From Plicaturopsis crispa FD-325 SS-3 (taxonomy: Eukaryota; Basidiomycota; Agaricomycetes; Amylocorticiales; Amylocorticiaceae), in NCBI GenBank assembly GCA_000827205.1, contig KN832561.1, forward strand, positions 1,490,072-1,554,071: a stretch of 64,000 nucleotides of DNA, in the 5' to 3' direction. The notes beneath the pieces are model-generated. The model had not been told where the DNA came from, ran no database searches, and worked only from the letters and a program-made list of their open reading frames with translations. Each line of letters begins with the position of its first letter. Position 1 is the first letter of the stretch. This document shows, one piece after another, positions 1 to 64,000 of this stretch. Position numbers and translations under genes: made by a program.

Positions 1-113
1 GTTTGTTGTTGTGTGGCAAGAGCGTTAGGCGGACTCAACGCCACGCTCATCTGCGCAAAATAATTTAGTAACGTTCCTAATTTCACGCGGAAATCGCATG
101 GCATTGGGCCGCC

Positions 114-1168
114 ATGTCTGCTGCGTTGCATCCTCTCGCATCGCTCTCACAGATTGAGCGCACACCGTCGAGAAGCGATGGAATCCCATACGAACTCGAG
201 GAAGACCTGAGGGCGTATGGTTGCAAGCTTGTTCATCAGGCCGGCATTTTGCTCAAACAGTACGGCTTTTGAGCCAAGTTGAAGGGATGGGCCAATCTCA
301 TCTTTTAAAACTTTGCTTTCCAATTCAACAGAAAACAGGTTGCTGTCGCTACAGCTCAGATTCTGTTCCAGCGCTTCTGGTATGTGACATCCATGAAGCA
401 GTTCGGCATCGGCGTACGTTGAGATTTTTTTCCGTCATTGCTTTTGCCGCACGCTGAAGTCCGTGTGCAGGATGTTGGAATGGGCGCTTTGTATCTCGCC
501 TCCAAACTCGAGGAATGCCCCTTGCGAATGCGAGACCTCATCAATGTATACGACCTACTCCTCCAGCGCGCCGCGCACTCGCTCGCGCACCCTCCGTCCT
601 CCGAGCCCTCCACCTTCAAGTATGCGCCAATGTCGTATTTTGGGTCGACTTTCTACGACTTGAAAGACGCGCTCGTTGTAGCAGAAATGCAGATACTCAA
701 GCGACTGGGCTTTAACGTACACGTTGTGTTACCCTACGGCACGCTCGTAAACTACCTTCGCGTTCTTGGCCTCACGAATCGTGAGGACGCATGCGCTCGT
801 GCATGGGGGTACCTAAACGACGCGTCAGTGTCAGACCTCTGTTATACTCAGCTCAACGTACTGATTGCCCTGTCCTCTGTAGCCTACAGACCCCCGTATA
901 CGCACTGTACGCCGTCCCGACGATCGTAAGCGCCGCTATCCTACTCACTACGCGGCACCTTCATATATCGACACCGAATGACTGGTGGACGCTTTTTGAT
1001 GCACCGTGGGAGGACGTGTGGACTGTGTGCGGGTACATAATGCGGCTGTATCGCCCGCGCGACCCTGCGGAACGCCTCCGGGTGGTCGGGATGGTCAGCA
1101 AAATGGACATCCGGAAGTGGTTGGAGGATCATCCTGGAGGCGATGGGGATGCCGATGCAGATATATGA
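114..1168 (+). CDS. Cyclin L-type (transcription/splicing) cyclin
   Basis: The protein is a cyclin of the L/K/T group, which partners a transcriptional or splicing CDK in the nucleus. The start at 114 begins MSAALHPLASLSQIE, followed by a helical segment ending LLKQKQVAVATAQILFQRFW. The central cyclin box reads GMGALYLASKLEECPLRMRD, then INVYDLLLQR, and a second helix block holds AEMQILKRLGFNVHVVLPYG. At least three short introns are needed: one starting at 260, one joining FGIG to DVGMGALY near 430-475, and one near 826-890. The second cyclin fold ends with VVGMVSKMDIRKWLED and an acidic tail. The length of about 300 residues is short for cyclin L because the C-terminal RS region of animal proteins is absent. 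Cyclin L is the best match; cyclin K or T is less likely. Confidence 0.85.
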
Positions 1169-1418
1169 CAGTGTTGTGCTTTTCGAAACTCGCTCATCCA
1201 GCACACGCGTACCAAAAGTTGGACATATTAAATTATTACGGACACTCAAGCAAAGGGAGGGGAACAACATGAACGAACGAACTAAACAGCCCAGTCACAA
1301 ACAGAATGGCAGCCCCATCCACCCAGTGCCAATCCCTGAAGTAAGAAATCCAACATTCGAGTTCGTTTTAAGTATTTCAGTCAACATTGTCATACCCGTA
1401 GCCAGATAGGGAGCAGGA

Positions 1419-2363
1419 TCACGCCATGCCGACCATCTTGAGCACGGCGGACCGTGCGTAGGGGATGTACGACAGCGTGTACCATGTGTATGCGAGATAT
1501 TCGATTATCACGAATACTACAGGGTGGCATTGAGTTGTGAGTGCCGCAGTGTAGAGTGAGATTGAGGTACACACCTATGCAAAGGATCTCGTTCCCGATC
1601 ACAAACGCCCCTACAAATACGAGCGCTATCGATCCGAGGAAGACGACCGTGGCAACGACACGGACGGGTTTGAACATCTGGATATCTCGAGCGTTAGCTT
1701 CTAATGTTCCTTTGGAGGAGCAGCAATACTCACGAGTGTGATTTGTTTCCAGAACTGAAAAGTGGACTGTCAGACAAAATTCGAGAAGAAATTACATAGG
1801 AAACGCACTCCAATGAGGAATCCAGTCCCGACGAGAGATATCAATGTGCCCATGCCATAGAGCACTGAATTGAAGCAGATGATCAGGTGAGCAGGAGTAA
1901 GTGGGATTACGATTTGGAAATAACGCACCCGCAAAGCTGCCCAGCTGCCCAAGGAATAGCAGCGCACTTCCGAGGATAGATAGTACAAAACCAATGACGA
2001 GACTGTTGGGGCACAAAGTAAAGTCAGAGACATAATGGAGGATGCACCGTTTCCGTGGCGTCTCCGCAGCACGTCGTATCGGCCCAAGTCGCACAACAAC
2101 GCAGAACGCGGTCACAGACCATGCCATCCGTACATTAATGCAAGACGCAGGGAATGGCATGGGCGACCATGTCCGGGATACGGGGAAACGGGATACGGGG
2201 AAACGGTATACGGGGCAAGGAGCACTCACCATCCGACGAATCCATATAGCCGCTGTGTCCGTGTCAAGCCCAAGAACTTGAACGCGCTGTCGCCCTCAAA
2301 GAACGCCGTCTCGGGTACTGCAGCACCTGCCGTCTCGAGATTGAACCATCCCTTGCTAGCCAT
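1419..2363 (-). CDS. SFT2: SFT2-family Golgi vesicle transport protein
   Basis: This is a small four-helix membrane protein of the Sft2/Got1 type, which acts in traffic to and within the Golgi. The N-terminus (MASKGWFNLETAGAAVPETA) carries a soluble segment ending FKFLGLTRTQRLYGFVG. Four hydrophobic stretches follow: LVIGFVLSILGSALLFLGQL, GMGTLISLVGTGFLIG, VVATVVFLGSIALVFVGAFV and a last one ending in the family signature LAYTWYTLSYIPYARSAV, then LKMVGMA and stop. The fusion GC|LVIGF across intron 1 matches the family. Intron 1 (2003-2229, about 227 nt) is far longer than others in the window and holds a short tandem repeat. The remaining introns are of ordinary size. Confidence 0.9.
2003..2229 (-). 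other. Unusually long first intron of SFT2
   Basis: The donor GTGAGT lies at the 2229 end and an acceptor ending CAACAG at the 2003 end. The intron is about 227 nt in a region where introns are about 55 nt. Its donor-proximal third contains the 15-bp repeat listed separately. Confidence 0.7.
2176..2221. repeat. Short tandem repeat, 15-bp unit, about three copies
   Basis: The unit GGGATACGGGGAAAC occurs about three times in a row, the last copy imperfect. It lies inside the first intron of SFT2 and explains that intron's unusual length in part. Confidence 0.8.
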
Positions 2364-2976
2364 CGTTGCGCGGTGTGATATTCGTGGGGTAGATTCGTAA
2401 TGTGCGTAGGATGGGTTTCAGCTACGTGGATCGAATTTGTTCGTGTTTCTGAATTTTTGGGCAGCGTGCAGTCTTGATTCGTGTGTGAAGAGGTGAGGAG
2501 AGCTGCGAGTGCTGTGCCAGCAGCGAATGTGGATGTAAAGTAAATGGCAAGAGCAAGAACAAGAGTTCAGGATAGACGCACGGGCGTCGGACTGGCACAG
2601 CTTCGCGACACACCGACCCGGACTCGTTCCATGTTCCAATAAAATATTTCCCTAAGCGCCAGTCGCAACATTCGCATGCGTGAAACGAGATAGAATTGTG
2701 AATTATATGTAGTCTTCACAATGCATAGGACTCCAACCTACAGCGGAGGGCACAACATGAGTAGAGAGAAAGATGAGTAGGAATTTTGTTTTCGTCACAG
2801 TGGGAGTCGCGGTCGTTATGAACATTAGGCTAGGATGAGGGGTGCAAACAGAGCAGAAACAGTCGTAAAGCGGACAACACGAAAATGCAAGACAACATGA
2901 CAGAAATCTAGGCGAGCATGAACATACCAACATGGAGACGTCGATCCCGACACCGCGGGAGTCCATAGAAGTGTGC
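2364..2976. other. Intergenic region upstream of SFT2
   Basis: About 610 bp lie between the SFT2 start and the EDC4 stop; both genes are on the minus strand. I see no conserved reading frame. Its SFT2-proximal part should hold the SFT2 promoter and its other end the EDC4 3' UTR. Confidence 0.5.
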
Positions 2977-5900
2977 TCATTTGCGGCTAAGCGTCTCCTG
3001 CACGTCCGAGATCGTCCGTACAGTGTCAAGGAGTTGCGGGCCACCAGGGATGATAGAGAGGCGCTGTTTCGTCGTGTTTAGCATCGCCTGGACGTTAGGC
3101 ACGACTCGCGCGACGTATGCAGATATGAGAGGATCCTACGAGAGAATTAGCATGGTATAACGTTTTGCAGGAGAGGTACTTACGTTGGGATTCAGCACGG
3201 ACACAGTCCGCTGAAGCCACCAGAGCGATGTTTTGAATGCCTCATCAGCCGGTGAGTTCTCGCCAACAGCCGCGGAGAGCTGGAAGGGTGCGTTAGCATG
3301 TCGTACACCCAGTCACAATGTATCGCGACTTACGCGATGCAATAATGTCAATATCACAGCCTGCGACAGCGGACTCGGGCCGTTCAACGGCATGACAACT
3401 TCGGGATTAGACCGCGACAGCAACTCGCGGAGTTGCCGTGAGTCTTGAGATCCGAGCACAGCAAGGTAAGTGTCATCCCATTCCTCGGGTTGCGTAGGGG
3501 GTGAGTGCTGAGCAACGGGTGGCGGCGGCGGAGGGGGCGGAGCAAGCGGGTGGGAGGCCTGTGGTGCAGCGATACTGGACGGGTACCATTGACCTTGCAT
3601 AGGAGCAGGTCCCTGCATGGGCGGCGGTGGAGGTTGTTGCTGGAAAGAGTTGTGTCCCTGGTTGTAGTTTGAAGGTGGCGGCGGTGGCGGGTGGTTCGCC
3701 TGGCGGAGATGCGACTGCTGGTGCTGAGCAGGATTAGTGGTTGGCGAGCCTCGGGTTTGTTGAAGTTGATGGTGAACGGGGGCACTGCCACCCGTGGCAT
3801 TCATTGTGACGAACTTCACTTGCTCACTGAGCGTCCGGACGGAATGCTCCAAATCCCTGATCAGCGTCTGATATAAGGTAGTGTCAGCGAATGATTTTTG
3901 AAGATAAGCAGGCATATGCATACCTCTTGACTACGGAATGCATCACTCTGCCACGACGTCATGTCGTTCTTGACACCGAGCACCTCCGAGCGGACCTCTC
4001 GCAACAACTCCTGGTGCATCTGCGCGGACTGTTGCGTGAGGACCGGGAGAATGCTCTTGTGCACCGCCTCCTTCACATGCCTGTCGAGCAGCGGCGTCAA
4101 GTTCGAAGACAAGATGTGGGCAAAGTGAGCTGAGATATCCGGCCGCAGGAGCAACTTCTCGATCTCGATCGGGAGACTCTGCTGGATGTAGGTGCTGAGA
4201 CCTCTGCCGACTTGGTCGTTCAACGCGGCCTTGACTTCGTTCTTCGTGATATTCTCGAGCGAGGGAAGGACCGAATTCTGAACCTCGGCCTTGACTGCCA
4301 TCTCGACGACGCGTGTCGTGTTCCTCGTCAACTCGGTTGAGATGAGCTTGAGGATCTTCTCCTGGCGCGCAAAGTCGTCTGCTTGCTCGCGTGTGCGAGC
4401 CTCCTCCAGCCGTGAGTCTACGGATAGTTTCAGTTAGCTCTACACGATTGTTAATCAGGATGGCAACTGACGTTGTTTGTCCATTTCTTTGCCAATAAGA
4501 CGACCGAGGCGAGTGTGTAGATTCTCCTCCGACTTTCTTATCTCGCGGCTCATAGCCTGCCCGAGGGCGGACTCATTGATGAGGGCCGCATCCTTGTCGC
4601 TGATCTTCGCGAGTTTATTGTCTTTGCCGCTGTCCTCCTTGTCTTTCCAGCCGACGTTTTTGGTCTTCGTGTTTCTGCCCTTCGATTCCGTCAAACGACC
4701 CTCATCGCGGAGTGCCTCGGGCTCGGGTTCGGGAGCCAACACGAGTGCCAGGCCCTCGTCGGATGGCGGAGTCCTAGCCCTGTTCTGACTCGGGAAGAAA
4801 GAGTGCCCGGGCGGCGGTGGGAGCGACCGCTGAGGTTTCTGCTCGATGGCGGCGACAGCCTGGGAGTAGGGAGGCAGCTTCGCGATGTTGGTCGCAAGCG
4901 CGTTGTCGAACCACTCCCGTCGGATGAGGATTTGGTCGACGCCGCTGGAGTGCACCGAGAAGGAGACCAGCGCGAGCTCGCCAGGGGGCACCTTCGCGGC
5001 GACGCACGCAGCGTGTGCCTCTTCGCCAGTCGGATCCGAGTCCGCGGACAGGATGACGAAATGAATAGTCGGCTTGAGCCCGGCGAATTCGACGACCTGG
5101 TCAATGAACGCGCTGCGGCCATACTCAGGGTTGTCGTAGCCGAGCTTGAGAGCGATGATGCTCTCCCGCCTGCTGTTGGCAACCCAGAGCGTCTGGATCC
5201 GCGCATCGTAGTTGACGTGGCCAAACATGTCTGGGTCTTCGCGATTGCCGTTGACGAACTTGACAGTGGAAACGACGTTTTTGGTGGACGGCGACAGCAC
5301 CTGGAAGATGGTGCCGTTCTTGCGGCCGACGACGATCCCATCTTCGACGAATGTCAATGAAGACGGGATATCGTCTCCGCGCACTTTGTGCGTCCAGAAG
5401 GGAATTTTATCGCGAACATTCCATAGGGCCAGGGTGGAGTCCTCGCATATGCTTGCGATGGCAAGGTGAGAGATATCGAAATCAAAAGCGATCAGCCGCT
5501 GTAGCCATAGTGTTAGCATGATGTAGTTGCAAGGTATAATTGGCGAAGACTTACAGAAGAGATAGCAAACACCGGTCCCAAGTGCGTCAGGTCAGATTGC
5601 ACAATGGGCTCCCCTCGGAAAACGGCTGCGGCATGCGCTAAGTCGAGAAGATAGATCCGGCTCTCCGACGCAACTGCAAGAGTGTCCAACTCTTTCGGGT
5701 GCCATTTGACAGAGTGAAGGCCGTCGGCATCGCGACTCGGTGCAACACAAAGAAGAAGTTTTCCACTGAATTCAACATAAAATCAATGCATCGTTCTCGA
5801 GGTAAGAGGGAGTTGTTACGCACGGAACATCGTCCATGATAACGGGAGGAAGCTCCCAGACCACAAATCCACCGTCCGATGTAACTCCCGCAAGACGGTT

Positions 5901-7694
5901 GCCGAAGACGGCCATGTCGGTCACAGACGTAGACGGGGGAAATGTAGGCGGAAGCTGCAACAAAGTACGATCTCCACTAAGTCGCGAAATGACACGAACA
6001 CGACCTATTCATTTAGACCGAGTGAGCAATAAATACTGGCACGAGCAATGATGCAGACGAACCTTTCGTCATGGCGTAAGCAACCCACTGCGTGACCCCG
6101 ATAGTTGTACCCGGTAGGAATACAGAATCCTGCTTAACCAGGGCGATAGCGGTGGCTTTTACAGAGTCGAGCGGAGACTGGATCTCAAGTAGGTCCTGGG
6201 ATACATCGAATACAACTGTCTGTGCTTGATAACTTGGGGGCAAACGCGTTAGCAAAAGCCTAATGATGATACGCAGGAACACTTACGTCGGGCTACCCTG
6301 GTTCTTACCCTTCCCGCTTTTGCGTCCTTCTGACCCTTTCCAGTTCCCGCCTCGCGGGCCCGGCGAACTATCTTTATCTCTCCTTGTCGGTACGAGCTGG
6401 CCAACCGGCGACTCGCGTTGCGCAGGGCCAGCCCTGTGCTGTACCTGTGTTTTCGGGGGCGATCCACGCGGCGACGCCGCTCTGGGCGGCTTCGGGGGAA
6501 GAGGTGGCGGCGGCGCGGGCGCAGCCCTATCGCCAACCGGTCCAGGAATCAATTCATCGTACGGGTCATAAGCGGGCTGGGGCTGCTCCTGGGGCGGCCT
6601 CGTGAGCTGCTCCATCAGGTTCTCGACAGACCGGTGCTTGGGGTTCGGGAGCGGGTTCGGGTTGGGATCGGTGGGCGCCGACACGGTCGACCACGAGTCC
6701 TCATTTCCGCTCGATACGCTCGGCACGGGCTTCTTCTTCACGGTGGTAGAGCTAGGGAACGCATCGAAGGGAGAGATGAAATCAAACATCGACTTGCGCG
6801 TCGGAGATGGGGGTTGCTGCTGCTGCTGCTGCTGGACCTTGGGAGACGGTTGTTGCGGAGGGGGCCTTGGGGCTTCTCGCGGAGAGCCGTACGACCCTTC
6901 ACGCGAATGGTAGTCTTGAACGTCGTGTTGCGGTGATGATCCGGCGGCAGGGGGTACCGGCTCAGTGTAATTCGATCTGGGAGCGTTACTAGAGGATGTG
7001 ATTAGCAAAAGGAAGTGCCCAGATGGGAGGGCGGAAAGTGGGATCAGGAGGGAAATCGCAAGTGGGCAGTTTTGATAGAACACGAGTACGCCATGCACGC
7101 GCCTGCAATGTGCAGCATGGCGGCAGAAACGTAGTGTAACACGAGCATGCTTGCAAAAATTCATGCCATGCCAATATCGCCCAGAAAGACATTGCAATGT
7201 TTTCTACGGTTAAATGACACTCACCCTGACATCAACTGTTCCAATAGATATTTTCCTTGAGACTCATTGGTATTTGGACCCGTAGGCGAGTGACTAGCTC
7301 TATTAACGCTCGACGAGATAGGCGGCGTCGGAATTTGTTGAATCGGAGCAGCCCTATTTGCAGGTGGGCTAGAAACCGTTCCAAGCAGATTCAACAGTGC
7401 GCTCTGTCTCTCCGTAGCCGTGTTATTTGGGGCAGATATGGACGAAGAAGGCGCATCCTCGGACTGGAATGACACAGGCGTGCCCGGGTCAGAGTGAATG
7501 AACGCGCTGCTGCCTCCTGGGCCTGTGAGGTGCGGCAAAGACGAGGGTGCACTCAAATTGTGAAACAACGACTCGAGCTGGTTGGGCGACGAGTTGTGCG
7601 AATGCACCTGCGGATAATTTGGATTGTTGCGCGGCTGCGGGGGTGTAGCGCCTCGCGAAAAGAGCTGCTCGTGGGTGTCGGTCGTGTGGTCCAT
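2977..7694 (-). CDS. EDC4: EDC4/Ge-1/Varicose-like mRNA decapping scaffold
   Basis: This is a large scaffold of the cytoplasmic decapping complex (P-bodies), linking Dcp2/Dcp1 and Xrn1-type decay. From the N-terminus it shows a low-complexity Ser/Pro/Asn region; a Pro-rich region with a polyglutamine tract (complement of 6815-6836) and the segment MFDFISPFDAF; a WD40 region, readable as LAIASICEDSTLALWNV and GIVVGRKNGTIFQVLS (about 6280-4900); a charged linker; and a helical domain with IQQSLPIEIEKLLLRPDI and LLDRHVKEAVHKSILP (about 4300-3950). A proline-rich linker then leads to a final helical domain (ELLSRSNPEVVMPLNGPSPL ... VQETLSRK, stop 2977). The domain order matches animal and plant Ge-1. 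Roughly nine introns give a protein of about 1,300 residues. The start at 7694 is the first ATG in frame. Confidence 0.88.
6815..6836 (-). repeat. CAG/CTG trinucleotide tract coding polyglutamine
   Basis: About seven CTG triplets on the plus strand read as Gln codons in EDC4. The tract sits in a proline-rich disordered stretch, as expected for a P-body scaffold. Confidence 0.85.
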
Positions 7695-9288
7695 GAGGAA
7701 AAGCTGATAAGAAAGATACAGAGATTACACTGCGAGATACCTAAGCAGAAACGGTGCGGAGGGGGATGAAGGTGAAGAGCAAGAGGCGAATGCGAAACTG
7801 CAATGCGCCGCAAGCGTTCAACCTCGCTGAAGCCTCGAGGCCTTTTGTCGTCGCGTGGCTTTACCAGAACGGGAGTCATCTAATCTCTTGTTTTGCTTCC
7901 ATGTTTGCTCTTATCCTCCAACGGCGAAATAGCAGGATGTGCAGGAGGTTTGAGGACGGGGCATGCAAAGAATGAACAGTGCTCGCACGTTGTTATCGCA
8001 AGGATTTATTCATTAAAACATTGTGTGGCAAGGTGAACATTCGGCGTCATGAGATGCTCAAGTACACTGGCTGCAATACACCCAAGTTGCATATGAACAT
8101 AATGGATTGTATTGGCGGAAGTATTCATACGAAGTTGCCAGCCTTCATTGGTTCAAGTATAGACGGTCCGAGGATATTGCTTCGAGTGCGACAGAACCTT
8201 CCTTGCGACGGCCTCGCGGGAGTATAAAGGGACCGCTGGGAGGAGAGAAGGGATAGACCAAGTTGCACTTTGAGAGAGATACCACACGACTCACGCGTAT
8301 GTGTACGTACATGCAGCGAGCCCCAGTAGACACTGGGCCGTCGATGCTCGCGAAGCCTTTCGAGGGTCCAAAGGAGGCCTTATCTAGTGGCAGCAGGTCC
8401 ACGCCGCGATTCTCGTAAAGAGGTACGATCCGATGCGCTGAGAAAGGAATGAGACGACCGTCGTCCGGATTTCGTCTTCAAGGCCACGTAAAAGTGGCCG
8501 TGCTATCCTCCGGCGCCACGCTTGCAAACCCATCGGTGAACCTCGAAACGTGTGCAAAACGTGCGTGAGTCGAAGCGCAGATTGAGGGCCAACGGTGAAT
8601 CCGCACTCCACGGTCGGATCCACACAAAGCATGCACGTCTATGTGCATACGTATGATGTGTGGTGGAAAGCTGGGCCCTGTGGTCGAACGTGTCACCTGA
8701 ACACTTGCTAGAAGGTAGACAGAGTAGACGAGCGCTCGCCGAGAATATTAACCTCCAGCCATTGCGGTCTAGCGGTGTATGCATGCCCATATTTTCGCTG
8801 ACCCTGTGAGGGCCACGAGCGCCACAAGATCTACACATCGGTGCTACGGCGCAAAGATACGGTCAGAGCAGCGTGGAAAGTGCGGTTGAAAGACACGAAA
8901 ACGTACCGCAACTGTCACAATTCGACTTGAAAGCAGGTCGCATGGCCACTGAGTAGCAGGCAGCTGATTTGATAGTCGCGTTAGGCATGTACCATTGTCA
9001 GCTGCTACACAGGTAACGTATGCGTCAGTGCCGCTGGCTCTCCAAAAAATAACGCATACTAGGCGCTGCTCCGAAGGGAAGGCATTTTTGAAATCGCTCA
9101 ACGAATTTGATTGGATGAAAGATAGACGCGATGGAGACTCGAGTGAACGAGGGCGCAAGGGGCTAAAAACAAACAAGGACAAAGACCGATTAGATGCGTA
9201 TAAGAACAGCGCCTTTCGAGGGGGGGCGCCTTCAGTTTCCACTATCCACTCACCAACACCCACTCAAATAACCAACACCGTATACGAA
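7695..9288. other. Gene-poor stretch upstream of EDC4 and the metallothionein
   Basis: About 1.6 kb without a supported gene. The left end is the likely EDC4 promoter and the right end the metallothionein promoter. On the minus strand around 8345-8430 a short segment reads HRIVPLYENRGVDLLPLDKA and continues FGPSKGFASIDGP, which looks more like coding than chance. I could not build a start, an exon chain or a family match around it. It may be a decayed gene. Confidence 0.35.
9199..9204 (+). promoter_or_regulatory. Possible TATA box of the metallothionein gene
   Basis: TATAAG lies 85 nt before the metallothionein ATG. That spacing fits a strongly inducible fungal gene. I found no clear copper-regulator (ACE1-type) site by eye. 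Confidence 0.4.
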
Positions 9289-9514
9289 ATGTTCACCGTA
9301 GGTCCCATCGTTTCGTTGCAGGGAGCTACAGGACACTGACGGTGTTTCGACGCGCAGACCGTCCAGACCCCCGTTGACAACGCCAACTGCGGCTCGTCGT
9401 CTTGCTCCTGCGGCGCTAGGTACGTCAATCCGACACCATTCGACTGAAATCTGGCTTACAGTATTTCTTTCGCGCTGTAGCTGCCAGTGCAAGCCTGGAG
9501 AGTGCAAGTGCTAA
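9289..9514 (+). CDS. Metallothionein, 34 residues, three tiny exons
   Basis: Metallothioneins bind Cu, Zn or Cd through clustered cysteines in the cytosol. Exons are 9289-9297, 9358-9419 and 9481-9514, joined across GTAGGT..GCGCAG and GTACGT..CTGTAG introns. The product starts MFTTVQTPVDNANCGSSSCS and ends CGASCQCKPGECKC. It has seven cysteines in the CxxxxCxC...CxCxxxxCxC spacing of small fungal copper metallothioneins. The Agaricomycete family is known for short proteins starting MF and ending in KPGxCKC. Exon 1 encodes only three residues, so ordinary ORF searches miss the gene. Frame and stop are preserved exactly across both introns, which makes chance unlikely. Confidence 0.88.
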
Positions 9515-10329
9515 GCGCATTACTGCCTCTTCCTTGCCGCCTTCCTCGGGCGAGCATCGCCATAAATGTACGATAATGGAGCTGTAGGATGATGAAGTCA
9601 TTGTGCCGTGTACCTTGTGCGTCGAAGATTGTATGCAACCAAATTGCTTGGAGGAAAGTGTGACTTGGCCGACGCGTAGATCATGCAGTCTCCCGAGTGA
9701 AGCACTGGTGTGGAAATTAAGACGACACAATGGACGTCTCTTGCGTAGGTTCAAGGATGCACCTCGGCGTCGTAATCGTCGGTAACAAGTGAGGTCAAAT
9801 CAACCCTCAGAGAGCATGATCAACCTAGTGAGAGAGGTACACGGTTAGCGTCCAGCTTTTTAAGGAGAGGACCCAGTGCATACCTATATATGTACGCTAC
9901 ATATGTTGCGAGCGCACAACAACGAGCGATCGTGCGCAACAGAACCGCTGCTCGGTGAACCTGAGTATGCAAGCCGTGTGCTGTGTGTGGCATGAACCTG
10001 GCATGAACTCAGAACGGACGCGGCGAGAAAATGGTAACATATACATCACATGCTCTGCCATCTGCCAATAACTCGTCAATAAAACATATCATTATTACTT
10101 ACACTGACTTGCCCCTCAATCCTCGTCTTCAAATCTGAAAGGTCAAGGTCCCGAACTGTCGAATTTGCGTCATACACTGTATTGCGAGACTTGCTGGATA
10201 CAATCGACAGAGTGTCAGACAAATTTCGTCAAGGCCTGCCAAGCTTGATCAGCATGTGTAAGCTGTCCGGGAGCGTTAGCATTTTATATATTATTTGTAT
10301 TTATCTAACCTATATTTGGGAGTTTAACC
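9515..10329. other. Intergenic region between metallothionein and dioxygenase
   Basis: About 815 bp with only short overlapping frames of low-complexity or basic composition. I see no conserved protein, RNA gene or mobile element. It should contain the metallothionein 3' end and the dioxygenase promoter. Confidence 0.5.
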
Positions 10330-11545
10330 ATGCAACGACCTTTTCTCTCACCGCCATGTCGTTTGCTTATAATCGCAGTCCTTTCCGTCGCACTGGTCCC
10401 CACAATTTCAATCATTTACCGCCAATTGGTACCCGCTAGACTTGCACGCAGCATCATGTCGAACGCAACGCTACCAAAGACTCGAGCAGATTGGCTCAAA
10501 GCTCTCGATGAGCTCCCATCGACCCCAGACAAAATCCCCGCGTTCTTCTTTGGGCACGGGAGTCCTGCCCTGGCCTATCCTGGCAGAGGTATGCCAGGGA
10601 TGGAGTCAATGGGTCCGCAAGGTCCCCTTGGGACTTTCTTGCGCGACTTTGGGCCGAAGCTGTTGGAGAAGTACAAACCGAAGGGCATCGTAGTTTTCAG
10701 TGCACACTGGGAGTCCGATGGCGAGACGCTAGGTGCGTTCGTGTACCCTCCCACCTGCGCACGCTACTCACGCGCGCCTTAGTGTCCGACTATGGCGCCG
10801 AAAACCCGCTGCTCATGGATTACTACGGATTTCCCCCGGAGCTATACCGGCTCAAGTTTAAATCTCGGGGCGATTCTGCCCTTTCCAGCCGCGTGATGGA
10901 CCTGTACAAGCAAGCTGGCATACGCGTCCGCACGACCGACGCGTCGGAAAATCGAGGACGAGACGGACGAGGCTTCGCAGGGCCGGGATTTGACCATGGC
11001 GTATTCGTTCCGTTCCGAATCATGTTCGGGGAGGAATTCACGGATATACCCACCGTGCAAGTGTCTATCGATGGCAGTATGAGTCCTGCCAAGAACTGGG
11101 CGCTCGGAAAGGCCGTGGCTAAGCTGAGGTGCGTCTCGAAAACTTCGCGTTTCGCTGTCTTTAATGTATTCGCAGAGAGGAGGGCATATTGGTTCTCTCT
11201 GGCGGGCTCCTCGTCCACAATCTACGCGACTTTTCCGCCTTCAACGAGGAGACCGCCGATGCCATTTACAAGGAATTTGACCGGGCTATACTCGATGCCA
11301 TCACCATACCCGACGTACGCCGTTCACTTTATGATCATTGCTCGAGCTAACCTTTCTACCTGCACCAGGCCGAGGCCCGTCGGACGGCACTAGTCGCGCT
11401 CACCAAACATCGTGGTTTCAGGGCTGCACAACCACGGGAGGATCATTTCGTCCCTCTATATGTTGCAGCTGGTGCTGGCGAAGGCGGTTCCGTTAAAGTT
11501 GTCGAGGCGATATACGGAGCGCCCACCTTTGCCTTTGGACTGTAG
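10330..11545 (+). CDS. LigB-type extradiol ring-cleavage dioxygenase (4,5-DOPA dioxygenase-like)
   Basis: The family cleaves catechol-type rings with a divalent metal; plant and bacterial members act on L-DOPA. Metal-ligand histidines are visible in FFFGHGSPAL, VVFSAHWESDGE, GPGFDHGVFVPF and REDHFVPLYVAAGAG. The C-terminus AIYGAPTFAFGL also fits. Three introns (about 10732-10780, 11125-11175, 11315-11370) restore one frame of about 340 residues. The start at 10330 adds a hydrophobic N-terminal segment (LLIIAVLSVALVPTISIIYR) that looks like a membrane anchor. An in-frame ATG at 10456 (MSNATLPKTRADW) would give a soluble protein of normal family length. The true substrate is unknown. Confidence 0.88.
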
Positions 11546-11583
11546 GGATATGTACATTAGATAAAATTACACAACTCAATGTA

Positions 11584-12031
11584 TCACCGTGTTCCGGATC
11601 GAGACTGCAAAGTTGACAAGATGTGAACTTTGTACACAAGTACAAGCGTAACCAACTTTGCAGTAACAGAAACTTTCCACACCTGTTTTACACGCACGCT
11701 GAACCGAAAAGCTCCTCTACCACGTTCCCCACTTTGAACCCCCTTGAACTCGCGGTACTCGCAGTTGCGCAGGCGCTCAGGATCTTTCACTCGTTTTGCA
11801 TAGTCCGGTACGTCGATTCCCGGCCACTGCGGGCTCTGAAGACTTTGGTTTACACCATATTGCAGTTGACAGAAATACGTTCTCAAGGCGTACTCGCAGG
11901 CCAACGGTCCAATATCTACACCGCACGGCTCTATACTGACAGCTCGGCCCCGTCATCGATAGTATACTTACACCGACCAGGACCACGGATCGCCTAGAAG
12001 ATTTTCTCGCTATGGACGCTAGCAACACCAT
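11584..12031 (-). CDS. Possible small two-exon protein antisense to the PKA leader
   Basis: A candidate only. On the minus strand an ATG at 12031 reads MVLLASIARKSSRRSVVLV, which resembles a mitochondrial presequence. A 43-nt GTGTAA..TATAG intron then joins to a frame that includes EPCGVDIGPLACEYALRTYF and later WPGIDVPDYAKRVKDPERL and NCEYREFKG. The segment contains several cysteines and has coding-like composition. No family is recognised. The gene would overlap the first 20 nt of the kinase reading frame on the other strand, and the intron is short, so it may be chance. Confidence 0.25.
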
Positions 12032-13455
12032 TTACCGCTCTTCCTCGCTCCCACACCAGCCTGAGCAGCCCACCGCAGTGCGACGCGACTCCGAGGCCAT
12101 GCTCTCGGAAGGGCCCATCACGCCCCCGATGTCCCCCGCTATCAGCGAGGACGCCATCTACGTCGACGCGGAGAGGCGCTTCAGCGGGGCGGTCCCTGAG
12201 GCAGCGCAGGCGCAGACCGGCGAGGACAGGGTGCTGCAGTGGCGCGAGGACGAAGAGATGGCTACGGAGCACGCGTCTCCGTCCAAGGCACCGCTGCGGC
12301 TGCTCGAGGACGAACAGGTGCACGTGGAGCGGTCGGGACGGCTGAAGCTCACGGACTTTGAGGTTAAAGGCACGCTAGGTATGTCATCCTCTGTTTATGA
12401 CCACTCAGTCGATCTCTAACGGTAGGAGAAAAGGTACTGGCACATTTGGTCGTGTACTTCTAGTGCGCCTGCGCAGCGCAACGAGCCAACCGGTCTCTCA
12501 AAATTTCTTCGCCATGAAAGTCCTCCGCAAGACAGAGATCGTGCGGCTGCGCCAGGTCGAGCACGTAAATGCAGAACGGTACATCCTCTCGCGCGTACGG
12601 CACCCCTTCGTCGTGGACCTCTTTGCGACGTTCCAGGACAGCCTGAACATATACATGCTGCTCTCGTACGTCCCCGGCGGCGAGCTCTTCACGCATCTGC
12701 GTCGCGCCCAGCGCTTTACACCCGATGTCACGCGGTTCTATCTCGCGACGATCATCCTCGCGCTGAAGTACCTCCATTCGTTCAACATCATCTACCGCGA
12801 TCTCAAGCCCGAGAACCTGCTCCTCGACTCCCGCGGCTATCTCCGCCTCACGGACTTTGGATTTGCTAAAATCGTCGACGACCGTACCTGGACGCTGTGT
12901 GGTACCCCCGAATACCTTGCTCCCGAGATCATCCAGTCGGACGGACATGGGAAGGCCGCCGATTGGTGGGCTTGCGGGATATTGTGCTATGAGATGATGG
13001 TTGGCTACCCGCCATTCTTCGACGAAAACGCGTATGGCATCTACGAGAAAATATTGAGGGGCCATATCCATTGGCCTCGGGATATGGACCACCTTTCGCG
13101 GGATCTCATCCGGGCGTTCTTGAATCCCGACAGGAGTCGGCGGTTAGGAAATATGACGGGTGGTCCCCAGGATATTCTTGATCACCCGTGGTTCAAGGGC
13201 GTCGACTGGGATGCCCTTGAACGGTGTGAGATTAGGGTGAGTTTTTACTCTGAACGTGGAATGTCACGAATTATATCTGACACTGGACGATAGGCGCCTA
13301 TTATTCCGCACACTGCATCTTCAGGCGATACACGGCACTTCCTCCATCTTCCTCTGCCACCTGCAGGAGACATGCCTGGTCTGGTTATGGAAGAGCGTCC
13401 ACCGTCGCTCCATCAACGCTTTGATCCTGTGGCCTACCAATTCCTTGAATTCTAG
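12012..13455 (+). CDS. cAMP-dependent protein kinase (PKA) catalytic subunit, AGC kinase
   Basis: A Ser/Thr kinase of the PKA type. An N-terminal extension of about 120 Ser/Pro-rich residues leads into LKLTDFEVKGTLG. The first intron (12379-12433) must use the acceptor AAAAG so that the glycine loop reads GTLGTGTFGRV; the earlier GTAG would break the frame. Catalytic features are FAMKVLRK, YRDLKPEN, LTDFGFAK, activation loop TWTLCGTPEYLAPE and DWWACGILCYEM. A second intron precedes the tail APIIPHTASSGDTRH, which ends in FLEF, the FxxF hydrophobic tail seen in PKA. Related AGC kinases such as PRKX are the alternative. Basidiomycetes usually carry two PKA catalytic genes, and I cannot tell which this is. 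Confidence 0.92.
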
Positions 13456-13922
13456 TGCAAGACTACGCCGGCTCTGCGGTTCAAGCTTCCACTATACACG
13501 CTCGCTGCTTTCGTTGCTCGTTCTCATCCGGCACGTCGATCCCTCGTAATCTCACGCATCCATAATTCGATATCACTTATTATTGGCTCACTTTATCCTT
13601 TGGAGTTGTAGCGCGTTACTTTTTGGCTCACTCATCCATACCCCACTCACTCACTGTATGATGCTTTTGGACCCTTCGTCCCAACCCTCACTTGACTGTC
13701 CTCGATCTTGGTTTCCCTGCTATAGTGTATATTTACCTCATCGTAGTAGCCAGTAGCTCATCTCTATTGCTTGACGCCCCATATACTGTGTATTTTTCGC
13801 TCGTATTCGAGGTCATTCATTATCTTGCGAATACTCGATAATCGAAAATTCCCTTTTTGGGAAATTTTCCTCGTCTCGAGAAATTGTCGAGAAATCGGGA
13901 CTGCAGTTTCCTCGAATCCACC
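13456..13922. other. T-rich intergenic region before SSF1
   Basis: About 470 bp rich in pyrimidines, with no supported gene. It contains the kinase 3' end and probably the SSF1 promoter. Confidence 0.45.
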
Positions 13923-15342
13923 ATGGCCCGCCGACGCAAAAACAGGACTCATCTGAAGGGGTCCAATCCATCTACAGCTCCAGGAAATGTTCCTGATGGC
14001 GTCCCCAAGTCCTTCATCATAAAACACGGCCATGTCGGTGCATCGCTGACCCAGCTCGTGCGCGACGTCCGGCGCGTTATGGAGCCCAACACCGCTGCCC
14101 GTTTAAAAGTGCGTCCACAGTCTTGCTCGCCCCTTGTGTACGCTAACGGAGCTGCAGGAACGCGCACGTAATAAATTAAAAGACTATCTGACGATGGCGC
14201 CGGCGCTGCAAGTGACCCATCTGCTCGCGTTTACATTGACCGACATCGCCCCGTCCCTGCGTATAGTACGCATACCGGCAGGACCGACGCTCAGCTTCCG
14301 CATCGAACGGTACAGTCTTGTGCGGGACGTCCTAGCTGCCTCCCGCCGCGCCAAAAGCGCTGGTATGGAGTACCTTTCGCCGCCCCTGGTTCGTCTTGCA
14401 AAACATATCGGATTTTTTTCCAGGCTAATTTCTTTACAGCTTGTACTCGCATCTTTCCCTCCCCCATCTCCGACTACACCCCCGCATCTACCGCTTCTCC
14501 AAAAGACATTCCAGACACTCTTCCCTCCCCTTTCGCCGCAAACATTGACACTTGCGTCCGCACGGCGCATCGTGCTGGTCGCATATAATGCTGAGCGCGA
14601 CACGATCGACTGGCGGCATTTTTTGATCAGCGTGAAGCCCTACGGTGTCTCGAGGCGGGTGCGACGAGTGCTGGAGGCTAAGAAGGCTAGCGCCAGTACG
14701 GCGCATCAGACGGGAATTTTGGACCTGGGGAATGAGAAGGATGTCGCAGATTTCGTGTTGCGGAGGCGGGGCTCACCGGGCCCGGACGGCGACGCGGGGT
14801 ACGAGAGTGCGTCGAGCGCGGCGAGTGCGGTGGACGACGGGGAAGCGGCGGTCTCGTTAGCGGACGACTATGTTGGGCGGGGCAACAGCAAGGGCCAGCG
14901 CCGTGCTGTGCGGCTGGATGAGATCGGCCCGCGGATGGAGCTGCGGTTAGTCAAAATTGTGGAGGGGGTACCTGGGAAGGAGGGCGGCGTCATCTACCAC
15001 CAGTTCGTGAAGAAGAGCAAGAAAGAGGTCAAGGAGCTAGATGCCGCTCATAAGGAGAGGGAGAGGATTCGGAAGGAGCGGAGAAAGGAGCAAGAAAGGA
15101 ATGTCGCCCGTAAGAAAGCAGAAGCAGGAAAGGGCGGAGATGATGAGGATGACGACGACGAGGAGATGGAGGACTTGGACGGGGATGAGGCAGAAGACGA
15201 CGAGGGGCACTGGGACGAAGAGGAGGAGATCAGTGAAGGCGAGGACAGCGAGGATGGCGCAGAGGAAAGTGAAGAAAGCGAAGAGGAGCCTGAGCAGGAC
15301 AAGCGGCCTGTGAAAAAGGTCAAATTCAGAGGGAAGGGGTAG
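13923..15342 (+). CDS. SSF1: SSF1/Peter Pan Brix-domain ribosome biogenesis factor
   Basis: This nucleolar factor is needed for 60S subunit maturation (Rpf2/Imp4/Brix family). The N-terminus MARRRKNRTHLKGSNPST leads into PKSFIIKHGHVGASLTQLVR, and the Brix domain follows (TLSFRIERYSLVRDV, EYLSPPL, LASARRIVLVAYN, HFLISVKPYGVSRRVRR). The domain closes with EIGPRMELRLVKIVEGV. The C-terminus is a Lys/Arg coiled coil and a long Glu/Asp tract (15130-15290). One intron at about 14107-14157 is clear. A second, 14389-14439, has a GTTCGT donor and is a multiple of three without stops; removing it joins SPPL to LVLASF as in relatives. Confidence 0.93.
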
Positions 15343-15475
15343 TCCTGATAATGTTGTATCCATTCATCTATTTCTTCATCTATGGCATTAGTGGGGACCG
15401 GAATATGAGCGGGGGTCATACAATACGCGAGCAAGGAATAATTAGAACGAAACCGACACCCTCCAACTTCAAGCT

Positions 15476-16191
15476 TCAAGATTGCTTTGTCTCGACTGCT
15501 GAGCCAAACCAATCATCCCACAAGCGCCCGACGCGCATGCGCACACCCTCCCAGTTATCCAGTGCGGGGCGTACATCGAGGAAAAACGAGAGGCCGTTGG
15601 TGCCCGGAATGCTGCGCCCCGTGTAAAAGTCGATAACATAGCGCACGCGCGTACCACAGCGGTCTACGACCCAGTCATGCCTGTCAAACGGCGGCGTGAA
15701 GCTGGAGGGAACATAGACGGCTGAGTATCATCGCATGGACTATGAGGCTCCGGAACGCACCCTAGAAGACTCTTCCATCGCGCCTTCGGACTCCTCTCTC
15801 CAGGCCGCCCTTTGAAGTTGACGAGGCGTACGCCGCCGCACGCATCGCCACCTCGCCCTCGCTCCCATTCAAGGACCTGTCGCCATGCGCGCTCATTCAC
15901 GGCGTTATGAATGGGCACGATGGTCTTCATATCTGCCGCCTCCGGATTGTGATTCTTGCGCTCCATAGCAGCAAAGAACTGTGCCTCGGACGGGTAGACC
16001 CATTTGTCGCCCTCTGGTTTCGGGATTGAAGAGGTTTCGCGCTCGGAGGAGAGGGTTGGTTTGGAGGACGTCGGCGCGGGGGGACTTTTGGACATGAAGG
16101 AACTCCATGTCGAGGATGAAGCAGCGCTGTGGTCAACCGGACATTTTTCGGCTGGCGGCGAATGGTCAACAGGACATTTTGAGGCGCTCAT
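15476..16191 (-). CDS. CYC3: Cytochrome c heme lyase (holocytochrome c synthase)
   Basis: The enzyme attaches heme to apocytochrome c in the mitochondrial intermembrane space. Two Cys-Pro heme-regulatory motifs lie at the N-terminus (KCPVDH, twice). Conserved blocks are WVYPSEAQFFAAMERK, VPIHNAVNERAWRQVLEWE, FKGRPGERSPKARWKSLLG, PFDRHDWVVDRCG, VRYVIDFYTG and LDVRPALDNWEGVRMR. One intron (about 15722-15760) joins KSLLG to the segment read as AVYVPSSFTPPFDRHDW. The length of about 225 residues is normal. The gene is divergent from TFB3, with 190 bp between starts. Fungi can have separate cyt c and cyt c1 lyases; the cyt c type is more likely but not certain. Confidence 0.92.
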
Positions 16192-16381
16192 CGTCGTCGG
16201 CGACAGCGAGCAGATCGCGACGAATGGCGAAATGGATTATTGAGATACAAATATATAATTAATTAATTACCACGTGCCATTTGTAGGTTAGCAATCATTA
16301 CGCCGTGAATTGAATCTTGAATACTTAAAGACACCTTGCATCTTACTTTCACAAGTCCAAGACGCGTTCCTACAGGAGACT
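16192..16381. promoter_or_regulatory. Bidirectional promoter, CCHL / TFB3
   Basis: 190 bp between two divergent start codons. It includes an AT-rich ATTAATTAATTA stretch (about 16255-16270) next to CACGTG (16271-16276), an E-box. Confidence 0.5.
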
Positions 16382-17749
16382 ATGTCGACTCGTCCAAATA
16401 CTGGTGGATGGCTGCGCGGAAAGACAGTCCGCAAAGGCGGCATTGCGTCGACAAACACGCACAATGCACGCTCGACGACCCCACAGGTCCAGAGCACTTC
16501 GAGTACAATATTCGGCGGAGGGGTCAAGGACCCTTCGGGCAGAACGTCGGAATATTTCGTGTGTAATACTCTTTCTGTAGGCTTGGAGTCGAGTACTGAG
16601 TCGCCCTGTCGCAGAGTATGGACGATCAGTGTCCGGTATGCAAGAGTGACCGTTATTTGAATACAAAGCTACGACTTCTTGTCAGCTCTTGCTACCATAA
16701 AATGTGCGCGTGCGTCTCTGTTGTTGAGCGCGTATTCTAACGCGCCACGAACATAGGTGTGAATCGTGTATCGACCGGCTTTTCACACTTGGTCCAGCTC
16801 CGTGTCCCATGTGTAACAAAGTGCTGAGGAAATTGGCGTTCACCCCACAAACGTTCGAAGACCTGACCGTGGAGAAGGAAGTCGCTGTCCGAAGACGAAT
16901 CGCAAAAGAGTGTGTCGCGTCTCGTATATCATGTTGAGTGCCATATTAACATCCTTGCAGATTCAACAAACGCAGGGAGGACTTTCCCGACCTTCGGTCG
17001 TATAATGACTACCTGGAAGAGGTGGAAGACATTAGTAAGCACTCTATTTTTTGACCGTTCGGATTAGACTGAACAAAGATTTTCTAGCCTTCAACCTAAT
17101 CAACGACATCGACATCCCCCAGACCGAGTCCCGCATCGCCGCCTACCGCGCTGAAAACGCCGCCCTCATCCAGCTGAACATCCAGCGCGAAGAGCAGTAC
17201 GCCCAGGCACTCAGGGAGCAAGAAGAATTCGAGCGCCACGAACGCGAGGCACGAGCGGCGGAAGCACGGCGTGCGGATGAGGAGGCACGGGAGGAGCGCG
17301 AGAAGGGCAAGCGAGACATCATCGACCGTCTCGAGACGAGCGACAAGGACGCCGCACGTGTCATCGCCCGCTCCCGCGCCGACGCGGCCAAGCGCTCGTC
17401 TGCGCGCACGACCTCTGCCGCGACATTACAGAGCAACTCGAAGCTTCTGCGCTCACGCGCGGCACAAAGCACGGCGGTGCCGGACGTCCCGCATGTCCCC
17501 TTGCAGGACGATTGGTATGCGTATGAGGACCTGTTTGTGAGGCGGGAGGTGTACGATGATCCGTTCAGCGAGGCTGTGCGGAAGGACAGGGAGGGTATCA
17601 TGCGGGCAGGCGGTTACATGATCGGGGAGGCTTGGGAAAGGGCGCTGAGGAGCGCGGTTGCTGGTCTGGATATTCCTCCGCCTACTGGACTAGCTGGAGG
17701 ATCGACCCTGGTGGATAATGGGGGCGATGTTGTGATGGGTACTGCATGA
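16382..17749 (+). CDS. TFB3: TFB3/MAT1, TFIIH CDK-activating kinase assembly factor
   Basis: The RING-finger subunit of TFIIH stabilises the CDK7/Kin28-cyclin H kinase. An extension of about 60 residues (MSTRPNTGGWLRGKTVRKGG) is joined by an intron at 16559-16614 to MDDQCPVCKSDRYLNTKLRL. The C3HC4 RING continues with SSCYHKMCESCIDRLF and CPMCNKVLRKLAFTP. Then come FEDLTVEKEVAVRRRIAKE and YNDYLEEVEDI, the family's central block, followed by NLINDIDIPQTE, a long coiled coil (about 17140-17340) and a C-terminal CDK-binding region. At least four introns are needed. The leader before the RING is longer than in yeast or man, so translation could also begin at the ATG at 16618. Confidence 0.93.
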
Positions 17750-17958
17750 ACTGCGCCTTCTCTTCCTTTCACCGTGGACCGTAAAATATGTTTTAGTATA
17801 TAATGTGTAATGTGTAATAACAACAGGTTGATGAGATGGAGGTCCAGTATGCATAGAAATTACCCTAGAAGAAGGGGGAGCGTAAAGTTTGTGAACGACA
17901 ACAGTACATTTGATGACGCTTGATGACCCAAGATAACCCAAGAAATGCGAAGAGCCCG

Positions 17959-19835
17959 TTAACAAATCCTTGTACTTGTCACACACTTCTTCGATAACCG
18001 TTCGGACTCGGTGAGAGGGTCCGTGAGTGGGAAATAGAGTATCTGATACTGGTTTTTCCGTCTGGCAGGATCAGTTTATCTCCGTCAGCTTGTCCGCTGC
18101 TGCACAAAAGAGTGAAAGCACTGACCCTAGTTTCTTCGGATTCAATCTGAAAAATTTGACCGTTTCACTAGCGTCCAATCTCTCGTCCCCCGCCACTTGC
18201 TCAGCAGAGCCACCCCGGTGGGACTCGCTGACGATCTCCACCTCGTCGTCGTCGGCATCGACATCATAAACACTCTCGCGCGAGCCGCCACGCACACGCT
18301 TGGAGCTGCTAGCGGACTGCACCGATGCCTTGCGCTTTCCGTTCGCCCTGGCGGAGACGGACTGCTGGGAGCGAGACGACGAGGCAGGCGCGGAGGACGA
18401 TGTAAGAGAGGCATCACGTAGTTCACGATTCGGTGGCCTTTTTGAACGGTGAATTTCAGCGGCATGTGCGTCTGAGGTATGATGACGGCGTACCTCGATG
18501 GATCAAAAGTGAGGAGATTGACAACGCCTTTCTTCGCTACTTCGTAGCCAACGATAGTCCGCGAGTGACCATCATGCTGGAGAATGAGCGGCATCTTCTT
18601 CGCTACGGTCACCGCCGATGCCCCCATTAATGCGTCGCCGAGTGTGCGTGGAGCTTGTTTTCCACCTGAGAAATACTCCACAACCCAGTTCGTGACCACT
18701 TCCACACCTGTGTAAATTGCATGAGCGATTCTCTCCAAGCGGTATAGCGGAAGGATTAGAGATACCGTGTTTGCCCTTCCGGAGATCGAAATCCACAAGC
18801 TTCGCACTGCGACGAGCTTTGTTCAAAAACGACGCGTCGAATGTATGAAATAGAGCTCTCACGGTATTCCTCTATGAACAAACGCGACCCAAAGGTCCCC
18901 TGTGCCAATCCATTTACTTGTCCCGAGAAGTTCGTGTTTAAGCTCATCGGCGCCTTCTGCGTCGAATCCTAGAATTTCCGTCAGAGTATGACTTAAGGAG
19001 AGCCCTTCAGATATCTGACCATCATGCCATGCAGTTTCAATCATCTGCTGGAGATTTCGTACACTGGGTGGCACCGGACGAAGTAGCAGCTGGGAGTACC
19101 GTGGCTGTATGTCTTGATCCATGAGAGCAGTGCACGCCATCATGAAATTTCGATACCTAGAATAATGAGCATCAATAGTAGCCAGATTGATTAGCTAGGT
19201 ATGTGGGCATACCCGCAACCCCAAGAAACATCCCACATTCCTCGCGATATATGCACCGTTCTATCGTAACATAGGACAGCCTTTGTCGTGATATCCTTCG
19301 CGTGTGTTTTGATAAGTGCTCTCCGGAGAACAGGGATCAGACCTAGAGCGATGCTACTATGAGATTATTCATAGTGGTAAACAATCCGCACATACCAGGA
19401 GTGAAATTCTGAGGTGGTGCGGATGTGTGTGCAGAATACCAGAATGGGTCATCCTCTCTTGGTCCGTGATGCCATAGTTTCTTCACCGGAGACATGCCGG
19501 GCTTCAATGATTTATAGGACGATACTATCGAAGAGGAGGACGAGACGTTGGCCGAATCGTCAACTTCTACTGCGCCGCCGCGTACAGTGGCGCCGCTCGT
19601 TTGTGCGCCTCCCTCTGGAAAGTGCTGATCGTAGTGAGCGCACCGTTGATCAGGAGTCTTTTTCTCCAGGTCCATGTTGCAACACAGACATCGTAACCGT
19701 TCTCTGTACTCATTGTCAAGCGCCGAAGCTTCAATGCAAGTATAAGAGCTACACTCACGGCTTCTTGTGGTGAACAACCTCTATCTCTTCATCCTCGTCT
19801 AGCACAAAGCCACTAGCAGCATCTACCGTCGCCAT
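17959..19835 (-). CDS. ZUP1: ZUP1/ZUFSP-like C78 cysteine peptidase with zinc finger
   Basis: C78 peptidases include UFM1 proteases and the K63-selective deubiquitinase ZUP1. The N-terminus starts MATVDAASGFVLDEDEEIE; a zinc finger follows (CLCCNMDLEKKTPDQRCAHY, then DQH). The catalytic Cys box WDVSWGCGYRNFMMACTAL is split by an intron at about 19155-19205. The His/Asp pair is in PLILQHDGHSRTIVG and NLLTFDPS. The C-terminus rebuilds as KKLGRKNQYQILYFP after an intron at 18062-18125 and stops at 17959. Around 18360-18445 two coding frames do not join cleanly: a 62-nt intron (GTGAAC..CCCAG) is possible, but a Ser-rich frame also runs through it. The zinc finger and the reported absence of UFM1 from most fungi favour the ZUP1 type. 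Confidence 0.85.
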
Positions 19836-20045
19836 TGAAAAAATTCGTGTTCGTTGTGAGTCTCCCCAGTGCCCGTGCAGTGTACTTGGTAGAAACCAAG
19901 GAGTTGCTGTTCAACGCAGCGGATATAAGCTACGAAATGGACAGGGGCTCTGTCCCAAATCCAGATGCACACGGTACCCTCGACGCGCGTTCACGATCCT
20001 GCTTTCATTCACCTTGCTCTGTACTCCATCCCCTCGTACTGAAAT
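19836..20045. promoter_or_regulatory. Bidirectional promoter, ZUP1-like peptidase / proteasome alpha4
   Basis: 210 bp between divergent starts. I see no copy of the yeast proteasome element GGTGGCAAA. Confidence 0.5.
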
Positions 20046-21305
20046 ATGTCTAGGTCTTACGATCGCGGTACGAGAACATGCATGCTTTGCATCTCAAATT
20101 GACGCTGACCGGTTCATGCAGCTCTCACCGTTTTCTCACCGGATGGTCATTTGTTCCAGGTTAGAGCGTACCGCGTCATTTGCATTATAACACACGATCG
20201 AGCGTCGGTTCTCGCGTTTTTCTAGGTCGAATATGCCAATGAGGCAGTGCGGAAGGGTACATGTGCTGTGGGTCAAAGAAAGCTACGTTCCTGATACACG
20301 GACACTGAATGGCCTTCAGGTCGGAGTTCGCGGCAAGGATGTCGTAGTCCTTGGGATCGAGAAGAAGTCCGTCCTCCAGTTACAAGATCCCCGAACGGTC
20401 AGGAAGGTGGTCATGCTGGATGATCACGTCTGCATGGCATTCGCGGGTATGCCCTCATGTATCAACGTCGTTCGGAGGCGAGTGCTGACTCTGACCTATC
20501 ATCACAGGACTCACCGCAGATGGACGTGTGCTCACGGACAAAGCACGGATAGAATGCCAGAGTCACCGCCTGACAGTGGAGGACCCTGTCACGGTCGAAT
20601 ATATCACCAGACACATCGCCGGAATCCAACAAGTGCGTATACATCCCCGTCGATTTCATACGAAGCTAATTTTGCATACAGCGCTATACACAATCCGGAG
20701 GCGTTCGCCCCTTCGGAATTGCAACTCTGATCGTCGGATTTGACCCTCACGACTCCCAGCCGAGGCTGTACCAGACGGAGCCAAGTGGCATCTACAGCGC
20801 GTGGAAGGTAATGACGCCTATAGTGCCCTCAGATCGATACGCGACTGACCCGCCCGCTTCTAGGCAAATGCTATCGGACGCTCCTCAAAAACCGTGCGGG
20901 AGTTCTTGGAGAAGAACCACAAGGAGGACTTGACCCGTGACGAGAGCATAAAGCTCGCAGTGAAGAGCCTGCTTGAGGTTGTGCAGACCGGCGCGAAGAA
21001 CATCGAGATCAGCGTCATGGAGAGTTACGGGAAGGTTACTGTAAGCCGCAACCCCCAAGTAGTGTGCCCGGACAAAACCTCTAAAGCGCTTTACTAGAAT
21101 CTGGATTTGGCTCAAATTGAGGCCATCGTCGCTGACATTGAGCGAGAGAAGGAAGCTGGTATGCTGTATTCCTTGTTTTGTCGGTGCTGTCTCGAGCTGA
21201 CTGGCGACTGGGATATTTGCAGAGGCGGAAAGGAAACGCTCGAGATTGGCAGCGACAGCCGCAGGCCAAGCGGCCATGACATCGCGAGCACCGGAGGGAC
21301 AGTAA
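20046..21305 (+). CDS. PRE6: 20S proteasome subunit alpha4 (alpha type-7)
   Basis: A subunit of the outer alpha ring of the 20S core. Exon 1 encodes only MSRSYDRA; the next exons give [20 protein letters not shown], the alpha-subunit signature, and [20 protein letters not shown]. Other blocks are [65 protein letters not shown] and [11 protein letters not shown]. The tail is Lys/Glu/Ala-rich and ends SRAPEGQ. About six short introns break it into small exons. The length of about 255 residues is normal. The KANAIGR block and the tail fit the alpha4 subunit. Confidence 0.94.
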
Positions 21306-21490
21306 TCGAAGCCAGAATTTTGTCGTTGTATCTTGCCGTTAGCCCGTATCATTTGTTGTCCGCAAAAGCAAATCCACATTTCCATCCATTAGTGAGTGCA
21401 CGGAATAGATCATACCCCAGGTAACAAGATGATACTCTACAACCACATAGCCAACGTCCGCAATAAGTATTTGTACGTCGAAGGATGAAA

Positions 21491-24103
21491 TCAGTCGCCC
21501 AGGATAGCCTGGACGACGTTCTGCACGCGTAGCTGGCGAAGATCTGTATACGTCTGTAGAAGAACAGTTCAGCAAATGCGCAGACAGAACGATAGGCAGA
21601 GACCAAGATATTCACCTGTCCACATCCTACAAATATGATCGGCTGTCCGGTGACATATGTCATGCTTAGTGCGGCACCGACCTAAGACCCGATCAGCGTG
21701 AGCAATATTCTCGGAGGTGCCCCGTATTAGAACCCACCTTGTCATCGACAGTGTCCCACTTGGTCACCAGCATCCCGTCGATGCCACGTCCTGCCCCTCG
21801 GCCGCTGCCGGCAGAGAAATCTCGCAAGGCTCGATCGAACTTGGTCAACTGGTCGACCGCTTCGTTCCCCACGAGGGCTTCACCGACAAATATGATCTTG
21901 TCCGGGTTATTGACAGAGACGAGCTTGGCAAGAGCGCGCATCAACGGCTGTTTAACGCGATAACGTGTCAATATCCGTATGAAAACGTGCAACGCGATGA
22001 ACATCTACCTCGTTATCTTGCATACGCCCTGCAGTGTCGATGAGTACCACGTCGAAGTTGTTGTCCTTGGCTATATGCATGTCAGTGAGAACTTAGACCC
22101 ATATCAATACTGCACGAACGCACCATAAGTGATGGCCTCTTTCGCGATGCCTGCAGCATCCTTTCCATACCCACGCTCGAAGAGCTCCACGCGCCCTTTG
22201 CTATCGCCAGCGCCATTCACGCCGAGCATACTCAGATTGCGTACGTGCACTCGAAGTTGTTCAACTGCGCCGCTCCTGTATTACACCATTCGCGTTAGCC
22301 AGTGCCGGACATTCAATGCGGTATCAGGCTCACCTGAAAGTATCGCATGCAGCGATGAGTACTCGCAACCCATTCTGTATGAGCCAGAAGCACACCTTGG
22401 AAAGGTTCGTGCTCTTGCCGACGCCGTTAACGCCGACAAACGTGATGCTGTATGGGAGACGTTGTTGCGTAGACGGGAGGGGTGACGAGAGTTTCGTGCG
22501 AATGGAAAGGAGGAGATCGGTGGACGTCTTGGGAGTTAGGATGCGCGTGAGCGACGTGGACAAGGCCAGACGGACAGCAGCACTCGTGGCTGTAGATATT
22601 ATCGTTGAGCATATGGTAGCATGAAAGCGAGGGAATCCTACTTTGGAAGCCACCAACTTTCTTGCCTATGAGCCCCTCCCCTACGCCTTCGCACACTTTC
22701 TCTGCGATGTCCTTTGCTACATTCTTTTTCATGAGATGTTGCTTCATCCCCTCCAAGACCGGCTTCAAGTCCTGCTCCGTTAAGACCTTCGACCCTGTCA
22801 ATCGCGCAAAGAGGGATCCGAGGGCTCCCAATCCCCCACCCTTCTCCTCCTTCGCCTTCTTCTCCACGTCCCCGTTCAGGGCCCTCGCAATGACGTCGTC
22901 CGTTTCCGCATCCTCTTCCTTCGAGAACTCCCAATCCTTCACCTCGTACATCCCATCGCTTGTGCGGATGCCCAAAGAGCTCTGGTCTACCAACCCTTCT
23001 AGATCATGTGAGCCTACCGTGGATCCGTCGAATGTCTCCCCGCTGAAATCGAGAGATGCCATGTCGGACTCCGTCGGGGCAGAATCGCCCCACTTGCGCT
23101 GAATTTTTGTTTTCGCCTTTTTCTTGCTGGGACTATCCGTGCTACACAAAACTTAGCAGGTATGTTAGCGAGATGGTAGGACGCGCGTACTCGGAAGAGA
23201 GTGCACTGTCTCGCCCGCTACCCGACTCCAGCCGCCCCCTCCCCCCACGACGACCCCCTCGTCCACGCAGACGGTTCTTTAGGGCTTGTACATTCCTAGC
23301 AATCTGTTGCTCGTCTTGCGGTGTATCGGAAGATTGCGAGGGAACTACGTTGCTTATCAGCAGCAATTCTAAGGTTTCACCAAGAGATCAAATACCTGTG
23401 CTGAAATCATCCGAGGGCGGGCTCGATTCTACTGCAGCGGGACGAGCTGTAGACTTCAATCGAGACTTCCTATCCTGATGCGACCAGGTATGTCAAGATG
23501 TATTCCTTGAGCAGTCATGCGAAGGACGTACCTGAGCAGCCTTGTCCTCGAATCCCTTTAACAATTTATCGAAGACTTTGTCCCATCCTTCCAAGGCCTT
23601 TGCAAAGTTCCACGACGTTGCCAAATCACCGGCGGCGGCTGCGGATAACTTCGCGCTGTTCAAAGCATGCAGGGACGCCACGAACGTTGTGATGAATGGC
23701 TCGAAGAGTTTGACAAACACAGTCTTCAATGCGGCAAGAAGGTCGTCCACATACGTCAGTTGCAGGATACGTTGATACGCAACCTAAGGAACACAGTGTG
23801 AACAGGTGTCGTCGTTATAACACGGGCAGTGCTTACGACAAATATGAGCTCGAGGTCATTGACGAAGGTCCACTTCACGGCGTAGCCATCCTTCTCGTAC
23901 CGCTCTTCCGTCGTTCTTCCCTCAATGAGCGCTTCACGAATAAGGGAGTTGACGGGGGATGAGGACGAGGAGGCCAGGTGCTCGGCTTCAGGCGTGAATG
24001 AACGCGACCATAGCACGATTCCACCTGCAGAACGTATCAGAGAAAATTATAGAACACACAACCAATACTGACCCTTGTGAGATATAGAGCAGTGATCTAG
24101 CAT
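21491..24103 (-). CDS. SRP101: Signal recognition particle receptor subunit alpha
   Basis: SRalpha docks SRP-ribosome complexes at the ER and is an SRP-type GTPase. Exon 1 encodes [11 protein letters not shown] and joins to [16 protein letters not shown], the SRX domain start. The linker is charged and disordered ([31 protein letters not shown]). The N domain reads [20 protein letters not shown] and [19 protein letters not shown]. GTPase motifs are [16 protein letters not shown] (G1), CDTFR (G2), [11 protein letters not shown] (G3) and [14 protein letters not shown] (G4, with W where F is usual). The C-terminus ends [18 protein letters not shown]. About nine introns. Divergent from the WD40 gene, with 168 bp between starts. 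Confidence 0.93.
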
Positions 24104-24271
24104 AGTGTTCTAACAATTGCTAGTGACGGTCAGGAAGTGAAATCTAGTTGAAGAATTTTGACGCGCGCTTCCAAGTCCTCTCATGATCAGCGGACGTCTG
24201 GCTCTTTCCTAGTGACATCTACATAGCCTGTCGCCTCCTCCTACAAACCTAGCGTTTTCGCGTCATACACG
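24104..24271. promoter_or_regulatory. Bidirectional promoter, SRPR / WD40 gene
   Basis: 168 bp separate two divergent start codons. No recognisable element beyond this arrangement. Confidence 0.45.
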
Positions 24272-25868
24272 ATGACAGACACAGACAAGAACAACTTTCT
24301 TCGAGCTGAGGCGGAGCTAGTCCTCAACGAAGTGTGTTCATCATCGATCGACTGCGACTTCACTCTCAACGGATGTCTGCAAGGCCCGGAGAAAGAAATC
24401 TGAACGGACAAAAACCCTCGGGTCTCCAATTCAGCTCGCAGGGATTGCCCTCGCCATCGCCATTCGTGGCGGGCACGCCTGGATAGCTGAAAACACTACG
24501 GTCGCGAAGAAGATCGACCTTGAGGTGCGCCTACTGCAACTTCGACGCGTACTTTTCTCCGTAGTGACGCATCACATTTGACTTAGACAGGCAAGATACT
24601 GCAAATCTACAAGGGACACACCGCGCCTGTCACTTGTCTCGCTTTCTGCGACAAGGTTGCTGGTTCTGGGGATGGAAAGATACTCATTACAGGATCATGG
24701 GACAAGGTATAATCGTTTGTCCATGAACACGCGACATTTGCTCAGATAGCTACCAGACAATCAAGCTGTGGGATACAGAGGTGAGCATGCCCCCTCATCA
24801 AGCTTATCTGGGTCTGATCTTTCCAGACCAAAGCAGTGATATCCACAACGGAAGGCCATGAAGATTTCGTCAAAGCCTTGTTTGTGATCCCTTCTCTCCA
24901 GATTCTAGTGTCTGGCAGCTCGGATAAAGTTGTGAGGTTCTGGTAAGCATATGAATCTCTCAGTTCACCGGTCTTGCTCTGCAACTTCAGCATTGCAGGG
25001 ACCTTTCCACAGCGACGGAGATGCGACCTTTGTCGTCTGTTGGTTCTATTTCTTCGCATACGCGTCCCGTTGAAAGTATAGACGGATACGCGACTTCCGA
25101 CACTTCCGCCCTTCTCTTCACGGCTGATACAATGGGTATAATAAAAGCCTGGAACCTGGAGAAAGATGCGGGCACACCGCCTCGCTGGAAAAGTACGCTG
25201 AACGGCGAGCTCATTAACCATCGGACAAGGGTGAACGAAATGCTCTATGGAAATGGCCAACTTTGGACAGGTATGCGATCGTGGACGGCTGTTCTAACAA
25301 CACATCTGACGGGCTGCCAGCTTCCTCCGACGATACCGTGCAAGTGCAAGATCACCCCGCATCTTCCTCTTCCACGAAGCCTATCCCACCCATCCCTCAT
25401 CCTGTTGCCGTGCGTGCTGTCCTCCCTCTTGCCCTCACACCACTCTCCGAACCATACCTTATTACGGGTGCGGGCGACATCATCCGCGTATACGACGTGT
25501 CGTCGCCGGACGAGCCTGAGCTCCTTGGCACCGTCGATGCACACTGGCACGACGTCACAGCGCTACGGCTGTGGATACGAAAATTTGAGGGTGACGATGG
25601 CCGGATGCGCGTCGAGCCGTGGATCGTGAGCGCGAGCTTAGACGGGACAATACGAAAATGGCGTCTCAGTGGTCAGACTCTCCTTCTGATCATTCAAGAG
25701 TGGCTAAAAACTGACATGTTCTCCGATCTAATAGAGCTGTTAAGTCCATCACCAGTACCACCCACTCCGAAGACACCCCCTCCTCCCAAGCAACAAGATG
25801 AGGGGTTCAAGATGTCCGAGGAGGAGGAACGAGAGCTCGCGGAATTGTTAGATTCTGACGAAGAATGA
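24272..25868 (+). CDS. WD40-repeat protein of unknown role
   Basis: A beta-propeller protein with at least five visible repeats. Exon 1 reads MTDTDKNNFLRAEAELVLNE; an intron (about 24332-24381) joins it to ARRKKSERTKTLGSPIQLAG. Propeller blades include ILQIYKGHTAPVTCLAF, ILITGSWDKTIKLWD, TEGHEDFVKALFV, LVSGSSDKVVRFWDLS, LFTADTMGIIKAWNLEKD, YLITGAGDIIRVYDV and WIVSASLDGTIRKWRLS. The tail is Pro-rich then acidic (MSEEEERELAELLDSDEE). Some exons are very short (for example IKLWDTE near 24755-24781). I do not recognise an orthologue with a known job; such propellers usually serve as protein-binding platforms. Confidence 0.85.
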
Positions 25869-26152
25869 TCGGTGTACAGAATAACGTATTCTGGCTCATG
25901 TGGTAAATTGTACGCTGTGAGGACTCCAAACTTGACTCCCTGTGTCAGATAACTTCATGTGTCATGCGAGCAGACACGTTCCTTTTGCCCCTCGTGAGTA
26001 GCAACACTCTCAGACAGCCCGACGACGATACTCTTTGACTCTCATTTGAATCAGAAAGCAATTTCAGAAAGCAGGTCACTCCAGCGTTTGCTTATACACA
26101 ATCGACTAGAGTGTCAAGATACCCCCCGGAATGTCCTGCGGCCCAGAAGCGG

Positions 26153-27495
26153 TTATAACTTATAGCTCGACTCCCAACGCTCTTCCCACCTTGGCGTGAA
26201 GGGATCCTCGTTCAGTGTTCTCGGCTTCCAATCCTTCGGTACCCATCCCTTTTCCTCTTGCTCTTTCGCCCACTCCTCAAGCGCAGGAATGACTTTGTGC
26301 TCAACATGCCATGTCCCCTTGTACTCTTTCATCGAGGGTTTCGCGTCGGTGAGGATCTTCAACAGCAAGCGCGGCATATATGGCTCCTCGCGGAATTGCG
26401 TCACCGGCGTGAAGAGCGCCTTGAAATTGAAGACGATGGCGCGCGAATGTGGCAGTCGCCGCAAAGTCTGCCAGTCGACACGCAGATTAACGTCTTCGAT
26501 CCGCAGGTCAGGCTTCTGCGTCTCACGCAGCGCGAAGTGTGGGTCGTCGGCCTGCAAGAACAGTGGCTCGCCAATCTCGAGTCCCCATGAACCTCGCTGA
26601 ATTGACTTGTCCGCAGGCATCTTGGAGAAATAGCTAGTGCGCCGAAGGTGAGCCATCTATTTGCCACAACGTGGGGGGACAAGGCTTACCGGTCCATCGA
26701 CATCGACATTTTGTCATAATCAGGAATGGGCTCGTGGATAGCGTGCAGCGGCTTCCCGATCTTCGTCCCCACATTCCACCCAAGCGCCGAGCAGCCCACC
26801 CCCGCCCGCATGCAATACAGGCCAGTCTTCTCATCCTTCAGCGTGAGCAGAAAGTCCTCCGGTATGTTCTCCATCAGCACCACCAGCGGATCCGCGCTGT
26901 ACGTCTCCGTGCGCGTACCGAGGATGCGGTTCTCGAACACGCCCGTCGCGCCGTCGAACGTGAACTGCGTCGGATAGCGCACGCAGACGTACTGGATGAC
27001 CATCTCCATGAGCTCGCGGCACGCGGGCTCTGCGCCGGGCAGCGTTGCGAGCACACTCGCGCCATGCTTTTCCCAGATGGCCTTGCGCTGCGCGATGCGC
27101 TCACGGTATGTCGACTCGAGCTCGATCCACCAGTCAGGCTCTAGCTTTTTCAGTGCTGATGTCATTTCAGTTCATCATCGGGATGGTACAGTTTATCGAG
27201 ACAGTTATCAGCATGTGGATGGCGGCATGCATTATCGCGACGTACACATTGTCTGGTGATACTCCCATCGAAACGGGCGATAAGGCCGTGGACGTGCCTT
27301 GTCGATGTCAAAGTCGGGGAGCGGCGTGGGCAGCGGCATGTTGCATAGCTTGAAGTAGTCCGGTGGGCTACGGCGAGCGATCAGCCTCCGTCTGGCGTAG
27401 ACCCCCACGGCAAGAGCGGCAACTACTATCGCTGCGATCGAGGGCAGTAGGTGCTCGCGCAGCGTCTGCATTGATACTTGGGCGTACAGTGCCAT
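26153..27495 (-). CDS. DUF3445 heme-dependent oxidative N-demethylase-like protein, membrane-anchored
   Basis: DUF3445 proteins include the heme-binding alpha subunit of bacterial oxidative N-demethylase. The start at 27495 gives MALYAQVSMQTLREHLLPSI, then a hydrophobic anchor (AAIVVAALAVGVY) followed by arginines, so the catalytic part should face the cytosol. Family blocks are ALKKLEPDWWIELESTY, GLYCMRAGVGCSALGWNVG, IGKPLHAIHEPIPDYDKMSM, SWGLEIGEPLFLQADDP and VDWQTLRRLPHSRAIVFNFK. Introns lie at about 27170-27240 and 26660-26690. The protein has about 385 residues. An earlier start at 27582 is possible but less likely. The substrate in fungi is not known. Confidence 0.85.
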
Positions 27496-27978
27496 TGCTG
27501 TGTCTATCCGCGTTATGTCGTTGCTTTCACTCAAAAAGCTGTAAGTAGGCAGACGAGTAAGGTCAAGAAAGGACCTTCCCATTTATCTACCTTACTCGCT
27601 ATCGCCGAGTGAGGGCCGTCTGCGCGCCGAATTAGCCATAATGAAAATCGAATTCAGCATACGCGACGACGCACTTCTATCTTATCTAGTCATGTCACAG
27701 GCTCATGTGCCGAGTCTTCTCGGAAAACCTCGCGTCGAGCCTCCATAGACAGCCGGTCAGATGGTTAGATTGACTCAAGACTGGGGCAAGAGATACAGAA
27801 TGTAAAGAGTCCTTTATATGATAGATGTCTAAGTGAGGTGTACACAAATACAATGAAGAACCATGCAAGGAGACGGAAACGGAAAGATAACGCAGACACT
27901 TGGCGAGTGTTGAACCATGCGGATTTGGGACCAGCCGTGGTCTGCGGACGATGATGACGAATGTAGCCAACCTCCAGG
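27496..27978. other. Intergenic region between DUF3445 and nitronate monooxygenase genes
   Basis: About 480 bp, both neighbours on the minus strand. It holds the DUF3445 promoter and the downstream end of the other gene. No further gene seen. Confidence 0.45.
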
Positions 27979-29761
27979 CTATAGCTTCGCGCGAGGGTTG
28001 ATAAGCGCTGTCGCGTTCATGAGCGTACGTGCTGCTGTAGTCACTAGTTCATCGACACTGCAGGGTTGGGTGTTAGCGCCAGTAAATGATGCAGAAAATG
28101 CGGCAAGGAGGAGTGAGGCGATGAGCGTGAATGAAGGATAGAGTGGGGAGTAGTAAGAATGCATGGATCAGTACGTACATCGCTTTTGCAGGCTTGATGT
28201 CGTTTACTGAGCCCGCCACCTTGCCCATCAGCCCTGTATATGCATCGCGCATGAAAACATGAGGACACAGCAAGGCACCAGCGTATGTGTTGGATGGAGG
28301 TGTATATGTTGTCGAGGATGTGTAGTTCGATATGTAATGTTGCATCGAGCGTTGATCGAAAGGAGAGCAGGGGTTGATAGAGATGCGATTTGATCGAGAG
28401 CAAGGTAGAGGCAGGTGAAGTCAGCATGATATATTCCAAAACCAGCAAAACAAGCACGTACACATCCGACCCTCCATAGATTTCTCGGGGTGGATCTCCA
28501 TCTCTACATCGTGGGGGACCTTGCCGTTAGACACAAGCGCATCGATCTCCGCTTGCCTTCGGTCCTCCCTAGTCGAAGTCAGGAAGCCATCGACGTACAT
28601 GATCAACCACAAGACTCACCATTCCGCAACGTACGGAGTCCGTCGGACGTTCAGCGGCCGCCCGGAATATATCAATGTGCGTACAGTGTCGTCGTATCCA
28701 GCTGAGAGGACGAGATCCTTATGTGTCTTCGGAGCGCCTGCTTCCTCAGATGCAACGAAACGCGTGCCAACCCATACACCGGCGGCACCGTACCTGTACC
28801 TCTACGTCAGTATGCGTTTACGTAAATGCGGGGAACGCTTAGGACATACGAGAGAGCAGCGGCAAGCCCACGTCCATCTGCGATACCACCGGCTGCGACA
28901 ACGATGATGGGCTCGCCGGTGAGTGGGCTGCGTGCATCAGTGGAGCGGCAGGCATCGACGCAGGCGGGGATCAGGACGGAGAAGGGCGTGTCGCCAGTGT
29001 GGCCGCCGCCCTCGCCACCCTGTGCGCATATGATGTCCACGCCTTGTGCAAGCGCTTTCTTGACGTGCTGTATAGCAGGGAGAACATGAGACGAGGTAAT
29101 CTGACATGGTATGATGCGCATATACGTACTTTGGGGTGCCCGACCATGCTGTGAGGAATGAGGCGCGTCAATATCGGTGATAGCTCGGGGGCGTGGTAAT
29201 GAGTACGCACTTCATGACTGCGATACCTGCAGCGTGGAGCTTATCCACCATCTCACGCGGTGGGACGCCAACCGCGCATATGAAGAGTGCCGGCTTACTG
29301 CGGACTATCACTTCCGTCAACTCCGGAAGTTGTCCTTTGGTGTAATCAGTCTGTTCGGTGTTCAGATGTGATGCGATTGCCAAGGGAATTGAATGACGGC
29401 GTACGTTGGTCTTTCGGGCGCTTCCCCCGACCTGGGGAATGAGGAGGTCGATACCGAACGGTGCGTTGGGATCGTCAAGGTACGACTTGAGCTCGTCTAT
29501 GTTCTGCTGCAGGATCTTTGGCGACTGTCGGACGCCGCCTATGGATCCAATGCCGCCTGCGTTAGTGACTGCCGCAGCGAGCTTGGGGCCTGCTGCGACG
29601 TTCATCCCTGGCGTCAACAGATGTCAGCGTAGGCGCGTAGGGCAGCAGCGTCACGACCGACCTGCAAGCATTACGGGGTGGTTTATGTTGAACAATTTTG
29701 TGAGGGGGGTGGTGAATACGGGGGCCAATTTCTGCGTGCGCATCTCGGTAGTGGAAAGCAT
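27979..29761 (-). CDS. Nitronate monooxygenase (2-nitropropane dioxygenase-like)
   Basis: An FMN enzyme that oxidises alkyl nitronates such as propionate 3-nitronate. Exon 1 gives MLSTTEMRTQKLAPVFTTPL and TKLFNINHPVMLAG, joined to GMNVAAGPKLAAAVTNAGG. FMN-site blocks are CAQGGEGGGHTGDTPFSVL, VVAAGGIADGRGLAAALSYG and AAGVWVGTRFVASEEAGAP. The C-terminus is spread over small exons: EDRRQAEIDALVSNGKVP, GLMGKVAGSVNDIKPAKA and, after an intron at about 28069-28174, IVDELVTTAARTLMNA with stop at 27979. The terminal exon join (AKA|IVDEL) reproduces the family's usual KPAKEIVDEM. About seven introns; about 370 residues. Confidence 0.9.
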
Positions 29762-31405
29762 TTTGGAGGATGGGAAAGTATAGTGAGGGCATTCTGATAT
29801 GGGCGCGCATTTTATAGGTATTTCTGGTGCAATGTGGTTTCAGATCTGAAGGCAGCAGCCCCAGATGTGCACACCCTAGCGGACCACGGCAACCGCAGGC
29901 CGGCACTCGCGGACTTTGAATCCAATTTTTTAAGTCTTTTGGGTTTTGTAGGCACGAGATTTTACGGCAATTACGACACAATCTTTAGTCCGCTCTGCCT
30001 GCATTGTTACATGCCGCGTCGTGGCCTCAGGGCGGCGCGCAACGTTGCGATGCTGGTCGCGAGTCGCAGCAGGCAGCCCGGTGCGCTCGGCAGAACGAGG
30101 CAGCGACGCAAGAGCCGGTCGCAATGGCATCCGATATCTTTGCAATATCGTACCCTTCTATTTTTCCCCCTGTTCTGAGTTCACACTTTGCACCGCAAAG
30201 CGTCCGTGCGCTTTCTAATGTGGAAGCCTCGCAATGGAAGCGATTGATATATCGACGGCAACCGCCACAACGGTGCTCCTGCATATGGAGAATGCTCTAT
30301 ACCATTGGGGCCGGACTTCGACGTTGAAAGCGGCCATTTGACCAAGAGCTGACTCTCACCGGGACTTTCCAAAGCACCCGGAACTGTACGATGCAGATTG
30401 GAGCAGCTTGTGATCAGAGGCTTGTGCTAGACTGTGTGAGCTTGGGAAAGGTCCAGAGTTTCGCGCGTGAAAACTGTGGGACTAATGTAGATCCGAGTCA
30501 GACCTTCAGGATAGAACAGATGGAAAGGACAAGATCAATCAGGGAGATGGGAAGGCTTAGAGGTACAATTGGAGAGACTGAGCAAAGACTACATGGGTAC
30601 ACGGAGAGCAGTCGCGTGAATGCTAGTTCAGAGGGATACTTAAGGGGGGATAAGAACGTCTAGTGCGCGCTAGTGCGCACTGCGCGTGAGTCGTCGGACG
30701 TGCAGGTGGATGTTCCGTTGCCGCCGCGGAGTGTCAATTTTATGGGTTTTTATTTCTATTTTATTACGGCTTGAAATATTTGCTCAAAGCTCCAGCTTCC
30801 TAGTCACCTGGACAATAAAACAATTACCAGCGGCTGAGCAGGGTCCGGAAGTATATCCTTGCTGCGTACTGATACGGTCCCAGGGAACGTTCTACGAGGG
30901 AAACGGGATACCTCCTCGGCGGAAATTATGAGACCTTCCTTCGCGTATTGTCTACCCACGTGGAGCCACGTTCAGTTTGATTCTGATAAAATTAACAATA
31001 TTGGGCACTGATTATCGTCAAGTATGTACTAACCGTTACTCTCGCGGTGGCGTCTCAGTATTGTTTCCTGAACAACGCAGCCATCGCAGTCGCTTGTGTC
31101 TCCAAGTCGTCCCTGACCGTCGTCACGAATTTATTGTCGCGGCGCGCTGACTTGGCGCACATTACGCCTGAACATCGGAAAGAAAAGGAAGGAACGGACG
31201 TCGCACTGTCGCTGGAAGTTCGCGGGAACAGGTGGGAACTCAGGAAGCGCGTCCTTCCGTTCGAAAGGAGTCAAAGTCGCGTTCTGGGGCGCCCACAGAA
31301 ACCGGTGGCCGTGTTGCGCGCTCGAATTCTCCTGAGGCATCCTGAGGCCCGAACACGAGTACGGACGATCGCGAGCAACGCATCAGATTCAACATACAAA
31401 AAAAT
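29762..31405. other. Gene-poor stretch of 1.6 kb
   Basis: Only short frames of Arg/Ser-rich or mixed composition are present on either strand and none shows a family signature. The left end is the nitronate monooxygenase promoter. A short alternating purine/pyrimidine motif (TAGTGCGC, twice) lies at 30661-30680. No transposon ends were seen. Confidence 0.45.
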
Positions 31406-32284
31406 ATGAGTCGCTTATCCTCATTTCGCGGCCCATCTACGCCCAGCGCTTCGCCTGTAAAGCATCCTCCGACTTCTCCGAGCAACAGCACATCGCGTCT
31501 CGCCGAGTCTACGTATCACCGCAAAGTCCGATCCCTCCTGCAGGAGCTGCGCGCCACCGCGCAGACATGGGACGACATCGTCCTTGTCGACGGGCTGAAA
31601 GCCGCCCGGGGCCTTGTCGACACCCGCACTGACCTGGAGTGAGTTCCACTCACATCATCTGTATATTGGTTGCAGTGGCTGAACGGTATGATGCGTGATT
31701 TCGCAGGAACGCCCTGGCGCTCGTCCCTGCAGGTACCCTTCCCCGGACCCGCCTGGTCACCCCCAAGCTTGCGATCATGGAAAAACGGATTGAAGAGTTG
31801 GATGGTGTGCTCGTGAAGCTTGTATGCACATTTTTCACATGTCTTGTTACCCGGGTATTGACTGCAGGGTGGGCAGCAAAAGCAATTTCGCAAGATGAAT
31901 GCTGCCGTAGAGAACATGGAAAGTCTACTCTGCGATGCACACAAAGTCAAAGGATGGCAGTGGGTATACGAAGAACCACTTTGGACGACCTGGCCCCTGG
32001 AGAAGTTTGGTTAGTTGCGTCTAGCCGCGCCTTGCACTAGAAGGAAGATCTGACAAGAATACGCAGTATCCACCATCCCAGATCTGCTTATTCCGTATCA
32101 TCGGTCTCTACACATGCACATCGCGCTTGTAGACACCCTGCGGCCACACAACGTTTCCTTCCAAGACTCACGCGAGGCGATCGCAAAATGGGTCGACCAG
32201 CCATGTCTGGAGGAAAACGGTTGGGACGCGCGCTGGGAAGAGCTCTGCGCCGTCGAAGTCGAGCGATGGGACGCACCCCGATGA
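31406..32284 (+). CDS. Conserved-looking hypothetical protein, helical
   Basis: I do not recognise the family. Four exons give one frame of about 230 residues. The N-terminus is Ser/Pro-rich (MSRLSSFRGPSTPSASPVKH), followed by predicted helices: STYHRKVRSLLQELRATAQT, WDDIVLVDGLKAARGLVDTR, PKLAIMEKRIEELDGVLVKL and FRKMNAAVENMESLLCDAHK. The C-terminus has tryptophan-rich stretches (GWQWVYEEPLWTTWPLEKF, WDARWEELCAVEVERW). Introns at about 31640-31706, 31819-31867 and 32009-32066 have GT..AG ends. A small coiled-coil subunit of a complex would fit, but that is a guess. It is tail-to-tail with SYF1, 70 bp apart. Confidence 0.7.
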
Positions 32285-32354
32285 CATTAAAACGCGAAAA
32301 CACACTAGTACGGATACAGCAAAATAATAAGAATGGTGCAAAGATTGGGGGCCC

Positions 32355-35300
32355 TTAGAGATCTTCATCGTCCGATATGTGGATCTCGTCCGCGTTACCG
32401 GCAGCAGCAGCATCTGGGGCGGCAGCAGCGTCACCCTCCGGTGGCTCGAACCCGCTCCTCTCCTTCGCAGCAACGAACGCAGGCCCCTTGGTCCCGCTCG
32501 CCGCCTCCGCCGCAGCCATCGCATCCCGCTCGCCCTCCGCCTCTTCCTCCGCAGCCAGCTTCGCGCCCGACCGCGCCGCGATAGTCTGCGCCGCGAGGTA
32601 GCTCGCCTCGGTGTTGAACTGCGCCTGGACGCTGCGCTTGATGCGCAGCATCTCGCGGAACGTGTCCTCGGAGCCGGTCTCGATCTCGAAGCTGTTCCAC
32701 TCCGCCCAGAACGTGGGGTCGACGCGCGGGTCGCAGAACTGCGAGGCATGCGCGTAGATCGCGCGCGCACGGTCGATCTCGCCGAGTTTCCGCTCGAGCG
32801 CGGCGAAGCGGAGACACATTTCGGCGGTCTGGCGGTCTGGGAGCGACTCGAGGGCGCGCTCGTAGATGGGTCGTGTGGCGGGAAGGCCGTAGTTGGCTGT
32901 TGCTTTCGCGATGTAGATAGAGAACATCTATATGGACGGGCAGTATTATTATTAGCGGTGAACGACTTTCTTCGTTGTGCGGAAGCGTACCTCGAACTTG
33001 TCTGTGTCTGCTACGACTTGTGTGGCCCGGTCGTACACCGACATGGCGCGTTTTGCGAGGCCGTAGTCTTCTTCTAGTTGGGCGTACATGAGGAACAACG
33101 GTTTACACGACTTGGGTGGGCATTTCTCCAGAGCTTGCTCAAACAGGTCTCGAGCCCGCTCCAATTTCGAGCCGCCCTGTAAAAGAATTAGCGAGAGGGA
33201 AACAATGAGACCACACCATCACTCACATATCGCTTGACGAATTTGGATAGGTATATGTTCCAAATTTCGAACGATACAGGGAAAGTGAACAGTTCGACGC
33301 CACGTTCATACACCTTGAAGCTGTCCTCGAAGTACTTGTTTTCCTCGAGGAACAAGGCGTAATTTATGATGATTTGAGCATTTGCGATCCGCAGCTCCAA
33401 GATCTTGTCGTACACGCTTTTCGTGGTCTCGACTGTGCCAATAGATTCCTCGATATCGACATAGAACGACCACAACTTGATTGACTTGAAGAGGCGTGCT
33501 TGAGCGGAGAGTGACTGCATGCAATTGGTGAACAATTGAAAAATAAGATAGGACGAGGACATACGTGGTCGTGGTAGTTGATTTTGGTGTTCTTCGGGAT
33601 AGCCGTCGCACGTTGCATGACGCGAATGGCCTCGTCGTAGTTCCTAGAACATCCTGTTAGCAAGCCGCTCAGTGCTAAGGGAAAAAAATTACGCACTCTT
33701 GGCGGATCTCCATCTCAGACCATTCACACCACACCTCAGCCAGATCTTCCACTGCCTTGAAGTTCACCTTCGTGCCCTTCTCAAGGATCTTGCGTGCACT
33801 GTCAAGGTCGGGTTCGGCCTGTCCACTAGTCCCACCCTCCTCGTAGAACTTCGCAAAATTCACGTATAACCGGTGGAAATTTGCCGTCGCTTTCCGTGGA
33901 TGTATCGTTTCGAGGGCTTTGGTGTAAGTTTCCGCCACCTGGGTGAAACAATGAGGCCCACAATGCATGCCGTGCATGAATAACGTACCTTCTCATCGTC
34001 ATCTCCCCATAATGCGACCCGCTTTTCCCATTCTTGGACATCGTTAGTATTCCGCCGAATCAACACGTCGTTGACCAGGAATGGTCTCCGGTCCATGAGG
34101 TCCTCGAACTCCTTCATGCGCACATCCAATTCCCGTTCCGTCTCCTTCACATCTTCTTCGTCTTCATCCTCGTCTGGCTCCGCCAAGCTTTCCATCATAG
34201 CACTGATTAACGACTCGCTGAACTCGGAGTACGCGTCAAATATCTGCGTGAAATCCCGAATGGTCAAGACGCTGCTGATGCCGGCCTCAAATGTTGCTTT
34301 TGCGCGCTCGAACTCGCCCCGTTTGATCCAGTATGTCGCGAGACCGGCCCACAACCTGCCCGCCTGGTCTTTGTATACTGACAGGCCATCCCTCTGGACG
34401 ATACGTTCGATGTTGAGTTTCCGCGGACTCCTCGGGTCCTCATCTTCGTCGTAGGGCGCAGCAGCTGTTTTGCCGTCTGAAGAGACAGGCACGGCAGGTC
34501 CCGCTATCCGTATGAGCTGGCCATTACGAGAGGCAGGCTCTGGGACGGTTTTCGACGCTTCAGCTTCCTCAGCTTCGGCCTCATCGTTTGCCTTGTGGGA
34601 CTCTACCGTTTCCTCCACGTCCAATCCCACCTCCTCTGAGAATCGTTCGACCACGTCTAGCCAGTCCCCGAGTAGTTGGTACGGACTCTTTCCCTCCGGA
34701 CTGGTGTATTCGCCTCGTGCGGCTTTCCGGGCCAGGCCGAGTAATAGCTTCGCAGCCTCCAACGGTCGAGGAGCAGGGTTTTCTGGCGCTAACAGTAGCG
34801 CTGTGTAATGTTCCGTGACACTGGGGTCAACAGCGAGGTACCTGCGATAGACCGAAACGGTTGTCGCGCCGCCACGAGTTTCCGCCCACAACAGGTAGCG
34901 CACCCATATGCGAGAATGGAGAGATGGAGGTAGTGTCCGTAGGGAACGATCGAAGGTGCGGCGCGCGTGCGTATACGATATGACCGGCGGACAAGACGGG
35001 TGGAAAAATATTGACAGGTACATGAGCCATAGGCGTGGTAGCTGGAAATAATTGAGCAAAAACGCGTTAATAGAGACATGGGCGACGTACGTTTGGCAAC
35101 CACATAAGAGCCCTCTCAAACGTAGCAATAAGCGATTTCCACTCCTCCCAGCCTACAACGCCGTCCAGACCTCCCTCCCATAGCTCCAAGTCCTCCTTCT
35201 CCTCCTCAAGCGCGTCTTTCATTGCCGGAAACTTCTTCTTGCCGCCAGCCTTTTTCTTCACGACAAGTTTGCCCAGCACAAACGACATCCGCATATGAAG

Positions 35301-35666
35301 ATACGACTTCCATAGTTTGAAGGATCCAGGGAACTGTACCAGCGCAGATTCGTATATGTACGTTAAACGTTGCAGGGAGGTTCGCGCGAGCGGTGTGCTC
35401 AGTGGTCCTAACAGCGTAGCGATTTCCGCTGGTAGATGTGGGGGCTGTTCCAGTTTTTGTTGGACGTAAAACTCCTCCCGTGTAGTGTTGATTGCGGTCC
35501 ACCAAGCACGAGATGAGGACGGGTTCCGGAGGAGGTCTTCTTCTCGGTGAACGTCTTTCGGTGAAATGAGGTTTTCGTTCGTCGTGGGCGTCGGAATAGG
35601 GTATGTCAGAGGGAAATAAGAAGTCATAGCCTCCAGAGACGGCATTTTTGAAGCTACAGAGGGCAT
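32355..35666 (-). CDS. SYF1: SYF1/XAB2 pre-mRNA splicing factor, HAT repeats
   Basis: Syf1 is a scaffold of the NineTeen complex in the spliceosome and is built of HAT/TPR helices. The N-terminus contains EEDLLRNPSSSRAWWTAINT, then repeats such as TYIYESALVQFPGSFKLWKS, ARRTFDRSLRTLPPSLHSRI, WVRYLLWAE, FERAKATFEAGISSVLTIRD, IYERALESLPDRQTAEMCLR and RARAIYAHASQFCDPRVD. A disordered acidic insert lies near 34440-34600 and an acidic C-terminus ends in HISDDEDL. About nine introns of 50-60 nt. Total length about 1,000 residues, slightly above human XAB2. The start at 35666 is followed by an in-frame ATG at 35642, and either could serve. Confidence 0.94.
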
Positions 35667-35900
35667 TTTTGGATAAGAACGCGCAAGAAATGCGCCGTTC
35701 GAAATGGAGGCGGGAAGTCAGAGACAGTTGCAAGAATTGTTTGAAGTCCATGTTCCCACGGTCAATAACTTGGACCTTGGTCAAGGATTGATTCAATCAT
35801 TATTGACTTTGTTTTGAAGACCTTCACCTCGACGCGTAAACCGGGATCTGCTGTATTTCTATCACTTAATTAGTTCCTGTCGGGACGAGCTTGAATAACT
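35667..35900. promoter_or_regulatory. Bidirectional promoter, SYF1 / BET4
   Basis: 234 bp between divergent starts; AT-rich in the middle. No specific site identified. Confidence 0.45.
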
Positions 35901-37286
35901 ATGGCACGCACATCAAGCTTTTCCGGAAAGATTGTTCCTAACAGCAATGTGAAACTAGCACGGCGGCAAACGCGTCCGCCAAAGCAAGGAAGCTATCGAT
36001 GCCAGGAGGCAACGAGAGGCATCCAAACTCAAAGAGTACCTTGCGCTTACGGACGATGTCCTAGCCAGGGTACGTCACCTTGCATTCACCGGTCAATTCT
36101 GATACATCAGCTATCGTTTGTAGAAGAAGAGACGGGATTGGAGTCGAGACGCCTTTGAGCAAACCCTCCAACTCTTGCACATAAACCCGGAATTCTATAC
36201 TGTATGGAACTATAGGCGAAACATCCTTTTGAACGGTATTTTTCCTGAAAGGTTGGTGTGGCTCGGGGTCATATCCAATGATTCCGCGACACTGACCTGA
36301 CGCGCTAGTACTGCGGAGAAAATCAATACTCTGCTATCAAACGAGCTCTCGATGACCACTGCAGCGCTCAAGGCGCATCCCAAAGTCTACTGGATATGGA
36401 ACCATAGAAGATGGTGCCTTGAGAATGTCCCCGACGGCCCTGGAGGAAACGACAGCGAAGGCGATCCGCACGGTTGGAAGAAGGCCAACTGGGACAGAGA
36501 GTTATTCATCGTCCAGAAAATGCTCGATGCCGACGCACGAAACTGTAGGCTATCTCATACACGATTATCCTTTCTCTCTTGTCTGACGCCGCACAGTTTT
36601 GGCCTGGGACTATCGCAGATACGTTCTGGCTAGCATGCCAGTACCCCGCTCCGACGCTTCCGAGTTGGCGTATACACGTCGTAAAATCGACGCAAATTTC
36701 TCAAACTTTAGCGCATGGCACCAACGTTCTAAGGTGTTCTCCTCTATGTGGGCTAGCGGCACACTGGACCCGACGAAATCAAGAGAACAAGGTATTTGTT
36801 TATTTGTGCAGTATTGGACGGAGAACTTATGTGTATGAATTATATGACTCACGAAGAATTTGAACTCGTAACGAATGCTATGTACACGGACCCAAATGAC
36901 CAGAGTGTGTGGATGTACCATCGCTGGCTCATTGGGACAGGTGGGTACAGTTCTGTATGTTTGCTGTCAGCGTGTCTGATCAAGGCAAGGCGAGGATCTG
37001 GATATTCTTGACCGCGAGATAGGCCTCATCCAAGACTTGCTAAACGAGCAGCCTGATTCCAAATGTACGCGTGTATATACATATCATGTTCGGCTTATTG
37101 ACCCAAATTCCAGGGTGCATGGAATCCCTTGTGTACTATAAGCGGCTGCTTTCAAAGCACCGACCAGAGAAGGGGGATGAGTTGACACAAGAATGTGCAG
37201 GATTGCTGAAGGAACTGGAGACATTGGACCCGGATCGGAAAAGGAGATATCAGGAGATAGGTTCGCCATTTCCTGTCAGATGTTAG
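35901..37286 (+). CDS. BET4: Rab geranylgeranyltransferase alpha subunit
   Basis: The alpha subunit of Rab GGTase (type II) prenylates Rab GTPases. It has five prenyltransferase-alpha repeats: [74 protein letters not shown] and [19 protein letters not shown]. The first codons are unusual. The frame [20 protein letters not shown] needs a start Met and His just before it, and only the ATG at 35901 joined by a 55-nt GC..AG intron (35904-35958, branch CTAAC at 35938-35942) supplies them, giving MHGGKRVRQ as in relatives. Reading straight from 35901 gives an unrelated frame that stops early. Six or seven introns; about 330 residues. Confidence 0.92.
35904..35958 (+). other. Proposed GC-AG intron directly after the BET4 start codon
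   Basis: The sequence after ATG begins GCACGC and ends ACTAG. A CTAAC branch motif lies 16 nt before the acceptor. The length, 55 nt, is typical of this window and restores the conserved reading frame. Confidence 0.6.
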
Positions 37287-38243
37287 CTCAGTCATCGATT
37301 AATATATTCCTCGCAGCGAAGAGTGTACAATGAACAACATGTATTTATTATGCAGGCGTACCTCTCGGGGCGCGATGAATCCAATTAAGTAACACACAAC
37401 TTGTCCAAGTGTCGGCAAGCTAATATCGCAGGATACTTACCCTGACTTACAGGCGGTGGCAGGATTACTTCTCGGGCCAGGCAGCCACTTTTCCTTCACC
37501 CCCCGCTCGCTCCGTGAGCTTTTGCTTTGACCTTCTTCGCTCAATTTACTGCGTTATTTGCTAGGTATCGAGAAATTCGAGTATCTTTGTCACGTCCAGA
37601 CCATCCCGTTACGGGAGATACGCTTTCCACGACTTCTACGACACTGCAGTCGGTCACTATGATTCTTGACATTCGTGTTCCCGCTCAAGTAGCAGCAGCG
37701 TCGACTTCAAGGGGTATTAATGTCCAAAAAGGTAGGTAGTAGTCGTCTGCAGACCGCCATGTACTGTACGTCGAGGGCAGCAGAGCGGTGAACGTTTGAA
37801 CACGAACAAATATTCCTCAAGTCAATTGTTTACACTCAGAGCAGACTCGGAGTGTTATGACCAATGATAACCAAGGTTATCGAGCTGTCAAGTATTGAAT
37901 ATTGAAGGAGAGCTCTATGCGACAGCCTAGCATTATCGTACTTTTGTAAAATGCAACTCAACTCACAATCTTCCCCACCGAGCAATACGGATGGGATCTG
38001 CAGAAACGTCTACATGAGTACAAATTACATTGTTATTGCAGCTAGTTCCATGTACAAATTGAGGAAAACTAGTCCATACAGCAGCCACTGTCGAGAATGG
38101 ACTCAACGACAGATGAAGGCGAAGTGAAGTGCGTCTTCCGCACAGGTAGTATGGATCACGCTTATGGTCACAGCACTGGGATCCTGTGTGTTTTCAGTTA
38201 ACAGAATGATGACTTCTTCAGCAAAGTGCACTTACAAACGAGG
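37287..38243. other. Intergenic region between BET4 and GLO2 (convergent)
   Basis: About 955 bp between two 3' ends. Only short frames are present. A C-box-like ATGATGA lies near 38204, but I see no matching D box or guide stem, so no snoRNA is called. Confidence 0.45.
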
Positions 38244-39325
38244 TCACCCACGAAAATTGTTCTTGAGCTCGCGCAGCTTATCCATGACTGCACTAGGCGG
38301 CGTACTCTCCGACGAGTTCGTCGCTTTCCTGTAATGCATCAGTAGATTAACAATGAATGCTTGCAAGGTCAGGATCATAATCGCGCAGAACAGCCACTCA
38401 CAGCACCGCATCGCTATTTAGGCGCATGAATACATTCCACTCGGTTTCTTCGCCGATGGTTGTCTTACCCACGGTTTCCCCTGCCTTCACCTGCGCCGCG
38501 AGACGCTTCAAGCTAGGGTTCTCAGGGTCGATATGGGCGCCGAACGCGACGTTTCCGCCCGTATATTCGTGACCGGCATATACGAGAGTGGACGGAGGAA
38601 CAGACGCCGCAAGGTGCTGCAAGGAATTGTGCATCTGCTCGCCAGTGCCTTCGAAGAAACGCCCACATCCAGCGGGGAATAGTGTGTCCCCGGTAAATAC
38701 GCCACCAGGATGCGTCTCAGCTGACGTAGGCGAGGTAAAATGGTAGCAAATAGAGTCCTGGGTGTGGCAAGGGGTGGCTATGCATCTACTCATGGAATCA
38801 GCTTGATGAGAGCAACATCTACGATGCGAGGGATACGGACTTAACGCTGATGCCCTCGCCGATGGTGAAAGCATCCCCTTCCTTCACCAGAGTCGTTAAC
38901 GCTGGGATTTGGCGGCTTCCGCCAAAGATGGGGGCGTCTGGGTAGGCGGCCGCCTGTGCGCGCCAAGCTTCAGCGCGTGTGCATCAAATGTCCGGTGTGG
39001 TTCACGTACAAATTTCTGTGGTCCACACATGTAAGCATCGTCCAACCGAGAACCAGAGTGTATAGCACACCTCGTTTCCCCCGCTATGATCGTTATGATG
39101 GTGTGTGGTGAGAGCGGCTACGATGGTAGCGCCTGCAGCCTCCGCCGCCGCGCGCACCTTGTCAACGTCGTACGGGTCGACGGCAGCTGCAAGCAATGAT
39201 GGCTCGTCCACGAGTAGATACGCGTAGTTGTCGGATCTAACAGGAACTGGAATGACTTTCATGTTTCGTATAGATGAGGAAAAGAAAGAGCGCCTGGCAA
39301 ATCTGCAAAAGGAGGTAAAACGCAT
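38244..39325 (-). CDS. GLO2: Hydroxyacylglutathione hydrolase (glyoxalase II)
   Basis: The enzyme splits S-lactoylglutathione to lactate and glutathione with a binuclear metal centre. The motif TTHHHNDHSGG holds the metal ligands, with further blocks ALTTLVKEGDAFTIGEGI, GGVFTGDTLFPAGCGRFFEG and LVYAGHEYTGGNVAFG. The C-terminus ends MDKLRELKNNFRG. Two starts are in frame. The ATG at 39325 gives MRFTSFCRFARRSFFSSSIR, a typical mitochondrial presequence; the one at 39262 gives MKVIPVPVRSDNYAYLLVD, the usual cytosolic start. Four or five introns. Dual cytosol/mitochondrion location from one gene is likely. Confidence 0.92.
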
Positions 39326-39466
39326 CTGGGCGTGAGTGCCAAGCTGTGGCCTGTAGCAATCTTGCTCTTGACGCTCATCTGCAACTCTCTGGCGACTTTT
39401 ATACCCCCTTTATCGCCTCTTGTTCCTGTTTCTTTGCATAGTGCTGGTCACATTGCCCGCTAACGA
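39326..39466. promoter_or_regulatory. Bidirectional promoter, GLO2 / membrane protein
   Basis: Only 141 bp between the two starts; pyrimidine-rich toward the right. No specific element seen. Confidence 0.35.
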
Positions 39467-40196
39467 ATGGCTAAACGGTTGCACTTCACGGTACGCGTCT
39501 AGTTTGGCCCCAGTCCAAGTGCTCTTCGTCCTGACACCGTCCCCAGGAACACACCCAGAGATCGCCACAAAACAGCGATGGCGACGAAGATGGCGGGGAT
39601 GACATTGATAGTGGTGGGATAGAGCACGTCAACGGTGAAAAGTGCTGTTCGGACGACGGTATGTGCTACTCTCCAGTCTAGCCGCCATCCCGCTCATCGT
39701 ATTTGCAGCTACATCGCAGTGTTTCGATAAATATCCCCCGTGCGCGTCTATACAAGCGACCCCGTCTGATACGTCGATACAATTCCCGACGGCGTTCCCA
39801 GCGTCGTCGACGGGCACGTCCTCTGTCCCATCAACCACCGGTCCCCTCGCACTGTCGACACCGGCCCCTTCCGCTCCCGTCGAGAAGAATGGTGCGGTGT
39901 CTACGCACGCAGGCCAGATCGCTGGCATAGCCATCGGCAGCGTCGTTTTCCTTCTCCTCCTCGCCCTCGCCGGTGGCCTGCTGTGGCGTGCGCGGAGACG
40001 ACGGAGGCGCATGCCCCCGAGCGCAGAGTTTATGCGCGCTGCACAGAAATCACCGTTCACGGGAAGATCTACGCCCGGCCCCGCTGATGATGGCTTGGAG
40101 GACGCGAGTGCGCCGCCGCCGCCGTTTACGCGCGGTGCGTGGCAAGGCGATGTTATCGAAAAGGCAGAGGAGCGTAGGAGGGTCGGTGGAATGTAG
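39467..40196 (+). CDS. Single-pass membrane protein, N-terminus uncertain
   Basis: The sure part is the last exon (39709-40196): QCFDKYPPCASIQATPS, a Ser/Thr/Pro-rich stretch of about 55 residues, one transmembrane helix (IAIGSVVFLLLLALAGGLLW) flanked by RARRRRRR, and a cytosolic tail. Two N-termini are possible. One uses ATG 39467 and introns 39491-39546 (branch CTGAC) and 39659-39708, giving an acidic segment with NSDGDEDGGDDID and KCCSDD. The other reads through 39659-39708, where YVLLSSLAAIPLIVFA would be a fine signal peptide, but no ATG is available in that frame without another splice. Such proteins are common wall or sensor proteins in basidiomycetes; the function is unknown. Confidence 0.55.
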
Positions 40197-40405
40197 TGCC
40201 CTGCATCCACGCAGCTGTTTCTTCATAAATTATACATTTCAAGGACGACGCTATTTATCTTTCCATCTCCTTAGCTTTATAATGTACTGTGCGGTCTGTT
40301 CAATATGTTGTTCAATGTGTACCCAGCCAGCCAGCGAAATGCCATTAATATTCTCGAGTTTCAGCTCATACGTGTACACCCCGCGCTCTCTTACTTACCA
40401 CCACG

Positions 40406-43400
40406 ATGGCTTCATCTCAGCCTCTAAATAATGGCTCGGTCTCGACGAAACACGTCCTGTATTCTGAAATACTCGCCGTCACCTCCGCCATGCGCAAGAA
40501 CGCGCGCTGGGCCTCGCACACGCACTCGCTCAACGCCCGAGACTCCGCGTTCGCAAGCAGCCTCGGACTCAGGCGCGCAGTGGGCCCCTCGTACGCCGGG
40601 CGCAGGACGCGCGAGGCCGATCTCATGGCAGGCTTCGAGGAGCTCAAGAGGACCGTACGGGACCAACACGGTGCGTAACACGTACGTCGCCCGCAGAGGC
40701 ATAGCGCGCTGACCGCGCCCTCGCTCGCAGACTTGGACGCGGTGCCGCTGCCTGCGATCCTCGGTCCGTTCTTCGCCCTCATACGATCGCCGCTGTCGAC
40801 GGGCCCTATAACGTCGGCGGCGCTCACGGCGCTGCATAGCTTTTTTGTGACTGGGCTCATCTCGCCGCGTGCGTCGCAACTCGACGTCGCGCTCACGGAG
40901 CTCAGCAGCACTGTCTCTCATTGCAAATTCGAGGCTAGCGACTCGTCTGGCGATGAGGTGGTGCTGTTGAAGATCATGACTGTGATCGAGGATTGCATGT
41001 GCGGAAGCGTTGGCGGAATGCTAGGCGACGTCGAGATTTGCGAGATGTTGGAGACGGTTCTCACCACGTCATGTCAAATGCGCCTTAGTGGTGCGCTTCA
41101 CCCCTCATTTTCGTTGCGTCGCATTTGACCATGAACGACAGATACACTGCGGCGTTTCGCTGAGACGTGCATGCACGCGCTTGTGCGTGTTGTATTCAGA
41201 CGGCTGCACCACCTCGACCCCGATGCGGAAGAGGAGAAGCTACGCGCAAACGACGAAGACCAAGAAGGCGAAATCAAAATGACGGTCTCGACGAACACGG
41301 TAACTGCACTGGACGGGTCACCCGATATAAACACAGACAGTCACTCCGAAATCGCGGAGCCAGTGACTCTTCCCTCTCCAACGACGAATTCCCGACGTCC
41401 AGAATGTAGGTGTCATCCTGATAATTCGCAAACAATCATTAAACATGCCCCATAGTCGGACTTCCCTCTATCCTAGAACTCCTAAGGGTACTCATTAATA
41501 TCCTTGACCCCAATGACCAGCTTCATACCGACTCTACCCGACTCACGGCGCTTGGGATCTTGAACGCCGCTTTCGAGGTATCCGGGTCGCGCATCGGCGA
41601 CTTCCCATCACTCAAAGCGTTGATACTCGATCCGGGCTGCAAATTCCTTTTCCAACTCGCTCGTTCAGAGAATACTGCCGTCCTTCATTTGGCGCTCCGC
41701 ACAATCTCTACCGTGTTCCATACTATGCGCCGACACCTCAAACTACAACAAGAGCTCTTTCTGGCATTCACTATCGACCGCCTCGCACCACCCGTACCTC
41801 AGCACAAACAAATGCAGGTGGCGGGCGGCACGAACAAGCAGAAGGGTGGCTCACCACGCCCCGGGACGCCTGGAACACCGCAGGGCTCGCCCAATCCCGG
41901 CGCTGAGGCGCCAGCTGAATCGGAGAAAGGCAGTCCGACGCCCCCGCGACCATTGGTATCTCCAGCGCGCGGCGAGACGCGCGACCTGATACTCGAGACC
42001 CTCAGTCAGATATCGCGACACCCAAGCTTTATGGTTGATCTCTACACCAACTACGATTGCGATACTAACTGTGAGAATTTATTCGAACGGCTAACGGACT
42101 TTTTGACCAAGGTATGTCTATGCTCCCTACCTCTTCTACGCGACTAACACTTGTCAGGGTGTATACTCGGTACCATTCACTGGGTCCTTGGAGTCCCAGC
42201 AGCAGAACTCGCAGTTTTTATGTCTGGATCTTTTGTTGACGTTCGTCAATGATATGGCCGCTCGTGCGCAGGGTGTTTGTGATTCCAATTCAGTCTTATA
42301 ATGCTTGAGACTAATCTCTTATATTTGTCTAGTTAAGCCAGCCGTGGCCCTCCGTAAGTAGCACTCCAGCATCTTGCCTCGTCGCATTGCCAATTCACAT
42401 GACTAGAATTTCACCGCCCCTGAGGAACTCATGCAAAGTAAATCGCGGAAGAAACTGGTGCTCACGGGCGTCTCTCGTTTCAACGCAAAACCCAAGACCG
42501 GTCTTGCCTTCTTGGAGGAGAACAAGTTGATTTACTCTGATTTATCCCCTGAAGTGTCACGACCGCAAAGCTTGGCACGATTCCTGAAGAGCTGCACTCG
42601 GCTAGACAAGCGTCTACTAGGCGACTTCATCTCGAGGCCGGATAATATAGAGGTGCTGAAAGCTTTTATCGGACTGTTCGACTTCAAGGATGTGAGTTTT
42701 CCTATATTATATGCCGCGAAGGTTTTGCTGACTGTCCTGCCCACCCACAAGAAACCGATAGCGGAAGCCATGCGGGAGATGCTAGAAGCTTTCAGGCTGC
42801 CTGGAGAATCACAGCAGATTTCTCGCATAGCAGAGACGTTTGCTTCGATATATTTTGCTGCCGGCCCCGGTAAGTTGCTGATAAAGATCTTACGACTATT
42901 GCTCAGTTGTTCGCCACAGCCGAGATCAAGACCGAGGACGCTGTCTATGTTCTCGCATACTCCGTTATCATGTTGAATACAGATCAGCACAGTCCTCAAG
43001 TTCGGGTATGCACCATGAACACATTTAATTACAAGTGGTTTTGCTCACTTGTTAACAGAAAAAAATGACTATCGAAGATTATCAGCGAAATTTGAGAGGT
43101 GTCAATGGCGGCTCAGACTTCTCGCCCGAATTCTTGGTGAGACAATTGGTCATTTCTCCCCATACAACTACCCTGACTTGTCTATAGCAAGACATATACG
43201 ACTCGATACGCAAACGAGAAATCGTCATGCCAGAAGAGCATACGGGGCAACTCGGCTTCGAGTACGCATGGAAGGAGCTCCTAGCTCGCTCGTCTCAGGC
43301 CGGTACGTCGCACGACAGTGTTGAAACATCGATGTCTTGGTTTGTTAAACATTATGTCCCAGGGGAACTGATGATATGCAACTCGGATATATTCGACCTC

Positions 43401-45954
43401 GACATGTTCAAGGCCGTATGGAAACCTGTCATTTCCGCTATTGCCCACGCCTTCATTAGTTTCGACGACGACTATGTGATGCAACGCGCAATATCCGGCT
43501 TCAGACAGTGTGCCACGCTCGCAGGCCGCTTCGACCTACCAGACGTCTTTGATTTCGTGGTAGTCTCCTTATCACAGGCTACTAGTCTGCTGTCGGATTC
43601 TCTCCCTGCGCAGGTTCCCAATTATCCCATCATCGATGTGGAGGGGCAGGCTGTGACCGTATCGTCCTTATCGGTCAAATTCGGGACCAACTTCAAGGGT
43701 CAGCTTGCTGCGGTCGTCTTGTTCAACATTGTTAACGGCAATGGCAATGCGCTTCGTGAAGGTTGGACACAGGTGCGTATCATCATTTTGGTTGACAAGA
43801 CACTACTCTGAGTTGACATGACCGGCCATAGATATTCGAAATGTTTCAAAACCTTTTCTTGCATTCCCTTCTTCCAACTAGGATGCTGCAGATGGAGGAT
43901 TTCCTAGGCGGGGTCTCTATGATTCCTTTGCGCGGGAGCCAACCCCCTCGCCCCGCTGCGAGAGGTGATGGGGGGCTTCTATCGGCGCTATCCTCGTATC
44001 TTATGACACCTTATGGAAGCAGCGCGGAGAACCTGGTTCCCGACGCGACTGATGCAGAAGTAGAAGAAACGCTTTGCACCATCGACTGTATCACCTCTTG
44101 CCGCTTGGACGAGTTATATGGCCAAATTACGTGAGTATTGGTTATACTCTGGTACCATCTCGAGTCTGATGCGTGAACACTTACCCAGACAACTGGATCT
44201 GGACGCTCTGATTGCTGCCGTGCGTGCGCTTGAGGCCCTAGCACACGAGCGCACAGTAGCAAGATTAAAACAAGAATCCGACGAGACGAGCACTGTATAC
44301 GGCACCTCGCCACCCTCCGACGATGAACCATACTCACTACCCTACGACCCTGCATCTGTGTTCCTACTCGAGACCATGGTTAGCGTGGCTTGCGGGACAC
44401 CGCAGCATATTGAAGAAATCTGGTATGCGTCTTGATACTGTCAACGAACGACAAAAGGCTAAATATGTATTCTAGGCCAATTGTTTTCGAGCACCTCTCC
44501 GCACTACTTACTTCATCAACACAATACAGTGTTTTACTAATCGAGCGTGCTATCGTAGGGCTGCTCCGGCTTTGCCTAATACTAGCCCAGAAGGTGAGAC
44601 AATTATTCATGCCCGCATATTGTTTTCAACGGTGTTTCTAGCCCTCTCTGCGAGACCAAATATATGTGTCCTTTGATTTACTCTCAGGTCTCCCACCATC
44701 TGTCGCGAATTCAGCGGCAGAACAAATTGTTTCTGGAGTCATTCTACTTGTACAGAAACACCAAGACATCATCAGGTATACTTTCCACATGTGCATGTTA
44801 TGTTTGAACCCATTTAACCTATTTCTAGTTCCCAAACGGAATGGAATTTGGTGTTTGCCCTTGTCCGGTCAACGACATCGCATCCAGAGGCCGCGCGCTT
44901 GTCATTTGATCTCATCAACGGGCTGGTCTCTGACGGCCCTCAGCAGCATGTCACAGTTGACAACTTCAGCGGCCTGATCACCCTTCTCGATGACTTTGCT
45001 ACGACTGCGAGTCTCGTGGTCGATGCACAACACCGCCAAGGCCATCGTGGTCAATCGCTGAATGCTTCGAAGTGAGAATCTTGAAGCCTTTGCTTGTACA
45101 CAAATTAACTGTGTCGCAGTTCCCCGGTGGTTGATCGAGGTCGCAAGTCAATCGATGTACTCTTCGACCTCAAACGGTTCATTCCTCCATTCGTAGAGGC
45201 GTCATCGCTTTCACGTGGGCAAGGTGCGTACAAGCTGTGACATCTGTTAGTCTGCACTCAATTTACCGTCGGTATATAGCCTGGCGACAACTCTGTCTAC
45301 CCTTGCTTAGCTCTTTGGGTAGACAGTCGACAAATGCCGCTAGAGAAATACGCCACAGTGCAATAAGTCAACTGCAGCGCATACTCCTTGGGCCGCACAT
45401 CATGTTCGACGAGGACGATCACTCGCAAGTGGACGAAATATTCAACCGTGTAATATTCCCCCTGCTGGACGAGCTGCTCAAGCCACAAGTGCACCATCGC
45501 GATCCGCAGGGTATGCCCGAAACCCGTCTGCGCGCCCAGGCGCTGCTGTGCAAGGCGTTCATGCACTATGAGGTCCGTGATAGCAGCTCAAAACCGGACA
45601 TCCGCATCCTGTGGATCCAGATCCTTGACCTTCTCGACCGACTCATGAACCTCGACAAACGGGACCAATTGGTACGTGTAGGCTCATATCTAGTGTTCGT
45701 ATTGTGTCTGATTACTCGGACAGTATGAGGCTATCCCCGAGTCCCTCAAGAACGTCGTACTCGTCATGAATGCGAGCGATATCCTGGTCCCGCCACCATC
45801 GGGCGATGACCAGCGGAGCGAACAACAAAAGACCCTATGGAGTGCCACGCAGGAGCGTATAGAACGCTTCCTGCCAGGTTTCCTTGCGGACGTCATTTCC
45901 ATACCCGAGCAAGAGCCCGCAGCTCCTGCAGCCCCTGCGGCCCATTCCTCGTGA
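40406..45954 (+). CDS. Sec7-domain Arf guanine-nucleotide exchange factor (GBF1/Gea type)
   Basis: A large Golgi Arf-GEF that activates Arf1 for COPI vesicle formation. Order: DCB domain (VLYSEILAVTSAMRKNARWA, LMAGFEELKRTV); HUS domain (about 41460-42100); Sec7 domain at about 42430-43290, with FNAKPKTGLAFLEENKL, the glutamate finger LPGESQQISRIAETFA and VLAYSVIMLNTDQHSPQVRK; then HDS regions to the end. The C-terminus is Ala/Pro-rich (EPAAPAAPAAHSS). More than fifteen introns; total about 1,500 residues. A low-complexity insert (GGSPRPGTPGTPQGSPNPGA) lies at 41845-41905. Orthologous to yeast GEA1/GEA2, which arose by duplication, so a single symbol would be arbitrary. BIG/Sec7p-type GEFs are less likely because the DCB resembles GBF1. 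Confidence 0.93.
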
Positions 45955-46727
45955 ATCGTCTGTGTAGGGGAACATTATATCATTATTTGCGTTCACGTTG
46001 TGGAGTATCCAATACACATATATAGCCCTTGGCCTGTAAGTGCGATGCGTCCAGAGAAACGAGTCGCTGATTATTCCTTCTACTTCGTCCTGTTGGGAGC
46101 TCAAGTACTCAAAAGCGCTCACCAGTGACCGATTGTGCCTGAGTTTCTTTGTGACGCGAGAAAAGTTTTTATGTGGGCCTGACAGTGTTTCCTTGACCTG
46201 TGACTTAGAACATGTTACGCTGGTTGGTAGCGTCCAGGTCGCGTCTTTGTGCGCGGTAGTCGTCACGATGTTTGCCTTTCCTGATTAGGAGATGTGGCTG
46301 ATCTTTTTCTTAGCCTGGGCCGCTCCACCTGCCGCGTCGCCGCTGCTGCACCTCGTATTGCTACTACATCGTGGGCACAACTAGTCCAGACTCCAAAGCA
46401 CATAGGTTGTGTTATATATGCTCTACAAATTCCTCATTTTCATCAGCCAGCACGGTAGGAATGACCTCCCCTATTTGCAGTCTGCTTCACCTCCTTTCCA
46501 AACTCCTCCCTACGTTGCTCTTGCATTTCTGCTCGATCCTACCAGGTCGACTGTCCTGCGTCAAAGACCAATTATGTACGGAGGGTGTATACGAAGGGAT
46601 GGTGAACTGCCGAGAAGAATAAAAAACTAATGACTGCCTTGATAAAAATTAACTGGTTGATTTACCTCGATTTACCTTGCTAAGCCTTTGAGAGCACGTA
46701 GAAAAGCGAGAAAAACTTCAAAAAACT
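45955..46727. other. Intergenic region between Arf-GEF and tRNA
   Basis: About 770 bp. A 143-codon open frame exists on the minus strand over 45835-46266 but it has no ATG start and overlaps the Arf-GEF 3' end, so it is not called. Nothing else seen. Confidence 0.45.
46719..46725 (-). terminator. RNA polymerase III terminator of tRNA-Asp
   Basis: A run of six T residues on the minus strand begins two to three bases after the tRNA 3' end. Confidence 0.7.
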
Positions 46728-46799
46728 CTCTCTGACTGGGAATTGAACCCAGGTCTCCCGCGTGACAAGCGGGCGTACTGACCATTATACTATCAAAGA
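46728..46799 (-). tRNA. tRNA-Asp (GTC)
   Basis: A 72-nt tRNA with no intron. The acceptor stem TCTTTGA pairs with TCAGAGA (one G-T pair), with discriminator G. The A box region reads TAGTATAATGGTCAGTA, the anticodon loop is CTTGTCA with anticodon GTC, and the B box/T loop is GGTTCAATTCC. The body is close to the standard eukaryotic tRNA-Asp. Confidence 0.95.
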
Positions 46800-47428
46800 T
46801 AGGATGAGAGGAGGTAACCGTTGTGCCACGGCTCCTTGAAGACACTGGTCATTTCTCTGGCTAAGTCCCTGTGTCGGTGGTTTCCATTGATATCAGATAG
46901 CATAACAGCACTCCCGCTGGCCCCTCCCAGGAATTTATAGAGCCCCAACTTGCGATGATGAGCTGCAAAAACGAGTAGTTTCAAAAAAGGCGTCTTTTTT
47001 CTCATCCGATATCCGCTTCGGGTCGCCGCTGACACAAACTTCCAAGTGACACCAACGCGGAGAGTCTGAAGTTCAAGTAAGTACTCATCCACCTCCTTCT
47101 CAAAGAAACCAATCAGTCTGTCGACTGTTTTGTAGGCAAGCATGAATATTTAGGTGGTGAGATCCAGATACAGTAGACTCGTAGAGGTAATTGCTATGAG
47201 TAAGCCGCTCGTGGGTGTACATCCTCGTGCATGGATCTGTGACCAAGTATTGCGAATGAGTAATGCGGAGAACGACGAGGAAGATAACGACGGTGCACGC
47301 CCCAACTTAAGTATCCAAGAAAATTGAATGTCCCTTTATTTTCGATTCAGAAGAATTTCATCTTAGATGTCCTACATACCCACCATCCCGGTCAGATTAC
47401 ATTGAAAAAGGGAGACAGGTACTTGAGC
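46800..47428. other. Intergenic region between tRNA-Asp and cytochrome b561 gene
   Basis: About 630 bp. A 116-codon frame on the minus strand (46793-47143, containing IGFFEKEVDEYLLELQ) overlaps the tRNA 5' end by seven bases and has no recognisable relatives. It is noted, not called. Confidence 0.4.
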
Positions 47429-48450
47429 TCACCTAACCCTCGAGTATAACGCGACAAGTATTACCAGAGGCGCAATGGTGTACGCGACCAGACGCGTCGC
47501 GTACGCAGTACTGATGATCATCCACGTCGACCATGCGCCGGCTACATGCGCTGTTAGCAGGAGAAAGGCGAACAGCACGTAGCCCGACAGTCTAGTAGCA
47601 CTTGAGTGGTCGATTACATCCAAAAAATCACAACTCACTACGTACCGATGGTATTTCCACAACGCCTTCGCTTTTGCGCCACCACCAAACGCGGCGCCGT
47701 CGAACCAGACGCTGCCGCCTCCCAAAGCGACTTGTAATATTATCCAGGCAAATGCGGTGATACCAAAAATCTGCGAGTAAAGCAGATTTCTAGTCAGCAG
47801 GGGTAGCGACGCAGGGCAGACATTTTGACTTACTCCGTGCCACGTAGTAAAGTGCGGAGCATCGTGGACCTGCTTATTCCATATCATGGCCAGTGTGCCA
47901 ATGATAATGGAGGGGAAACCCAGTCCAGCTATGACAAGCTGGTGTCGTGCCAGCCCTGCGGCTTTCGTTCTTGGTTGTGATGTCGGTTGCAGTGTCAGGA
48001 CACCTATGCCATGGGATGAATCAAACACCTGTAGCAATTTAACGGTGCGTAGAACTCACCATAGGTGAAGAGTGCAATGGCGAGGCTCTGGAAGATGGGG
48101 TGTAACGCGAACCATCCGAGTTTTCCGGGTTGGTTGCTCAAGACAGTAATCCACGAAGAAACTAAGAAAACCTATGAAATGACCGATTGGATAAACCTCG
48201 GGGTAGTATAGAACCAGGCTGACGCACAAGCGCTGATATCTGCATAGCGCGTCAACGAATGTTATCCGCATGCATTGGATCGGCATGTGCATACCAAAGC
48301 TGCAGCCTCTGCAGTACGGTCTCCCTTCCTCCCTTCTTCCTTCACGCGCTGTTCGTCCTGGCCCATCAGAGGTGCTGCAGAATCGTCCGCGGGGAGACTT
48401 TCGTATTCTTGCTCAGGTTCCGGTGGTACTCGGTCGTCGTGCTCAGACAT
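47429..48450 (-). CDS. Cytochrome b561-domain membrane protein
   Basis: A six-helix heme protein of the CYB561 superfamily, which moves electrons across membranes, often for ferric reduction or ascorbate recycling. The N-terminus is soluble and acidic (MSEHDDRVPPEPEQEYESLP). Helices and heme-ligand histidines appear in FALHPIFQSLAIALFTYG, RHQLVIAGLGFPSIIIGTL, HFTTWHGIFGITAFAWIILQ, ALWKYHRLSGYVLF and LLTAHVAGAWSTWM; the last helix is YTIAPLVILVALYSRVR. Four or five introns interrupt it. About 245 residues. Having only the b561 core, it lacks a DOMON domain. The exact electron donor is unknown. Confidence 0.87.
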
Positions 48451-49019
48451 GGAGAGCAGCAGCTAGCAGATAAGCCTGTGAGCTCCGCAGTGGGAAAATG
48501 AAGTCCACGTCGTCGCTGCTTGCTAAGTAGTTTCACGGTAAGAGGCTAACGAGGTGCCGAGGGCGTATGCACGACGGACAGTGCCACGCGGGGACGCCCA
48601 ATAAGATTCGGTCAATTTGCTGCGGCCAATATTCGTGCTGCAAAGCGAATCGCACACCATGCAAGGACCGGTGGGCCTCTACAAGCAGCAGCAGCAGTTT
48701 CATTTTACGTCCCATTGGCATGAAAAGTCGAGGGCTGCAAGGACAGATGCGTTCAATAAATAAAAGCAAATTGGAATTCGGAGGCATTGTATCTCGTCGG
48801 AAGCCGGAAGCTCACCGCGACGCCACAAATATTGATGATTTCATCGACTCTTGTGCTGCAGCGCTGAACGGTCAATGAACTTGATAACTGCTTTCTCGCA
48901 TCTTTCCCTAGACCTCGATGTTCTCTCGCTCTTGATTCCGAACTATGCTCGAGAGAGAGAAACATGAAATCAAAAAACTCGATGTTTCGGATCACCTCCC
49001 AACTCGTGTTAACGTCCTG
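48451..49019. other. Intergenic region left of the transposon nest
   Basis: About 570 bp. An ATG-started 103-codon frame (48567-48878 plus; includes FGGIVSRRKPEAHRDATNID) and an overlapping minus frame show no family match. Neither is called. Confidence 0.4.
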
Positions 49020-49024
49020 TAGAC
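49020..49024. repeat. Target-site duplication TAGAC (left)
   Basis: The five bases TAGAC flank the element here and again at 51850-51854, as expected for an LTR-element insertion. Confidence 0.9.
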
Positions 49025-49178
49025 TAACAGCGTGCGCTGAATGGAACGATAACCGAGACTCTGAAGATGGTAGTATTGTCTCAAAGACTACGGTAAGTAC
49101 ACAACGAAACTATACAAAGTAAGTTCCCACGGTAAGTAATCTAGCCGACGTACTACACAAGGTCAACAACCTTCGTCA
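49025..49178 (-). repeat. LTR copy (3' LTR of the minus-strand element)
   Basis: 154 bp, matching base for base the other copy at 50924-51849 when the nested MITE and its duplication are set aside. Confidence 0.9.
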
Positions 49179-50923
49179 CTCCCCCTTGAACGCAGTGGAG
49201 TACGATGAGAAAAATAAAACAAATAAAAAAGGAAACGGATGAAAAACCGAGTGCACGAAATGTCTGCCACAAGATCAAAAAACACCCGACCTCTCCGGTG
49301 AAAGTGATGAATGAAAGGGATGGAAACAGCGCACCAAAAACAAATGGTTGCGCGCGCGAAGAACCGAAAGAAATTTCGCTGTCGCAGACCTGCCATGGCC
49401 GCCTGCATCCTCCCTGGCTCCCCCTGCTCCAATCACGTCTCTCGCTCCCCCTGCATCTGCTGCCGCGATGGCATTGCGCGCAGATCGCGCTCTGCAGACT
49501 ACCGCTCCATGCACAGCTTGGGGTCCTCGATACGACGGTCGGAGTGGCGGGATGCAGCAAGCGTTGCGCGCCTTGCCACCCGAGCTGAGATGTCCGCCCG
49601 CGTTCGTGCGGCAGACAACTCTTTCCTCCGTGAGATGTCCCTTTCCCGTCCGGGATGGGGACTGACGAGTCCGCCGATCTGCGATCTCGTCCGGTCGAGG
49701 TGAGTCGCCAGCCCACCGTCCTGTGGCTGGCTCCTCTCCTCCCTCTCCCCCTTCTCCCCTCCCCCTCAGGCGTAGCAACGCTCGCGATTGCAAGCCTGCA
49801 CCTAAACGGCAGCTGCATGCACGTCCTCGCAACCAGGGGGGGCGGGTGGGGAAGAAAAAAATGGTTTGGCAGCGGGCACTCGAGGCCCTGCCCGCCGTAA
49901 CGCTAACGCCGGGAAACTCCCCCTTCTTCGCGCCACCGCACGACTCACTCGTATGCGCGACAGCGCCCTACAGTTGCAGGCGCGTCCGTGCGAGTGATCT
50001 GCGATGCGTGGGGGCGCGCGTTTGCGTTCGAGTCCGCTGGGTATCCTCGCCGCAGACTACCGTCGGCGCGAGCGATTCCTGCGCGGATGTGCGCACCGTG
50101 GATGGCGCTGTTGATGAATGATTCGACCGTGGGGGAGGACGTGTCGGTGGATGGAAAATACGGTGATGCGGCGGCGGCAAATCCGACGGTGCGCAGGGCT
50201 GCCGACAGGCGCATTAGATGCCCTCGTCGGCACCGTGACCCGTGTCCTCGCGGGGGCCTGATGAGCGACCAACACCGAGATAGAAATTGCGTGTGTCCTC
50301 GTCGCCAGCCCGCAAGCGTCCGTAGTGCGCTCGAACCGGGTCTTGGAACCACCGCGCGGAGCGTCATACCAGACCTCCCGCGACTGGCCTCACTGGCTCG
50401 ATCCGTCCTCCGATTTGTCGCCTCTTGCTCTCCAATGCACGGCAGCCGCGCTAGCCAGCGCGCCGCCCGTGAATCCGTCCTCGATCCCCTCCGATCAGGC
50501 TGCCGGCTCTCTGCACGCCGGATCACCTCCCTCTCACGTCTCCCTCGCTACCTCGTCCGCACCCGCCCAGCATTTCCTCCGCGAGGGTACGCCGACCCTC
50601 CGGCACACGACCGATGGCGCAGGTCGAGGCACTCGCCGGTGCTCACCTCGCCCGCCGCACGGTGCACGCGGCGACTACATCCCGCATCGCAAAGTCGGCC
50701 TGATCGATCGCAGCTGCGATTGGTCGCGTCCTTTAGCGCAGTCGCAAAAACGTGAGTACGACAGTGCCTGCTCGTGCAGGGCTTGGGTCCTCGTAGAAAA
50801 GTCGTCCGGCGATGTCGTACTGATCCCAGATCGGACTTGGGGGTGGTCCCCACGAGACTGTCTAGCCAAAGTAACCGGCGGCTCACCGGGGACACCAGTC
50901 AAGGTTATCCGGGGCTCATAACC

Positions 50924-51849
50924 TAACAGCGTGCGCTGAATGGAACGATAACCGAGACTCTGAAGATGGTAGTATTCACTACGCACCATCCATAATTTCG
51001 CGCCTGCGAAATTTGACCCGAAAGTTCATGCGAAAGCGGCAAGATCTGCCAGGCTTTTGCCGCGGAGAAATGCAAAATTTAGCCCAAGAGAAAGACTTGT
51101 CAAAATATCAAATTTTTCTTCATATTTCGCACCTAATTTGGAATCTGCGAAAGCAAATGTTCTGCCTGTGCAAAATTGAGTCTTTCGTCGGCGCAAAAGT
51201 GAGGCCGAAAGTGGGCGAGAAATAGGCAAAGTTGACTCAAATTTCTGGAGGGCGAAATTTGTTCTTTCTCGCGCGCAAGACACGCGCCGAAACCGCGTCT
51301 TTTGGGCACTATTTCTGCTCGGCGAAAGAACCTCTTTCGGCCATCGATCGGCTTTCGCAGCTGCGAAAGGTGATCGATGGCCGAAACAAGGTCTTTTGAA
51401 AGGGAGAAAGTCGGTCCAAAAGACGTGGTTTCGGCATGTGGTTTGCACGCGAGAAAGAACAGATTTCGCACCAGACAAATTTGAGCCAACCTTGCCTATT
51501 TCTCGTGCACTTTCGGCTTCAACTTCGAACGCGCTAAAGACTCAATTTCTCTCCGGCGAAAGCTCGGCTTTCGCAGTTCCTAAATTAGGTGAGAAACGGG
51601 ACGCAAAACTTGAGATTTTCGCAAGTCTTTTTCTCAGGCTAAATTTCGTATTTCTCCGCGGCAAAAGCCCAGGCAGATTCTGCCTCTTTCGCAAGGACTT
51701 TCGGGTTAAATTTCGCAGGCGCGAAATTATGGAATGTGCGTAGTGATTGTCTCAAAGACTACGGTAAGTACACAACGAAACTATACAAAGTAAGTTCCCA
51801 CGGTAAGTAATCTAGCCGACGTACTACACAAGGTCAACAACCTTCGTCA
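50924..51849 (-). repeat. LTR copy (5' LTR) interrupted by a MITE
   Basis: The same 154-bp LTR, split at ATT by the 769-bp foldback element at 50977-51745 with a duplicated ATT. Confidence 0.9.
50977..51745. mobile_element. Foldback CACTA-type MITE, 769 bp
   Basis: A DNA-transposon derivative whose whole length is one long inverted repeat: two arms of about 380 bp meet at a perfect 18-bp palindrome (51352-51369, CTTTCGCAG/CTGCGAAAG). The termini are CACTACGCAC and its exact complement. Flanking ATT is duplicated (50974-50976 and 51746-51748). CACTA ends with a 3-bp target duplication are the hallmarks of the CACTA/EnSpm superfamily. The arms are studded with GCGAAA/TTTCGC hexamers, as in the subterminal repeats that CACTA transposases bind. 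The arms differ at scattered positions but remain alignable end to end. No transposase is encoded, so movement must have relied on an enzyme supplied elsewhere. Confidence 0.88.
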
Positions 51850-51854
51850 TAGAC
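51850..51854. repeat. Target-site duplication TAGAC (right)
   Basis: Partner of the copy at 49020-49024. Confidence 0.9.
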
Positions 51855-52020
51855 GCTGAGTGCGTCTATAAGGTGGGCTGGTCATGGCGTGTCTTTCCGC
51901 CTCATGTCTTCTATCGCAAGATCCAGATTCTGGCATTGCGAAAAGATACGTAACTCCCTCCTGACCGCCAGAGTAGGTAGCCATGAGCTGCAGGTCGTTT
52001 CTTGCCTACCTCCACTCACC

Positions 52021-53822
52021 ATGAAGACCGAAGAACATGTCGCTATATTCTGGGATCGTGAGTCTTATATGTCTACCAGGGCTTCCACGATGCTAATCTC
52101 TATTAACCAGAATCCTGCCATCCAGCGACCCACTTGTCAGGTGCTGCACTGGTAGACAATATAAGACGACGAGCGCTTCAATACGGAAACATAACCGTTT
52201 TCAAAACATACATCTCCAACATATCAGACCTTTCTATATCTGCCGAGCCGACGATCCTCCGCAATGAACTTCAGACATCTGGCGTTACCCTGGTGGATGT
52301 GAAAGGAAAGACAGAGCTCTCGAGCATGATGACAGGTTGAGATCCATTACTCGGTGTCTGTACTAAATCGTCCTCAACCCGATTCTCCACAGTCGACATC
52401 TTCGCATTCGCTGTAGATAATCCCTCGCCGGCGACGCTTATCTTGATCTCTGGGAGCAATGATTTTGCGTATGCAGCGTCTATTCTGCGATGCCGGCGGT
52501 ACCGCGTCGTAGTGATCACACCCTCCGAATACCACTACAATCTCAAATACCGTGCATCGACTGTACTGAATTGGTACAGCGATGTCCTAGGACGCGATGA
52601 AAGGGACGTCGTGCCGTCGTCCAGAGGTTCGTCTAGTGACAGAACGATTTTCCGCTCGCCGCGGCCGCCCTCGAACCCGAGTCTCAATAGCGGCTCCCAG
52701 ACGCCCACTTCTGTTACGCGTTCTCAGCACCAAGAGGATGGCTGGCGAGTAGTAGAAACTGCAGTGACCGATGTAGGTCTCACCGATGGCGTGCCCTCGC
52801 CGGTCGATGAGCCGCCGCCGCCGTCCAGTACGGTCCCATCTTCCCCGCTTAACTTCTCCAGCACGAATGGGCACCGTAGACAGAACTCTGCGCCTGCCGC
52901 GCCGACATCCAAGACCCAATTTTATGCGCCGACCGACAAATCTCCGGAGGCAGATGCTGAAGCGGAGAAAGCCGCCTTCATCTTGGACGCATTTAGCGCA
53001 ACAGGGGATGACGAAAAGACTCCAACAGCCAGTTGGAGTGGGGTGCACACCCAAAACTCTGGAGAGAACAAGGCCACTAGCCGCCGTTCTTCCGTGGCCT
53101 CTTCATCGACATTCACCGCCCCTCCGAATGGTTGGCATGTCAATCCTGCAGTAACCGCAGTTACTTTTGCACGGCCATTCACCAGCGACGCAAAAAATTC
53201 ACGCCAGAATTCTCCCGCACGTACGAATAGGGTTTCACCTCCTACTTCGTCCGTTCACGGTGCGCCATCCTCGACTCATCGTCCCACCGCCGAGCGTCCC
53301 TCCCCTCCCAAAGCTCCGGATGCGTCTCCCAAGTGGAACCCGAATCCAACCCACGAAAATGGCGCTACAAATCCCACGGCTTACGCTCATGGATCTACAC
53401 CGTCAACGTATTCTAATCAGGCACAGACATCGCCTCCCCAGCCCGCCGTTTCAGCATGGCATAGAAACCCTTATTTACAATACGCAGCTGGAGTCAGCAG
53501 CGCATCCATCGCCGGCGGGAGTAGCACCTCCGCCAACAGCAATACACCCACCGCTTCCACGTCAAGCACTTCCAAAGGGAAAGTGCCGCAGCACTTCAAA
53601 CCACTCGTCGACATCCTGCGCGCGTACCGGAGCGAGGGAAAACCGCGCCCCCTGCGGTCGGTCATAGGGTCTGAGCTTGCGAAATACGGGGTTTACAAGA
53701 AGGCGGGCGTGCCCGGATTCGGGCCGTACATCGCGCTGGCTGAGGAGGCGGGCATCGTCCAGACGGGGAGTGGGATCTCACCCGGGAAGGAGTGGTTGGA
53801 GCTTTGTGCGCGGTGGCGTTAG
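52021..53822 (+). CDS. NYN-domain (PIN-like) nuclease protein with C-terminal winged-helix-like domain
   Basis: NYN domains are PIN-like RNases; in MARF1/limkain-b1 they act with LOTUS domains in RNA decay. The start MKTEEHVAIFWD is joined through two introns (52058-52112, 52342-52393). The NYN core reads VAIFWDQSCHPATHLSG, VDNIRRRALQYGNITVFKTY, NELQTSGVTLVDV, VDIFAFAV and ATLILISGSNDFAYA; the acidic residues FWD and NDF fit the metal site. The usual ENC after FWD is replaced by QSC. A long Ser/Pro/Thr-rich linker follows (about 52600-53560). The C-terminal domain (FKPLVDILRAYRSEGKPRPL, KYGVYKKAGVPGFGPYIALA) looks like a LOTUS/OST-HTH winged helix. About 560 residues. The LTR element ends 167 bp upstream. 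Confidence 0.85.
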
Positions 53823-54535
53823 CTTGTTGCAATGTGCATCATCGTGCATGCTTTAAAAGCTTGTAAATCTTACTCGTGTAAGTACCTACGTACCTCTCAC
53901 AGACAATTGCAATTTGATCGGGCTGAGCATTTTACAGTCGTGTTTTTTCTAGTGGACGATAGCACTATATATGCCTTGGTTGAAGCACTAGCATCGCCTG
54001 GTGCATCTACACACTATGTATGTATGTACCAATAATTGGGCCCGGTCCAAGAATATGCGAACGGGCGATTTTGTTGGTCGTGCTACTACTTATGTAGTGC
54101 GCAAGTGGATACACTCCTCTCCTGAATTGTAGTAGATGCTGAACCTGTGTGCCGTGGGCCAGCGGTGCCCCCCTTTGCCAAATGTCCAGTTTAAGAGATA
54201 AATGTTTAAACGCGAACAGGTGCATAAACCTTGCGCAACGACAACATACCCTTCAACTGACTACGTTCTCCACTGGACGGTTCACACAGATATTGATTGC
54301 CACGCAGAAATGTTGCTCTCGATTTCATCTTCCTCGTAAAGTACGGGATCTATCGTAGGAGTAAACAAAGTGCGGAGATAGGAAAACATGGTGATCGTCC
54401 GAAAATGATGGTATCGTTGTAGCACGGTATGCAGTAGCCTCGAAGAAAGGAAAGAAAAGATACACTTGACGACGCCGTCTATGCCCCTCTAAAACATAAT
54501 CTATGCGAGAGCCCCCATAGTAGTACAATGTCCGT
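53823..54535. other. Intergenic region between NYN gene and SDR gene (convergent)
   Basis: About 710 bp between two 3' ends, AT-richer than its neighbours, with no supported gene. Confidence 0.45.
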
Positions 54536-55785
54536 TTACCAGGAATGATGTCCACCGCTAACAATAATGCTAAAGAGAAATACTGTCAGTGGAGGCGCCA
54601 GCGATCACAAGGGAAAAGACACTCACTCGCTACCCGTACAGAAACTAGAAGCATCAGAAGCAAGCCACACAGCAACGCCACGCATCTCGTCCGAGCGGCC
54701 TATGCGGCCCATCGGATTCATCTCTGACCACTTGGCAAGTAGGTCAGGATTGGTATCGAGATACTTGGCCGTCATGCTGTAATGCAAAAAAGGCAAGAAA
54801 ATGAGCGCTGGCCGGTATAGAAAAGGATATCGAGACGTACTTGGTGCAGATATGACCGGGGGAGATGGTGTTGACGCGGATGTTCTTGGTCCCGAGCTCG
54901 CAAGCCATGCTCCGTCCCATTTGAAGGACGGCAGACTTGCTGGCATTGTAGGAAACCCAAGCGTGACCCTAAGTAGGTGAGCTAAAGTCAGCATAGGTAA
55001 AATAAGATCAACGATAAGATACCAACCCTGTTCGTGATTGTCCCGCTCATCGAGGCGATGAGGACAATGCTCCCGTGTGTGCCGAACCGCTCCATCTGCC
55101 TTCCAGCAGCTTGCGCGGTGTACAGGGCGCCATTAGCGTTCACCTCCATAACCTTCTCAAACTGCGCTGCCGGGTAGGTCAGGCAGTCTGTATGCGCCTT
55201 CAGGATGCCAGCGGCCGCGATGCACACGTCCATGCGCTGCTCCTTGTCGGCAATACCCTCCACGAGTGCCCACAGCCCCTGCTGGTCCGTGACGTCGATA
55301 CTGCGGTATTCGAGACGCCGCGGAACACCTTCCTCTACGTCGAAGCGACTGACATACTCCGCCGTCCGAAGGAAATCCTCGGAAGGTTCCTTCGGCAGGT
55401 CGAGGCAGTACACAGCACGCGCACCCGCTTCGCTCAGCGCAAGCGCCATCTCGAGACCAAGGCCCCCGTTGCCACCGGAGACGATGGCGACACGATCGTT
55501 AAGGGCAAATTCCTCAAAGATCTTGGGACGCGGTGCAAGAGTAGAACCGGATGCAAACTGCGTCGCGGCAGCAACACCCAGAGGCGCGAGGGGCGACTGG
55601 GGCTGGTTGGGGCCGGCGACGCTGTGATGTGAAGCAGTCTGGACGGGGATGGTAGGGGCGACCGTAGTCGTAGTCGAAAGCTGACGGGCATGGAGGCCGG
55701 AATGCAAAGCAGAGACGGCGGGGCGAATGCCGCGATTCCGGAGGAGAGGGTTGGTGGAGGAGATAGCGGTACGGAGGGACAACAT
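54536..55785 (-). CDS. Short-chain dehydrogenase/reductase, probably mitochondrial
   Basis: An NAD(P)-dependent classical SDR. An N-terminal extension of about 90 residues rich in Ser, Arg and Ala (MLSLRTAISSTNPLLRNRGI) looks like a mitochondrial presequence. The Rossmann site is RVAIVSGGNGGLGLEMALAL, followed by CIAAAGILKAHTD, VMEVNANGALYTAQAAGRQM and SIVLIASMSGTITNR. After an intron come the catalytic Tyr/Lys in SYNASKSAVLQMGRSMACEL and IRVNTISPGHICT. The end is WLASDASSFCTGSDIIVSGG, then HHSW and stop. Three introns. Relatives are sorbose reductase-like or mannitol dehydrogenase-like SDRs, usually without the presequence. The substrate is unknown. Confidence 0.9.
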
Positions 55786-56481
55786 TCTTTCAACGGTTTT
55801 CGGTGATGCTTTTCCAGGTTCAGAGCATCTGGTATTTATATTGCTCGAGAGTGGCTATGCTATGCCCGCCCCTGTACGATGTGTCGGACGGTTAACGCCA
55901 GGGACATAATCTAAGAAGGCACATACCTTGCTAGCATGAGAGCAGATGTGAATCATTTGCGGGGTACGGGGGTAATGCTCTTACCGAGATTAGTGCCTCT
56001 GCTAGAACGCACCAATCCGTGGCCGTCTTTCATGACCTAGACACGTTTATCGTGGGGTCACAAGCATCCTGGCAAAAGGTTAACGAGCCACTATTGGCTT
56101 TCGAGCCCACGGCACTTCAACGGAGCTCGTATCTTTACATCTGGCCCTTACGTGTCAGTGTTTATTTATTTATTTATTAGAGGGTGTTTGGTCGTGAAAC
56201 GAGGCTCACCCGCAGTCCTCGTGTCCGACTTCGGCGGTTACCCCGCACTACCCCGCATCATATAGGGTATCATGGGTGACGGGGACCCGCATTCCATGGG
56301 CAAATAGATACACCCAAGTGTCCGATTGGTTACACAGAGAGCACTTATGAGTTCAGTCAATCATTACACTGAGAAAAGTTACCCGTCACGAATTCCTCCG
56401 TAAAGCACCGTCCGTCCTACATCCATCCCATGACCCAGCACGCCCCCAGCAGCTCGTAGATTCACCTACCCTCAACATATC
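55786..56481. other. Intergenic region between SDR and NTF2-like genes
   Basis: About 700 bp upstream of the SDR gene and downstream of the NTF2-like gene. It holds a TTTA microsatellite and no supported gene. Confidence 0.45.
56161..56179. repeat. TTTA microsatellite
   Basis: Four to five copies of TTTA in tandem, ending ATTA. A common simple repeat without evident role. Confidence 0.85.
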
Positions 56482-57447
56482 CTAGTGCGCACTTCGCCGA
56501 TCATGCTTGGGAACCCACACGATCAACGGTACGACCTTGGCGTTAGCGCGTCGAAGGAAGTGCGTGCCGAATCCCGTCGGGAGTTCATTGCCTCCCCATT
56601 TCTCAACAAGCTTAATTATCTTTTCGTCGTCGTCGAGATCTACGAGGATTATTGATTCCACAATCTGTCAAAGAGAGCGAAAGGGTTGTACAACAGCTCT
56701 AGTCTCACTCAAACTCAACAATCGCACCTTTCTGCTTCCGAAAAGTCTGAGTGTGTATTCTTGGGTCTGTGAGAAGACCAGACGATTTGGCGAAGCAGTC
56801 GATGATAGAACGCGGCGTGCTAATGTTTCCGATTTTGCAAACGCCTTCGGCTAATAAAACCGAGAGGCCCATGAGTATTGAGTTCGTGGACTCTAGAGCT
56901 GCGTTTCGATCAGCCCGAGGTACGTACTAATGCAAACCACTTGACCCGGAACATTTCAGCAGAGCACTAGATCGCCGAAAGTGTGCCAGCTTACCTGCGA
57001 CGAGTACTCCCTGAATCCCTTGCACTTCACCAAGGGATCCTGACCCGCCCCCACCGCAGTCAGTGCCTGCAGAGCTAAAGATCGCAACATGCACTCCACC
57101 TCGAAGACAGCATCCTTATTCCACGACCTCTCCAGTATTGCACGTGTGGGTCTGCAACAATAAAGCTCCTTCAGGTCGTCCATGACCCGCTCATGATTGT
57201 GCGTGGCTACGTTGCGGCTTATCCGACGCTCGTGGCTCATATGCCGATGTTTTGACGCCTCACGGTCGACTTTGACACCAGAATAATGCGCGCCCCCAGC
57301 TACCGATTCCACTAGCGCCGGTGTCGGCACAGTATGGTGTAGTATTGACCCAGGATGGTACGTTTGAGACGGCGGCGACGGCGGGCGTCGAGATATGGAG
57401 TTCCTGCCTCGAGAGAGCGAAAGCGAGCGACGAGAAGAGGTGCTCAT
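56482..57447 (-). CDS. NTF2-like/SnoaL-fold orphan protein
   Basis: No named family recognised. The N-terminus is Ser/Arg/Pro-rich (MSTSSRRSLSLSRGRNSISR). The core fits an NTF2-like cone: VMDDLKELYCCRPTRAILER, SWNKDAVFEVECMLRSLA and FREYSSQ. After an intron comes YVPRADRNAALESTNSILMG and NISTPRSIIDCFAKSSGLL. A final exon ends KLVEKWGGNELPTGFGTHFL and VVPLIVWVPKHDRRSAH. The join near 56655-56765 is ambiguous: the best match to frame uses donor GTGCGA and an acceptor GTAG before ATCTCGAC, while a better-looking GTGAGA donor breaks the frame. About 270 residues. Similar proteins are plentiful in mushrooms; function unknown. Confidence 0.65.
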
Positions 57448-57781
57448 GGTGGTTCGAAGCCAAGATGCAATGGCGGTCTTCGTCGTTCGCGGCGTCGACC
57501 GGGCCCTCGGTCGCGCCTCTTACGTCAGCCTCGGCAAGGCAAAAACTCAAAACATGTGCGAAATGGCAAGTCTCCAAGATTTCTCGACTCTCGTCGTCGA
57601 GGGACTCGTACGCTAGCTACTTACCGATGGCTTTGCAGGAGGAAGAGCGTGCACATAGGAAGAAGGAAGACAAGACTCAGACTCAGCCACTCCATATAGT
57701 GCACCCGGTTGCATCATTATATACAGTAAATTTCCACAGGATTTAAACGGTTCCACGGTCACGAAAACAATATTGAACAGG
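57448..57781. other. Intergenic region between NTF2-like gene and STRAP
   Basis: 334 bp with both flanking genes on the minus strand. It should contain the promoter of the NTF2-like gene and the STRAP 3' UTR. The overlapping plus-strand frames have no conserved content. Confidence 0.45.
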
Positions 57782-59024
57782 TCACTGTAGACCATTGGGA
57801 TGACCTTGCCAAAGACCGTACGTCTTCCCTGGTGTTGTCTGCCAGAGCCGAATGGTGCCTGGAAGGAAATGATATCAGTCCGAGTGAATTTGAAATGAAA
57901 CGCAACTTCACTCACCATCCTCTGTAAGATACGGGATTAGATCACGATAAGGCACGTAGAGTTAGATTCCATCTCAATGAAGTCGAAAATTGCCAAACGT
58001 ACCGCTTCCGCTAGCATACATTTCACCATCAGGACTGAACTCTACACAATGCACGGGGCCGTGATGACCCTTGAGGACCTCCCGCTCCTCACCATTCATC
58101 CCGTGTACACGCACCCACTCATCGCCAGAGTTGCCCGTTACGAATCGGTCTTGCAGGATAGGGTGGATCGAGGCGGAGGACGGCGAATATGGGAGAGTAA
58201 GACTGTGAGTCTGCGAGCCATCCGGTAGCGCAGGTATGAACGCGACCGTCTTCCCCGCAGTCACCACTATTCGTTTTGTCTGCGGAGACAACTCCATCGA
58301 GGTGATAGGTGTTGCGAAGTTGATGCTCGTCGACACTTTCCGCGTCCGCAGGTCCCACCATCTTTAATCACCCGAAGGGTTGATGTTCAGCATGCACTCT
58401 CGCTGGGGTCAGATAAGGCGATTTCCAAAAGCACTTACTTGACCAAACCATCCTCGCCCGCTGTGACACCCGTGTGGTCGCCCACCCAGACCACACTCTT
58501 TACGGTCCCGTCATGCGACGTCGTGCCCGCCTCCCCAAGGAAATCGGGCTCAGCATCCGGCCTCGAGAGATCGAATATCCGTACTTTCTTCTCCTGCCCG
58601 CCAGTGAGTAGATGCGAGGACGTCGGCGATAAGGCAACGCTCCGGACGATGTGATTGTGCGGGAACGAGTGTAGTGGGTTCCCCGAGAAAGTATCCCATA
58701 TCTTCCTAGCGACGACAGACAGTGAAATAAGCACGCGCATTACACATGGTCGGAATGCCGGGAAACGCACGCTGTGAAATCGGCACTGCCAGTAGCGGCG
58801 CGCGATGCATCTGGCGATAATTTCGTACACCACACCGCGCCCTTGTGGCCCAAGAACGTCCCGACCCAGTCGCCGGTCCATTCCCTCAGCATCGGATTCC
58901 CATCCTTGCAACTTGACACGAGTAGGAACGTGCCGTCGTCCTGGATCTGCGAGAATGAGAGGTGTGTGACGGGCCGCGTGTGGCCTGGTGCGACGAGTGG
59001 GGTCGATTTAGGCGGGTAAGACAT
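57782..59024 (-). CDS. STRAP: STRAP/Unrip-like WD40 protein
   Basis: STRAP is a seven-bladed WD40 protein linked to SMN-complex/RNP assembly, mRNA translation and TGF-beta signalling in animals. The start MSYPPKSTPLVAPGHTRPVT is the family's. Blades: LREWTGDWVGTFLGHKGAVW, TKLSPDASRAATGSADFTAK, LHSFPHNHIVRSVALSP, SSHLLTGGQEKKVRIFDLSR, VKSVVWVGDHTGVTAGEDG, ITSMELSPQTKRIVVTAGKT and HHGPVHCVEFSPDGEMYASG. The last blade is EDGTIRLWQTTPGKTYGLW, ending QGHPNGLQ. The residues E-D-G are carried by a 6-nt microexon at 57916-57921. About 340 residues. Confidence 0.93.
57916..57921 (-). other. Six-nucleotide microexon of STRAP
   Basis: The minus strand reads ACAG|AGGATG|GTGAGT. Inserted between exons ending GGAAGCG and starting GCACCATT it gives G-S-E-D-G-T-I, the conserved end of the last WD40 blade. 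Skipping it removes two residues and keeps frame. Confidence 0.8.
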
Positions 59025-60665
59025 TGTGGAAAGAAGAGAAAGAGTTGTCGTAAGTCGTTATAAAAGTGCGCACTGCGCTATATGTAGTGTTTGGCGGAAG
59101 TGAAAGGGGATTTTGAGAAACGTTTAACGAGGAGAAAGAAAGAGAGCCAATTTCGGGTTCTGCAATGTCGCGTTGGCGCACTGTCTACATCTCGGCATCT
59201 CGGCTCCGATATTTATGTCGTTCGTCCGAACTTTCATTATGTATCGTCAAGCCGCCCCTCACAAAAATACTACCTCTTCTACGGTCAATCAGGCAACGAG
59301 CATCTCGAAGTTCATCGTCTATGCGCAACGAAATCATTCCGTAGTGAGAGGATCTTGCTGCACTGGTCAAGGCGTTCTACATATCGAGGTGCGCCGCAGA
59401 AACGCGGAGGCAGAAATTGCATCGTGTCTTGCGACCATCGTCGACGAGCGCTCAAGTGAATGAGAAGGGCGCAGGCAAATCAACGGTCGTCAGCAAGTAG
59501 CTCCAAGTATGTACCGTAAATATCTTCCCGCGACGGGCATTCGACTCCCCGGCTACAGGTGCGACGGCCAGCTCACGTTGACAGTTTCCTTTCCACAGTT
59601 GTTCCACAGACTTTGCTGATGATCTAAGCTTATCGCCATGAAGACAGGTTAACCGTTACGCAACGCTTGCAACGCTGTACTGTACTTTTCGAGACGCTTG
59701 AGCGCATTCACAGAGTTGAATATAGCTCCCGGGAGACTGACTCCATTCTAACGCTTTGAACCTCCTTAGTGAGCGCACCGGAAGGTAGACATTTCAAGCA
59801 ATGTATGCATCCCCAACTATTCAACTGAGCAAGGAAATCCTTCCACTGTTAACAGTTAGTAGTTGCCTATTATCGTGCTTCTTCGTCATAGCCCGGGCAA
59901 GCTCTCTGATATAGCCGGACTCTCGAACGCCCATCGCCCTCGGACCTCCTACTCCGTCCCACTCCCGCTCGTACCTCAAAGTCTCGATGTCGCTGGACCT
60001 TCGCTGAGCTCAAAAATCTGCCACATCCACGCAGATCCACGCGCCACGCAGTATCGTAATTACCGTTGGTCTCCGTACCTTGGAGGAGTGCTTTGTGCAA
60101 AGTCACAGTGCTTTCCTACCGCACTGCTATCCATCTTGGACTCACGACCCGTGTGGCTTGCCTTCAACCAACCTTTAGCACCATCGACAGGGGCAGGATG
60201 CCATTGCCAGCCGAAAATGGTACCGAACCAAAACACCTGCCTAATATGGTAATGCCTGTGTTGCACCACCAGGAGCACTTATTGCGTGCTCAACGCGATT
60301 CCGTCACGAACATGTCTCCTCATCCGTTCTCGAGCAACAAAAATGGCAGAAAAAACGGGAAACGCGTCGCTCCTTTCCTCCCACCACACGAGTTTTGTCT
60401 CTCCGAGCTCGACGTTTTCTAGGTGCTCGCCGCCGTGAAGCTTTCGTCGCCGCCGCGTTACGTTACGGGATTCTTTGGCTGCGGCTTGATCATAATCAAG
60501 CAGTCAGAATCGAGTATCTGCTCTCTCTCAAGCTTCGGAGCCTGTCTCGTCTAGCTGCACAGTTCCTGGCGCTCGCCATCAGGCACTGTTCTTCGCAATC
60601 TCTAGAAAACGCATTAAAAGGTCTTGCTTGACCCACCCGCACCACTCGTTCGTGCTACCGCTATC
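59025..60665. other. Intergenic region between STRAP and sulfate permease (divergent)
   Basis: About 1.6 kb. It includes the weak small-protein candidate at 59215-59463 and several short frames of no clear family. The right third should be the long leader and promoter of the permease gene. Confidence 0.4.
59215..59463 (+). CDS. Possible small protein, 82 residues
   Basis: A single ATG-started frame reading MSFVRTFIMYRQAAPHKNTT and later ISKFIVYAQRNHSVVRG and NAEAEIASCLATIVDERSS. It is divergent from STRAP with 190 bp between starts, which matches the head-to-head spacing common here. No family is recognised, and it may be chance. Confidence 0.25.
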   Translation: MSFVRTFIMYRQAAPHKNTTSSTVNQATSISKFIVYAQRNHSVVRGSCCTGQGVLHIEVRRRNAEAEIASCLATIVDERSSE

Positions 60666-63488
60666 ATGGCGCCTACCGTCACCAGTGCTAAGCAATGGGC
60701 AAAGCGCGTTGTCCACTACCCTGAGGAACCCATACCCGTCGTGTCCTCGAAAACATGGGTAGAGAAGATATTTCATGGTGTAGGAAGGAAGGTCAGTCAA
60801 ATTCACTCCCTCTTGCTTCTGAACGTGCACTGAAAACCGGTGTGCAGACCGCGAATTATTTTCTAGCTCTCTTTCCTATTCTCACGTGGCTGCCGCGGTA
60901 TAGTAAGTACTTTGCTTCGTCTAGGAAGAACATCGCAGCTCAGAACAATACACAGATCTGGGATGGTTAACGGGAGACGTCATTGCCGGGCTAACAGTCG
61001 GCATGGTTCTTGTCCCACAGGGGATGTCGTATGCAACTGTATGTGTTCTACTTGTCATAATCAGCACCTTTATTTACACCCTACAGATTGCTACACTCCC
61101 CGTTCAATATGGTCTGTATTCGTCATTCGTCGGTGTCCTCATCTACTGCGTGAGTCTTTCCAGATCCTCCAGCTACATGCTTGACTCATCCGTAAATTCA
61201 GTTCTTCGCAACATCTAAGGATGTGTCCATCGGACCCGTCGCCGTGATGTCCCTTACCGTGTCGCACGTCATTGCCAACGTCTCCGCTGCACATCCCAAT
61301 CAGTGGGAAGGTCACGAGATTGCTACCACACTCGCATTTGTGTGTGGATTCATCGTCCTTGGAATTGGCTTGTTACGACTCGGATGGATTGTCGAATTCA
61401 TCCCCGCACCAGCGGTTAGCGGCTTCATGACCGGATCCGCAATCAACATTGTGTCTGGGCAAGTCCCCGGGCTGATGGGCATCACTGGCTTCGAGTATGT
61501 ATTCAAATGTCTGCCAACTGCTTTCATTCTGACCATTCACAGTACGAAGGGCTCGACGTACCGTGTGATCATCAATACGCTGAAGGGCCTCCCCGGGACG
61601 AAGATGGACGCAGCATTCGGCCTCACAGGGCTCGTCAGCCTCTACATCATTCGTATAGCCTGCGACTTCTTCACGCGCCGATACCCACGTCGTGCTCGCA
61701 TATTTTTCTTCATATCCGTGCTTCGCAACGCCTTTGTGATCATTGTACTCACAATCGCAGCGTGGCTCTATACAAGACATAGAAAGAGCAAATCAGGTAA
61801 ATACCCGATCAAGATCTTGCAGGTTTGTGACACCCTTTTCTACGGTGCTGCTTGATATTGAATGTCTTTGCATAGACGGTTCCCAGCGGTTTCCAACACG
61901 TCGGGTCCCCACACATCGATCCTGCACTCGTCAGTGCGCTTGGATCAGAGATCCCGATCGCGACTATCATCCTGCTTCTCGAGCATATTGCCATCTCGAA
62001 ATGTCCGTAATCTTCTATTGTCGATGGCCAATGACTTACTCTTGATTATAGCATTCGGACGCGTCAATAATTACAAGATTAACCCGAACCAGGAACTCAT
62101 TGCCATCGGCGTCACCAACACCGTTGGGACTGTATTCGGCGCATACCCGGCTACAGGTTCATTCTCTCGCTCAGCGCTCAAGTCCAAAGTGCGTATCTGA
62201 ACACACTATTGATTTGAAGTACCGGCAATAACAGCTATACCATAGTCCGGAGTACGCACACCAGCAGCAGGAATTATCACTGCCATCGTCGTGGTCGTAG
62301 CGCTCTATGGTCTGACACCCGCTTTCTTCTGGATCCCCACCGCCGGTCTCTCTGCCATCATCATCCACGCGGTCGCCGACCTCGTCGCGAAGCCCGCGCA
62401 GGTCTATGCCTTCTGGCGCGTCGCCCCGCTCGAGTTCATCATCTGGCTCGCCGCCGTGCTCGTCACGGTCTTCTCCACGATCGAGAACGGTATTTACACA
62501 TCGATCGCAGCTTCAGCTGCGCTGCTCCTCATCCGGATCGCCCACCCTCGCGGGTATTTCCTCGGCAAAGTTAGCCTGAGGAACGCGAGCGACGACAACG
62601 CGCCGACGAGGGAGGTATTCGTGCCGCTGAAGCCCGACGGTGTAACGGACCCTCGTGTGACTGTGACCCCACCGTCGCCCGGCGTTGTTGTATACCGTTT
62701 CGAGGAGAGCTATCTCTACCCGAACACGTCTATCATCAACGATGTCCTCGTCGACCATGTTAAAACGAAATTCAGGCGTGGCAGGGACATGACGTTTGTC
62801 AAGGCATCTGACCGGCCATGGAATGATCCTGGCCCGCGATATGGTGGCGCCGTCGAGGAGCAGGCCGAAAATGCACTGAAGCCGGAGATCCACGCCATCG
62901 TGCTCGATTTCTCAGCAGCGTATGTGCAACTCATTAATTATTAGCAATAGACAGTGTCGCTGACCACGCCCCACAGATCACACATCGACACGACAGCTGT
63001 TCAGTCCCTAATTGACACACGAAACGAAGTCGACCGTTGGGCAGACCGTCCGGTGGAGGTCAGTCCCTTCCTGCTTCTGTACATTCCCTCTCCGTCCTGA
63101 CAGTAGGGTGCAGTTCCACTTCGCGACGATACTGTCTCCTTGGATTCGTCGTGCACTTATCGCAGGCGGCTTCGGCACCGGTGCCCCCGGTGCAAACTAC
63201 CCTCGAGAAATTGCAGCCGTTGTCCCATATCGCGGCGGCACCCGCGAAACGACCGACTATGACCGTGCCGACGACCAGGAGGCGCAATTGAAGGATCGCT
63301 CCCGCTCATCGTCCTCTGGAAAGAGCGCGGGCGACGAGAATGTACCAATATACGGAGATGATACTCCGTTCTTCCATTTCGACCTCACCGCGGCCGTAGC
63401 GGCGGCGGAGGCAGGCCTTGCGGCGCGTTCGCGTCCGCCCCCGTCTTTGGAGGAGAGGGACTTGAAGCATCGGGAGGATGAGCCATAG
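60666..63488 (+). CDS. SUL1: Sulfate permease, SulP/SLC26 family with STAS domain
   Basis: A plasma-membrane sulfate/proton symporter. The N-terminus MAPTVTSAKQWAKRVVHYPE leads into LALFPILTWLPRY and the SulP signature DVIAGLTVGMVLVPQGMSYA, followed by LPVQYGLYSSFVGVLIY. Later membrane blocks include SKDVSIGPVAVMSLTVSHV, FIVLGIGLLRLGWIVEFIP, APAVSGFMTGSAINIVSGQV, GAYPATGSFSRSALKSK and PTAGLSAIIIHAVADLVAKP. The STAS domain begins near 62870 (IHAIVLDFSAASHIDTTAVQ, SLIDTRNEVDRWADRPVE). The tail is cytosolic and acidic. About eight introns; about 750 residues. Yeast SUL1/SUL2 are duplicates, so the symbol marks family only. Sulfur starvation control would be expected, but no site was verified. 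Confidence 0.93.
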
Positions 63489-63739
63489 ACATGTATGCAT
63501 GTGGATGTCAAGAACGTAATTTTAGTACTGTATGAACATTTTGGACCCCGGAAGTGTATGGCCTGTGTATGAGAAGTCGGACAATGGGAGTTGTCGAACG
63601 GCGAGTAACCCGAAAGGTTGGGTAACATAACACACTGACTGTGACAGTCTCCTCTAAGACCTATGGGTCCTCCAGCCGATACCCCCTCGCCGCCATCTGT
63701 CGTTCATGCCTTCGAGTGGCAGCAAACTCCGAAATGTGG

Positions 63740-64000
63740 TCAGCCACCTCCCCCCACACTGAACCTTACCACTGCCTTAGGTTTGTCGAGCCCAGAGAGC
63801 TTACGCATGTAGTCCTGGCGCCAGCCCTCCGACTTCTCCCTTTCCACCCATAAGTGAGACGGCATGCATTTAACAAGCGGTCGGAGACCCTCCATTGTCT
63901 CCCATAGGACATCGAGGGCCAAAGGCGAAAATAATCTGCAAGTTCGTGCGAGTGCTGCGAGGTCGCGATTACTCTTCGCCAAAATTTGCCCAGAAAGAAT
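63740..64000 (-). CDS. F-box-like protein, partial (5' end beyond the window)
   Basis: The frame is open to the right edge, so the start lies outside. It reads ILSGQILAKSNRDLAALART, then CRLFSPLALDVLWETMEGLR and PLVKCMPSHLW, which is the second half of an F-box and the usual start of the long basidiomycete F-box/LRR-like family. After this comes KLSGLDKPKAV with a GTAAGG donor, so the reading may continue in a further exon to the left instead of ending at 63740. Such genes are numerous in mushrooms. Confidence 0.6.
   Translation of the reverse strand: MLSGQILAKSNRDLAALARTCRLFSPLALDVLWETMEGLRPLVKCMPSHLWVEREKSEGWRQDYMRKLSGLDKPKAVVRFSVGGGG

Follow-up and report, generated by a model that had tools for sequence, protein, structure and literature searches.

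HeptaCys metallothioneins of Agaricomycetes are the closest described counterparts of the gene reported here. According to PMC12508003 (2025, Agaricus crocodilinus), the hallmark of the group is the conserved C-terminal motif C-x4-C-x-C-x2,3-C-x-C-x4-C-x-C, and the peptides are divided into short forms, which have at most 35 residues, and long ones with at most 59. Table 1 of that paper contains 17 peptides, 9 of which have the length of 32-35 residues: AcMT2 from A. crocodilinus, PiMT1 from Paxillus involutus, AsMT2 from Amanita strobiliformis, LbMT1, PaMT1, ShMT1/2 and CcMT1/2. As counted from the same table, the short members protected yeast against Cd (9 of 9), Cu (9 of 9) and Zn (3 of 7 tested), and their mycelial induction is recorded for Cd in four and for Cu in six of the seven tested. 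The AcMT2 gene is described there as consisting of three exons, with introns measuring about 50 bp. In AcMT1, the duplicated segment runs from within exon 2 through the intron that follows to the first base of exon 3. A paper on Tremella mesenterica states that metallothioneins are often mis-annotated owing to their short exons and Cys repetition (PMC4755600).

Gene structure and predicted product

The window, that is, the whole analyzed stretch of DNA, is 64 kb long and comes from Plicaturopsis crispa. We consider it highly probable that positions 9289-9514 (plus strand) form a functional nuclear gene encoding a 34-residue cytosolic metallothionein, the host being probably an Agaricomycete fungus. 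The gene consists of three exons: exon 1 at 9289-9297 (9 nt, codons M F T), exon 2 at 9358-9419 (62 nt), and exon 3 at 9481-9514 (34 nt, including the stop codon). Both introns are of the GT-AG type. Intron 1 (9298-9357, 60 nt, GTAGGT...GCGCAG) is in phase 0 and contains a branch-like CTGAC with its A located 18 nt upstream of the acceptor at 9357. Intron 2 (9420-9480, 61 nt, GTACGT...CTGTAG) is in phase 2, and the A of its branch-like CTTAC lies 22 nt upstream of the acceptor at 9480.

The joined exons comprise 105 nt with the stop codon, and translation of this predicted splice product yields MFTTVQTPVDNANCGSSSCSCGASCQCKPGECKC followed by a stop, 34 residues in total. Thus the three exon sizes and the 34-residue, seven-Cys product proposed in the initial annotation were reproduced by translation, as was the statement that the introns together exceed the exons (121 nt vs 105 nt). 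The cysteines occupy positions 14, 19 and 21, encoded by exon 2, and 25, 27, 32 and 34, encoded by exon 3. Their spacing is C-x4-C-x-C-x3-C-x-C-x4-C-x-C, with six of the seven forming C-x-C pairs.

Splicing is needed for this product, since retention of intron 1 leads to a stop after 16 residues, retention of intron 2 leads to a stop after 32 residues with only three Cys, and the use of acceptors 9461 or 9487 instead of 9480 removes the later half of the cysteines. Candidate models were enumerated from all ATGs at 8700-9420 using GTRNGY donors, YAG acceptors and at most three introns of 40-120 nt. Four models end at the 9514 stop, each having two introns and seven Cys; no model with a third intron or additional Cys was found among them.

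Comparison with known metallothioneins

The C-terminal spacing of the 34-residue peptide agrees with the family motif as printed in PMC12508003. The likeness to the short heptaCys metallothioneins extends to the position of the motif, which ends the protein, and to the length (34 vs 32-35 residues), the comparison covering motif, length and gene structure. Products of 34 or 31 residues lie within the limit of 35 residues, while those of 92 or 89 residues, obtained with an upstream start codon, exceed it. Like the AcMT2 gene described there, the predicted gene is split into three exons by short introns (60 and 61 nt vs approximately 50 bp). The first base of exon 3, included in the duplicated unit of AcMT1, here completes a codon split by the phase 2 intron; this similarity to the published description hints that the position of intron 2 may be common to both genes.

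The long forms covered by the same source (AcMT1, HcMT1/2, HmMT1-3, LbMT2a/b) carry the same C-terminal motif, with C-x5-C between the first two Cys in AcMT1. However, they reach 49-59 residues via internal duplication, whereas none of the four models contains an added Cys segment. Taken as metallothionein, the product is thus backed by the motif, length and exon number published for the family (PMC12508003) and by the shuffle tests given below. The initial annotation had likened its spacing to that of small fungal Cu-metallothioneins. The metallothionein part of this label is supported, but a restriction to Cu is too narrow, given that all nine short members in the table of PMC12508003 shield yeast from Cd as well as from Cu.

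The spacing is not the classic one of Neurospora. The Neurospora crassa Cu-metallothionein (PDB ID 1T2Y) is likewise a very short peptide with seven Cys and shares the middle block C-x-C-x3-C-x-C. At the same time, its complete spacing, C-x-C-x5-C-x-C-x3-C-x-C-x2-C over 25 residues, differs from that of the 34-residue peptide in the outer parts. We therefore rejected the assignment to the Neurospora type (Family 8): the 1T2Y spacing is not matched, and phmmer produced no match between the peptide and PDB sequences up to E = 10. No metallothionein family was assigned to the peptide by Pfam, where the single match (IFP_35_N, E = 0.11) is below the cut-off and irrelevant, and NCBIfam yielded no match. 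Six fragments of the peptide gave no match in a full-text literature search.

The full heptaCys motif was absent, as was to be expected, from all 26 loci (204,626 bases) taken from collections without fungal genomes, namely 16 stretches of prokaryote genomes and 10 of IMG/VR, that had been chosen by a degenerate pattern of the end of the last exon. The same pattern picked up an 87-aa ORF on a Candidatus Peregrinibacteria contig (L013:3258-3521), in which two hydrophobic stretches, recognized by eye, are followed by the Cys-rich tail CCCGCCSDKCCGDNCKCEDGKCKC. Its product may be a membrane protein whose tail binds metal.

Alternative acceptor and start codon

Two features of the locus had been overlooked in the initial annotation. 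The first is another acceptor of intron 1 at 9366 (CAG at 9364-9366), which leaves the reading frame intact, loses none of the seven Cys and shortens the product to 31 residues. The family assignment would then be correct, with 9366 used alone or in a mixture with the 34-residue form. We regard this as unlikely, although frame and Cys array are preserved: the first YAG following the branch-like CTGAC is that at 9357, and 31 residues fall outside the range of 32-35 observed for the nine short members tabulated in PMC12508003, while 34 residues fall inside it. For these two reasons the acceptor at 9357 is preferred.

The second feature is the frame of exon 1, which is open from a stop at 8965 through 9297 and contains an ATG at 9115. 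Starting there, the gene would encode 92 residues, or 89 with acceptor 9366, carrying the metallothionein domain at the C-terminus. In our own judgement, a three-exon model of 92 residues is also easier for a gene predictor than one of 34 residues. Nevertheless, this reading is very improbable. The score of the codons at 9115-9288 is no different from that of random sequence lacking stops (51% of such stretches score as high), and among 104 overlapping 58-codon stretches from ORFs with Pfam matches only one scores as low. Their third-position GC content is 0.48, compared to 0.60-0.74 in the ORFs with Pfam matches. A stop-free run of 123 codons on the plus strand arose in 149 of 500 shuffles of the region 7701-10329, and the TATA-like site at 9199-9204 would fall inside the coding segment. 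Moreover, the forms described in PMC12508003 are either short (up to 35 residues) or extended by additional Cys (up to 59 residues), whereas the upstream start adds no Cys. The upstream frame matched HSF_DNA-bind (E = 0.072) below the Pfam cut-off, which was treated as noise; no family passed the cut-off for this frame. As the 58 upstream codons look non-coding, the start at 9289 is preferred.

One gene might also yield two products, either 34 and 31 residues by alternative use of acceptors 9357 and 9366, or 34 and 92 residues, the latter with a charged N-terminus. We consider such a dual output quite improbable; if true, it would mean that the size or location of the peptide is regulated. The single 34-residue product remains the preferred reading and is the one considered below.

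Codon usage and intron length

Codon log-odds, trained on 1370 codons from ORFs with Pfam matches, did not favor the coding sequence, as 78% of random stop-free stretches scored as high. This poor score may be due to the rarity of Cys in the training genes, but it lends the frame no support. In a post hoc count made after that test had failed, 29 of the 34 codons had G or C at the third position (p = 2.8e-5, binomial test against a local GC content of 0.508), and after exclusion of Cys and Met the proportion was 21 of 26 (p = 0.0016). Each of the seven Cys is encoded by TGC.

Intron-like matches of 45-69 nt are overrepresented in the window (67 observed on both strands vs 27.0 expected from shuffles). 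In the consecutive five-nucleotide bins of this range, 13, 17, 16, 13 and 8 matches were observed vs 6.8, 5.7, 5.1, 4.5 and 4.9 expected, while the bin of 40-44 nt is below expectation (4 vs 7.2). The predicted introns of 60 and 61 nt both belong to the range of excess. A second, smaller excess was seen at 95-104 nt (17 vs 8.5 expected in the whole window).

Significance of the cysteine pattern

Both strands of the window were searched for the motif C-x4-C-x-C-x2,3-C-x-C-x4-C-x-C, allowing for zero or one intron of 40-120 nt. The motif occurs once, in the gene at 9289-9514, and in none of 1000 dinucleotide shuffles of the window, these counts coming from a scan that was not blind, as the spacing was already known from the peptide and the literature. 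The search revealed no further metallothionein of this pattern on either strand of the 64-kb window. Hence unannotated genomic DNA can be searched successfully for the family motif, provided that a short intron within it is permitted.

A test independent of spacing considered ATG-to-stop peptides of 25-60 aa with at least seven Cys and at least 20% Cys, assembled with one or two consensus-like introns. The only ATG in the window that satisfied these settings was that at 9289 (with two acceptor choices), and none of 40 shuffles was positive. When unspliced peptides were also permitted under the same splice rules, 26 of 1000 shuffles became positive. Under looser splice rules with 0-2 introns, three ATGs were retained in the window (6776 and 9289 on the plus strand, 2933 on the minus strand), the shuffles giving on average 0.53 ATGs and at most five (100 shuffles). 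Comparison of the 26 positives with zero in the motif test, both out of 1000 shuffles, shows that the exact spacing is strong evidence and that Cys-richness alone is weak.

The spliced frame could, finally, be an accident of searching so long a sequence for Cys-rich segments, with nothing expressed; this is extremely improbable, since the Cys-rich models arising in shuffles when no spacing is demanded, the indifferent codon log-odds and the lack of homologue matches in Pfam, NCBIfam and PDB are countered by the absence of the exact seven-Cys spacing from all motif-test shuffles, by the excess of G and C at third codon positions, and by the agreement of length, exon number and intron size with the family as published in PMC12508003.

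The ATG at 6776 obtained with the loose rules starts a short peptide, six consecutive residues of which are Cys, and lies opposite a 304-aa ORF on the minus strand. This Cys stretch may be only a codon repeat of the opposite strand.

Upstream region

A possible TATA box, TATAAG, is located at 9199-9204 on the plus strand (−90 to −85 from the ATG at 9289). We scanned 1 kb upstream of the gene for seven promoter motifs, among them MRE (TGCRCNC), ACE1/Cuf1-like and TATA-like sites. None of the seven exceeded chance: one TATA-like site was observed vs 0.82 expected, two MREs vs 1.95, and one ACE1/Cuf1-like site vs 0.86. The initial annotation had placed a TATA box 85 nt upstream and taken it as a sign of strong induction. 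The position of TATAAG stands, but the conclusion about induction does not follow from motifs at the chance level. As no upstream motif is in excess, the promoter says nothing for or against induction by metals.

Probable function and annotation

The locus very probably represents a metallothionein gene of the short heptaCys type, ordinary in kind, from a mushroom-type fungus. We infer its metal binding, cytosolic location and protective role from published relatives. By analogy with these, the pre-mRNA would shed two short introns to give the 34-residue product, whose seven Cys thiolates would bind Cu(I) and Cd(II) as a cluster, so that excess metal is kept from doing harm. The known group of mushroom metal-binding peptides would thus gain one further probable member. 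The relevance would be chiefly to the annotation of metal tolerance in P. crispa, and no new question is raised.

It is plausible that the gene is absent from automatic annotation; that short exons lead to mis-annotated metallothionein genes has been published before (PMC4755600). A gene predictor might also report the 92-aa protein instead of missing the gene.

Genomic surroundings

Pfam was applied to 19 of the 100 ORFs of at least 120 aa in the window and to one sub-piece. The gene is flanked on one side by a minus-strand ORF with its 5' end at 7694 and on the other by a plus-strand ORF at 10330-10779, and a further minus-strand ORF (8847-9263) lies immediately upstream; none of the three was assigned to a Pfam family. 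Pfam matches identify a LigB-type dioxygenase ORF (10782-11390, plus strand), a Brix-domain ORF (14134-15339), and pieces of a cytochrome heme lyase (15667-16191, minus strand), SYF1 (33863-35128, minus strand), a short-chain dehydrogenase (54991-55785, minus strand) and a sulfate permease (62291-62941, plus strand). For the kinase ORF at 12397-13290, the best PDB matches are catalytic subunits of cAMP-dependent protein kinase (PKA), as judged from the best 60 of 2641 matches. The presence of SYF1 and cytochrome heme lyase points to a eukaryotic nuclear genome. Together with the PKA-like kinase and the excess of intron-like matches of 45-69 nt, they are compatible with a filamentous fungus.
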